Below are positions 1-43,881 of a DNA stretch of 43,881 nt, one piece after another. How positions within the stretch are numbered: position 1 is the stretch's first letter; each line of letters begins with the position of its first letter. The notes under the pieces were generated by a model. The model saw only the letters and a program-made list of their open reading frames with translations. It was not told the DNA's origin and did not search any database. Made by a program: the position numbers and the translations under genes. This stretch comes from Clostridiales bacterium (GTDB lineage Bacteria > Bacillota > Clostridia > Lutisporales > Lutisporaceae): positions 1 through 43,881 of the forward strand of contig JAAYMO010000253.1 of NCBI GenBank assembly GCA_012521375.1. Direction: 5' to 3'.

Positions 1-777
1 GTCAGCGGCGGTATATGCATAAATCCATATCTGGCATCTTATTTTACTCCATGGATAAAGCAATCGGGTTCTATGAATCAGTTTATCACTAATCTAAAAG
101 CAAGAGATTATAGAAACAAATTGGTGAGATTTTTGAAAGACGGACAATGGTATGCCCTAAGCAGTAAATCTGATCCATTTTGGCCAAACAAAATGTTCAT
201 AACAAAAAGTGCAATAAAGAGCCTGGTGGGTGGAAGCATTTATGATATAGCCCTTGATAAAAAAATTGAGCCAACAGAAGCTATTATGGAATTATTGTTA
301 GCAGATCCTTTCATCATGGTAAGAAGGGATGGAAAATCAGAGGAAGAATTTAAAACTCTTCTAAAGCATGAAAGGGCAAGCGTTTGTACCGATACCTATG
401 CATTTGACTTGGTTGGATTATATGGAAACGGTGCTGAGATTCCCGAGTTGCTGCCTCATCCCCATACCTACTGCGCTTTTCCAAAATATATACTTCAATA
501 TGGTATGGATACTATAGAGGAGACCATATGGAAAATTACAGGCTTCCCTGCAGATTTTATGGGGATAAAAGGGAGAGGCAAAATATTAGAAAACAATTAT
601 GCGGATTTGGTTGTTTTGGATATGGATAATTTAAAAACAAATGAGAATTACATTGAGCCTAGAGTATACCCGGAAGGAATAGATTATGTAATTGTTAATG
701 GGAAATTAGCTGCCGATAATAAAGGATGCACAGGAATCAGGGCTGGCAAAATCCTAAAGAAAAGGGATAACAATTAA
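1..777 (+). CDS. N-acyl-D-amino-acid deacylase (D-aminoacylase), 5'-truncated
   Basis: Amidohydrolase-family enzyme that would remove the acyl group from N-acyl-D-amino acids in the cytoplasm. The frame is open from base 1, so the N-terminal part with the first metal ligands lies upstream of the window; about 258 C-terminal residues are visible. Family marks are CTDTYAFD (place of the catalytic Asp of the SDG motif), HPHTYCAFPKYI (usually HPRTYGTFPR), and a C-terminal composite beta-domain with GIKGRGKI, ADLVVLD, a Y-P-E-G-I-D segment and VNGK. The HPR to HPH change suggests a subfamily variant. A short AT-rich gap separates it from the ferredoxin gene on the same strand, so co-transcription is likely. 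Family assignment is firm. D-amino-acid specificity is inferred from the family. Confidence 0.8.
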   Translation, partial: VSGGICINPYLASYFTPWIKQSGSMNQFITNLKARDYRNKLVRFLKDGQWYALSSKSDPFWPNKMFITKSAIKSLVGGSIYDIALDKKIEPTEAIMELLLADPFIMVRRDGKSEEEFKTLLKHERASVCTDTYAFDLVGLYGNGAEIPELLPHPHTYCAFPKYILQYGMDTIEETIWKITGFPADFMGIKGRGKILENNYADLVVLDMDNLKTNENYIEPRVYPEGIDYVIVNGKLAADNKGCTGIRAGKILKKRDNN

Positions 778-852
778 TAATAAAAATGGATAAACATGGA
801 GAATTGAAAATAAAGAATTGATTTATAAATAGAAAATGATGAGGTGAGACAT

Positions 853-1245
853 ATGAAATTTCTTCAAAAAGATGAAACATTATGCATACAGTGTCATGCT
901 TGCGAGAGCACTTGTGCCCAAGCCTTTTTTAAATCTGACGATAGGACAAAATCCTCTATTAAGATATTTGACGACCCAGGAGAGAGGAACGAGATTATAA
1001 ATGTATGTAATCAATGCGGAGAATGCATTTCTATATGTCCTGAATTAGCAATATACAGGGCTAAAAATGGTGTAGTCATGATTGATAAGAAAAAATGTGT
1101 AGGCTGTCTTATGTGTGTAGGTTTTTGTCCAACCCTCTCAATGAGAATACATAAGGATTTTTTGGAGCCATTCAAATGTATTGCATGTGGCCAATGCGCA
1201 AAACAGTGTCCTACGAAAGCAATTGAAATAAAACATATAGACTAA
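853..1245 (+). CDS. Polyferredoxin with four [4Fe-4S] motifs, electron partner of AOR
   Basis: Small iron-sulfur protein of 130 aa. Four motifs of the form CxxCxxCxxxC are visible: CIQCHACESTC, CNQCGECISICP, CVGCLMCVGFCP and CIACGQCAKQCP. It could therefore hold up to four [4Fe-4S] clusters, twice the usual bacterial ferredoxin load. The start is the ATG at 853, because GAGGTG at 841-846 sits six bases upstream; an in-frame GTG at 844 lies inside that ribosome site. It is 37 bases upstream of the aldehyde oxidoreductase gene. Such AorB-like subunits typically wire AOR-type tungstoenzymes to ferredoxin or other carriers, so I infer it is the electron-transfer subunit of the next gene product. 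Confidence 0.88.
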   Translation: MKFLQKDETLCIQCHACESTCAQAFFKSDDRTKSSIKIFDDPGERNEIINVCNQCGECISICPELAIYRAKNGVVMIDKKKCVGCLMCVGFCPTLSMRIHKDFLEPFKCIACGQCAKQCPTKAIEIKHID

Positions 1246-1282
1246 ACTAAATATTTGTCAACCTTAGGAGGTAGGTTAAAAG

Positions 1283-3463
1283 ATGGATACAACTGATAGA
1301 AAAGACAGTGTAGCAAAAATAAAAGAGGCTCATAGACTTCTCAAAAGATATGAATATACTCCTCAGAAGATACAAAGGGGTTATACAAATAAAACATTGT
1401 ATATTAATATTTCAGACAATACTATAAAGTCTAAGGATGTACCTGAAGAGATAAAGGATAAGTTCACTGGGGGAAAAGGCCTTGGGCTTTGGTACTTATG
1501 GAATAGTGTAACCAAAGACACAAAATGGGATGATCCGGAAAATGAAATAATCATTTCTCCTGGACCTGTAGGTGGTATAACTCAGTACCCAGGTGCAGGC
1601 AAATCTCTGGTGGTAAGCCTTTCTCCTACAACCGGTTCTGTTATGGATAGCAATGTGGGAGGACATTTTGGTCCATTGATGAAATTTTCAGGCTGGGATG
1701 CCTTGGAAATTCAAGGAAAGGCAAAAGAAGATATTATTATATACATCGATGGAAACAAAGGGATAGTTGAAATTTATGAAGTTCCTATAGGACCTGTAAA
1801 CAGTCATATATTAGCAGAGGAAGTGACAGAATTTTTTGCAGAATCAGAGGAAGAAAAAAGAAACATATCTGTGATCAGTGCAGGAGAAGCCGCTGAACAT
1901 ACTTTATTTGGAGTATTGAACTTTAGTTTCTATGATAGAAGAAAGAAAGTGCAGAGACTTAAACAAGCGGGCAGAGGCGGCATAGGAACAGTATTCAGAA
2001 ATAAAAAAATCAAAGCAATTGCAGTCAAGTACAATGGGGTAAAAGGAGACAGCAATAATCCTGCGGATATAGATACCATAAGGAAGCTTGGGCTAAAGCT
2101 TCATAAGGAGATAAAGGAACATGACAAGGATCAGTGCAGGATGAGGGAGATAGGTACTGCCCATCTGGTAGAGATAATGGATGATTATGATCTTTTGCCT
2201 GTACACAATTTCAAATATGGTTCTCATGAAGAAGCATATAAGATAGACTCCAAGGTTTTGGCAAAAAAAGTGGTACAGGGTTCTCCTGATGGATGCTGGC
2301 ACGGATGTTCCATGTCATGTGCCAAGGCAGTACAAGATTACGAATTGAAGACGGGTCCCTATAAAGGACACAAAGTTGTTGTTGACGGACCTGAGTATGA
2401 GACAGTAGCAGGTGTGGGAAGCAACTGTGGAATATTTGATCCTGATTATATTATAGAGTGCAATTTTTACTGCGACACTTATGGTATTGATACAATATCT
2501 TTTGGCACTACCATGGCATTTTTGATGGAGTGCTATGAAAACAATATATTAAACAAAGAGATAACCGGAGGAATTGAGCTGAATTTTGGCAATAAGGACG
2601 CTGCCATGGAAGTTCTCCACCAGATGGCCAAAGGGACAGGTTTTGGCAAAATTGCTGGTTTGGGAGTCAGAAGAATTAAGAATCTTTTGATTGAGAAGTA
2701 TGGAGCTGATCCCAAGTTTTTAAACGATATAGGCATGGAGGTCAAGGGTTTAGAATATTCCCAGTATGTGTCAAAAGAGTCGCTGGCACAGCAAGGTGGT
2801 TATGCACTGGCTAACAAAGGACCTCAGCATGATGAAGCCTGGCTAATATTCATGGATATGGTAAACAATCAAATACCAACCTTTGAGGATAAGGCTGAGG
2901 CCCTGCATTATTTCCCGATTTTCAGAACCTGGTTTGGTTTAAACGGATTATGCAAGCTGCCTTGGAACGACATCGAGCCGCCAGATAACCACTTGACGGA
3001 TGAGCCTGCCAAGGTGCCGGAGCATGTTGAAAACTATGTACAACTTTTTAACAGTGTTACAGGAAAGAACATAGATAAAGAAGAGATGATTTTACAATCT
3101 GAACGTGTGTATAATTTCCAAAGGGTATTTAATTTGAAGATGGGGTTTGGAACCAGAGAACATGATATCCCTCCATATAGATCTATGGGACCTGTAACGG
3201 AGGAAGAGTATCTGTCCAGACAGGAAAGATATGATAAGCAATTGAAGGAGCTTGTGGGAGTAAATCCGGAGAAAATGAGCACGGCAGAAAAGATTGAGGC
3301 ATTAAGAGAATATAAATATAAGCAGTATGATAAACTTGTTGATGCTGTATATAAAAGAAGAGGATGGAATAAAAATGGAATTCCTACTGTTGAATTGATG
3401 AAAAAGCTTGGAATGGATTTTCCAGAAGTCATAAAGCTTATAGAGGAACATAGTTCGGAGTGA
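1283..3463 (+). CDS. aor: Tungsten-type aldehyde:ferredoxin oxidoreductase
   Basis: 726-aa member of the AOR family, which interconverts aldehydes and carboxylic acids with ferredoxin, using a bis-pterin tungsten (or molybdenum) cofactor and one [4Fe-4S] cluster. The N-terminal domain has FTGGKGLGLWYL and SPGPVGG, typical of pterin binding. The cluster ligands are visible as C338-x3-C342-x3-C346 (CWHGCSMSC) with the distal Cys at about residue 557 (LNGLCKLPW). Classical archaeal AORs have about 605 residues, so this is a long form with about 100 extra residues, much of it a charged C-terminal tail after residue 640. AGGAGG at 1267-1272 precedes the ATG. It is flanked by its ferredoxin and by a MoaD-like carrier. 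The substrate is not visible; aldehydes derived from amino acids are the reasonable guess. Confidence 0.92.
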   Translation: MDTTDRKDSVAKIKEAHRLLKRYEYTPQKIQRGYTNKTLYINISDNTIKSKDVPEEIKDKFTGGKGLGLWYLWNSVTKDTKWDDPENEIIISPGPVGGITQYPGAGKSLVVSLSPTTGSVMDSNVGGHFGPLMKFSGWDALEIQGKAKEDIIIYIDGNKGIVEIYEVPIGPVNSHILAEEVTEFFAESEEEKRNISVISAGEAAEHTLFGVLNFSFYDRRKKVQRLKQAGRGGIGTVFRNKKIKAIAVKYNGVKGDSNNPADIDTIRKLGLKLHKEIKEHDKDQCRMREIGTAHLVEIMDDYDLLPVHNFKYGSHEEAYKIDSKVLAKKVVQGSPDGCWHGCSMSCAKAVQDYELKTGPYKGHKVVVDGPEYETVAGVGSNCGIFDPDYIIECNFYCDTYGIDTISFGTTMAFLMECYENNILNKEITGGIELNFGNKDAAMEVLHQMAKGTGFGKIAGLGVRRIKNLLIEKYGADPKFLNDIGMEVKGLEYSQYVSKESLAQQGGYALANKGPQHDEAWLIFMDMVNNQIPTFEDKAEALHYFPIFRTWFGLNGLCKLPWNDIEPPDNHLTDEPAKVPEHVENYVQLFNSVTGKNIDKEEMILQSERVYNFQRVFNLKMGFGTREHDIPPYRSMGPVTEEEYLSRQERYDKQLKELVGVNPEKMSTAEKIEALREYKYKQYDKLVDAVYKRRGWNKNGIPTVELMKKLGMDFPEVIKLIEEHSSE

Positions 3464-3468
3464 TGTCA

Positions 3469-3666
3469 ATGATAAGGGTTAACCAAAGGGATATGGATTT
3501 TCGTGAAGGCATGACTGTTAAAAACCTATTGGAAGATTTGAAATACAGCTTTCCAAATTTAATAGTAAGAATTAACGGAGAGTATATACCTAGGGAAAGT
3601 TATGAAAAAACTGTGATAAAAGATAACGATGATATCAGTATAATCCATCCCATTGCAGGCGGATAG
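3469..3666 (+). CDS. MoaD/ThiS-family sulfur carrier
   Basis: A 65-aa beta-grasp protein ending in the diagnostic Gly-Gly (HPIAGG), which is adenylated and thiocarboxylated in this family. MoaD homologues feed dithiolene sulfur into molybdopterin or tungstopterin, so its place directly behind an AOR gene fits a dedicated cofactor role. The AOR stop at 3461-3463 overlaps possible starts: GTG 3460, ATG 3463 and ATG 3469 are in frame. I chose 3469 because GGAG at 3457-3460 is eight bases upstream, whereas 3463 would be only two bases away. No MoaE, MoeB or other cofactor gene is in the window, so the activating enzyme must be elsewhere. A ThiS or tRNA-thiolation role cannot be excluded from sequence alone. 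Confidence 0.82.
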   Translation: MIRVNQRDMDFREGMTVKNLLEDLKYSFPNLIVRINGEYIPRESYEKTVIKDNDDISIIHPIAGG

Positions 3667-3690
3667 GCCGGGTATCATAAAAGCCTGTAT

Positions 3691-3716
3691 TGTTTGCAAA
3701 CACAACTAATGTTCAT
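3691..3716 (+). promoter_or_regulatory. Candidate upstream activator site for the sigma-54 promoter
   Basis: A perfect 12-base palindrome TGTTTGCAAACA (3691-3702) followed by ATGTTCAT (3709-3716) lies about 140-160 bases upstream of the predicted sigma-54 start point. That is a normal distance for an enhancer site bound by a sigma-54 activator. A TGTTCA element also occurs upstream of the second sigma-54 promoter and, inverted, twice upstream of the regulator gene. The binding role is inferred. Confidence 0.35.
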
Positions 3717-3780
3717 AATTTTGACAGATAAGCTGACATAATTAATAGAGTATTTTAATACGGAAAAAACATATTCCTAG

Positions 3781-3807
3781 TTATCTCAATATTGTAAATA
3801 GAGATAA
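3781..3807. promoter_or_regulatory. 7-bp inverted repeat upstream of sigma-54 promoter
   Basis: TTATCTC (3781-3787) and GAGATAA (3801-3807) form a perfect inverted repeat with a 13-base spacer. It ends 18 bases before the -24 element. It could be an operator or a bending-protein site; the sequence alone does not tell which. Confidence 0.3.
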
Positions 3808-3825
3808 ATGCACAAACATTTAATT

Positions 3826-3842
3826 TTGGCATACAATTTGCT
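3826..3842 (+). promoter_or_regulatory. Sigma-54 (-24/-12) promoter of the peptide-catabolism operon
   Basis: TTGGCAT then TTTGCT gives the invariant GG (3828-3829), ten bases, and GC (3840-3841), matching TGGCAC-N5-TTGCA closely. The predicted start point is near 3853, leaving a short leader with the ribosome site AAGGAG (3855-3860) before the ATG at 3869. A sigma-54 activator gene lies downstream in this window at 15602-17560, and an almost identical promoter precedes the operon at 17753. Confidence 0.8.
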
Positions 3843-3868
3843 TCATTGCACAAAAAGGAGTTGATTTA

Positions 3869-4867
3869 ATGATAAACGATTGTTTGGTTATTGATGGATG
3901 TGTTTTTGTTGAAGGTGATTTTAAAGGCTGTTCTCAGAGAATAATTGATTCAGGTCTGGATGCTTTTTTCCTCACTATACCTAGATCTGATGAAGGATTT
4001 ACTGAAAATGTAAAAGCTATTGGCAATATTTATAATCTTACTGATGATCCTGATAAGAAGATAAAGGTTGCAAGAACCGTAAAGGATATTGAAGATAGAG
4101 CCAAGGACAATGTGTTATCGATAATTTTAACTTACCAAGATCCCCATCCTATTGGGAACTCACTGGATAACCTGAGGGCTCTATATGAGCTTGGAGTAAG
4201 AGTGGTTCAGCTCACATATAACAAAGCAAACTATATTGGTACGGGATGCACAGAAAGCAAAGATAGAGGCTTGACTGATTTTGGAGCAAGTCTGGTTCAA
4301 GAAATGAATAAGCTTGGTATAATCATTGATTTATCACATTGCAGTAAGATGACGGCTTTGGACGCAATAAAAGCAAGCAATCAGCCTGTAATATTCTCCC
4401 ATGCATGTGCCAGAAGCATAACTGAATCTCCAAGAAACAGAAGTGATGAAGAGATATTGCTATTGGCCGAAAAGGGAGGAGTAATAGGACTTTCACCTTG
4501 GGGACCATTATGTTGGAAGAAAGAAAAAGGACAGCAGCCTACTTTAGATGATTATTTGGATCATGTAGATTATGTTGTTAAGCTTGTAGGTGTTGATCAT
4601 ATAGGCTATGGCGGAGACACCACCATAGATGACGGTGATGATGTATCAGGGACAGTAGAACAAGCTACTCTTTACCCGGATGTAGTAGGAGAATATAACG
4701 AAAAAGTTGGAGTCGACCCTTCTGTAAGACATGCTATAGGCTTCAAAGGTTCTGCACAGATTAAAAATGTAGTGGAAGCTATGGAAAGAAGGGGCTATAA
4801 AGAATCAGATATAGAAAAATTCCTTGGAGGGAACTTCAAAAGAGTGATGAAAGAAGTTTGGAAATAA
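3869..4867 (+). CDS. Peptidase M19 (membrane dipeptidase) homologue with eroded metal site
   Basis: 332-aa cytoplasmic TIM-barrel protein of the renal dipeptidase family, whose usual members hydrolyse dipeptides, including L-D forms, with two zinc ions. The fold is clear: SLDNLRALYELGVRVVQLT, GLTDFGASLV, DLSHCS (H157), SHACAR (H178), PRNRSDE, GGVIGLS and HIGYGGD. However, the N-terminal HxD ligand pair is absent: the usual DGHND reads D9-G10-C11-V12-F13. The bridging Glu region reads TYQDP (Q90). Only the two His ligands of the second metal are retained. The enzyme may bind one metal, use another chemistry, or serve as a binding protein. It is the first gene of a sigma-54 operon containing peptide import and hydrolysis genes. 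AAGGAG at 3855-3860 supports the start. Confidence 0.8.
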   Translation: MINDCLVIDGCVFVEGDFKGCSQRIIDSGLDAFFLTIPRSDEGFTENVKAIGNIYNLTDDPDKKIKVARTVKDIEDRAKDNVLSIILTYQDPHPIGNSLDNLRALYELGVRVVQLTYNKANYIGTGCTESKDRGLTDFGASLVQEMNKLGIIIDLSHCSKMTALDAIKASNQPVIFSHACARSITESPRNRSDEEILLLAEKGGVIGLSPWGPLCWKKEKGQQPTLDDYLDHVDYVVKLVGVDHIGYGGDTTIDDGDDVSGTVEQATLYPDVVGEYNEKVGVDPSVRHAIGFKGSAQIKNVVEAMERRGYKESDIEKFLGGNFKRVMKEVWK

Positions 4868-4884
4868 AATTTAGGAGTGATTTG

Positions 4885-5700
4885 ATGGCAAAGTTTGTGC
4901 ATTTATCCGTTACAAAGGAAAGAGCGGAGAAGGAGACTCAGATTCACCTTAATAGGTCTGATTTGCCTTTTACCGATGAGGTACTGGAGATAGCAAAGAA
5001 AATCAAGGAAGATCCTAAAAATGTGGAATTATGGATGCAAAAAGGCTTAGCACTCTCAAAACAAATGCTTTTCAGAGAGGCTATAGAAGCTTATTCAATG
5101 GCCCTTAGCATTAATCCATTTCATGCGCTAACGCTAAGGCATAGAGGACATAGGTTTATATCCATTAGAATGTTTCATGAAGCTGCAGCAGATTTGGAGC
5201 TATCATCAAGGCTTGATCCTACCAACTGGGATACTTGGTATCATTTAGGCCTTGCTTACTACCTTATTCATGATTTTGAAAGAGCGGAAGCTGCATATAA
5301 GAGATGTCTCGAAATGACTTATACTGAAGATTTGATAGTAGCTATAGTTGACTGGTATTGGATGACTTTGATGAGATTAGGCAAGAAAGAAGAAGCAGAC
5401 AAGCTATTGGATTTAGTTGATGAAGATACAGATCCTGGTGAAAACCTTTCATATAAGAGAAGGGTACTGATGTACAAGGGGCTCATAAAGCCTGAAGAGC
5501 TTATAGACTATGAAGGAGCAGAGTTTCCGGATTTAGAAATAGCTACCCAGGGGTATGGTCTTGCCAATTACTATTATGTTAAAGGTGAAGTGGAAAAATC
5601 CAATGAAATTTTAAAACAAATACTGGAAAGAGATACCTTCTGGTCTGCATTTGGCTATCTGGCAGCACTTGTGGACTTTGAGAAAAGGAGTGAAAAATAA
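4885..5700 (+). CDS. TPR-repeat protein of the peptide-catabolism operon
   Basis: 271-aa soluble protein made largely of tetratricopeptide repeats. Clear units are the LWMQKGLALSKQMLFREAIE segment ending in LSINP, the HRFISIRMFHEAAADLELSS segment ending in LDP, and WYHLGLAYYLIHDFERAEAA. More divergent helical pairs follow to the C-terminus (for example NYYYVKGEVEKSNEIL). There is no signal peptide or membrane segment. The start is ATG 4885, with AGGAG at 4873-4877 seven bases upstream; an in-frame TTG at 4858 lies inside the preceding gene and has no ribosome site. It is tightly placed between the M19 and AstE-like genes and the next gene starts directly after its stop. TPRs usually mediate protein contacts, so a scaffold or enzyme-partner role is plausible. 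No specific function can be assigned. Confidence 0.8.
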   Translation: MAKFVHLSVTKERAEKETQIHLNRSDLPFTDEVLEIAKKIKEDPKNVELWMQKGLALSKQMLFREAIEAYSMALSINPFHALTLRHRGHRFISIRMFHEAAADLELSSRLDPTNWDTWYHLGLAYYLIHDFERAEAAYKRCLEMTYTEDLIVAIVDWYWMTLMRLGKKEEADKLLDLVDEDTDPGENLSYKRRVLMYKGLIKPEELIDYEGAEFPDLEIATQGYGLANYYYVKGEVEKSNEILKQILERDTFWSAFGYLAALVDFEKRSEK

Positions 5701-6729
5701 GTGGGTCTCATAAATATCGGCGGAAAAACAATACAACCGGGAACCAGAGATATAGTCACGGTACCTGTAACAAAAGACTTAGGTGTGGAAATAAATATTA
5801 AAGCTCATATATTAGCGGGAAAGTTTGATGGACCTACTTTTCTCTTTCTATCAATGCTTCATGGCGAAGAATGGTTTTCAATGCTAATACTGAGGGAATT
5901 GATCAGAAGGATCGATCTTAATGAATTAAAAGGCAACATTATTGCCATACCTGTAGCAAATGTTTCTGCGTTTAATACCGGAACCAGATGCGTAATGGAT
6001 AATTCTGACGAGCCAGATGCCAACAGATCCTTCGGAGGAGAATATCTATGGCTTACCAATCAGATAACCAGAGTGATAGAAGAAGAATTTATGAGCAAAT
6101 CAGATTATATGATAGATTATCATGTTGGAACCTGGGGATGCACTATGGCAGATATAGGTTATGGTTCAGATTATGATGATCCTAAAATATCTGAGATAAG
6201 CAGGGGTATGGCCTTGGCTTATCAATTCCCGGTGATTCATGAAATGAAGCTTAACAAGGGGACCCATAGTAAGAGAACTTCTATGGGCAGGGCAGCACTG
6301 CACTATGGTATTCCTGCCATAGTACCTGAAATAGGCGGTCTAGGATTTGGTGAAGATATAGAGAAAGGCTGGATTGAAGATAATATCCGTGGCATAATGG
6401 GGAACCTAAAATATTTAGGGATGCTCGAGGGAGAACCCGAATACTGCGATAAATATTTATTTGTTGGAGATTACTGGAGAGTATCTCCCAAAAATGGAGG
6501 TTACCTGGAGCCAGTCATTGGATTGGACAGGCAGTTTACAAAGGTAGAAAAAGGGGAACTGCTTGCAAGGATAATAGATCCAGAAACTTTCGAGGTATTG
6601 GAGGAGCTAAGATCTCCTGGTGAAGGTGTTATTTTCTACACTTGCCGCTCATATATGGTAAGACCCGGTGGCTGGGCTTACGGAGTAGCAAGTTTGGAGA
6701 ATAACAGCAGTTATTGGGGATCCATATAA
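5701..6729 (+). CDS. AstE/aspartoacylase-family zinc deacylase
   Basis: 342-aa member of the succinylglutamate desuccinylase/aspartoacylase family (M14-like fold), which removes acyl groups from N-acyl amino acids. The zinc motif is H54-G-E-E57 (MLHGEEW), followed by DEPDANRSFGG (substrate carboxylate binding), the third zinc ligand H141 in DYHVG, and the catalytic-type Glu E210 in VPEIGG. The C-terminal approximately 90 residues look like the biotinyl/lipoyl-like beta-domain found in this family. The start is GTG 5701 immediately after the TPR stop, with AAGGAG at 5685-5690. Relatives include DoeB, which deacetylates N-acetyl-diaminobutyrate. Together with the D-aminoacylase upstream, it suggests the pathway handles N-capped amino acids or peptides. 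The precise substrate is unknown. Confidence 0.85.
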   Translation: MGLINIGGKTIQPGTRDIVTVPVTKDLGVEINIKAHILAGKFDGPTFLFLSMLHGEEWFSMLILRELIRRIDLNELKGNIIAIPVANVSAFNTGTRCVMDNSDEPDANRSFGGEYLWLTNQITRVIEEEFMSKSDYMIDYHVGTWGCTMADIGYGSDYDDPKISEISRGMALAYQFPVIHEMKLNKGTHSKRTSMGRAALHYGIPAIVPEIGGLGFGEDIEKGWIEDNIRGIMGNLKYLGMLEGEPEYCDKYLFVGDYWRVSPKNGGYLEPVIGLDRQFTKVEKGELLARIIDPETFEVLEELRSPGEGVIFYTCRSYMVRPGGWAYGVASLENNSSYWGSI

Positions 6730-6838
6730 ATTATATAAATTAAAAAATCTTTCAATGACAATGAAAGGAGTGATAAACAAACATAAGATTTATTAAAAAA
6801 ACTCCAAAGAATGGAAAAAACAAGAAGGGGGAATTATG

Positions 6839-8440
6839 ATGAAAAAACTTTTAGCTTTTATGCTGATTTTTACAATGATTTTTTCATTGGCAGCGTGTAG
6901 CAAACCAGCTGAAAATACTACAGATGCTGGAGAAGGAGGAACATCTGCTCAGGAGGGACCAAAGTACAAAGATACAATAGTATTTGCTCCAAATACTGAT
7001 GTTCAGTCACTGGACCCTCATGTTCAGAATGACACTACTTCTGAACAAGTAGTAAAGATGTTGTACAACACATTATTAAAGTTTGACGAAAATGGAAATG
7101 TTGTAGGAGACTTGGCTGAATCATGGGAAGTTTCAGAAGATAATAAGACTTGGACTTTCCAGTTGAAACAAGGTGTTAAATTCCATGATGGAACTGAAAT
7201 GACTGCAGAACATGTAAAAGGAACTTACGAAAGAGCTATGGACCCTGCAAATGGTCTAGTTGTAAATGAAATAGTAAAGATGTTTGAAAAGGTAGAAGTA
7301 GTTGACAAATATACTGTAAGCATCACAACAACAGAACCATATGGTGCCATGACTTCGCTTATGTGCAATGTGTCCTTAGCTGTAATGGATCCTGCATATA
7401 TCGATAAATATGGTATGGACTTAGGAGCTTCTGCTGAATCTATTAATGGTACAGGCCCATATAAAATAAAATCATGGGAGAGAGATGTAGAACTGGTATT
7501 GGAGAGTTTCGACGATTACTATGGAGAAAAAGCTCCTACAAAATATATAGTATACAGACCTATACCAGAAGCTGCAGCAAGAGTAATCGCTCTTGAAACA
7601 GGAGAAGTTGATGCAATTCAAGGTGTACCAGCAGATGATGTACCAAGACTGGAAGCTACTGAAGGTTTGAGCGTATACAAAGCACGTTCAGTTGGACAGA
7701 GACTTTTCAGATTTGGATGCAATGACTCTATAATCAGCAATACGAAAGTAAGACAGGCATTGGTTTATGCAGTAGACAGACAAGTTATTATAGATTCATT
7801 ATTCGATGGCTTAGCGGTTCCAAGCACAGCTCCTTTGGCACCTGTAACTTGGGGTTATGCTAACCTTGGAGAAATAAAACAGGATCAAGAGAAAGCAAAA
7901 CAGCTTTTGGCTGAAGCCGGATATCCTGATGGATTCAAGACAAAAATTGTTACTACTGAAAGATATGCAAAAGGTGTAGAATTAGCTGAAATCCTTGCTG
8001 CCCAGTTTGCGGAAATAGGAGTTGAGGCAGAGATTCAGGTAATGGAATGGAGTGCTTTCGTACAAACCATCAGTGGATTGACAGCAGAAGAGTTTGATGA
8101 GCCTATCTTCATAATGGGTGCCGGCCCATCAATGATGGACGCAGATGGTGGATTAAGAGGACTTTATACAACAACATTAACAGGCAAGAATGACAGAAAC
8201 TATGGTTTCTATTCAAACAAAGAAGTTGATGAACTGATAGATGCTGCAATGAAGGAAACAGATCCAGACAAGAGAAAGGAACTTTATAAGAGAGCACAAG
8301 AAATCCTATATCTTGAAGATCCTGCTGGAATATGGTTGTTTGACCAACTTACAAATCTTGCACATTCAAGCAAACTACAGAATGTTACAGTAAGCCCAAT
8401 AAGCACCATTACCTTTGAAAAGGCAACAATACTGGAATAA
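6839..8440 (+). CDS. Peptide ABC transporter substrate-binding lipoprotein (DppA/OppA family)
   Basis: 533-aa extracytoplasmic solute-binding protein of SBP family 5. The N-terminus is a lipoprotein signal with lipobox LAAC, so it should be anchored to the outer face of the membrane by Cys at about residue 20. Family marks are SLDPHVQND near the mature start, LAESWEVSEDNKTWTFQL, VKFHDGTEMTAEHV and TGPYKI. Two ATGs occur in tandem (6836, 6839); GGGGG at 6827-6831 is best spaced for 6839. A 107-base gap before it holds a short hairpin (CTTTCA/TGAAAG near 6750) and an AAAGGAG not followed by a good start, so RNA processing or an internal promoter is possible. The substrate is probably oligo- or modified peptide. 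Confidence 0.93.
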   Translation: MKKLLAFMLIFTMIFSLAACSKPAENTTDAGEGGTSAQEGPKYKDTIVFAPNTDVQSLDPHVQNDTTSEQVVKMLYNTLLKFDENGNVVGDLAESWEVSEDNKTWTFQLKQGVKFHDGTEMTAEHVKGTYERAMDPANGLVVNEIVKMFEKVEVVDKYTVSITTTEPYGAMTSLMCNVSLAVMDPAYIDKYGMDLGASAESINGTGPYKIKSWERDVELVLESFDDYYGEKAPTKYIVYRPIPEAAARVIALETGEVDAIQGVPADDVPRLEATEGLSVYKARSVGQRLFRFGCNDSIISNTKVRQALVYAVDRQVIIDSLFDGLAVPSTAPLAPVTWGYANLGEIKQDQEKAKQLLAEAGYPDGFKTKIVTTERYAKGVELAEILAAQFAEIGVEAEIQVMEWSAFVQTISGLTAEEFDEPIFIMGAGPSMMDADGGLRGLYTTTLTGKNDRNYGFYSNKEVDELIDAAMKETDPDKRKELYKRAQEILYLEDPAGIWLFDQLTNLAHSSKLQNVTVSPISTITFEKATILE

Positions 8441-8453
8441 GATTGAATAAAAA

Positions 8454-8491
8454 ATATTATGAAAGCAGTTTTTTAACTGCTTTCATAATAT
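8454..8491 (+). other. 17-bp perfect hairpin between binding-protein and permease genes
   Basis: Arms 8454-8470 and 8475-8491 are perfectly complementary with a TTTT loop. The stem ends exactly at the ribosome site AGGAGG (8492-8497) of the permease gene, and a T-run comes only after that site. It is therefore more likely an mRNA-stabilising or partial-termination element than a full terminator. In transport operons such elements raise the level of binding protein relative to the permease. Confidence 0.75.
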
Positions 8492-8505
8492 AGGAGGTTT
8501 TTTAC

Positions 8506-9426
8506 ATGCTAGGATATACAATAAGAAGAATACTGCAAATAATTCCTGTCCTATTTGTAATATCACTGGTAGTATTTTTAATGCTCCATATGATACCTGG
8601 AGATCCAGTAAAGAATATGTTGGGCATCAATGCGACCGAGGAAGCAATTGAGGCAATGAGAGCAAAATTAGGTCTTGATCAACCCCTTCATAAACAATAT
8701 ATAAGTTTTATGAAAGGGGTTTTAAAAGGCGATTTAGGTACTTCTATCCATACAAGAAAACCTGTTGTGCAAGAGATACTGGACAAATATCCTTACACAT
8801 TAAAGTTAGCTGTAGGAGGAACTATTGTAGCTACAGTGTTCGGAATAATTTTCGGCATAATTGCTGCAGTTTATCATAATAAATTCATGGACAACTTTAT
8901 TATGGTATTGTCTTTGCTTTCAGTTTCTACCCCATCTTTCTTTTTGTCTCTGATTCTTATGCTAATTTTTTCATTATATCTTGGGTGGCTCCCAAGCGTA
9001 GGGGTGAAATCCTGGGCTCATTATGTACTACCTGTGATTACTCTAGGTGCTCAATCAGTAGGAATTATGGCAAGAACTACCAGATCTGCCATGCTGGAAG
9101 TGTTAAATCAGGATTATATAAGAACTTCAAGATCCAGAGGAGTACCGGAAAGAATCATTATATATTCCCATGCCTTTAAAAATGCGTTGATACCTATTGT
9201 GACGGTAATTGGTCTGAGATTCGGTGGATTATTGGCTGGTTCCGCGTTGGTTGAAACCGTTTTTGCAATACCTGGTATTGGAAGGTTAATGGTTGATGGT
9301 GTTCTAAAAAGGGATTATCCTGTTGTGCAAGGCACCATTCTAGTCATATCAGCGACATTTGTAATTATGAACTTGTTGACAGATCTATTATATGCAGTGG
9401 TTGACCCAAGGGTTAAGTATGATTGA
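8506..9426 (+). CDS. dppB: Peptide ABC transporter permease, DppB type
   Basis: 306-aa integral membrane subunit of the peptide importer. It has an N-terminal membrane helix (IPVLFVISLVVFLMLH), the family sequence MIPGDPV, LGLDQPLHKQY, and further helices around residues 95-130, 135-165, 230-255 and 275-300. The EAA-like cytoplasmic loop that contacts the ATPases reads as TSRSRGVPERIIIYSHAFKN, followed by ALIPIV. AGGAGG at 8492-8497 precedes the ATG. The gene sits just after a large hairpin and overlaps the upstream region of the next permease gene. DppB versus OppB naming rests on general resemblance only. Confidence 0.93.
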   Translation: MLGYTIRRILQIIPVLFVISLVVFLMLHMIPGDPVKNMLGINATEEAIEAMRAKLGLDQPLHKQYISFMKGVLKGDLGTSIHTRKPVVQEILDKYPYTLKLAVGGTIVATVFGIIFGIIAAVYHNKFMDNFIMVLSLLSVSTPSFFLSLILMLIFSLYLGWLPSVGVKSWAHYVLPVITLGAQSVGIMARTTRSAMLEVLNQDYIRTSRSRGVPERIIIYSHAFKNALIPIVTVIGLRFGGLLAGSALVETVFAIPGIGRLMVDGVLKRDYPVVQGTILVISATFVIMNLLTDLLYAVVDPRVKYD

Positions 9427-9440
9427 TGGGAGGGAGCCTA

Positions 9441-10277
9441 TTGAACTCACAGGTATTTAAACGGTTTAAAAAGAGAAAGTCATCCCTTATCGGAGGGATA
9501 ATAATACTTATTTTTGTATTGACTGCTTTAATCGGGCCTAGACTATGTAAATATGATCCAAATGCTATAGATTTGCCTAACAAGTATCAAAATCCAAGTC
9601 TTGAACATTGGCTTGGAACCGATAATTTAGGCAGGGATACCTTAACAAGGCTTGTTTATGGAGCAAGAGTATCTTTGATGATGAGCGTCGTCAGTGTTTG
9701 CATCGGATCCTTCATAGGAGTAATTTTAGGAGTAGTAGCAGGTTACTATGGAGGTTGGATAGACGCAGTTATTTCAAGGTTTGTTGATCTTATACTAGCT
9801 TTTCCAGGTCTGCTTTTAGCTATTGCAGTTGTGGCGGTTCTCGGACCCGGTATACCAAATACAATGGCTGCTATAGCATTTTATTCTATACCGTATGTGG
9901 CAAGGCTTGTAAGGGGACTTGTCATATCTCTGAAAAATACTGAATTTATACAGGCATCCAAAGTAATAGGTTCTTCTGATCTTAGAATAATCGTATTTCA
10001 CATTATACCTAATACTATGGGACAAATAATTATAAACGTTACATTGAGTTTAGGCACTGCGATTCTTACTGCATCTTCCCTATCATTTCTTGGCCTTGGA
10101 GTACAGCCTCCAAATCCTGAATGGGGGGCAATGTTGAGCCAGGCAAGGGAAGTTATAAGAAATACTCCTATAGCTGCCTTGGCACCAGGAATAGCAATAA
10201 CTTTGGTGGTTTTAAGCTTTAGTTTAGTTGGTGATGGCTTGAGAGATGCATTAGATCCTAAGTTAAAGAATAGCTAG
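9441..10277 (+). CDS. dppC: Peptide ABC transporter permease, DppC type
   Basis: 278-aa second membrane subunit. It has an N-terminal cytoplasmic basic stretch (KRFKKRKSS), a first helix, then HWLGTDNLGRDTLTRLVYGARVSL, typical of the OppC N-terminal domain. The EAA loop is EFIQASKVIGSSDLRIIVFHIIPN. It ends with SLVGDGLRDALDPKL, the usual C-terminus. The reading frame continues upstream to a TTG at 9423 and ATG at 9426, but the GGGAGGGAG at 9428-9436 overlaps these and points to the TTG at 9441 as start. The stop of the preceding permease gene is only 14 bases upstream of that start, so translation is probably coupled. Confidence 0.92.
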   Translation: MNSQVFKRFKKRKSSLIGGIIILIFVLTALIGPRLCKYDPNAIDLPNKYQNPSLEHWLGTDNLGRDTLTRLVYGARVSLMMSVVSVCIGSFIGVILGVVAGYYGGWIDAVISRFVDLILAFPGLLLAIAVVAVLGPGIPNTMAAIAFYSIPYVARLVRGLVISLKNTEFIQASKVIGSSDLRIIVFHIIPNTMGQIIINVTLSLGTAILTASSLSFLGLGVQPPNPEWGAMLSQAREVIRNTPIAALAPGIAITLVVLSFSLVGDGLRDALDPKLKNS

Positions 10278-10288
10278 TAGGTGAGAAT

Positions 10289-11272
10289 ATGAAAGAAAGT
10301 ATATTGAAAGTCAGTAATCTTAAAACTTATTTCTATACAGATGAAGGAGTTATTCCTGGAGTAGATGGTGTGGATTTTGAGGTGAAAAAGAGGGAAACAT
10401 TGGCCATAGTAGGTGAATCCGGTTGTGGCAAGAGTGTTACTTCCTTATCTATACTCAGACTTATTCCAAATCCTCCTGGGAAAATTATAGAAGGAGAAAT
10501 ACTATATAATGGCAAAGACTTGTTGAAGTTTAGTGAAAAAGAGATGAGAAAAATCAGAGGCAATGAAATATCTATGATCTTTCAAGAACCTATGACTTCT
10601 TTGAATCCGGTTTTCACTGTAGGAAGGCAAATAATGGAGTCGTTGATAATTCATCAGAATATGAATAAAGCTCAAGCTAGGGAGAGAGCCATAGAAATGT
10701 TGAAACTTGTAGGCATCCCCCTTCCTGAGAAAAGAATAGATAATTACCCTCACCAACTCAGCGGAGGTATGCGACAAAGGGTCATGATAGCCATGGCTTT
10801 GGCCTGCAATCCTAAGATACTGATAGCTGATGAACCGACAACAGCACTTGATGTTACTATACAAGCACAAATCCTCAGGTTGATGTGTGATCTTAAAGAA
10901 AAAATTGATACATCAATAATTTTGATCACCCATGATTTAGGAGTGGTTGCACAAATTGCGGAAAATGTAATGGTCATGTATGCGGGCAAGGCTGTTGAAT
11001 ATGCAGATGTAAAATCCTTATTTCAAAATCCTTTACATCCATATACAGTTGGGCTGCTTAATTCTATACCTAAAATAAATCAGCAACAGGAGAAGTTATA
11101 CAATATAAAAGGTAACGTACCAAGTCCTAGAAATTATCCTAAGGGCTGCAGGTTTGCTCCTAGATGCGAAGAAGCAGAAAAAATATGCTTAGATAAGGAG
11201 CCCCAATTGATAACAGTAAATGGCAATAGGAAGGTAAGATGTTGGAAGTATAAAGGAGTTGAAAAGGATTGA
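10289..11272 (+). CDS. dppD: Peptide ABC transporter ATP-binding protein, DppD type
   Basis: 327-aa ABC ATPase. The Walker A motif is GESGCGKS, the Q-loop is [10 protein letters not shown], the ABC signature is LSGGMRQR, and Walker B is [12 protein letters not shown], followed by the H-loop ITHDLG. The C-terminal extension has the oligopeptide/dipeptide cluster-binding type sequence [16 protein letters not shown], usual for DppD/OppD. GTGAG at 10281-10285 is a usable though weak ribosome site. Its last four bases overlap the TTG start of the second ATPase, showing translational coupling. Confidence 0.94.
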
Positions 11273-12252
11273 GTAATGTTATTTTGGAAGTAAAAGATCT
11301 AAAAATGCATTTTCCCATAAAAATCAAAAACAAAGGTTTTTTAAGTGAGAAAAAATATGTTAAAGCTGTAGATGGAATTAGCTTTGTAATAAAAGAAGGT
11401 GAAACCCTGGGCCTTGTAGGTGAAAGCGGTTGCGGTAAATCTACAACCGGCAAAATGATAGTAAGGCTTTTGAAGCCTACAGAAGGCAGTATTCTTTATA
11501 AGGGCAAGGATATATTTAAAGTTACCGGAGAAGAAGCAAAACAACTTTGCAAAGAGATTCAAATTATTTTTCAGGATCCTTATTCATCCTTGGATCCTCG
11601 TTTCTCAGTTGGCAGTACCATAAGCGAACCTATGATAGTCCACAAAATCGCTGATAGGAAAACAATTAAGGAAAGGACTATTAACTTGATGAATGATGTA
11701 GGTTTAATGAGTGAATATTACGATCGCTATCCCCATGAGTTCAGTGGCGGTCAAAGGCAAAGGGTGGGAGTGGCCAGAGCCCTTGCATTAAATCCTTCCT
11801 TAGTTGTTTGTGATGAGCCGGTATCCGCTTTGGACGTTTCAATACAAGCGCAGATTCTTAATCTAATGCAGGAACTGCAAAAAAAATATAATCTTACATA
11901 TTTGTTTATTTCTCATAATTTGAGTGTAGTGAAACATATATGTGATAGAATTGCGGTAATGTATTTAGGTAAAATTGTTGAAATAGCGGATAAGAACGAA
12001 TTATTCGACAATCCAAAACATCCATATACAAAAGCTTTACTAAGTGCAATACCCATTCCTGATCCCGAAGTAGTGGTGGAACAGGAAATGTTAGAGGGAG
12101 ATGTGCCTAGCCCGGTAGATCCCCCATCGGGCTGCCGTTTCCATACTAGATGTAAAGATGTAATGGATATATGTAAAAAGAAGGAACCAAAAGATTTAGT
12201 ATTAAATGACGGACATACAGTTGCATGCCATTTATATACAAAGGAGGGATAA
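11269..12252 (+). CDS. dppF: Peptide ABC transporter ATP-binding protein, DppF type
   Basis: 327-aa second ABC ATPase that would heterodimerise with the preceding one. It shows Walker [10 protein letters not shown]-loop FQDPYSSLDP, signature FSGGQRQR, Walker B LVVCDEPVSALD, the H-loop SHNLS and the C-terminal CRFHTRCKDVMDICKK typical of peptide importers. The start is TTG 11269, overlapping the upstream stop; AAGGAG at 11253-11258 lies ten bases upstream. The next gene begins two bases after its stop. Confidence 0.94.
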   Translation: MSNVILEVKDLKMHFPIKIKNKGFLSEKKYVKAVDGISFVIKEGETLGLVGESGCGKSTTGKMIVRLLKPTEGSILYKGKDIFKVTGEEAKQLCKEIQIIFQDPYSSLDPRFSVGSTISEPMIVHKIADRKTIKERTINLMNDVGLMSEYYDRYPHEFSGGQRQRVGVARALALNPSLVVCDEPVSALDVSIQAQILNLMQELQKKYNLTYLFISHNLSVVKHICDRIAVMYLGKIVEIADKNELFDNPKHPYTKALLSAIPIPDPEVVVEQEMLEGDVPSPVDPPSGCRFHTRCKDVMDICKKKEPKDLVLNDGHTVACHLYTKEG

Positions 12253-12253
12253 A

Positions 12254-13426
12254 ATGAGGCAGTCACTGATGCTAAGTTTTCCGGTATCAGAATATGAAAT
12301 GAGACTTAAGAAAATAACGGAACAGATGGAATTAAAAGCAATAGATGCTATTATACTTACAAGTGACGAGAATACCTTTTATTTTTCAGGATTTGACAGT
12401 ATAGTATGGGACAGCAAAGTTTCCACTCCCGGCGTGGTTATAATAACCAAAGATGGTTCCATGGCTTTAGCTACTACAAAAGGGGGAGCTGAAACAGCTA
12501 GAGTTACATCATGTATTGAAGACATAAGAACATTTGGCAAAGATGGATATCCATCCCTTGCAAAAGCCATAACATCGTTATTAGTAGACAAAAGCCTTAT
12601 CAATGGAAGGATAGGCCTTGAAATTGGTGAAGGTCATAAAATGCATCTGAACTATAAGGCATCACAAGATTTGTTTTATGAGCTGAGAAATGCTGAAATA
12701 GTTGATGCATCAGAAATAATATGGAATGTTAGATCAATAAAATCTCCCCTTGAGATTGAAAGGATAAGAGAGTGCTGCCGAATTAACACTTTAGGAATAC
12801 AAAAAGGTTTGGACAGCGTATATGAGGGTATAACTGAAGATGAGCTATATAGGATTATAGCTCAGGAGTATTTTAAACTAGGTGCCCAGCAAACATTACG
12901 CCTTGGAATTAGGGCAGGTGTTGAGAGATATTCCCAGGCCAATTGTCCTCCATCCGACAGGCCTATAGGCAGGGGCGAGATAATATTGATAGATGGTGGA
13001 CCAATTTATAAAGGTTATTATTCTGACATAATTAGAGAAGCTGTTATAGGCAAGCCGACAGATTATCAACTTGAAATGTTTAATGTTGCAAGAGAAGCCT
13101 GTTATAAAGGAATAGATGCTATAAAACCCGGTGTGCCTATAAATGAAGTTGTTAAAGTAGTTGATGATTATATGGATAATAGTAAGTTTGCAGACATAAA
13201 TGTATATAAAAATTGGTGTGGACATAGCATTGGGGTTGGAGTTCATGAGTTCCCCATGCTGGATAGCAATACCACTACGATCCTTCAACCAGGCATGACT
13301 TTTGCCATAGAACCATATATATATGAATATGGAGTAGGAAGCCTAGGAATAGAAGAAAACATACTTGTAACGGAAACAGGCTGCGAGATACTGACTCCAT
13401 CAAATAGTGAGCTAATGATACTTTAA
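12254..13426 (+). CDS. M24-family metallopeptidase (Xaa-Pro dipeptidase/creatinase-like)
   Basis: 390-aa cytoplasmic pita-bread-fold enzyme with an N-terminal creatinase-type domain (residues 1-160) and a catalytic M24 domain. All five dinuclear-metal ligands are in place: D247 (LIDGG), D258 (YYSDIIR), H324 (CGHSIG), E353 (AIEPYI) and E367 (GIEENIL). This supports an active hydrolase, in contrast to the eroded M19 protein in the same operon. The ATG at 12254 has GGAGGG at 12243-12248; longer in-frame starts lie within the ATPase gene. Family members include Xaa-Pro peptidases, creatinase and ectoine hydrolase (DoeA). In an operon with peptide import, cleavage of imported peptides is the simplest role, but a cyclic amidine or amide substrate is possible. 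Confidence 0.88.
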   Translation: MRQSLMLSFPVSEYEMRLKKITEQMELKAIDAIILTSDENTFYFSGFDSIVWDSKVSTPGVVIITKDGSMALATTKGGAETARVTSCIEDIRTFGKDGYPSLAKAITSLLVDKSLINGRIGLEIGEGHKMHLNYKASQDLFYELRNAEIVDASEIIWNVRSIKSPLEIERIRECCRINTLGIQKGLDSVYEGITEDELYRIIAQEYFKLGAQQTLRLGIRAGVERYSQANCPPSDRPIGRGEIILIDGGPIYKGYYSDIIREAVIGKPTDYQLEMFNVAREACYKGIDAIKPGVPINEVVKVVDDYMDNSKFADINVYKNWCGHSIGVGVHEFPMLDSNTTTILQPGMTFAIEPYIYEYGVGSLGIEENILVTETGCEILTPSNSELMIL

Positions 13427-13437
13427 AGGTGATGTTT

Positions 13438-14349
13438 ATGCTGAAATCTTTTGAACAGATTATTGAATATGCCAGGAATATTGGTCCAAAGACTATAGCA
13501 GTTGCAGCAGCTGAAGCCGAAGATGTTTTGACAGCTGTTGATCATGCACATGAAGAAGGAATTGCAAATGCAATCTTGATTGGTGATAAAGAAAAGATAG
13601 AAAAGTTAATGGATGAGAATAATATAAATAAAGCCTCATATAAAATAGTAGATGAAAAAGATAAGAAAACAGCATGCTATAAAGCTGTACAACTGGTTAA
13701 AACCGGTGAAGCATCTTTGATCATGAAAGGATTTGTAGATACATCCATAATCTTAAAGGCCATATTGAGTAAAGAAACAGGATTAAAAATTGATGGATTG
13801 TTAAGTCACGTAGGCGTACTAAAAACCGACAAGTATGATAGATTTTTTATTATAAGTGATTCTGCAATGAACATTTTGCCTACCTTGGAAGATAAGATTG
13901 ATATTATTAATAATGCTGTGAAGGTTGCTCATGTTCTTGAAAACCATAATCCAAAGGTAGCCATACTATGTCCTGTGGAGAAAGTAAATAAAAAAATACT
14001 TTCTACAGTACATGCAGCTGAACTAATGAGGATGAACGAAGAAGGAATGATAAAGGGCTGTATAGTGGCCGGTCCTCTGGCACTGGACAATGCAGTTTCA
14101 CCAGAAGCAGCTGAACACAAAGGAATAAAACATCCTGTGGCTGGACAAGCAGATATATTGATTACCCCTAGTTTGGAAGCAGGGAATATTTTAAATAAAG
14201 CTATAGAATATTTTTCAAATGTAGAAAAGGCAGGAGTTATCATGGGGGCTAGCTCTCCTATTGTTTTAACTTCCAGAGCAAGTTCAGTGGCTGCAAAGTT
14301 GAACTCAATCGCGCTTGCTGTTCTGATTTCAGGCAGAACTAATAAATAA
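13438..14349 (+). CDS. ptb: Phosphate butyryltransferase
   Basis: 303-aa enzyme of the phosphate acetyl/butyryltransferase family, converting acyl-CoA plus phosphate to acyl phosphate and CoA. Recognisable segments include VAAAEAEDVLTAV, LIMKGFVDTS, DGLLSHVGVL, ISDSAMNI and GPLALDNAVS. The start is ATG 13438 with AAGGTG at 13426-13431; earlier in-frame GTG 13429 and ATG 13432 overlap that site. It is followed 20 bases later by butyrate kinase, the usual pairing. Ptb enzymes of amino-acid fermenters often act on branched-chain acyl-CoA as well as butyryl-CoA. Here the partner 2-oxoacid oxidoreductase and aminotransferase suggest amino-acid-derived acyl-CoA. Confidence 0.94.
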   Translation: MLKSFEQIIEYARNIGPKTIAVAAAEAEDVLTAVDHAHEEGIANAILIGDKEKIEKLMDENNINKASYKIVDEKDKKTACYKAVQLVKTGEASLIMKGFVDTSIILKAILSKETGLKIDGLLSHVGVLKTDKYDRFFIISDSAMNILPTLEDKIDIINNAVKVAHVLENHNPKVAILCPVEKVNKKILSTVHAAELMRMNEEGMIKGCIVAGPLALDNAVSPEAAEHKGIKHPVAGQADILITPSLEAGNILNKAIEYFSNVEKAGVIMGASSPIVLTSRASSVAAKLNSIALAVLISGRTNK

Positions 14350-14369
14350 TATATTAGGAGGGTTATGAT

Positions 14370-15446
14370 ATGAGCCAGATATATAGAATTTTGGTGGTAA
14401 ACCCCGGATCAACTTCTACGAAAATTGCAGTGTACGATAATGAGAATGAAATATTTACAAAAGTCATACCCCATTCTTCTGAGCTAATAGGTAAATTCAA
14501 CAAAATTGTTGACCAATTTGATTTCAGGAAAGAAATGGTAATAAATACCCTTAAGGAGCAGGGATTGGATCTAAATAGTTTGGATATAGTTGTAGGCAGG
14601 GGAGGAAATATGAAGCCTGTAGAGGGCGGCACCTATGCTATCAACGAAAGAATGGTGGAAGATTTGAGAATAGGAGTAATGGGGGAACATGCATCGAATC
14701 TTGGAGGATTAATAGCATGGGATATTGCAAACCTGTTAAATATTCCGTCTTATGTGGTTGATCCTGTTGTAGTTGATGAATTAGAAGATTTGGCAAGGAT
14801 ATCCGGTATGCCGGAAATATCTCGCAAATCTAAAGATCATCCGTTGAACCAAAAGGCTGTGGGAAGAAAAGCTGCAGCTGAGCTTGGAGGGGAATATCAA
14901 GATTTTAACTTTATCATAGCTCATATTGGAGGGGGCATATCAATAGGAATTCACAAAAAAGGCCGGATAGTCGATGTAAATAATGCATTGGATGGGGACG
15001 GGCCATTTTCTCCTGAACGTTCAGGAGGGCTTCCTGTGGGAGCTTTAGTGGATATGTGTTTTTCAGGAAAATATACAAAAGAGGAAATAAGGAAAAAGAT
15101 AGTAGGCAAAGGCGGATTGACAGCATACTTAGGAACAAATGACGGCAGGGAAATTCAAAAAAGGATAAAAGCAGGAGATAATTATGCAAAGCTTATTTAT
15201 GAAGCAATGGCATATCAAATATCCAAAGAAATAGGTGCTGGAGCAACAGTGCTAAAGGGCAAGGTAGATGCTATATTGCTAACCGGAGGCGTAATCTACG
15301 ATGAGGAATTTACAGCTTGGATAAAGGAAAGGGTTGGTTTTATAGCACCCGTAATGGTTTATCCAGGAGAATTTGAAATGATTGCATTAGTCCAGGGAGT
15401 TCTTAGAGTATTAAATGATGTAGAAAAAGTAAAGATGTATTCATAA
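14370..15446 (+). CDS. buk: Butyrate (branched-chain fatty acid) kinase
   Basis: 358-aa acid kinase of the ASKHA fold that makes ATP from acyl phosphate. The N-terminus reads ILVVNPGSTSTKIAVYD, the phosphate-1 motif; the phosphate-2 region is AHIGGGISIG, and the adenosine region is AILLTGGVIYDE. The length of about 355 residues fits butyrate kinase rather than acetate kinase (about 400). AGGAGG at 14357-14362 precedes the ATG. It closes the operon: a perfect hairpin terminator follows 25 bases after the stop. With ptb it supplies substrate-level phosphorylation at the end of the amino-acid oxidation route. Confidence 0.95.
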   Translation: MSQIYRILVVNPGSTSTKIAVYDNENEIFTKVIPHSSELIGKFNKIVDQFDFRKEMVINTLKEQGLDLNSLDIVVGRGGNMKPVEGGTYAINERMVEDLRIGVMGEHASNLGGLIAWDIANLLNIPSYVVDPVVVDELEDLARISGMPEISRKSKDHPLNQKAVGRKAAAELGGEYQDFNFIIAHIGGGISIGIHKKGRIVDVNNALDGDGPFSPERSGGLPVGALVDMCFSGKYTKEEIRKKIVGKGGLTAYLGTNDGREIQKRIKAGDNYAKLIYEAMAYQISKEIGAGATVLKGKVDAILLTGGVIYDEEFTAWIKERVGFIAPVMVYPGEFEMIALVQGVLRVLNDVEKVKMYS

Positions 15447-15470
15447 AAGATATATTTATAATAGTAAGTT

Positions 15471-15504
15471 AGTCTTCAGTTTTATATAAAACTGAAGACT
15501 TTTT
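15471..15504 (+). terminator. Rho-independent terminator of the peptide-catabolism operon
   Basis: A perfect inverted repeat (15471-15485 with 15486-15500, core AGTCTTCAGTTTT/AAAACTGAAGACT) is followed by TTTT. It separates the eleven-gene operon from the regulator gene. Confidence 0.92.
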
Positions 15505-15510
15505 GCCAAT

Positions 15511-15549
15511 TATGTGTTAAATTTATGAACACAGATTAAATGATGAACA
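15511..15549. promoter_or_regulatory. Candidate operator/promoter region of the sigma-54 activator gene
   Basis: An inverted repeat TGTGTT-N9-AACACA lies at 15513-15533 and two TGAACA elements at 15526-15531 and 15544-15549. The reverse complement, TGTTCA, also appears upstream of both sigma-54 promoters, so these may be binding sites for the regulator itself (autocontrol). No convincing -35/-10 pair is seen. Confidence 0.3.
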
Positions 15550-15601
15550 AAAATAAGAGGATATTTGAATTGAATGGAGAATTATTTATATATATGAATA
15601 A

Positions 15602-17560
15602 ATGATACATCCATGGGAGGCTAAATGCAATGCAGAACCGAATACTTTTATATCAACATCTAATGAATTAACTGAGTTAGCAATGAAGCTGTCCAAAGAA
15701 TTGAATATTGATATGCATATCTATGAAGGCGGCATAATGAAGAATGGGCATATTTATGCAAAAGAAAATGAAAATAAATTTGATGTAATTATAAGCCAGG
15801 GAGGCACAGCTGAAGCAGTAAAAAAGTTAGTCAATATTCCTGTGGTTTCTATTGAAATCAGATTTATAGATTTCCTTGATGCCATCTATAGAGCAAGGCA
15901 GTATGGAGATAGGATAGGACTTGTTACATATATGACAGAAGATATAAAAGATCTTGAAAGGGTAAAGACTATTCTGGATATCGACTTCCAAGTTTTCCCT
16001 TACAGAACCAAAGAAGAAATGAAAAAGCAGATAGAAGATGCTACTGCTTTGGGAAATTTGACTTTAATCGGAATGGGAGATTGTATCTTAGAAACTGCAA
16101 AGGTAAAAAACTTGAACGGAGTCGTTATTCAAACAGGGGAAAAGCAGGTAAAGGAAGCTATCATAGCTGCAAAGAACATTTACCGCCTTGGCCTTAGAGA
16201 AAAAGAAAAGGCGGAAAGATTTAAAACAATATTAGACCATTCTAGAGATGGAATAATTGCTCTTGACAAGAATGATGTAATAACAATATTCAATCCTGCC
16301 GCTGAAAAAATATTCGATCTCAGTGCAGACCAGGTACTGAACAGATCAATCAAAAATAATATTAATCGAAAACATTTCTGTAATATATATGGAGATGGAA
16401 AGCATCAGCTGAATAAGCTGGTTAAAGTTAACAATAAGCAGATAGTGTTGAATCGATTGCCTATAATAGTAGGGAATGAACAGAGGGGCCTAGTTATGAC
16501 ATTCCAAGAGATTTCCCAGCTTCAAAAACTTGAGCAAAAGGTTAGAACAGAGCTATATAAAAAAGGATTGGTAGCTAAATATAGTTTTGATGATATTATA
16601 GGTGAAAGTAAAATAATAAAAGACACTATCAATCAGGCAAAAAAGATAGGAAAAACATCCACTACCATATTGATCGCAGGAGAAACAGGGACTGGTAAAG
16701 AACTTTTTGCTCAGAGTATTCATAATATCAGCCCAAGAAAAGATGGTCCTTTTGTGGCAATAAACTGTGCTGCTTTACCCGAAAATTTATTGGAAAGTGA
16801 ACTTTTCGGATATGAAGAGGGTGCATTTACAGGAGCCAAAAAGGGAGGGAAAATAGGAATGTTTGAACTGGCTCATGGAGGGACTATTTTCCTCGATGAA
16901 GTGGGCGAAATTCCTTTAAGTCTTCAGGGAAGGCTGTTGAGGGTTTTACAGGAAAGAGAAGTATTAAGGGTCGGAGGAGATTATATTCTCAATGTGGATA
17001 TAAGAGTAATAGCTGCAACCAATGTAGATCTGTATGAAAAAGTGAAGGAAGGAAAATTCAGAGAAGATTTATACTTCAGGCTAAATATATTGGATTTAAG
17101 ACTTCCCAGCCTCAGAGAGAGAAAAGAAGATATACCCTTACTGGTAATGAATTTTATTGAAGAAATGAATGCAAAACATGGCACAAAAATTAAGGAAGTT
17201 ACCGAGCCTGCAATGGAACTTTTAAAAGAGTATGATTGGCCAGGAAATATAAGGCAATTAGAGAATTTTACTGAAAAGATGTGCATCTTGTCAAACAGCC
17301 CAATAATAAATGAGACTTTGGTAGAACAGCTGCTGAATGGAGGTTTGTATAAAACCGAAGGACCAAATATAGGACAAGGGAATTCAGGTGAAACTATCAC
17401 TTTGGATATTTGTAATATTAAGGATATTGAGCTTCAAATAATCAAAGAAGCCAATAAATTATTTAAAGGAAATAAAACACTATTGGCAGAAAAGCTGGGC
17501 ATGAGCAGAACAACTCTATGGAAGAGGCTTAAAGAAATAGAAGCAAAGGAGCAATGCTAG
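15602..17560 (+). CDS. PrpR-type sigma-54-dependent transcriptional activator
   Basis: 652-aa enhancer-binding protein. In order: a PrpR_N-type sensing domain (residues about 15-195; FDVIISQGGTAEAV, IPVVSIEI), a PAS domain (about 205-305; ILDHSRDGIIALD, FNPAAEKIF), an AAA+ sigma-54 interaction domain (about 330-565) with Walker A GETGTGKE, the GAFTGA loop that contacts sigma-54, Walker B GTIFLDEVGEIP, and a C-terminal Fis-type helix-turn-helix (LLAEKLGMSRTTLWKRL). Sigma-54 promoters lie upstream of both neighbouring operons, which are its likely targets. The first 14 residues do not resemble the family and the ATG at 15602 lacks a ribosome site. GGGAGG (15615-15620) plus ATG 15630 in another frame would give a normal N-terminus if one T were added at 15646-15649, so a frameshift or sequence error is likely. 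Confidence 0.9.
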   Translation: MIHPWEAKCNAEPNTFISTSNELTELAMKLSKELNIDMHIYEGGIMKNGHIYAKENENKFDVIISQGGTAEAVKKLVNIPVVSIEIRFIDFLDAIYRARQYGDRIGLVTYMTEDIKDLERVKTILDIDFQVFPYRTKEEMKKQIEDATALGNLTLIGMGDCILETAKVKNLNGVVIQTGEKQVKEAIIAAKNIYRLGLREKEKAERFKTILDHSRDGIIALDKNDVITIFNPAAEKIFDLSADQVLNRSIKNNINRKHFCNIYGDGKHQLNKLVKVNNKQIVLNRLPIIVGNEQRGLVMTFQEISQLQKLEQKVRTELYKKGLVAKYSFDDIIGESKIIKDTINQAKKIGKTSTTILIAGETGTGKELFAQSIHNISPRKDGPFVAINCAALPENLLESELFGYEEGAFTGAKKGGKIGMFELAHGGTIFLDEVGEIPLSLQGRLLRVLQEREVLRVGGDYILNVDIRVIAATNVDLYEKVKEGKFREDLYFRLNILDLRLPSLRERKEDIPLLVMNFIEEMNAKHGTKIKEVTEPAMELLKEYDWPGNIRQLENFTEKMCILSNSPIINETLVEQLLNGGLYKTEGPNIGQGNSGETITLDICNIKDIELQIIKEANKLFKGNKTLLAEKLGMSRTTLWKRLKEIEAKEQC

Positions 17561-17574
17561 TAATACAAAAAATA

Positions 17575-17611
17575 TTGTTTTAAAATTAAACAAAATTAAT
17601 AAATTTGTTCA
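17575..17611 (+). promoter_or_regulatory. Candidate upstream activator sites for the second sigma-54 promoter
   Basis: Two overlapping inverted repeats, TTGTTT-N7-AAACAA (17575-17593) and AACAAA-N9-TTTGTT (17589-17609), run into TGTTCA (17606-17611). They lie about 100-135 bases upstream of the predicted start point, where an activator would bind. The TTGTTT/AAACA and TGTTCA elements recall those upstream of the first sigma-54 promoter. The role is inferred. Confidence 0.35.
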
Positions 17612-17638
17612 CATCCGATATAAAAATTGTATCAAAAC

Positions 17639-17680
17639 AGCTCTCTTGACTGATAATCAGTTGAGAGAGCTATATTTTTT
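17639..17680 (+). terminator. Rho-independent terminator of the sigma-54 activator gene
   Basis: AGCTCTCT (17639-17646) pairs with AGAGAGCT (17664-17671); an inner ACTGAT/ATCAGT pair extends the stem, and TATATTTTTT follows. It ends two bases before the next sigma-54 promoter, so the regulator transcript is cut off from the downstream operon. Confidence 0.93.
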
Positions 17681-17682
17681 AA

Positions 17683-17699
17683 TTGGTATATAATTTGCT
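17683..17699 (+). promoter_or_regulatory. Sigma-54 (-24/-12) promoter of the 2-oxoacid oxidoreductase operon
   Basis: TTGGTAT then TTTGCT gives GG (17685-17686), exactly ten bases, and GC (17697-17698). It matches the promoter at 3826-3842 in 14 of 16 positions of the core. The predicted start point is near 17710. It follows the regulator terminator directly. Confidence 0.85.
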
Positions 17700-17752
17700 A
17701 CATTATTTATAGTTGGCAGAGATTATCATACCAGGAGAGTGAGGGAATAAGG

Positions 17753-17956
17753 ATGAATGTTATAAGTATCAACAGAAACCGCTGTAAAAGATGCGGTATT
17801 TGTATAGAATTCTGCCCGGTAAAATTATTTGATACAGAAATTGATGGTACACCAATACCACAACGTATTGAAAAATGTACGGGGTGTAAATTATGTGAAT
17901 TGAGATGCCCTGATATTGCAATCAAAGTAGAGGTGATTAAAGATGAAAGGCAGTAA
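17753..17956 (+). CDS. 2-oxoacid:ferredoxin oxidoreductase, delta (ferredoxin-like) subunit
   Basis: 67-aa protein with two [4Fe-4S] motifs, CKRCGICIEFCP and CTGCKLCELRCP, as in the delta subunits of 2-oxoacid (KorD/VorD-type) oxidoreductases. It passes electrons from the thiamine-diphosphate catalytic subunit to soluble ferredoxin. GAGGG at 17742-17746 lies six bases before the ATG. Its end overlaps the alpha-subunit start by 14 bases, so translation is probably coupled. It is the first gene of the second sigma-54 operon. Confidence 0.92.
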   Translation: MNVISINRNRCKRCGICIEFCPVKLFDTEIDGTPIPQRIEKCTGCKLCELRCPDIAIKVEVIKDERQ

Positions 17957-19094
17957 TAAAGTGAGATTCATGCAGGGAAATGAAGCCATGGCAGAGGGAG
18001 CTTTTGCTGCAGGAGCTAGATTTTATGCCGGCTACCCTATAACCCCTTCCTCGGAAATTGCAGAAATATCTGCAAGACGCCTTCCACAATTAGGAGGAGT
18101 ATATGTCCAAATGGAGGATGAATTGGGGAGCATGGCTGCAATTATAGGTGCTTCTGCGGCAGGCAAGAAGTCTTTTACTGCTACAAGTGGACCTGGTTTT
18201 TCTCTTATGCAGGAAAATTTGGGTGTAGCAGTTATGGCTGAAGTACCATGCGTAATAATAAATGTTCAGCGTTCAGGCCCAAGTACAGGACTTGCTACGA
18301 AGCCAGCCCAAGGAGACTTTATGCAGAGCCGGTGGGGGACCCATGGAGATCATGGGATAATAGTTATATCTCCTTCCACTGTTGAGGATTGCTATTATTT
18401 GATGATAAAAGCATTTAATTTTTCAGAAAAATATCGTACACCGGTTGTTTTCCTGGCTGATGAGATTATCGGTCATCTGCAGGAAAGAGTAGTTATAAAT
18501 GATATTGATCCTGAAGATATAGTAACAAGAGAATTGCCCAGTTGTGATCCTGAAGATTATAAACCTTTTGAAATAGGGGAATCAGGTATAGCACCACTGG
18601 CTTATTACGGCAGTGAATATATTGTGAGGCTCACTAGTTCTACTCATGATGAATCAGGTTACTCTAATTCAAAACCTGAGAATGCAGATAAGTTTATACG
18701 GCATTATACTGATAAGATTGAAAAGAATAAGAAAGATATAACAATAGTGAGAAAGTATAACTTGGAGGATGCAGACTACGCTATTATCACATTTGGCTGC
18801 ACCACCAGATCTGCCTTGGAGGCTGTGGAAATTCTAAAAGCTGAAGGTAAAAAGGTAGGCATTTTACAACTAGTTACCCTTTGGCCTTTTGCAGATGATG
18901 AAGTGTTGGAAGTCTGCAATCAGGTTAAAGGAGTTGTTGTACCCGAATTAAATCTTGGACAACTTATAAGAGAAGTGGAAAGAGTAAACAAGAAAAACAT
19001 TCCTATAGTCGGTGTGAATAAAGTCAATAGTTTGTCAATACATCCAAATGAAATAATAGATAAGATTCGGGAGGTAGAAAAATGCCAAAGATGA
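17943..19094 (+). CDS. 2-oxoacid:ferredoxin oxidoreductase, alpha subunit
   Basis: 383-aa subunit with the pyrimidine-side thiamine-diphosphate domain. Family marks are GNEAMAEGAFAAGARFYAGYPITPSSEI split over the N-terminus (typical YPITPSSE), MEDELGSMAAIIGASAAG, SGPGFSLMQENLG and QRSGPSTGLATKPAQGD. The C-terminal transketolase-like domain II contains ITFGCTTRSALEA and VVVPELNLGQL. GAGGTG at 17930-17935 precedes the ATG by seven bases. Its 3' end overlaps the beta-subunit start by 13 bases. Substrate (branched-chain, aromatic or 2-oxoglutarate) cannot be read from sequence; the nearby Ptb/Buk and aminotransferase favour amino-acid-derived 2-oxoacids. Confidence 0.93.
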   Translation: MKGSNKVRFMQGNEAMAEGAFAAGARFYAGYPITPSSEIAEISARRLPQLGGVYVQMEDELGSMAAIIGASAAGKKSFTATSGPGFSLMQENLGVAVMAEVPCVIINVQRSGPSTGLATKPAQGDFMQSRWGTHGDHGIIVISPSTVEDCYYLMIKAFNFSEKYRTPVVFLADEIIGHLQERVVINDIDPEDIVTRELPSCDPEDYKPFEIGESGIAPLAYYGSEYIVRLTSSTHDESGYSNSKPENADKFIRHYTDKIEKNKKDITIVRKYNLEDADYAIITFGCTTRSALEAVEILKAEGKKVGILQLVTLWPFADDEVLEVCNQVKGVVVPELNLGQLIREVERVNKKNIPIVGVNKVNSLSIHPNEIIDKIREVEKCQR

Positions 19095-19930
19095 AGATGG
19101 AAGACTATTTGATTGAGAAGAAACTACCGTTTTTCTGGTGTGCAGGATGCGGAGACGGTATTGTACTGAGTTCTATATTAAAATCCTTTGCAAATCTGGG
19201 ATACGATAGAAAAAATACGGTTGTAGTTACCGGCATAGGTTGTTGGGGAAAAGCTGATGATTATATAAATACCCATACTTTTCACGGTACTCATGGAAGA
19301 GCCTTGGCATTTGCTACAGGCATAAAACTAGCTAATCCAAAATTAAATGTTATAGTCCTTATGGGTGACGGGGATGGAGCAACTATAGGAGGCAATCATC
19401 TTATACATGCAGCAAGGAGAAATGTGGATATAACTGCAATTTTGGTCAATAACTTTAACTATGGTATGACTGGAGGACAATATTCGGGAACAACCCCTGA
19501 AGAATCATATACTATTACATCAAGATACGGACATATTGAACCGAGTTTTGATCTATGCAATCTTGTAGAAGCAGCGGGTGCGCCATACGTAGCGAGAGGC
19601 TCTGTATATCATGTGGTTCAGCTGCAGAAATTTATAGAAGAAGGGCTTCAGAAAAAAGGTTTTTCTTTCATAGAGGTAATATCAACATGTCCTACTCACT
19701 TTGGAAGATTGAATGGAATGAAAAAAGCTCCTGATATAATGAGGTGGATTAAGGATAATTCTGTAAGCATAGCAGCAGCTGAAAAACTTTCTCCGGAAGA
19801 GCTAGAGAAAAAATTCGTATTAGGCAAATTTGCAGATAGAGATATACCGGATTACAGTACAAAATATCAGGCAATTATAGATAAATGCACGGCTAAGGCT
19901 GCTAAAGGAGGCGTTACCATTGAAAGATAA
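19082..19930 (+). CDS. 2-oxoacid:ferredoxin oxidoreductase, beta (ThDP-binding) subunit
   Basis: 282-aa catalytic subunit that binds thiamine diphosphate. CAGCGDGIV near the N-terminus is the conserved cysteine region of KorB-type subunits; GIGCWGKADDYINTHTFHGTHGRALAFATG fits the family when read in parts; the diphosphate motif is MGDGDGATIGGNH followed by NNFNYGMTGGQYSGTTP. GGGAGG at 19069-19074 precedes the ATG, and the gene overlaps both neighbours. With the alpha, gamma and delta subunits it decarboxylates 2-oxoacids to acyl-CoA and reduces ferredoxin. Confidence 0.94.
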   Translation: MPKMKMEDYLIEKKLPFFWCAGCGDGIVLSSILKSFANLGYDRKNTVVVTGIGCWGKADDYINTHTFHGTHGRALAFATGIKLANPKLNVIVLMGDGDGATIGGNHLIHAARRNVDITAILVNNFNYGMTGGQYSGTTPEESYTITSRYGHIEPSFDLCNLVEAAGAPYVARGSVYHVVQLQKFIEEGLQKKGFSFIEVISTCPTHFGRLNGMKKAPDIMRWIKDNSVSIAAAEKLSPEELEKKFVLGKFADRDIPDYSTKYQAIIDKCTAKAAKGGVTIER

Positions 19931-20465
19931 ATATCAGATAGTCCTCAGTGGCGTTGGAGGTCAGGGGCTTATAGCCTGCGGAAGCCTTGTAGCTGAGGCT
20001 GCCATCATTTATGAGGACAAATATGCTACCTTAACCTCTTCATACGGGGTTGAGACTAGAGGAACCTTTACAAAATCAGATATCATAATAAGTGGGAAAG
20101 AAATATTCTATCCTGAAGTCATTAAAGAAGACATAGTATTGTCTTTGGCTCAGGTAGCTTATGATAGATATATAGATAAAATTGATTCAGATGCCATTTT
20201 GATTTATGATAGCAGTTTAGTAACACAAATCAAGGATTCAAAAGCAAAACAATACGGTTTTCCTTTCACTGATCTGGCAAGGGAACTGGGTAATATAACT
20301 GTGGCTAATGTAATAGCCCTGGGAGCCATTATAAAGATGAGCGGCATATTAAGCCAAGAGTCTGTTCTAAATGCCATAAAGGATAAATATGAGGAAAAAC
20401 CAAAAGTCATGGAGTTAAATACAAAGGCATTGGAAAAAGGCTTAGAGATTGCAGCGATAATATGA
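19920..20465 (+). CDS. 2-oxoacid:ferredoxin oxidoreductase, gamma subunit
   Basis: 181-aa subunit that binds the CoA-side of the complex. The N-terminus IVLSGVGGQGLIACG and SSYGVETRGTFTKSDIIIS are diagnostic of the gamma family. The start is TTG 19920, overlapping the beta stop, supported by GGAGG at 19907-19911. The gene completes a delta-alpha-beta-gamma set, the arrangement seen in Kor/Vor complexes. Confidence 0.93.
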   Translation: MKDKYQIVLSGVGGQGLIACGSLVAEAAIIYEDKYATLTSSYGVETRGTFTKSDIIISGKEIFYPEVIKEDIVLSLAQVAYDRYIDKIDSDAILIYDSSLVTQIKDSKAKQYGFPFTDLARELGNITVANVIALGAIIKMSGILSQESVLNAIKDKYEEKPKVMELNTKALEKGLEIAAII

Positions 20466-20482
20466 TGGGAGGTGTTTTTGAA

Positions 20483-21661
20483 ATGCAAATAAAATATGCT
20501 GATAGAGTAGATAGTATAAAGCCTTCTGCCATAAGGGAACTTTTAAAACTTACACAACAGCCTGGAGTCATATCATTTGCAGGAGGATGGCCTGCTCCTG
20601 AGTCTTTTCCCATAGAAGAGATGAAGCAAGTAAGTATGAAGGTATTAGAGGAACAAGGAAGATCAGCACTTCAGTACAGCACTACAGAAGGTTACCCTGC
20701 CTTAAGGGAGTTCATTGCTGATAGAATGAAAAAATCCGGAATCCAAATAGAGGCAAATCAGATTTTGATAACAAATGGATCCCAGCAAGGTCTTGATTTT
20801 AGCGGCAAGTTATTTATAAATCAGGGGGATACAATTATTTGTGAAAGCCCCAGTTATGTGGGAGCTCTAAATGCTTTTAGAGCCTATATGCCCAATTTTG
20901 TTGAAATCCCAATGGATGATGAAGGAATGAAAATAGAGGATCTAGAGAAGGCTCTTAAGGAAAACCCTAATGCAAAGTTTATATATGTGGTGCCTACCTT
21001 TCAAAATCCAACAGGAAAGACCATGGGCATAGAAAGGAGAAAGAAGCTGGTTCAACTGGCCAGTAAATATATGGTTCCCATATTGGAGGATAATCCCTAT
21101 GGAGAATTGAGTTTTACAGATGAATACATACCGCCTGTCAAAAGTTTTGATACAGAAGGTATAGTGATATATTTAGGCACATTTTCCAAGACTTTTTGTC
21201 CTGGACTTAGGATAGGATGGGTTGCGGCTTCTTCTGAGATATTGAGAAAGTATGTACTTGCAAAACAGGGCGCCGATCTGCAGACCAATACCTTGTCTCA
21301 GATGGAATTGGTTAGATTTTTAGAATTATATGATTTTGATGAACATGTAAAAAAAGTAAGAGAGATATACAAAAAAAGAAGAGATGTAATGCTCAGCACC
21401 ATGAAAGAAGAATTTCCATACCATATAAAATATACATATCCTAATGGTGGCATGTTCACCTGGGTAGAATTACCTCAAGGAATAGACGCAGCAGATGTTT
21501 TGAAAAAATCTCTTGAATATAAGGTAGCTTTCGTACCAGGCTCATCATTTTATCCTAATGGAGGGAATGAGAACCATTTCAGATTGAATTATGGTACAAT
21601 GAATGAGGAACTGATAGTGGAAGGTATAAAGCGGCTGGGAAAAGTCTTAAGGGCTTTATAA
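20483..21661 (+). CDS. PLP-dependent aminotransferase, class I (2-aminoadipate/aromatic type)
   Basis: 392-aa fold-type-I aminotransferase resembling the LysN/KAT-II/MocR-catalytic group. The start region has GVISFAGGWPAPESFP; the PLP lysine is in GTFSKTFCPGLRIGW; VPTFQNPTGKTM and EDNPYGEL are the cofactor-ring segments. The ATG at 20483 follows GGGAGGT (20467-20473) by nine bases, while an in-frame ATG at 20462 overlaps the previous stop and lies before that site. It would convert amino acids from peptide breakdown to the 2-oxoacids used by the upstream oxidoreductase. Substrate range is not readable, but relatives are broad and accept aromatic and branched amino acids. Confidence 0.9.
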   Translation: MQIKYADRVDSIKPSAIRELLKLTQQPGVISFAGGWPAPESFPIEEMKQVSMKVLEEQGRSALQYSTTEGYPALREFIADRMKKSGIQIEANQILITNGSQQGLDFSGKLFINQGDTIICESPSYVGALNAFRAYMPNFVEIPMDDEGMKIEDLEKALKENPNAKFIYVVPTFQNPTGKTMGIERRKKLVQLASKYMVPILEDNPYGELSFTDEYIPPVKSFDTEGIVIYLGTFSKTFCPGLRIGWVAASSEILRKYVLAKQGADLQTNTLSQMELVRFLELYDFDEHVKKVREIYKKRRDVMLSTMKEEFPYHIKYTYPNGGMFTWVELPQGIDAADVLKKSLEYKVAFVPGSSFYPNGGNENHFRLNYGTMNEELIVEGIKRLGKVLRAL

Positions 21662-21677
21662 TTGAGGTGTTTATGCA

Positions 21678-23084
21678 ATGCTAGAACTTACATATAAGCA
21701 TATAATAGGCATTATTCTTACACTGCTTTTGATTACTTTGGTAGGAATCTACTCAGGTAGGAAGGTGAAAACCTCCTCAGATTTTTCCGTAGGAGGTAAG
21801 AAAGCCGGTTCGGGAATCGTAGCAGGAACTATAATGGGAACACTGGTTGGAGGCTCTTCCACCATAGGTACAGCGCAGCTTGCATTTTTGTATGGATTTT
21901 CAGCCTGGTGGTTTACTTTGGGAGCAGGAATAGGCTGCCTGATTCTTGGGTTAGCCTTTGCGGCTCCCCTTAACAGAAGCAATAAAGAAACTGTGCCACA
22001 GATACTATCAGAAGAATTTGGAGGCATATCGAAACCTATTTCCAGCATATTTGTATCCCTCGGTACTTTTATAAATATCATTGCTCAGATACTGGCAACA
22101 ATAGCGCTGCTTACTTCAATGTTTAATATAAATCATATGACTGCAGCAGTCATATCTATTATACTAATGTCCGCATATGTGATATTTGGAGGAGTATGGG
22201 GTACAGGATTAGTAGGTATTGCAAAGCTTATTTTGATATATATTTCAGTTATGTTAGGAGGAGCTATCGCTATAAGCGATGTTGGAGGATTTGATTATTT
22301 TGTTTCTGTTCTCCCCAGATACCCTTATTTCAGCCTATTGGGAAGAGGAGTTTGGATAGATTTGGCATCAGGCTTTTCTTTGATACTAGGGGTTTTGTCC
22401 AGTCAAACCTATATACAGGCAGTTTTGTCCGGAAAATCCTTGAAGGAGTCGAGAACCGGTTCATTGATAAGCGCATTTTTAATTCCTCCAATAGGTATTG
22501 CAGGTATATTTATTGGCTTATTTATGAGAATAAACTATCCTGATATTAATCCTGCCTCTGCTTTTCCTCAGTTTGTACTTAAATATATGAACCCTTGGCT
22601 CAGCGGTATAGTACTGGCAACCCTACTTATAGCTGCAGTAGGTACAGGGGCAGGCTTGGCTTTGGGAATAAGCACTGTATTCACCAAGGATATTTATAAG
22701 AATTATATAGATAAGGAAGCTGACGATGATAAGCTTCTCATGGTATCAAGATTGATAATAGTAGCTTCTTTGAGCTTGGCTTTATTGTTTACAACTGGAA
22801 GTGCCAAGTCTCTCATTCTTAAATGGAGCTTTATGTCTATGGGCCTAAGGGGCGCTACCGTATTCGGACCTCTCTGTGCAGCATTGTTTATGAAAGGCAA
22901 GGTGGAAAGCAAATATGCTATTGCTTCCATGGTCATCAGTCCATTATCGGTATTATTAGGCAGGTTTATTTTACCTGAAGCTTTTGATCCATTATTTATA
23001 GGTATAGCAGTAAGTTTGCTTTTGATAGCCGCAGGTGCTTTGTCTAAAACAAATCAGAAGATTGAAAACAGCTCTTCTTTGTAA
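21678..23084 (+). CDS. Sodium:solute symporter (SSS family)
   Basis: 468-aa polytopic membrane protein with about 12-13 hydrophobic helices, matching the sodium:solute symporter family (LeuT fold; relatives carry proline, pantothenate, acetate). Family features are SDFSVGGKKAG after the first helix, GTIMGTLVGGSSTIGTAQLA, and the segment ATLLIAAVGTGAGLALGIST, which corresponds to the Na-binding helix 8 region. It is the last gene of the sigma-54 operon, 16 bases after the aminotransferase, so it likely imports an amino acid or organic acid used in the pathway. GAGGTG at 21664-21669 precedes the ATG. The exact substrate is unknown. Confidence 0.9.
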   Translation: MLELTYKHIIGIILTLLLITLVGIYSGRKVKTSSDFSVGGKKAGSGIVAGTIMGTLVGGSSTIGTAQLAFLYGFSAWWFTLGAGIGCLILGLAFAAPLNRSNKETVPQILSEEFGGISKPISSIFVSLGTFINIIAQILATIALLTSMFNINHMTAAVISIILMSAYVIFGGVWGTGLVGIAKLILIYISVMLGGAIAISDVGGFDYFVSVLPRYPYFSLLGRGVWIDLASGFSLILGVLSSQTYIQAVLSGKSLKESRTGSLISAFLIPPIGIAGIFIGLFMRINYPDINPASAFPQFVLKYMNPWLSGIVLATLLIAAVGTGAGLALGISTVFTKDIYKNYIDKEADDDKLLMVSRLIIVASLSLALLFTTGSAKSLILKWSFMSMGLRGATVFGPLCAALFMKGKVESKYAIASMVISPLSVLLGRFILPEAFDPLFIGIAVSLLLIAAGALSKTNQKIENSSSL

Positions 23085-23127
23085 TATAATATTAGGGTAA
23101 AAAATTACAAAGCAAGGGAGTCGTAAC

Positions 23128-23631
23128 ATGAGCTTATTAGAAACATGGAGAGAAACTGCCTATAAAGGGGGCAATCCAAAAGCACAAAAGAGATTCTGGA
23201 AAGAATACTTTGACATCGAGAAGGGTATATATGAGAAACTTCTAACAAATCCGGAAGAAGTGGTAAAAGGTACAGTAAAGGAATTGGCAGAAAGCTATGG
23301 TACAGATGTACTACACTTTACAGGCTTCCTGGACGGCATAAACTCAAGCCTGAAAGAATCTAATAATTTAGAAGAGCTGGAAGAAGATTCCCATGTCCAA
23401 TTGGATATAGATGTGGAAAAACTTTACTACAACATGTTGGAAGCTAAAGCTAAATGGCTTTATACACTGCCTCAATGGGATAATATTCTTAGTGAGGAAA
23501 AGAGAAAAGAAATAACTAAAAAACAAAGGCTGTCCGGCACTGTAATAAAAGAAGAGACTGTAGGAAGAAATGATCCCTGCCCCTGTGGCAGCGGTAAAAA
23601 ATATAAAAAATGTTGCGGTGCTAACAAATGA
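23128..23631 (+). CDS. SEC-C zinc-motif protein
   Basis: 167-aa soluble protein with a helical N-terminal part of no recognised family and a C-terminal SEC-C metal-binding motif, [17 protein letters not shown] (CxCx8CC). Such motifs bind zinc and are found at the C-terminus of SecA and in many stand-alone proteins of unclear function, some linked to ribosome or SecB contacts. A good ribosome site GGGAG precedes the ATG, and a strong terminator overlaps its end. It is not tied to the catabolic operon, since 43 bases with no shared ribosome overlap separate it from the symporter and no terminator is visible between them. Confidence 0.8.
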
Positions 23632-23657
23632 AAAACCTCCGAATCAGGAGGTTTTTT
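23631..23657 (+). terminator. Rho-independent terminator after the SEC-C gene
   Basis: AACCTCC (23634-23640) pairs with GGAGGTT (23647-23653) across a GAATCA loop, followed by a T-run. It may also end the upstream symporter operon transcript, as none is visible before 23128. Confidence 0.9.
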
Positions 23658-23780
23658 GTTTAGGAAAGAAAAATTTTTCCTAAATATAGAACTTCTTTCA
23701 ATGATATTTTCATCTATAAGTATGTTAAAATCAGCGTAGTAAATATATAATATATATATCATAGCGAAAGGTGGGTCATG

Positions 23781-24311
23781 ATGAAGGTATACAAAGGAAA
23801 TAGAAAGTCGATGATGATGGCCGGTTTATCATTATTGTGTTTTATTGGACTTATACTGCTGATTTTCTTTTTTACGAAACGAGGATTCCTAGCTTGGGCT
23901 TTCATGTTTTTCTTGTTTATTATGTGTGTCCCCGCATATAACGGTATGATTGTAAGCATATCAATAGATGAAAAAAAAGTAGTAATAAGAAGGCCATTGA
24001 GTTGGCAAAAAATCAATCTGTCCCAAGCTGCTTTTTGTGCTGTCCATGATATAGGAGAAGGTAAAAGCCTGCTCTTTGTATTCGTAAGGCAAAAATGGAG
24101 GAAAGGCCATGGTATAAAAGGCATAAAATCAGACATGTCTTATGAGGAAGTGCTGGATGCCCTGTCAAAGGGAGGTCGGGTAAAGGATATAAAAGTGAAT
24201 TTCAATAAAGCAATAAAAGTGCCTGTAGCCATGGTAGAAAACGGAGATGAACTAAAGGAAAGAATATTGGACAGCATAGACGCACATCATTTGAAAGCCG
24301 TCTATAGTTAG
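23781..24311 (+). CDS. Two-helix membrane protein of unknown function
   Basis: 176-aa protein I do not recognise. Residues about 12-31 and 35-55 form two adjacent hydrophobic helices, followed by a cytoplasmic-looking domain of about 120 residues with a beta-rich start (MIVSISIDEKKVVIRRP), which could be a bacterial PH-like fold. AAAGGTGGG at 23767-23775 precedes two tandem ATGs (23778, 23781); spacing favours the second. It stands alone between a terminator and the SdpR-like promoter. Confidence 0.65.
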   Translation: MKVYKGNRKSMMMAGLSLLCFIGLILLIFFFTKRGFLAWAFMFFLFIMCVPAYNGMIVSISIDEKKVVIRRPLSWQKINLSQAAFCAVHDIGEGKSLLFVFVRQKWRKGHGIKGIKSDMSYEEVLDALSKGGRVKDIKVNFNKAIKVPVAMVENGDELKERILDSIDAHHLKAVYS

Positions 24312-24370
24312 CATTAAAATGATTTACACATCATGACATTCATTTGATTATATTTCGTTTTATATTTTTG

Positions 24371-24399
24371 TTGCATTCACAGCGATTCAGATATATAAT
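24371..24399 (+). promoter_or_regulatory. Sigma-A-type promoter of the SdpR/SdpI-like operon
   Basis: TTGCAT (24371-24376), a 17-base spacer and a perfect TATAAT (24394-24399). The -10 element abuts a large inverted repeat that is the probable operator of the downstream ArsR-family repressor. Confidence 0.8.
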
Positions 24400-24442
24400 T
24401 ATATTAGAGATTTAGATAATTGTTTAAATATCTAATATAATT
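24397..24442. promoter_or_regulatory. Large inverted-repeat operator upstream of the ArsR/SdpR-like gene
   Basis: Arms of 18 bases (24397-24414 and 24425-24442) match at 17 of 18 positions around a 10-base spacer; each arm contains TTATATTAGA or its complement. It starts within the -10 box and ends 20 bases before the repressor ATG, a position where bound protein would block transcription. Autorepression by the encoded regulator is inferred. Confidence 0.75.
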
Positions 24443-24461
24443 TATTGGAGGAGGCCTGAAT

Positions 24462-24761
24462 ATGTCTTTGCTGAATATGCCTTTTAAAGCCTTATCCGAT
24501 CCGACTCGAAGAAAAATAATACAAATGCTTAAGGAAAGGGATATGACGGCAGGAGAAATTGCAGAGCAATTTGATATGACAAAACCCAGTATATCCCATC
24601 ATTTAAATATACTTAAGCATGCAGAATTGGTAATAGATGAAAGAAAAGGACAAAACATTTATTATTCTTTAAACACAACAGTATTTCAAGAATTGATCAA
24701 TTGGTTTTTTAATATTACCGATAAGAGAGGAGGATCAAAAAGTGAAGAAGATAGAATATAA
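24462..24761 (+). CDS. sdpR: ArsR-family repressor, SdpR-like
   Basis: 99-aa winged-helix DNA-binding protein. The N-terminus FKALSDPTRRKIIQMLKERD and the recognition region MTAGEIAEQFDMTKPSISHH are typical of ArsR/SdpR repressors. No metal-binding cysteine motif (ELCVCDL) is present, so it is not a metal sensor. It overlaps the following membrane gene by 20 bases. In Bacillus the SdpR-SdpI pair autoregulates, with SdpI sequestering SdpR at the membrane when toxin is present; gene order and families here match that scheme. The operator at 24397-24442 supports autorepression. GGAGGAGG precedes the ATG. Confidence 0.88.
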   Translation: MSLLNMPFKALSDPTRRKIIQMLKERDMTAGEIAEQFDMTKPSISHHLNILKHAELVIDERKGQNIYYSLNTTVFQELINWFFNITDKRGGSKSEEDRI

Positions 24762-25404
24762 TCTTAAAAGAGAACTGCCTCTTATATTGATAATACTAGT
24801 GTCTTTTGCTATAAGCATATACTTTTATCCTATGATGCCGGATAGGGTTCCAACACATTGGAATTTCAAAGGAGAAGTAGATGGGTATTCTGGAAAACTT
24901 ACAGGTACATTTATGATGCCGGTAACAAACTTGATTATGTATGGATTGTTCTTGGTTTTACCATTGGTGGATCCTAAAAAACACAATTATAAGCTTTTTA
25001 GCAGTACCTATGTCTTTTTCCGCTATTTGTTTCATATTTACTTTTTTGGTATGCATATAATGGTTATATTAGCAGCATTAGGCTATAATGTTGATACAAG
25101 CAGATGGGTGATGTTTAGTGTATCCGTTCTGTTTATGCTCATGGGCAATTTGATGGGCAGGGTGAAGCATAATTATTTTGTAGGGATTAAGACTCCTTGG
25201 ACTTTGGCTAGTGAAGAAGTATGGGTTAAAACCCATAGGCTGGCCGCAATACTTTGGACTGCCGGAGGTTTTTTGGGAGCAGTATTATCACTTCTTAAGT
25301 TTGGTTTAGGTTGGATACTTATGGTAATATTATTTGTTCCTACTATAATACCTGTAATATACTCATATATCCTTTTTAATAAGATTAGTAAAACAGACAG
25401 TTGA
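24742..25404 (+). CDS. sdpI: SdpI-family membrane protein (DUF1648 plus SdpI domains)
   Basis: 220-aa membrane protein with about six helices. After the first helix comes the DUF1648 signature MPDRVPTHWNFKGEVDGYSG, and the C-terminal half has the SdpI hallmark NYFVGIKTPWTLASEEVW followed by THRLA. SdpI of Bacillus confers immunity to the SDP killing peptide and also acts as signal receptor for SdpR. The start is GTG 24742 with GAGGAGG at 24727-24733. No SdpC-like toxin gene or its processing genes are in the window, so it may serve as orphan immunity or sense a different envelope-active compound. Its stop codon lies in the loop of the convergent terminator hairpin. Confidence 0.88.
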   Translation: MKKIEYNLKRELPLILIILVSFAISIYFYPMMPDRVPTHWNFKGEVDGYSGKLTGTFMMPVTNLIMYGLFLVLPLVDPKKHNYKLFSSTYVFFRYLFHIYFFGMHIMVILAALGYNVDTSRWVMFSVSVLFMLMGNLMGRVKHNYFVGIKTPWTLASEEVWVKTHRLAAILWTAGGFLGAVLSLLKFGLGWILMVILFVPTIIPVIYSYILFNKISKTDS

Positions 25405-25418
25405 AAAAACTGTCTGTT
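25392..25418. terminator. Bidirectional terminator hairpin between convergent genes
   Basis: AACAGACAGTT (25392-25402) pairs perfectly with AACTGTCTGTT (25408-25418). T-rich tails follow on both strands, the better one (TTTTAC) on the minus strand. It serves the SdpI-like gene and the convergent DUF4397 gene. Confidence 0.7.
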
Positions 25419-25420
25419 AT

Positions 25421-26128
25421 TTATCTTCTCCCGTCTGCTACCATAACTGCCGCAAGGGGGGGTGTGCCGCCTAGAAGGCCTATAGCATATATGGTGTAGG
25501 CTCTACTGCCTCTGAAGGTTATTTCCGGCAATCCCAATACCTCTTTGGGCGTACCTGCAATTCTGAGCCTCAATCTATATATATTAGGTGTTAAACTGAT
25601 GTAATCAGCTACTCTTCCAAAAGTTACACTGCTGAATAATGTCTGACCGGTTTCAGTAACTACATCTAAAGATGGGGTAGCAGGGGACATATGGACAAAT
25701 CTAAAATGGCTTTCATTTCCAGGTATAAATTCATCAGAGTCTTTATAAGTTCTATGCTGAATATTAGGAGACAAACCTGCTATTACAATTGTTCTATAAC
25801 TATTTTTTGATGGATTGATAGTAAATGTAAGCAATGGTTCTCTTGTTTCACCTAGAGGAAAAACTGTGATTTTTTGAAAGGTGGAAGGTAATGCGGCGTA
25901 ACCTGCAATACTTGCATAGACAAGATTTGATACAGCTTTTCTATCGTCAATATAGATGTCGACAGGGGGAGTGTTTGGCGAAGCATGCAAAAATCTTACG
26001 AAAGCAAATCCAGCTTGCCTGTCTTCTTCCTCATCTCTATATTCATCAAAATCAGTTACATCTATATCCATATTATTGAAGGAATACAATGGACACAACA
26101 TATAGGGACGCAGGGGACAATAAGTCAT
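25421..26128 (-). CDS. DUF4397-domain protein with Cys/Pro/Tyr-rich leader
   Basis: 235-aa protein with two DUF4397 units (about residues 40-125 and 138-230), recognised by VRFLHASPNTPPVDIYID and FRFVHMSPATPSLDVVTET. DUF4397 proteins are beta-rich and usually extracytoplasmic in Gram-positives. This one has no signal peptide; its first 16 residues (MTYCPLRPYMLCPLYS) are rich in Cys, Pro, Tyr and Met, a composition common in spore-coat proteins, followed by an acidic linker. A spore-coat or envelope role is a guess. AAGGAGG lies seven bases before the ATG on the minus strand. It is monocistronic and convergent with the SdpI-like gene. Confidence 0.78.
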   Translation of the reverse strand: MTYCPLRPYMLCPLYSFNNMDIDVTDFDEYRDEEEDRQAGFAFVRFLHASPNTPPVDIYIDDRKAVSNLVYASIAGYAALPSTFQKITVFPLGETREPLLTFTINPSKNSYRTIVIAGLSPNIQHRTYKDSDEFIPGNESHFRFVHMSPATPSLDVVTETGQTLFSSVTFGRVADYISLTPNIYRLRLRIAGTPKEVLGLPEITFRGSRAYTIYAIGLLGGTPPLAAVMVADGRR

Positions 26129-26227
26129 GATTATACCTCCTTGTAAAATTTATATCACCGTTATAAAAAGTTGTTTTGTTATAAAGTTTCTCAAAGAGAC
26201 TTTTCGGATATCCTTATATCTAAGCTT

Positions 26228-26255
26228 GAGGCTAGTTGCCAGAGGCCAGCAGCCA
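26228..26255. other. GC-rich GCC/GGC-motif island in AT-rich intergenic DNA
   Basis: This 28-base island contains GGCTAGTTGCC, GAGGCCAGC and AGCC in a 248-base AT-rich gap (26129-26376) between divergent genes. The alternation of GCCAG and GGC resembles short dispersed repeats seen in some clostridial genomes. Only one copy is in the window, so the repeat nature is unproven. The rest of the gap holds only the promoter at 26337. Confidence 0.25.
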
Positions 26256-26336
26256 TTTATATATTTATATGATGTATTTTCCAATTAATTTCCTATATAT
26301 TTGAAACTAAATGGTTATATAAATAGTCGAATAATG

Positions 26337-26345
26337 TGATATAAT
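26337..26345 (+). promoter_or_regulatory. Extended -10 promoter of the DUF4015 lipoprotein gene
   Basis: TGATATAAT is a perfect extended -10 (TG-N-TATAAT) 31 bases before the ATG. The -35 region is poor, as is common for extended -10 promoters. Confidence 0.6.
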
Positions 26346-26376
26346 GAGATAAATACTAGAAGATGAGAGGTGCCCT

Positions 26377-27879
26377 ATGAAATCAAGAAATGTACTAATT
26401 ATTCTAATCCTTATTTTGTCATTGTCGTTAATTATCACCGGATGTTCTGTAGGTGCAAATTCTTTAAACCCTCCTAGAGATGAAACTCCCGGAAATGAAG
26501 AAGAAAAAGCGATAGCACCTGAAGAGCCCTCAGAACCTGAAGAACCAGAGTTTGTAGAAGAAGTTATACCCGAAGTTGTTTTTCCGGAAAATACTCTATT
26601 TATAACTGGCAGAAAGGTTAATGTTAGAGAAGATACTGCAAAAGATGCAAAAACATTAGGCACCCTTTCCAAAGGAGACCAGGTTGTTTTGCTTGAAGAA
26701 AAGAAAGATGAGAACGAAGAAGAAACTTGGGTAAAAGTAAGCTACATAGATGACGCAGGCAATGAGGTTTCTGGCTGGATAAACGGAAACTATGCGTCTA
26801 AAAAATGGGTAGACTTGATAGGAGAAAAATACAGAGATTTAGACTATTCTCCACAAGAGAAGATTGTGGAATACGAGAATAACCCAAGGGTTAAGGTAAG
26901 AGGTGTATATGTGACTATTTGGTCTGCAGCCGGTTCAAGATTGGATTCTTTGATTGAAATGTCGAAGCGAACCGATATAAATGCTTTTGTAATAGATGTT
27001 AAAGATGACAGAGGATATATGCTTTTTCCGACAAAAGCTGCAGAAAAGTTTAGCCCTAAAGCCAATGAACATGCTACAGTTAAGGATATTCAAGCTTTGA
27101 TGAAAAAGCTTAAGGAAAACAATATATATACAATAGCAAGGATAGTTTCTTTTAAGGATCCTACTTATACATCGCATAATCCCGACAAAGCAATTATATA
27201 CAAAGATACTGGCAAGCCATATGCCAATAAAGACGGGTTGATATGGGCTTCTCCTCACGATAGGAATCTATGGGAATATAATATTGAAGTTGCCAAGGAA
27301 GCTGCAGAAATGGGCTTCAATGAGATTCAGTTTGATTATGTAAGATTCCCTGCTTCTGATGGAGGAAAACTGGACAAGCATCTGGACTACAGGAATGAAA
27401 CAGGAGAGTCAAAGCCCGGCGCTATTCAAAACTATTTAAAATATGCCAAGGAACAGCTATCGCCAAAGAAGGTTTATATATCTGCCGATGTATATGGTCT
27501 TGTAGGCTCTGTAGAAGATGATATGTCATTAGGCCAGTATTGGGAAGCAATAAGCAATATCGTTGACTATATATGTCCTATGATGTATCCCAGCCATTAT
27601 GCTAACCGCACATATGGAATACCTGTACCTGATGCAGATCCCTATGGGACTATATATCATTCAGCTAAAGATTCAGTTAGAAGGAATAAAAACATGCCTA
27701 CTCCTGCCATAATAAGACCGTGGATACAGGACTTTACAGCACCGTGGGTAAAAGGATATATTAAATATGGAGATCAGCAGATTCTTGAGCAGATTAAAGC
27801 TCTTGAAGAAAATGGTATAGATGAATACATGCTCTGGAATCCTAATAATAAGTATTCTGAAGGAGCGGTAGCAAAATAA
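26377..27879 (+). CDS. Lipoprotein with SH3-like and DUF4015 (glycoside-hydrolase-like) domains
   Basis: 500-aa exported lipoprotein. The signal peptide ends in a lipobox (ITGC), then an acidic Glu/Pro linker (residues about 25-65), a bacterial SH3 domain (about 68-150; TGRKVNVREDTAKDAKTLGT) and a DUF4015 TIM-barrel-like domain (about 170-490) with VRGVYVTIWSAAGSR, AFVIDVKDDRGYM, FNEIQFDYVRFPA and ADVYGLVG. DUF4015 is related to glycoside-hydrolase-like barrels, and the Asp pairs in IDVKDD and FDYVRFP sit at strand ends like active-site residues. With the SH3 domain it may bind and trim cell wall or exopolysaccharide; no activity has been shown by sequence alone. It is probably co-transcribed with the next small gene. 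Confidence 0.85.
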   Translation: MKSRNVLIILILILSLSLIITGCSVGANSLNPPRDETPGNEEEKAIAPEEPSEPEEPEFVEEVIPEVVFPENTLFITGRKVNVREDTAKDAKTLGTLSKGDQVVLLEEKKDENEEETWVKVSYIDDAGNEVSGWINGNYASKKWVDLIGEKYRDLDYSPQEKIVEYENNPRVKVRGVYVTIWSAAGSRLDSLIEMSKRTDINAFVIDVKDDRGYMLFPTKAAEKFSPKANEHATVKDIQALMKKLKENNIYTIARIVSFKDPTYTSHNPDKAIIYKDTGKPYANKDGLIWASPHDRNLWEYNIEVAKEAAEMGFNEIQFDYVRFPASDGGKLDKHLDYRNETGESKPGAIQNYLKYAKEQLSPKKVYISADVYGLVGSVEDDMSLGQYWEAISNIVDYICPMMYPSHYANRTYGIPVPDADPYGTIYHSAKDSVRRNKNMPTPAIIRPWIQDFTAPWVKGYIKYGDQQILEQIKALEENGIDEYMLWNPNNKYSEGAVAK

Positions 27880-27892
27880 AGGAGGCGATGTT

Positions 27893-28369
27893 TTGAGTTT
27901 TTATGCTAGAGTTTTCTCTTTAGCAGAGGATTATCCGTCGAGATATGCCATATGTGATGAATTATTGGAAGCTGGTTATGAATTTTCTACATTTCCCGGG
28001 AAATATGACGAAGACTTTGACGAAAAGAATTGGAAATACTTGATGCTGGAGTATGATCCCAATCATGAACCAATAAGGATTGAAAGAAATGTAAAAGGAG
28101 CAGACTCCATATTTGAAGAAGAACAAGAAGAGTTTTTGGAAGTATTAAAAGAGCTTCCCTACAGCAAAGAGCAGAAGAAGGCTATAGAAATAATAAAAAA
28201 TATGGTGCAGATTTATGCCCTGGACATTGATGAAGATATAACTGAAGAAGGATGGGATTTCCTGGAGACACTTTTGGATTTCATCGCTGATGCCACCGAT
28301 GGCTATGTCCAGATAGATGAAGAAGGCATATATGATAAAGAAGGCGAATTGTTAGTAGAAATGGAATAA
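27893..28369 (+). CDS. Small acidic protein of unknown function
   Basis: 158-aa soluble protein with very high Asp/Glu content and no family I recognise. It starts with a possible alpha/beta segment (FYARVFSLAEDYPSRYAIC), and the C-terminal half looks helical. The start is TTG 27893: AAGGAGG at 27879-27885 is seven bases upstream, and the nearby ATG at 27888 is out of frame with an immediate stop. It begins 13 bases after the lipoprotein gene and ends at a strong terminator, so the two form an operon. Confidence 0.75.
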   Translation: MSFYARVFSLAEDYPSRYAICDELLEAGYEFSTFPGKYDEDFDEKNWKYLMLEYDPNHEPIRIERNVKGADSIFEEEQEEFLEVLKELPYSKEQKKAIEIIKNMVQIYALDIDEDITEEGWDFLETLLDFIADATDGYVQIDEEGIYDKEGELLVEME

Positions 28370-28371
28370 AA

Positions 28372-28401
28372 AACCTCCTCCGAGTGTGGAGGAGATTTTT
28401 T
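28372..28401. terminator. Bidirectional terminator between convergent genes
   Basis: CTCCTCC (28375-28381) pairs with GGAGGAG (28388-28394). A T-run follows on the plus strand and an A-run (T on the minus strand) precedes it, so it ends both the lipoprotein operon and the convergent SLH gene. Confidence 0.88.
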
Positions 28402-28422
28402 ATTCATGACTTTTCCAAAGTT

Positions 28423-29991
28423 CTAGAATTGGCTGAATGTTTGGAATGCACGAAGCACAAGTGATATAGCCATTTCTCTGGTTGTGTTGCTCTTTGGCAA
28501 GAAGTAAACTGCGCCACCGGCAGCTGGAGTACCATTTATAATGCCATTGGCATTCATGAACTTGACTGCGGACAATGCCCATGGTGAAATCTGATCTGCG
28601 TCAAGTACAGTTACCTGGAACTCTCCTGTTGCCTCCAATTGTGGCATAGCAGCTTGAAGTGTTCTGAATAGCATAGCAGATATCTGTTCTCTTGTGATTT
28701 CTAAATCTGGTGAGAACAATGTCATTTCTGGATTTGTTCCTTGAACTATACCAAGCTTGAATGCTTTCAAAACTTCGGGATTATCAGTATCTATGAAATT
28801 ATCTACTCCTGCTTCTGCCTTATTTCCTGTTAGTTTCTCGTATAAAAGAACAGCCAGCTCACAGAATTCTTCACGGGTAATATTCTTGGGGAATTGAGAG
28901 AGAACCTGTTCTGTAACAAGTCCTTGCTCAACAGCTTCGTTTACTTCAGGAGCAGCCCATGCGGATAAGCCATCTGTTCCTGCAGCAATCTCTTCAACTG
29001 GTGCTCCACCTACTGTAAATTCAGCCCTGCCGAATAATCCATATTCATATTCAGCTTCCTCCAAACCATATTTACAAAATACCCTTACTTCATACCTTCC
29101 AGGTTCTGAAGGGGCTTTGAATTCATAAACATTACCCATCTTTAAGTCTGCGATATATGAATTATGATAGGTATTTTGTAGTTTCTCATCATACTTCGCA
29201 ATACCCAACCATGCGCCTTCTTCTATTTCACCTGGGGTCAGACCATTTACTGTTACTGTCATAGCTTCTTCTGGAGCCGGGTTAGTTTTTGAAAGTACTA
29301 TATCTCCGGGTTTTGCTTTGCTGGATGTTACTATGAACTCAGCTTTGCCGAAAAATGATTCCTGTATATCAAGTCCGTAAGAAGAGAAGACTCTAACCTC
29401 ATACCTTCCGAACTTTGAGGGAGCTTCAAATTTGTAAGTATTATTAATGTCTAGATCATATACATATGAATCATGATAGGTATTCTCTAATTTTTCATCA
29501 TATTTAGCTATACCCAACCATGCTCCATTTTCGATTTGGCCTTCTGTGAGACCGTTTACTGTTACTGACATAGGCTCACGTAGCAGCACCTCGTTCTTAG
29601 AAAGTGTTATATCACCTTCCTTGGCTTTTGTTCCCACTACTGAAAAAGAAGCTTTTGCTATGAGATTGTCGTCATAATCAAAAACCCTTACTTCATAATT
29701 TCCATACTTAGAGGGAGCTTTAAACTTCCATACATTATTTAGCGGCAGATCATATGCATAAATCTCATGATAAGTATTTTCATATCTTGTATCTTCTTGC
29801 GCAATCCCAAGCCATGCACCGTCTTCGATCTGACTATTGGTTAATCCCTCTATTTTAGCCTGACCTTCCTCATTGACTGTGTATTCTGTCTTGTCCAGTG
29901 TTACTGTTCCTGATGCAAAGACAGGTATACTAAAAAATGCCGTTATGACTAAAGACAGAGTCAGAATAATAATTAGATAGCTTTTTTTCAT
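28423..29991 (-). CDS. S-layer-homology surface protein with three Ig-like repeats (copy A)
   Basis: 522-aa secreted protein. The signal peptide (residues 1-27, ending VFAS) is followed by three repeats of about 95 aa (28-119, 126-221, 228-327), each with GAWLGIA, a YDLxxNN/GN turn and a K/E-APSxxGxYEVRVF strand. They are Ig-like or Big-type beta-domains. The C-terminus (about 341-521) has three SLH modules (ITREEFCELAVLLYEKL, ITREQISAMLFRTLQ, TTREMAISLVLRAF), which anchor proteins to pyruvylated wall polymer. The start is the ATG at 29989-29991, with GGAGG ten bases before; a longer frame to 30006 lacks a ribosome site. It is a tandem paralogue of the gene at 30195-31751. Confidence 0.9.
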   Translation of the reverse strand: MKKSYLIIILTLSLVITAFFSIPVFASGTVTLDKTEYTVNEEGQAKIEGLTNSQIEDGAWLGIAQEDTRYENTYHEIYAYDLPLNNVWKFKAPSKYGNYEVRVFDYDDNLIAKASFSVVGTKAKEGDITLSKNEVLLREPMSVTVNGLTEGQIENGAWLGIAKYDEKLENTYHDSYVYDLDINNTYKFEAPSKFGRYEVRVFSSYGLDIQESFFGKAEFIVTSSKAKPGDIVLSKTNPAPEEAMTVTVNGLTPGEIEEGAWLGIAKYDEKLQNTYHNSYIADLKMGNVYEFKAPSEPGRYEVRVFCKYGLEEAEYEYGLFGRAEFTVGGAPVEEIAAGTDGLSAWAAPEVNEAVEQGLVTEQVLSQFPKNITREEFCELAVLLYEKLTGNKAEAGVDNFIDTDNPEVLKAFKLGIVQGTNPEMTLFSPDLEITREQISAMLFRTLQAAMPQLEATGEFQVTVLDADQISPWALSAVKFMNANGIINGTPAAGGAVYFLPKSNTTREMAISLVLRAFQTFSQF

Positions 29992-30033
29992 AGATTTTGC
30001 CTCCAATCATATAAAATTGATATTATTAGTTCC

Positions 30034-30047
30034 ATGTTTATAAACAT
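30034..30047. promoter_or_regulatory. 14-bp perfect palindrome in the SLH copy A leader
   Basis: ATGTTTATAAACAT is a perfect palindrome. On the minus strand it overlaps a TATAAT-like element (30042-30049 region) upstream of the SLH gene start, so it may be an operator. No partner copy occurs upstream of the paralogue. Confidence 0.35.
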
Positions 30048-30108
30048 TATAATATTAAGGATTTAAGAATACTTTCAAATAGTTGACAAAACTATTAAAA
30101 AATTGCAC

Positions 30109-30138
30109 AAAAAAAAAGCCTCCAGGTAAATTGGAGGC
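30109..30138 (-). terminator. Terminator of SLH copy B (minus strand)
   Basis: On the minus strand GCCTCC (30133-30138) pairs with GGAGGC (30118-30123), followed by nine T. A second, bulged hairpin (AATCTCTCC with GGAGGAGATT, 30155-30182) lies between it and the gene end. The gap between the two SLH genes holds nothing else but the copy A promoter region. Confidence 0.88.
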
Positions 30139-30194
30139 ATAGTAAATATTTCTTAAATCTCTCCAAATGCGGAGGAGATTTTTATATATCATTA

Positions 30195-31751
30195 TTATAT
30201 ACCAGTAAATTTATTGAAGATTCTTAGCACTAAAGAAATAGCTTGTTCTCTGGTTGTATTCCCAAGTGGAAGTATATAAGAAACACCGCCTATTTCGGTT
30301 CCTTTTATAACATCATGGCTGTTCATGAATCTTACTGCTTCCAGTGCCCAGCTTGCTATCTGGCTTTCATCCTGGAACCTGGTCTTAAATTCTGCAGATG
30401 TGTTTATTGCAGGCATTACAGCTTTCAGAGTGCGCAGCAGCATTACAGCGATTTCCTGTCTTGTAACCTTGTTATTCGGTGCAAACTTGCCTTCCCCGAC
30501 ACCTCCAACAATACCGAGATTATAGGCTTTTAGAATTTCGGGATTGTTTGTGTCGTTGAACGGATTTGATGCAACGGGGGCAGCCTTAGTTCCTGTCATC
30601 TTTTCATATAGCAATACTGCCAATTCGCAGAACTCTTCACGGGTAATATCTTTTGGGAAATCCGAAAGAACCTTTTCTGTGACCAAGTCGTTTTTTACGG
30701 CTTCATTTACATCAGGGGCAGCCCATGCGGATAAGCCATTGGTACCGGGAGCTATCTCTTGAACTGGTGCTCCGCCTACAATAAATTCTGCTTTACCGAA
30801 CATTGCATATTCATATTCAGACTCATCTAAACCATATTTGCAAAATACCCTTACTTCATACCTTCCGGGTTCTGAAGGAGCTTTGAATTCATAAACATTA
30901 CCCATCTTTAAGTCTGTGATATATGAATTATGATAGGTATTTTGTAATTTCTCATCATACTTCGCAATACCCAACCATGCACCTGCTTCTATTTCGCCGG
31001 GGGTCAGGCCATTTACTGTTACTGTCATGGCTTCTTCCGGAGCTGGGTTAGTTTTTGACAGAACTATATCTCCCGGTTTTGCTTTACTGGATACCACTGT
31101 AAATTCTGCCTTGCCGAAGAATGATTCCTCTATATCAAGACCGTAAGAAGAGAAAACCCTGACCTCATATTTTCCGAAGCGTGATGGAGCTTCAAATTTG
31201 TAAGTATTATTCATGTCAAGATCAGACACATATGAATTATGATAGGTATTCTCTAATTTCTCATCATATTTTACAATACCTAACCATGCACCATTTTCAA
31301 TTTGACCTTCTGTGAGACCGTTTACTGTTACTGACATAGGTTCGCGTAGAAGCACTTCATTTTTTGAAACAGTTATATCGCCCTCTTTGGCTTTTGAACC
31401 GACTACAGAGAAGGAAGCAGATGCTATTAATTCACTAGTGTAGTAGTCGAGAAGTCTCACCTCATATTTTCCATATTGGCTTGGAACTCTAAATGTCCAT
31501 ACATTGTCCAAAGGCAGGTCATCGTAGTAAAGCTGAAAATCAGAGTTTTCATATCTTGTTCCTTCCGGAGCCAAGCATATACATAATTCTTCACCTGTTA
31601 CTCCAGAAAATGTAGCCTTTGCCTCTTCAAGTACGGTATATTCAGTCTTATCCAAAGTTATCGTACCTGATGTTGCAAAAACAGGCACACTTAAAACTGC
31701 AGACATGATTAAGCATAATACTAATATGAAGCTTATTGTTTTTTTCTTCAT
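30195..31751 (-). CDS. S-layer-homology surface protein with three Ig-like repeats (copy B)
   Basis: 518-aa paralogue of the SLH protein at 28423-29991 with the same layout: signal peptide (cleavage near VFA-TS), three Ig-like repeats and three SLH modules. Repeats 2 and 3 are nearly identical to copy A (for example GLTEGQIENGAWLGI, GDIVLSKTNPAPEEAMTVTV), while repeat 1 and the last SLH module differ more. In repeat 1 the GAWLGIA motif is replaced by ELCICLAPEGT. The start is the ATG at 31749-31751, preceded on the minus strand by GGGAGGG; an in-frame ATG at 31766 has none. Its own terminators separate it from copy A, so the two are independently expressed. Confidence 0.9.
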   Translation of the reverse strand: MKKKTISFILVLCLIMSAVLSVPVFATSGTITLDKTEYTVLEEAKATFSGVTGEELCICLAPEGTRYENSDFQLYYDDLPLDNVWTFRVPSQYGKYEVRLLDYYTSELIASASFSVVGSKAKEGDITVSKNEVLLREPMSVTVNGLTEGQIENGAWLGIVKYDEKLENTYHNSYVSDLDMNNTYKFEAPSRFGKYEVRVFSSYGLDIEESFFGKAEFTVVSSKAKPGDIVLSKTNPAPEEAMTVTVNGLTPGEIEAGAWLGIAKYDEKLQNTYHNSYITDLKMGNVYEFKAPSEPGRYEVRVFCKYGLDESEYEYAMFGKAEFIVGGAPVQEIAPGTNGLSAWAAPDVNEAVKNDLVTEKVLSDFPKDITREEFCELAVLLYEKMTGTKAAPVASNPFNDTNNPEILKAYNLGIVGGVGEGKFAPNNKVTRQEIAVMLLRTLKAVMPAINTSAEFKTRFQDESQIASWALEAVRFMNSHDVIKGTEIGGVSYILPLGNTTREQAISLVLRIFNKFTGI

Positions 31752-31864
31752 TAAATTCCCTCCCAATTAAAATTCAAAATCTTGCGAATATAGTTAAGGA
31801 TATTGTAGCATCAATGCTTCAGCATATCTTCCAAAATATTGGTAAAACATTCTAAAAAATTGCA

Positions 31865-31893
31865 TAAAAAAAGCCCTAGGCCTTCTAGGGACT
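31865..31893 (-). terminator. Terminator of the AraC-family pseudogene (minus strand)
   Basis: CCCTAG (31885-31890 complement) pairs with CTAGGG (31874-31879 complement), and seven T follow on the minus strand. The stem includes the TAG stop codon of the regulator. Its preservation suggests recent inactivation of the gene. Confidence 0.8.
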
Positions 31894-32769
31894 CATTCTA
31901 TACTCTGTTGGGGATAAACCGGTTTTTTTCTTAAATACTGTAGTGAAATGGCTATGGCTGGAAAAACCGCACATCATGCTTATTTCTGTAATGGTATAAT
32001 CTTTGGCTTTCAGCATCTTTTTTGCCTTTTCTATTTTAAGGTCAAGCAAGTATTCATAAGGAGTTTTATCCATTTGTTTCTTAAAGGCTCGTATGAATCT
32101 ATACTTATCCATGTTAATCAAGCTTGACAATTCATCACATGAAAGGGCACTAGTATAATTTTCATTCATATAATCTATTACTTTTTTTATATTGTCTTTA
32201 TATCCTCGTGGTTTGTTATGAGGCTTAGCAGGTAGATTGTGTTTTATATTTCGCATGAAGTTAACAACAATTAGGAGTGCAAGACTTTCTAATATAAATT
32301 CGTGACCAACCTGTTTGTATCAAAGCTCTTCCAAAAACAAATTAACAAGTAGGTTTATATCATGGTTTACAGTAGAAATATCATTTGAAAAAACTATACT
32401 AGGAGAATCATATAATTCAGTTGCAACACTTGCTACAATATTTTTGTCCACATGTATACCACAAAGACTAAAACCTTTAAGATCCTTTGCCACTCCGTGT
32501 TCCTGCATGGGATTGAATGCTATAATAGCTCCGGCAAACCCATCCTGCAATCTATTGTCTACTACTATTGAAGGTATATTGGCATGACATATACAGAATT
32601 CAAAACTGTTATGGACATGTGTTCCATGATTTATGCATGTTGCACGATTGGTAGTTATTACAGCCATATCTTTACTGCAAAAGTTTTCAATGACAACTTT
32701 TGGTTTGCCAATATTAGAGAAAGGTATAGAACCTGCCAGGCTTATGACTTTTTCCATATCAACCGTCAT
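31885..32769 (-). pseudogene. AraC-family regulator interrupted by an in-frame TGA
   Basis: The reading frame runs from ATG 32769 to TAG 31885 without any frameshift, about 294 codons, but has TGA at 32320-32322 where the intact neighbour has Lys. Upstream lies the cupin-like sensing domain (THVHNSFEFCICH), ending at LFLEEL; downstream lies VGHEF and then the complete AraC double helix-turn-helix (YRFIRAFKKQMDKTPYEYLL, ITEISMMCGFSSHSHF). Length and alignment to 32887-33768 are otherwise full. Promoter, ribosome site (GGAAGTGAG) and terminator are intact. It is most likely a recent nonsense mutation; the ATG at 32256 could still allow a free DNA-binding fragment. A sequencing error is possible. 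Confidence 0.85.
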
Positions 32770-32799
32770 AAACTCACTTCCTAATATAATTTACTTAAT

Positions 32800-32808
32800 A
32801 TTATAGCA
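32800..32808 (-). promoter_or_regulatory. Extended -10 promoter of the interrupted AraC-family gene
   Basis: On the minus strand TGCTATAAT is a perfect extended -10 (TG-N-TATAAT), 31 bases before the start codon. The intact paralogue has the same promoter architecture. Confidence 0.6.
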
Positions 32809-32886
32809 AATCTATATACTAGGCAATATGATAATTCAGAAATTTCGGTAAAATTATATTCTTATAATGCATAAAAAACTGTTCTA

Positions 32887-33768
32887 TTAGATATCCATTC
32901 TATATTCAGATGGGGACAATCCAGTCCTTTTTCTAAATGTGTAAGTGAAATGGCTATGACTTGAAAAACCGCATATCATGCTTATTTCTGTGATGGTATA
33001 ATCTTTGGCTTTCAGCATAATCTTTGCCTTTTCTATTTTAAGATCCAGCAAGTATTCATAAGGAGTTTTATCCATCTGTTTCTTAAAGATTCGTATGAAT
33101 CTATACTTATCCATATTGATCAATTTAGATAATTCAGCACATGAAACACCGGTAGTATAATTTTCATTCATATAATCTATTACTTTTTTTATATTCTCTT
33201 TATATCCTCGTGGTTTATTATGAGGCTTAGACGGAAGGCTGTGTTCTATATTCCGCATTAGGTTACCAATAATCATATGTACAAGGTTTTCCATCATAAA
33301 TTTGTGACCAGCTTGTTTATGCTTCAGCTCTTCCAAGAACAAATTAGCAAGAAGTTTTATGTCATTATTCACTTTAAAATTCTCATTAGAAAATACTATA
33401 TTAGGTGAGCCATAAATTTCGTAGGCAACGCTTTCTACAGTTTCTCTCTTAATATGCACACCGCAAATACCAGAGTTTTTTATATCCATGGCTAAACCAT
33501 GGTCTTGCATGGGATTTACAGCAAACAAAGCATTCATGGGTCTGTCATATATCTTGTTATCTATAACACAGTGGGGTATTCTGGTCTGACAAATAACAAA
33601 TTCATAGCTGTCATGAAAATGAGTCCCATGACAGATGTTTGTGGATTTATTCGTAGTTACTATAGCAATATCGTTAGTACAAAAATCCTCTATAACAAAT
33701 TTTGCATTTTCAACGTTATCTATAGGAACAGCACCTGTAAGATGTGTCAGTCGATCCAGGCTAACCAT
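32887..33768 (-). CDS. AraC-family transcriptional regulator
   Basis: 293-aa regulator with an N-terminal cupin-like domain (residues about 20-120; THFHDSYEFVICQ has the His-rich cupin strand) and a C-terminal AraC/XylS double helix-turn-helix (about 190-290; YRFIRIFKKQMDKTPYEYLL, ITEISMICGFSSHSHFTYTF). The sensing domain likely binds a small ligand, perhaps a sugar or peptide. It is divergent from the giant surface-protein gene at 34011 and adjacent to the SLH genes, so it may control this surface locus. The start ATG (33766-33768) has GGAAGTGAG upstream. It is about 60-70% identical by eye to the interrupted copy next to it. Confidence 0.9.
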   Translation of the reverse strand: MVSLDRLTHLTGAVPIDNVENAKFVIEDFCTNDIAIVTTNKSTNICHGTHFHDSYEFVICQTRIPHCVIDNKIYDRPMNALFAVNPMQDHGLAMDIKNSGICGVHIKRETVESVAYEIYGSPNIVFSNENFKVNNDIKLLANLFLEELKHKQAGHKFMMENLVHMIIGNLMRNIEHSLPSKPHNKPRGYKENIKKVIDYMNENYTTGVSCAELSKLINMDKYRFIRIFKKQMDKTPYEYLLDLKIEKAKIMLKAKDYTITEISMICGFSSHSHFTYTFRKRTGLSPSEYRMDI

Positions 33769-33800
33769 AATATACTCACTTCCTATACTAATCTATTCAT

Positions 33801-33809
33801 ATTATACCA
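33801..33809 (-). promoter_or_regulatory. Extended -10 promoter of the AraC-family regulator
   Basis: TGGTATAAT on the minus strand is a perfect extended -10 about 33 bases before the start. The 242-base divergent gap (33769-34010) also holds a plus-strand TATAAT (33903-33908) that may serve the giant gene, and a short AATAGC/GCTATT inverted repeat near 33926-33939. Confidence 0.6.
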
Positions 33810-34010
33810 GATATTACATGATCAAAAAGTAAAAATTTACAGAAAGTTCAATAATATTAAAACGATTGCAATATGATGGAAGATAATGCAAATAAATTCC
33901 TTTATAATAGAATAAACCTTTGGAATAGCCAGCTATTGATATGATAGTAATGTCAAATTGATATTGGGGCTATACATGAAGGATAAAAAAAATATGAAGG
34001 AAGTGAGGTC

Positions 34011-37000
34011 GTGTATAAATCCAAAAAAACTACTGCTTTGTTGTTGTCTTTAATAATGATGTTCTCGCTTGTACTAAGCCCTCTCTCGGCAGTATATGCA
34101 AGCGAACAGCCAAAATTACCAAAAGTAGAGCCATCTAAAGATACTAAGACACCTACAACACCGCCAGATATAAACCCACTTAAAGCACCGCTAAATACAA
34201 AGCCATCTACAACACCAACATTACCAAATATACCATCAATAACTACTCCGAGTATATCTGCAGTAGCCTTGGAAAAAGCGGCCAGGGTTCAGGGAGTCAA
34301 TTACGAAGAAAAGGAAGGTATAAAGAGGGTTCCCGAAGGAGTAGTATATGAGCTGAGGGAATTGACACTTGATAGATTTTTTACCTACGACATTGATGAA
34401 AATGTTTCGATAGATGACATGGATGACGAAGAACTTCTTGAAAGGATAAATGGTATTAGAGTTCCTCCAGGAGCAAAAATTTTAGCAGTACCTCATAGTT
34501 ATTTGGAATTCTTTGCACCTGAAAAGAAAGAAATTTACATCGATGAAGAGCTGGGAAATGCATTTAAAATATTGAGATACGAAGGCAAGGATGAACATAA
34601 CAATAACCTTTATTCAGTGGAGATCCCTGATCTTTTGGAAGTATTCAGTTCTTACGAGATACCGGAGCAGACTGTTCATCTTACTACAGGCAACATCGCC
34701 TATATTGATCCGGACTTTGAACTGAGCCCGGAAAGCGGAATGCCCAAAAACTATATTGCAAAGGCAAATGACTCTGTGCTGTATGAAGATTCAATTGTAA
34801 AAGTTACAGCAGATGGGAATAAACATATTCTGACGCTGAAAAGCAATGTAATGGTATTCGAATATCCATTTAAGGATAAAGGGAGAAATCTCGATAAAAA
34901 GAAGTTAGAGAAAGATGAAGAGGAAAAAGAATATTACAGTGATGTAAAAGGGGAAGATAATAAAACCAATCTCAAAGTGGCTGTGAGAGTAAAAGAGGGA
35001 AGCAGTGTAGTTGTAGAAAATCCAAAACTCAATGTAAAGATGGAAATTAATCCACTTACTTCTCAGTTGGATGCTAAATTTGCTTTTGATTGTAAGGCTA
35101 CAGCAGATATAACATTGCTTGGAGAGTTGGCCTTTAATCATACTTTGGAAAAATGCGTATATGGCTACGATATAAATTTAGGAAAGGTTGCAGGAAAAGA
35201 AAAGGGAAATGCAGCTTTTGTAGGAATATTTTTGGTTCTAGGTGTAAATGGCGAGATAAATGTAGAGGTTAGAACAATGACCACAGGAGATGCAGAGGCA
35301 GGTTTTGCATATAAATCTATCGGTTGGGGCAGCTTGCCTTATTATATAGGACCATATGCTACGTTTAGGCCTGCATCCTTTGATATGAGCTTCACAGTAG
35401 ATGGTGAGATTCATGCAACTTTGGCATGTGTTCCGCAAGTAGGAGTAGTAATCTGGGGATGTGAACTTGGAGTACTTCAAATATGGGTAGGCTTTAAATC
35501 ATCAGCAGAATTCCATTTCCAAGGAGGTGGAGGCACAGATACTGAGGAAACTTTCAGCGGAGAAGGCACCATTGATTTGCGGGCCTTCGGCGAGCTGGTT
35601 GGTTATCTAATCGGAAGGAGATATTCCATCTTCTATATTGAATTGCCCATCTTCAAAGGAGAATGGAAGATAGGGCAGGAAGTTTCAGGCAGCGGAGGAG
35701 ATGGGGTAAGGAAGGTGTTACCATATTTCCAGGTAACAGCTGATGCATATTCAAATATAGTGGAAGGGAAAGTGGCGTTTTCGACCTCTGGGAAAGTTAA
35801 TACAGGATATATGGGCAAGGACATAGGTGAATCTGCTGGTTTTGAGAAATATAGCAATGGTGCTGTTATTGTGAAAGTATATGATAGGGAAGGAATATTA
35901 AAACTCGAACATGTCACTGGAACTGATGATAATGGAAAATTCTCCGTAAATTACGGTAATTTATTGGCCACTGATTGGGTTGAAGTAGAAGTTCCGGAGA
36001 ATGAGAGCCCCGTAATCACTTTAGAAGATGGGAAAAAATTTAAGGTAGCAGGAGTAAGCAAACGCATAAGGGCTACGGTGCCTTTTATCGAAATGGACTT
36101 TAATGTAGATACCCTCAATGATGTGATTACAGGCTGGGTATCGGGAGATTATACAGGACCCGTTACTATTAAAATATGGCATATGGATAATTCTATAGTT
36201 ACCAAAGTAGTAAATGCACAAGGTGGTATATTTAGACTTGATTATCCCATCGATCGGAATACACTTCATGTGACGGTAGATATTCCATTCGAAGGTAGGT
36301 CATTTGGTACAGGAGAGTTGAAGGGCAGGAACCTTGATGCAATAGAAATAATATCAAAGATAGAATATGAATATTGGCCAGAGGAACACGTAGATTCTAT
36401 TATGGAGAGGTTTGGAACCAATCCTGCTTGGCAGAATGCAGCAGACGTTAACAAAAAATTTTTGGGTATTTCTGAAGAAGAGTTTTTTGAAGGACTTGAA
36501 CGTGCTGTGAGTATCAAAAGTAAAAAAGTAGTTGGTAGAATAATCAACAAAGGCGCTATGAGCTGGTTGGAAAAACAAGGAGCTAACTATGTAAGACCGG
36601 AAACAGACAGCGGAAATACTAAATGGTGTGATGCCACTGTAAAAATAACAGAAATACCCATAATATCAGAAGAGCTTCTAAGTGCTATACAACGCTATAG
36701 ACAACTTCATCCACAAAGAACAATTCCCGGTGTGAGTAGTCATGTTGGTGGTATGGAGGTATACAGAGCTACAACACGAACAACACAGGAGATGGGATTA
36801 AGGCTCAAAAGGGATGGCAGCAGTCCTTCAGGATATGCAATAGAAACATATCCTACATCTACAGCTAAGTTTGAGTTTGATCCTGGGTGCATAGCATATA
36901 GAATTGAGGTAGAATACGAAGGTCTGACTGTTGTGCATGAATATTGCCCATATGAAACCCATGTCGCTGAACTTTATGAGGATGAGCCAAGCATGTCAGA

Positions 37001-37226
37001 TATAATCGGTCCTTTGAGGGAGGCATACAGACTGAGATCACAAGAGAGGATAGAATCAGTAATTAATCCGGCACAAGAAAGACTAAATCCGGCACAAGAA
37101 AGACTAAATCCGATACAAGAAAGATTAAATCTGGTAGAACAACAAATGAATCCTGTAGAACAACAATTAAATCCAGTAGAAGGTTTGCAAAACCAGCAAC
37201 TGGATAGACAGCAACAAAATCGTTAA
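34011..37226 (+). CDS. Giant secreted protein of an unrecognised family (paralogue 1)
   Basis: 1071-aa protein with a signal peptide (cleavage near YA30-SE), a Pro/Thr-rich linker (32-85), and a long region that matches the protein at 39716-43183 along its length. Shared blocks are AARxQGVxY (about 90), HLTTGNIAYI (about 230), a Lys/Glu-rich charged patch (about 290-315), and the best-conserved core (about 398-560) with AFVGIFLVLG, ACVPQVGVVIWG, LQIWVG, GGGGT, IDLRAFGELVG, YSIFYIELPIFKGEW. After residue 570 come two carboxypeptidase-regulatory-like beta units (NDVITGWVSGDYTGPV). It ends in six 7-residue NPxxERL-type repeats. There is no SLH or sortase anchor. The start is GTG 34011 with GGAAGTGAGG upstream. 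Function unknown; placement suggests a surface role. Confidence 0.85.
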   Translation: MYKSKKTTALLLSLIMMFSLVLSPLSAVYASEQPKLPKVEPSKDTKTPTTPPDINPLKAPLNTKPSTTPTLPNIPSITTPSISAVALEKAARVQGVNYEEKEGIKRVPEGVVYELRELTLDRFFTYDIDENVSIDDMDDEELLERINGIRVPPGAKILAVPHSYLEFFAPEKKEIYIDEELGNAFKILRYEGKDEHNNNLYSVEIPDLLEVFSSYEIPEQTVHLTTGNIAYIDPDFELSPESGMPKNYIAKANDSVLYEDSIVKVTADGNKHILTLKSNVMVFEYPFKDKGRNLDKKKLEKDEEEKEYYSDVKGEDNKTNLKVAVRVKEGSSVVVENPKLNVKMEINPLTSQLDAKFAFDCKATADITLLGELAFNHTLEKCVYGYDINLGKVAGKEKGNAAFVGIFLVLGVNGEINVEVRTMTTGDAEAGFAYKSIGWGSLPYYIGPYATFRPASFDMSFTVDGEIHATLACVPQVGVVIWGCELGVLQIWVGFKSSAEFHFQGGGGTDTEETFSGEGTIDLRAFGELVGYLIGRRYSIFYIELPIFKGEWKIGQEVSGSGGDGVRKVLPYFQVTADAYSNIVEGKVAFSTSGKVNTGYMGKDIGESAGFEKYSNGAVIVKVYDREGILKLEHVTGTDDNGKFSVNYGNLLATDWVEVEVPENESPVITLEDGKKFKVAGVSKRIRATVPFIEMDFNVDTLNDVITGWVSGDYTGPVTIKIWHMDNSIVTKVVNAQGGIFRLDYPIDRNTLHVTVDIPFEGRSFGTGELKGRNLDAIEIISKIEYEYWPEEHVDSIMERFGTNPAWQNAADVNKKFLGISEEEFFEGLERAVSIKSKKVVGRIINKGAMSWLEKQGANYVRPETDSGNTKWCDATVKITEIPIISEELLSAIQRYRQLHPQRTIPGVSSHVGGMEVYRATTRTTQEMGLRLKRDGSSPSGYAIETYPTSTAKFEFDPGCIAYRIEVEYEGLTVVHEYCPYETHVAELYEDEPSMSDIIGPLREAYRLRSQERIESVINPAQERLNPAQERLNPIQERLNLVEQQMNPVEQQLNPVEGLQNQQLDRQQQNR
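37065..37190 (+). repeat. Tandem 21-bp repeat encoding NPAQERL-type heptads
   Basis: Six consecutive 21-bp units (37065, 37086, 37107, 37128, 37149, 37170) encode NPAQERL twice, NPIQERL, NLVEQQM, NPVEQQL and NPVEGLQ. The first two units are almost identical in DNA. The array forms the C-terminal tail of the giant protein and is predicted to be helical; unit number could vary by slippage. Confidence 0.88.
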
Positions 37227-37240
37227 AATAATTTGATTCT

Positions 37241-37271
37241 GGGCTCCATCTCCGAAAGGGGCTGGAGTCCC
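37241..37271 (+). terminator. Possible attenuator/terminator hairpin after giant gene 1
   Basis: GGGCTCCA (37241-37248) pairs with TGGAGTCCC (37263-37271) with one bulge, followed by TTCTGTTT. The T-tail is weak and the next gene starts 25 bases on, so partial termination or coupling is likely. Confidence 0.5.
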
Positions 37272-37295
37272 TTCTGTTTAGAAAGGGGTGAAATA

Positions 37296-39524
37296 ATGAG
37301 AAAAGTAATAATACTGATATGTTTTAGCATTATGATGTCATTATGTTTACCTGTGAATGCAGATACTTTTCCTGCAGGCAAAATAAATCTTCCAAATCCG
37401 GATTCGCTGCCAATACTACTAGACCCAAGACTTCAGCCTCTAACTTTCAGCCCTCCGGAAGGCTTGGAACTGGTAAAAGCAGAGAAAAATCTGGTTTCTA
37501 TCAAGTGGAAAGATACAGCAGTAATAGAAACACTATATGTAGTGGAAAGAAAAACAGAAAACGGGAGCTATGCTGAAATAAAAGTTCTACCAAAGGATAG
37601 CGTTTCCTTTGAAGATATAACAGTGGAACCGGGAATCACTTACTACTATAGGGTAAAGGCCGGAAAAGAGGAAAAGAACTCAGCAACAGGAAAAATGGAA
37701 ATCAAATACTCAGCATACTCTAATGAACTTAAGGTGACTACACCAACATCAGATGGAACAACAACCGGTGGGCCAATTAAGGATATAAAGATCATTGGAG
37801 AAGTGAAAAGACCGAGCCTGGAAGTCAAACCAAAGCTACCTGACATAAGTATAAAACCTGACCTTGGGACTGTTCTTGGAACAGGTACAGATACAGAAAC
37901 AGATACAAGCACAGGAACAGGTACGGAAACAGGTACAGGATCAGGAATAGGTAAGTTTCTGGAATTAGGTATAGACCCAGGAAGCTTAACCAAACCTGGA
38001 GCAATTACTATTCCTGGTAGTGGAACTGAATCCGGTACAATTACAGATACTGAAACTACACCAGGAACTCAGAGTCAAGACGCAACTATTTCTGCAGAGA
38101 TAAAGGCTCCTGAAGGATTAGTAGGAGAAGCAATAAGCGAGAATCAAATTGCCCTTGCATGGCAGGATAAATCAGATAATGAGTTGGGGTTTTTATTATA
38201 TAGAACGGCTACAGGAGAATGGGAAGAAGCAGCAGTATTGAATGCGAATACAACTGAATATGTAGATGCAAATCTTTTGCCAAATACCACATATTACTAC
38301 GTATTGTTTGCATACAATGAAACCAGTATATCAACGGAATCAAATTTTGTTGAGATAACAACTCCAAAAGCAGCACAGACTCAAGTAACGGCTCCAGCTG
38401 CACCTGAAGCACTTGCAGCAGAGGCTAAAAGCCCTACAGAAGTTGTACTCACCTGGATAGATAAATCAGATAATGAACAAGGCTTTATAATTTACAGGAC
38501 TTCTACCGGAGAATGGGAGCAGGCTGCAGTAGTAAGCGCTAATACTACTACCTATACAGATATTAACCTTAAGCCTAACACTACCTATTACTATGCAGTA
38601 TTTGCATACAGAGACAGTAGTTTTTCCGCGCAATCCAATATTGCAGAGGTTTTGACTACACAAGCTGCATCAACAGCTTTAACAGCTCCTGAAGGACTTA
38701 CAGCTCAAGCACAGAAACCCAATGAAGTTTTATTAACTTGGCAGGATAAATCAGATAACGAAGATGGATTTTTACTATATAGGACATCCACAGGAGATTG
38801 GGAAGTAATAGCAACACTAGGTGCTAATGTAACTACTTTTACAGATATTGCAGTTCAGCCCAATACAAAATATTACTATGTAGTATATGCATTTGCAGGA
38901 GAAACACCTTCGACAGAATCAAATATGGTTGAGATAACTACCCCAAGTCAGACTACAGCTACAACGGTGGATTTCACAGGAGCAAGCAGCTGGGCATTGG
39001 AAGAATTAAAAAAGGCCGTAGACTATGGCTTGTATACAGACAGGATAATGAACAATTATACCCAAAGTATAACACGTGAAGAATTCTGTGAACTGGTAGT
39101 AAAGCTTTATGAAAAACTGAAAGGTATAGCGGCTGTTCCTGTATCACCGAACCCATTTATAGATACCTCTAACGAAAACATACTCAAGGCATACGGTGCA
39201 GGAATTGTAACCGGAACAAGTGCAAATACGTTTTCTCCCAACAATCTCATCACCAGACAGGATATATGTGTTATGCTCTATAGAGCAATAACAGGCTCAG
39301 TTACCAATGTGGATACAAATATAGACGGGGTTCCTGCTTTTACAGATGAAAACCTGATAGGTCAATGGGCTGTCAAAGAAGTGAAATTTGCAGTAAAGAA
39401 CAATATTATGCAAGGCTCAGCTTCAAAGATTATGCCAAGAGACAATACCACCAGAGAACAAGCCGTATTACTTGTGGTGAGAGTATATGAGAGATTTACA
39501 GATACAAAGCAGATAAACAAATAA
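37296..39524 (+). CDS. Surface protein with fibronectin type III repeats and SLH domains
   Basis: 742-aa exported protein. The signal peptide (1-23, ending NAD) is followed by FnIII domain 1 (about 53-148), a Thr/Gly/Glu-rich linker with TGTETGT-like runs (about 153-265), three highly similar FnIII domains (about 269-355, 365-453, 463-548; each with LxWxDKSDNExGF, YRTxTGxWE and PNTxYYY), and three C-terminal SLH modules (about 561-742; ITREEFCELVVKLYEKL, ITRQDICVMLYRAI, TTREQAVLLVVRVYE). The SLH part resembles those of the two minus-strand SLH proteins. The ATG at 37296 has AAGGGGTG upstream; an in-frame start at 37233 lies before the hairpin. It sits between the two giant paralogues and likely anchors to the wall with them. 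Confidence 0.9.
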   Translation: MRKVIILICFSIMMSLCLPVNADTFPAGKINLPNPDSLPILLDPRLQPLTFSPPEGLELVKAEKNLVSIKWKDTAVIETLYVVERKTENGSYAEIKVLPKDSVSFEDITVEPGITYYYRVKAGKEEKNSATGKMEIKYSAYSNELKVTTPTSDGTTTGGPIKDIKIIGEVKRPSLEVKPKLPDISIKPDLGTVLGTGTDTETDTSTGTGTETGTGSGIGKFLELGIDPGSLTKPGAITIPGSGTESGTITDTETTPGTQSQDATISAEIKAPEGLVGEAISENQIALAWQDKSDNELGFLLYRTATGEWEEAAVLNANTTEYVDANLLPNTTYYYVLFAYNETSISTESNFVEITTPKAAQTQVTAPAAPEALAAEAKSPTEVVLTWIDKSDNEQGFIIYRTSTGEWEQAAVVSANTTTYTDINLKPNTTYYYAVFAYRDSSFSAQSNIAEVLTTQAASTALTAPEGLTAQAQKPNEVLLTWQDKSDNEDGFLLYRTSTGDWEVIATLGANVTTFTDIAVQPNTKYYYVVYAFAGETPSTESNMVEITTPSQTTATTVDFTGASSWALEELKKAVDYGLYTDRIMNNYTQSITREEFCELVVKLYEKLKGIAAVPVSPNPFIDTSNENILKAYGAGIVTGTSANTFSPNNLITRQDICVMLYRAITGSVTNVDTNIDGVPAFTDENLIGQWAVKEVKFAVKNNIMQGSASKIMPRDNTTREQAVLLVVRVYERFTDTKQINK
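38103..38940 (+). repeat. Three tandem FnIII-encoding repeats of about 285 bp
   Basis: Units starting near 38103, 38392 and 38685 encode FnIII domains that share DKSDNE, YRT, TG-WE and PNT-YYY at matched places, separated by short Ala/Thr/Gln-rich spacers. They arose by internal duplication. The DNA is similar but not identical. Confidence 0.85.
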
Positions 39525-39543
39525 ATATATCTATATATAATAT

Positions 39544-39566
39544 GAACGCACATGCGTTCTTTTTTT
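39544..39566 (+). terminator. Rho-independent terminator after the FnIII/SLH gene
   Basis: GAACGC and GCGTTC form a six-base stem with an ACAT loop, followed by eight T. The remaining 150 bases to 39716 hold the promoter of the next gene. Confidence 0.9.
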
Positions 39567-39634
39567 AATGCATGGAAACACAAAAATTTTTTACAATTTT
39601 TCGAAAAAATAATCAATAATTTAAAAGCTTTTAT

Positions 39635-39664
39635 TTGACTTTTTTCTTATTATAGAGTTAATAT
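39635..39664 (+). promoter_or_regulatory. Candidate sigma-A promoter of giant gene 2
   Basis: TTGACT (39635-39640), an 18-base spacer and TAATAT (39659-39664). The start point would be near 39671, 45 bases before the ATG. Confidence 0.45.
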
Positions 39665-39715
39665 TGCGCAATTGGAACAGTTTCCCAAAAATTATTTTCA
39701 AGAGGAAGTGAAGAA

Positions 39716-42700
39716 ATGAATAAGCTTAATAAGAGCATTTCGCTGTTATTATCTCTGGTGATGGTTTTTTCTATTTTAATATCACCCTTTTCGGTGGCGG
39801 AAGCTAGTGTACCCATCGCACCTACCAGGCGTACTATACAGGATACTTTAAAGACACCAGACGATATTAAAGCCCCAAATATCAGCACACCCCAAATTGA
39901 TACAGACCTTCTTGATTTGGGTATTAAGGATCGGGACAGACTAAAAAGGGAAATCGGGAAGCTTGTCCAGGTAGAAACTGCCGCCAGGGCTCAGGGAGTC
40001 ACATATAAATTAAAAGATGGAGTAGAAAAAATACCTGAAACCATCAATTATAATCTGGAACAGATAAGGCTGGATGATATAGTGGCTTATGGAGATGGAG
40101 CTAAGGTTACAGAGCAAGAAGCCATAGATCCAAAAAAATTCAAAGGATTAAGGTATAATCCTGGTTCTAAATACATGGTTCTTCCAAAAGACACTGCCTC
40201 AACCTTTGCACCAAAACTTAACAAAATATATATTGATGAAGTGGAAGGATTAGCCTATAAGATTACTGAAGCTGGAGAAACGGATCCAGAGGGGAATAAA
40301 CAATACGTAGTAGAGACACCGGCTCTAACTGATATTTTCGAATCCTATAAGATACCAAAACAAGACATAAAACTTACTACAGGAAACATAGCCTATATCG
40401 GACCGGGCGTTGAATTGGACCCAATGAGCGGTATGACTAGAAACTACCAAGCCGCAAGTGATAAGGGCTTCATATCAAATGTTGAATATGATGGAAACAG
40501 ACATATCCTACACCTTACTCCTGGCAAAATGATATTCCAATATCCTTCTAAGGAAGAACAAAAAAAGACAGAGAAAGAAAAGGAAGAAGAAAAGAAGAAA
40601 AAGTTTGAGGGAGACTGGTGGGAGAAAGAACAGTACTCAGATCTAAGAGGCTTTGAAGAAGAATCGGAAATGAAGGTTGAAATAAAAATAAAAGAAGGAA
40701 CCATAATCATAGAAGATCCAACCTTTCACGCAGACTTTGACCTGAACTGGTTGACCACCCAAGCTATTGCAGACTTTTACTTTGAATCAAAAACCAAAGC
40801 AGATGTCGTATTTGAAGGTGAATTGAAATTTAACAAAACCGTTGAAACCTGTATATTTGGATATGATATTGACCTGGGATCAATAATGGGTAAAGAAAAA
40901 GGAAATAGAGCCTTTGTTGGAATATTTCTTGTACTTGGTGCCAACGGCCAAGTCAATGTGGAAGTAAGAACTATTGCTACAGGCAATGCAAGAGCAGGCT
41001 TTGCCTATAAAGCAGTTGCCTACGGCCTTGTCCCTTACTTTGTCGGCCCCTATGTAACATACAGACCCACAGGATTTGATGCTACCTTTAGCGCCAATGG
41101 AGAGCTTCATGCTGTATTGGCTTGTGTACCACAGGTAGGCGTCATAATATGGGGTACGGAGATAGGTGCTTTGCAAATCTGGCTGGGATTGAAAGGAGAT
41201 GCTGAATTCGATGTCAGGGGAGGGGGTGGTACTAGCAGCCAAGGGGAAATTGTCGGCAGGGGCTCACTGGATCTTAGAGCCTTTGCGGAAATGGTGGGCT
41301 TCCTATTTGGTAATAGGTACTCTATCTTTTATTTAGATTTTCCAATATACAAAGGGGAATGGATTGTTGGAGAACAGGTAGCAGGCGGAGCGGGAGACCT
41401 GGTAAGGGAAGTGGCAGCCAGTTTCCTTATAAAGGCTGATGCCAGCACCAATATGATAGAAGGCAAAGTAGTAATCGGCGAGGATTTAACACCTTATGCA
41501 AAAAGGGATATAGATATAGAAATATACAACTGGAGGACAGATAAGTATAAAATTACACTCAGAAGTACCACTGATGATGAGGGAAACTTCAGTATAAACA
41601 CCGGCTCATACAACTTACTGCCGTCAGACTATATAATCCTCAAAATTACACCGGCAGATTTATATGAAAGAGATAATAAAAAGTATAATGTAACAGGCCA
41701 AAGCCGAAAAATATATCCAACTGTTCCTTATACAGAAATGGATTTCAGTGTGGATCCTTTCAACGATGTGATTACAGGTGTAGTATCAGGCCAATATAAT
41801 GGTCCTGTCAATTTAGAGGTGGTACATTGGGATTGGACCAGGACAAAATACACAGCAAATGCGGTAAACGGAGTTTTCTCATTAATGGTACCTATAAAGG
41901 AAAAAACCAGATCAGTAGAAGGTTACTTAATCTTCGAAGGAGAAAAATATCCTGATTACGATTATAATGTGGTAAGAGAACCAAGTCTGGATGCATTAGA
42001 AATAGTATTCATAAACGAATATGAACCTGAAGTTGAGACAGATACTGAGCAACAAACCAGCACAATAAGAGAAATTCGAAGCACAAGACCTAGGAAAGGC
42101 GATGCCAGTACTCAAGACACCAATACTAGAGAAGAAAATACCGACGATAAAGGAAACAAATTAGTAAAACCCATTAAGATAATCGGAAGCATAACCAATA
42201 AGGCAGATATGGGTTTGGTAGAGGTAATGGGAGAAGATTATGTAAGAAATCCAGAATTAAATAATATATCTGTAAAGCCATATCTTGGAAATGTGAAGAT
42301 AGAAGCTATACCGCTAATTACTCCTATGATGAACATATTAAACGGAGGGAAATACTCGCATGTAACTGATCCATTGGCTGCAGAAGATGACTGGACTGCC
42401 ACTGTTCAAGCTAAACAGGTCGTGATGGACGGTAAAGCTACAGGAGCGTCCTCCTTCGAATTCGCTGATCCTCAAGCTCTTCACTATAGCATAGAAATAG
42501 AACATGAAGGATACAAGAAAAAGGTTTACTTTGACCCATTTGAATTCCATGTTGAAAATACTGTGCAAAAAATCAATGAATTTGCAAACAGACCATTCCA
42601 GAAGGAAATAAGACTAATAACAGAAGAGAGGATAGAATCAGTAGTGAATCCTGCAGATAATCTGCTACCTGGAGATATAATGAGACCAGGCAATGAAATT

Positions 42701-43183
42701 ATGAATCCAGGTGACATGATGAACCCCGGAAACAGATTAAATCCAGGTGATATCATGAATCCTGGAAACCTTATGACTCCGGGAAACACAATGAATCAGC
42801 AAAATAATGCACCTGATATAAGCCTGAACAACCTGACTCCGGGAGCAACCATGAAACAAAGCGTAAAGCAGCCTGCAACAACTTCTTTAGAGCAATGGAA
42901 TGCAAAATGGACTACCAAAATTGGCACCATGGATCTGAAACTAAACGGAACATCTATATCAGGAACTCTGGTACAGGGGAAAACTGCCTACCAGATAGAA
43001 GGTAAAATAGTAGACGGAGTATTCAAAGGAACCGTGATGATACCATCAGAAACATCGTTGTTTGGTGATATAGCATCCTTTGAAATGCAAATGTCATCAG
43101 ACGGCAAGAGCATAGAATTCAAAAACTTCGGCAGCAATACACAATTAAAGAGCCTGAATGGTACTAAGGCAACAAGGCAGTAA
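39716..43183 (+). CDS. Giant secreted protein of an unrecognised family (paralogue 2)
   Basis: 1155-aa paralogue of the protein at 34011-37226 with the same 30-residue signal peptide length (cleavage near EA30-SV) and the same block order: AARAQGVTY, KLTTGNIAYI, a longer Lys/Glu patch (about 278-305), and the core at about 395-558 (AFVGIFLVLG, ACVPQVGVIIWG, LQIWLG, GGGGT, LDLRAFAEMVG, YSIFYLDFPIYKGEW). Beta-rich units follow (NDVITGVVSGQYNGPV near 685). The C-terminal part differs: an Asn-Pro-Gly repeat tail (about 984-1027) and an extra domain (about 1060-1150; WNAKWTTKIGTMDLKLNG, SGTL, IEGKI) resembling small beta-barrel modules in secreted proteins. No wall anchor is present. AGGAAGTG precedes the ATG. 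Function unknown. Confidence 0.85.
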   Translation: MNKLNKSISLLLSLVMVFSILISPFSVAEASVPIAPTRRTIQDTLKTPDDIKAPNISTPQIDTDLLDLGIKDRDRLKREIGKLVQVETAARAQGVTYKLKDGVEKIPETINYNLEQIRLDDIVAYGDGAKVTEQEAIDPKKFKGLRYNPGSKYMVLPKDTASTFAPKLNKIYIDEVEGLAYKITEAGETDPEGNKQYVVETPALTDIFESYKIPKQDIKLTTGNIAYIGPGVELDPMSGMTRNYQAASDKGFISNVEYDGNRHILHLTPGKMIFQYPSKEEQKKTEKEKEEEKKKKFEGDWWEKEQYSDLRGFEEESEMKVEIKIKEGTIIIEDPTFHADFDLNWLTTQAIADFYFESKTKADVVFEGELKFNKTVETCIFGYDIDLGSIMGKEKGNRAFVGIFLVLGANGQVNVEVRTIATGNARAGFAYKAVAYGLVPYFVGPYVTYRPTGFDATFSANGELHAVLACVPQVGVIIWGTEIGALQIWLGLKGDAEFDVRGGGGTSSQGEIVGRGSLDLRAFAEMVGFLFGNRYSIFYLDFPIYKGEWIVGEQVAGGAGDLVREVAASFLIKADASTNMIEGKVVIGEDLTPYAKRDIDIEIYNWRTDKYKITLRSTTDDEGNFSINTGSYNLLPSDYIILKITPADLYERDNKKYNVTGQSRKIYPTVPYTEMDFSVDPFNDVITGVVSGQYNGPVNLEVVHWDWTRTKYTANAVNGVFSLMVPIKEKTRSVEGYLIFEGEKYPDYDYNVVREPSLDALEIVFINEYEPEVETDTEQQTSTIREIRSTRPRKGDASTQDTNTREENTDDKGNKLVKPIKIIGSITNKADMGLVEVMGEDYVRNPELNNISVKPYLGNVKIEAIPLITPMMNILNGGKYSHVTDPLAAEDDWTATVQAKQVVMDGKATGASSFEFADPQALHYSIEIEHEGYKKKVYFDPFEFHVENTVQKINEFANRPFQKEIRLITEERIESVVNPADNLLPGDIMRPGNEIMNPGDMMNPGNRLNPGDIMNPGNLMTPGNTMNQQNNAPDISLNNLTPGATMKQSVKQPATTSLEQWNAKWTTKIGTMDLKLNGTSISGTLVQGKTAYQIEGKIVDGVFKGTVMIPSETSLFGDIASFEMQMSSDGKSIEFKNFGSNTQLKSLNGTKATRQ
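42665..42796 (+). repeat. Degenerate tandem repeat encoding Asn-Pro-Gly (NPGD/NPGN) units
   Basis: About eight units of 15-18 bp encode PGDIM, PGNEIM, NPGDMM, NPGNRL, NPGDIM, NPGNLM, TPGNTM in series. They begin right after the RIESVVNP motif where the paralogue starts its NPAQERL array. Predicted to be a flexible, turn-rich tail. Confidence 0.85.
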
Positions 43184-43199
43184 AAGCATAGTAGTTTGT

Positions 43200-43228
43200 A
43201 AGAGCATACCACATGGTGTGCTCTTTTG
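43200..43228 (+). terminator. Rho-independent terminator after giant gene 2
   Basis: AAGAGCATACC (43200-43210) pairs with GGTGTGCTCTT (43215-43225; one G-T pair) across ACAT, followed by a short T-run. Confidence 0.82.
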
Positions 43229-43297
43229 CTATATATTGAAGGATTTTCCGAATATATGTCAAATAGTAATATACAGAATATATAAAAAATTTTTATA

Positions 43298-43330
43298 AAT
43301 ACCCATACTATGTCCAAAGGATAGGGTATT
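43298..43330. promoter_or_regulatory. Inverted repeat upstream of the WYL-type regulator gene
   Basis: AATACCC (43298-43304) and GGGTATT (43324-43330) form a perfect 7-bp inverted repeat with a 19-base spacer. It ends 28 bases before the ATG and overlaps a TATTAT -10-like stretch, so an autoregulatory operator is likely. Confidence 0.45.
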
Positions 43331-43358
43331 ATAAAATTTAGGGGGACTGGATAAATCT

Positions 43359-43881
43359 ATGCACGATGTCACTCAAATTGAAAGACAACTATATATTCTA
43401 TCTTTGTTATCCGAAAGCAAGATAGGTTATACAATTGATGAACTTAAGAAAAAACTTGATGCGGTAGGGATTAATGTGAGCAAAAAAACCATTGGAAGAG
43501 ACATAGATTTCTTGTCTACTGGAAACTTCTTTGTTACAGAAGAAAAAAAGAACAAAAAAACATATTTTATGGCCAACAAATTCGGAATAGAGAATATAAC
43601 ATTTTCACCATCGGAACTCATATCTTTACATTTCATTAAAGAACTTCTGAAATCTTATTCAGCACTAGATATTGGTAATACTGCAATAAATCTAATAGAT
43701 AGAATCATAGCCACACTTCCAAAGTTAGACAAAGCATACCTTCAAAATCTTACTGAGCTTATAAAAGTAAACGAGATATTTATCTATTCGGAGAAGAACA
43801 TCAGTCAAGAAATAATAGATAACATTAGAAAAGGTATAGAGCTTGGTAAAAGACTTTGTATAAAGTACCACTCCTTTAACA
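43359..43881 (+). CDS. WYL/HTH-type transcriptional regulator, 3'-truncated
   Basis: The frame is open from ATG 43359 to the window end (174 codons). The N-terminus has a DeoR/HTH_11-type winged helix: QLYILSLLSESKIGYTIDEL, then the recognition segment VSKKTIGRDIDFLS. After about residue 85 comes the helical linker typical of WYL-domain regulators (SPSELISLHFIKELL), and the visible end GKRLCIKYHSFN looks like the first WYL strand. WYL regulators sense nucleic acids or small ligands and control defence and stress genes. Only a weak ribosome site (GGGGGA, 43341-43346) is seen. The target is unknown; the giant surface gene upstream ends in a terminator and is not co-transcribed. Confidence 0.8.
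   Translation, partial: MHDVTQIERQLYILSLLSESKIGYTIDELKKKLDAVGINVSKKTIGRDIDFLSTGNFFVTEEKKNKKTYFMANKFGIENITFSPSELISLHFIKELLKSYSALDIGNTAINLIDRIIATLPKLDKAYLQNLTELIKVNEIFIYSEKNISQEIIDNIRKGIELGKRLCIKYHSFN

Follow-up and report, generated by a model that had tools for sequence, protein, structure and literature searches.

The locus examined here raises the question of how two very large and apparently secreted proteins, neither with a recognisable anchor of its own, could be held on a clostridial cell, and what they might do there. The genes lie in a stretch of 43,881 nucleotides (the window) from a draft genome of 2.84 Mb that is 97% complete. The closest named record with genes of this type is Lutispora saccharofermentans (genome G003, same genus), which places the source organism in the Lutispora group of Clostridia. 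The features concerned are the following.

28423–30006, minus strand: second SLH protein, 72% identical to the product of 30195–31766
30195–31766, minus strand: SLH protein with a weak MG-like (bMG6) match (SLH/MG)
31885–32769, minus strand: second AraC-family gene, a probable pseudogene with an in-frame stop at codon 150
32887–33768, minus strand: AraC-family regulator, divergent from p1 (Pfam HTH_18, 5.2e-21)
33969–43236, no strand: module missing at the same site in genome G001 (approximate extent, from comparison with G001)
34011–37226, plus strand: core protein p1, ORF of 1071 aa
34962–35708, plus strand: long-strand beta core of p1 (residues 318–566), the conserved part that defines the family
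37299–39524, plus strand: p2, with signal sequence, FnIII domains and C-terminal SLH repeats; the proposed anchor
39544–39559, plus strand: terminator-like hairpin with T tail, 3' of p2 (consensus match only)
39635–39664, plus strand: promoter-like site TTGACT-18-TAATAT, upstream of p3 (consensus match only)
39716–43183, plus strand: core protein p3, paralogue of p1, ORF of 1155 aa
42890–43180, plus strand: C-terminal WxGxW-type module of p3 (last 97 residues)
43359–43880, plus strand: start of a WYL-domain regulator, 3' of p3

A preliminary description of this locus, made from the sequence, had proposed a pair of giant secreted paralogues flanking an SLH/FnIII gene. This arrangement was confirmed, with p1 and p3 aligning from end to end (39% identity, 666 bits) and identity peaking at residues 401–500 (64–66%), as compared with about 25–35% in residues 751–1000. 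The three motifs given as marks of the conserved core (AFVGIFLVLG, ACVPQVGV-IWG and YSIFY) were all found in both proteins. The N-termini of p1 and p3, read by eye, resemble an ordinary Sec signal sequence, and export by Sec would be expected for both. In p1 the signal sequence is followed by a low-confidence N-terminal linker, an N-terminal domain (about 90–285), the long-strand beta core (about 318–566), two small beta domains (about 566–790) and a poorly predicted C-terminal part and tail. The proposal that p1 and p3 lack wall anchors also stood, as neither matches any Pfam wall-anchor domain; no match to SLH or FnIII was obtained with Pfam for either protein.

The protein encoded between them does carry both domain types as described, with FnIII in four stretches (fn3, 1.4e-22) and SLH in two (3.2e-15), all above the Pfam cut-off, and both minus-strand genes of the nearby pair were likewise found to carry SLH. 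The p2 ORF spans 37233–39524 (763 aa), with its likely start being the ATG at 37299, as judged by visual inspection of the ribosome site and signal sequence. The gap between p1 and p2 is short, a terminator-like site was seen 3' of p2 only and p3 has a promoter-like site of its own, although promoter-like sites overall in the scan were not above shuffled expectation. It may be that p1 and p2 form one transcription unit. The gap itself (37227–37298, plus strand) contains a GC-rich inverted repeat, GGGCTCCA...TGGAGTCCC, with no T run, possibly an mRNA processing or attenuation element. Rfam gave no match on the window.

To which family the conserved core belongs had been left as a question, and no known family could be assigned to it. 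No match at the curated cut-off was detected in Pfam or NCBIfam with the proteins, a 13-row profile or a diverse 18-row core profile, and no match to PDB sequences was found by profile. Single weak Pfam matches (DUF2807, DUF3244 and CarboxypepD_reg) were left unused. The core family is absent from the libraries searched and is unnamed. Membership was defined as a match along a 450-position core profile, which takes in p1 and p3 with their clade A relatives and the clade B members described below. By this measure members are present in 12 of 22 genomes of the same family, in 13 of 391 sampled genomes of the class (mostly from one family) and in three of 398 sampled genomes of the phylum, one of the three being the window's own genome. 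There was no match to the core in plasmids and phages.

A phylogenetic tree separated two clades with full support on the branch between them. Clade A consists of p1, p3 and their relatives, all within the Lutispora family, and clade B of further members from the same family together with G150 and G137 from the class and G470 and G510 from the phylum. As the tree program flagged long branches, details within the clades are unsure, and the fine branching near p3 is unreliable since p3 entered as a longer stretch (824 aa) than the other rows. It should also be noted that the row G013_b carries the label for no SLH neighbour, whereas SLH repeats are present in its next ORF. In G018, a block that includes a GTPase gene and a core gene of clade B is present in two inverted copies on contig C196 (L072:8371–18001); the duplication may be real or an assembly artefact.

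The preliminary description further proposed that SLH genes are partners of the core genes, and a survey of gene neighbourhoods upheld this for one clade only. An SLH gene was observed near the core gene in seven of the eight informative clade A genomes (G000, G003, G005, G011, G016, G018 and G020), with G012 being the sole one without; G002 was left out of this count, its contigs being too short. By chance, an SLH neighbour would be expected at about 5% per genome, assuming 12 SLH loci per 2.8 Mb. Orthologues of p2 at 71–73% identity were seen in G000, G005, G018 and G020 only, all of which have clade A core genes, so that at a threshold of at least 70% identity the count is four clade A genomes against none of 14 other family genomes. 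SLH/MG relatives were found in all eight core-bearing clade A genomes examined (G000, G002, G003, G005, G011, G016, G018 and G020) and in three of the 14 remaining family genomes. Fisher values calculated from such counts overstate the significance because the genomes are related and not independent samples, and the clade B count used in that test (1/9) was entered manually after inspection of the neighbourhood lists.

An SLH partner is missing for most clade B homologues: no adjacent SLH gene was seen except at G013_b, with SLH matches about 8 kb from the core gene in G009 and G013_a counted as non-adjacent. The SLH link is thus a property of a single clade, and the family as a whole does not share it. 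At G013_b the next ORF overlaps the core ORF in another frame and has an SLH match above the Pfam cut-off, and the two may be one gene split by a frame change. The core proteins of G150 and G470 end in a Cu_amine_oxidN1 domain, and the C-terminus of that of G137, read by eye, has a hydrophobic segment and a positively charged tail. In parts of clade B, then, an anchor in the same chain apparently replaces one provided in trans.

With moderate confidence, p1 and p3 are regarded as non-catalytic surface-display proteins held on the SLH layer in trans by the FnIII/SLH protein p2. Following export by Sec, each would present a beta core of long strands and, after it, small beta domains acting as spacers. 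The SLH repeats of p2 would bind the wall polymer, p1 and p3 thereby being held at the surface, and its FnIII domains may either contact p1 and p3 or space the anchor. Four of the eight counted clade A genomes have no close p2 orthologue, which means that p2 cannot be the sole anchor; where it is missing an SLH/MG protein would have to take this role, and SLH/MG proteins could be alternative holders of p1 and p3 on the SLH layer more generally. The export and surface location of p1 and p3, their contact with p2, the AraC control and a role in a coat or in attachment are all inferred.

The strongest competing explanation is that p1 and p3 are secreted and not wall-held, acting as soluble binding proteins outside the cell (their ligand being, for example, a polymer or nutrient) and encoded in a region rich in SLH genes. 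Such proteins would need no anchor, in keeping with the Pfam result, and the same explanation would suit both the clade B homologues without an SLH neighbour and the SLH/AraC pairs that occur without a core gene. It is nonetheless unlikely in view of the SLH gene near the core in seven of eight clade A genomes, the confinement of close p2 orthologues to genomes with clade A core genes and the apparent same-chain anchors of several clade B members.

How far display of p1 and p3 through p2 amounts to a dedicated surface assembly, as the preliminary description had it, depends on how its parts are distributed. The clade A core protein G005_a has an FnIII-like domain of its own, which was found with a profile derived from the FnIII of p2 and missed by Pfam. 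No PDB or Pfam match was found for the WxGxW-type module at the end of p3. The module was seen again in proteins of about 590 aa that also contain an FnIII-like and a Cu_amine_oxidN1 domain, and it occurs twice in an FnIII-like protein whose gene immediately precedes one for an SLH protein. This recurrence indicates that core, WxGxW, FnIII, SLH and Cu_amine_oxidN1 domains are mixed among the surface-type proteins of these genomes. The term "dedicated assembly" is too strong, as the parts look interchangeable and the SLH and AraC genes exist without the core; what remains of it is the linkage within clade A. In genomes from outside the Lutispora family, other large genes come after the core gene (L098:4780–10816, L067:4541–10519 and L099:9106–14636), with a TPR protein encoded 3' of the core gene in G150, one with a similar start in G510 and a DUF6055 protein in G470, suggesting that these core genes have different partners.

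A comparison with G001, a 97% complete genome of the same genus, provides an empty site. No match to the core profile was found anywhere in G001, yet one contig keeps the left flank of the module (HTH, SdpI, DUF4397, DUF4015, SLH/MG and AraC, at about 63–94% identity) and the WYL regulator of the right flank (80%), AraC and WYL being about 1 kb apart. G001 matches window positions 33780–33844 well and 33901–33969 weakly, then 43236–43265, with unrelated sequence between and no trace of p1–p3 remnants in the AraC–WYL kilobase. As both flanks are kept without the module, it behaves as a presence/absence cassette. In G003 and G005 an SLH/MG gene lies on one side and a WYL gene on the other, and the contents between them differ, with a MalT-like LuxR regulator among them. 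G001, G010 and a second contig of G020 have the SLH/MG gene together with AraC while no core gene is present at the site. The whole module may well have been gained, exchanged or lost as a cassette, which would be expected of a variable coat or attachment layer on the cell surface.

The WYL-domain gene was dropped as a member of the set because relatives carry CRISPR-cas genes beside it, and it probably does not belong to the surface system. In those relatives (L103:12162–19265 and L026:16821–19999) it is followed by genes for Cas6, a DevR/Csa2-type protein and Cas3, and a CRISPR-Cas locus may lie just beyond the end of the window.

The empty site also bears on the idea that p1 and p3 are structural subunits of an S-layer lattice, with p2 linking them to the wall polymer. 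Their large size, mostly beta prediction, occurrence as tandem paralogues and SLH partner would all fit such subunits. SLH-type lattice proteins, however, usually bear the anchor in their own chain, and absence of the module from G001 argues against an essential coat, making this explanation improbable.

With regard to regulation, it had been suggested that divergent AraC genes control the set. Only the intact gene at 32887–33768 is divergent from p1; the gene at 31885–32769 lies in tandem with it on the same strand and is interrupted by the stop. The interrupted gene is 64% identical to its intact tandem paralogue, and, among the relatives seen, it is closest to the intact AraC of G001 (84% identity). 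Relatives of the window AraC occur near core or SLH genes in other genomes. AraC-family genes were observed near clade A core genes in G000, G002, G003, G005, G011, G012 and G018, and near clade B core genes at G013_c, in G021 and, beside a truncated clade B member, in G016. A histidine kinase and response regulator are encoded near the core gene in G150, and a response regulator in G510. A 21-base box beside AraC recurs with 0–5 mismatches at five of 12 AraC promoters; it was not found upstream of SLH genes or of most core genes, and no shared operator was detected upstream of all genes of the set. With the box present at some AraC promoters and not at SLH genes, control of the whole set by the AraC regulators is no more than plausible.

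What the core itself might do was approached through structure prediction. The AlphaFold model of full-length p1 was poor (pLDDT 57, pTM 0.32), and Foldseek at full length returned only Ig/FnIII-type proteins with very low TM-scores, which were not used. The core alone (residues 318–566, 13 sequences) gave a model graded as fair (pLDDT 81.7, pTM 0.62), namely an all-beta domain with strands of 38–40 residues in which hydrophobic and polar residues partly alternate. Foldseek with this model against the PDB and viral models yielded nothing significant, none of the best matches having an E-value below 0.017, a probability above 0.11 or a TM-score above 0.14. The profile search and core structure prediction, as run, thus gave neither a known family nor, by Foldseek, a known fold. 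Within the core, almost all columns invariant across the family are Gly, Pro or hydrophobic, and invariant Asp is confined to the domains that follow; in clade A the only polar side chains at invariant core columns are one Gln, besides one Tyr. With Gly or Pro at almost every invariant position, the core is unlikely to be an enzyme. The first of the two small beta domains 3' of the core has a conserved D-x-x-G-x-F motif; by eye these domains look transthyretin- or carboxypeptidase-regulatory-like, and Pfam gives one weak match and no placement.

A further possibility, a pore-forming protein whose long amphipathic strands enter a membrane as a beta hairpin or barrel, was set aside as unsupported and is very improbable. 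Beyond the partial alternation, it draws on top Foldseek matches to pore-forming proteins that are non-significant and could arise with any long-strand model, and PDB profile searches gave no sequence relation to such proteins. The core family resembles a modular coat or attachment protein of the cell surface and not a new kind of machine. A bolder version, in which the core is an undescribed beta fold, clade A displays it on the S-layer through a new non-covalent FnIII/SLH pairing and the cassette swaps surface identity between related species, is tentative and rather doubtful.

Comparison with known systems places these proteins more precisely. In cellulosomes, an SLH protein serving as anchoring scaffoldin holds other proteins in trans. 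The present locus is similar in having an SLH-anchored protein beside large anchor-less secreted proteins, for which display in trans is proposed here; it differs in that no cohesin or dockerin (Pfam, E ≤ 1) and no glycoside hydrolase was found in p1–p3, so that it does not qualify as a cellulosome-type scaffold. By domain content p2 is an ordinary member of the SLH/FnIII surface proteins (Pfam PF00395 and PF00041), from which p1 and p3 differ in matching neither domain. Variable S-layer cassettes have been described in Clostridioides difficile (PMC6254364); they share with this locus the character of a variable surface-protein locus but involve other protein families and another type of anchor, the variation here being between species of one genus. 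Proteins with Cu_amine_oxidN1 (PF07833) have been reported in surface extracts of Desulfotomaculum reducens (PMC4137172); the clade B proteins of G150 and G470 share this terminal domain, whereas the window proteins are without it. A literature search returned nothing on Lutispora combined with S-layers.

The analysis defines a protein family missed by current libraries, with two clades and apparently interchangeable anchors. It also provides a natural setting in which to test how proteins without anchors may be retained in S-layers of the SLH type, for which G001, as a genome of the same genus without the module, is a ready comparison.
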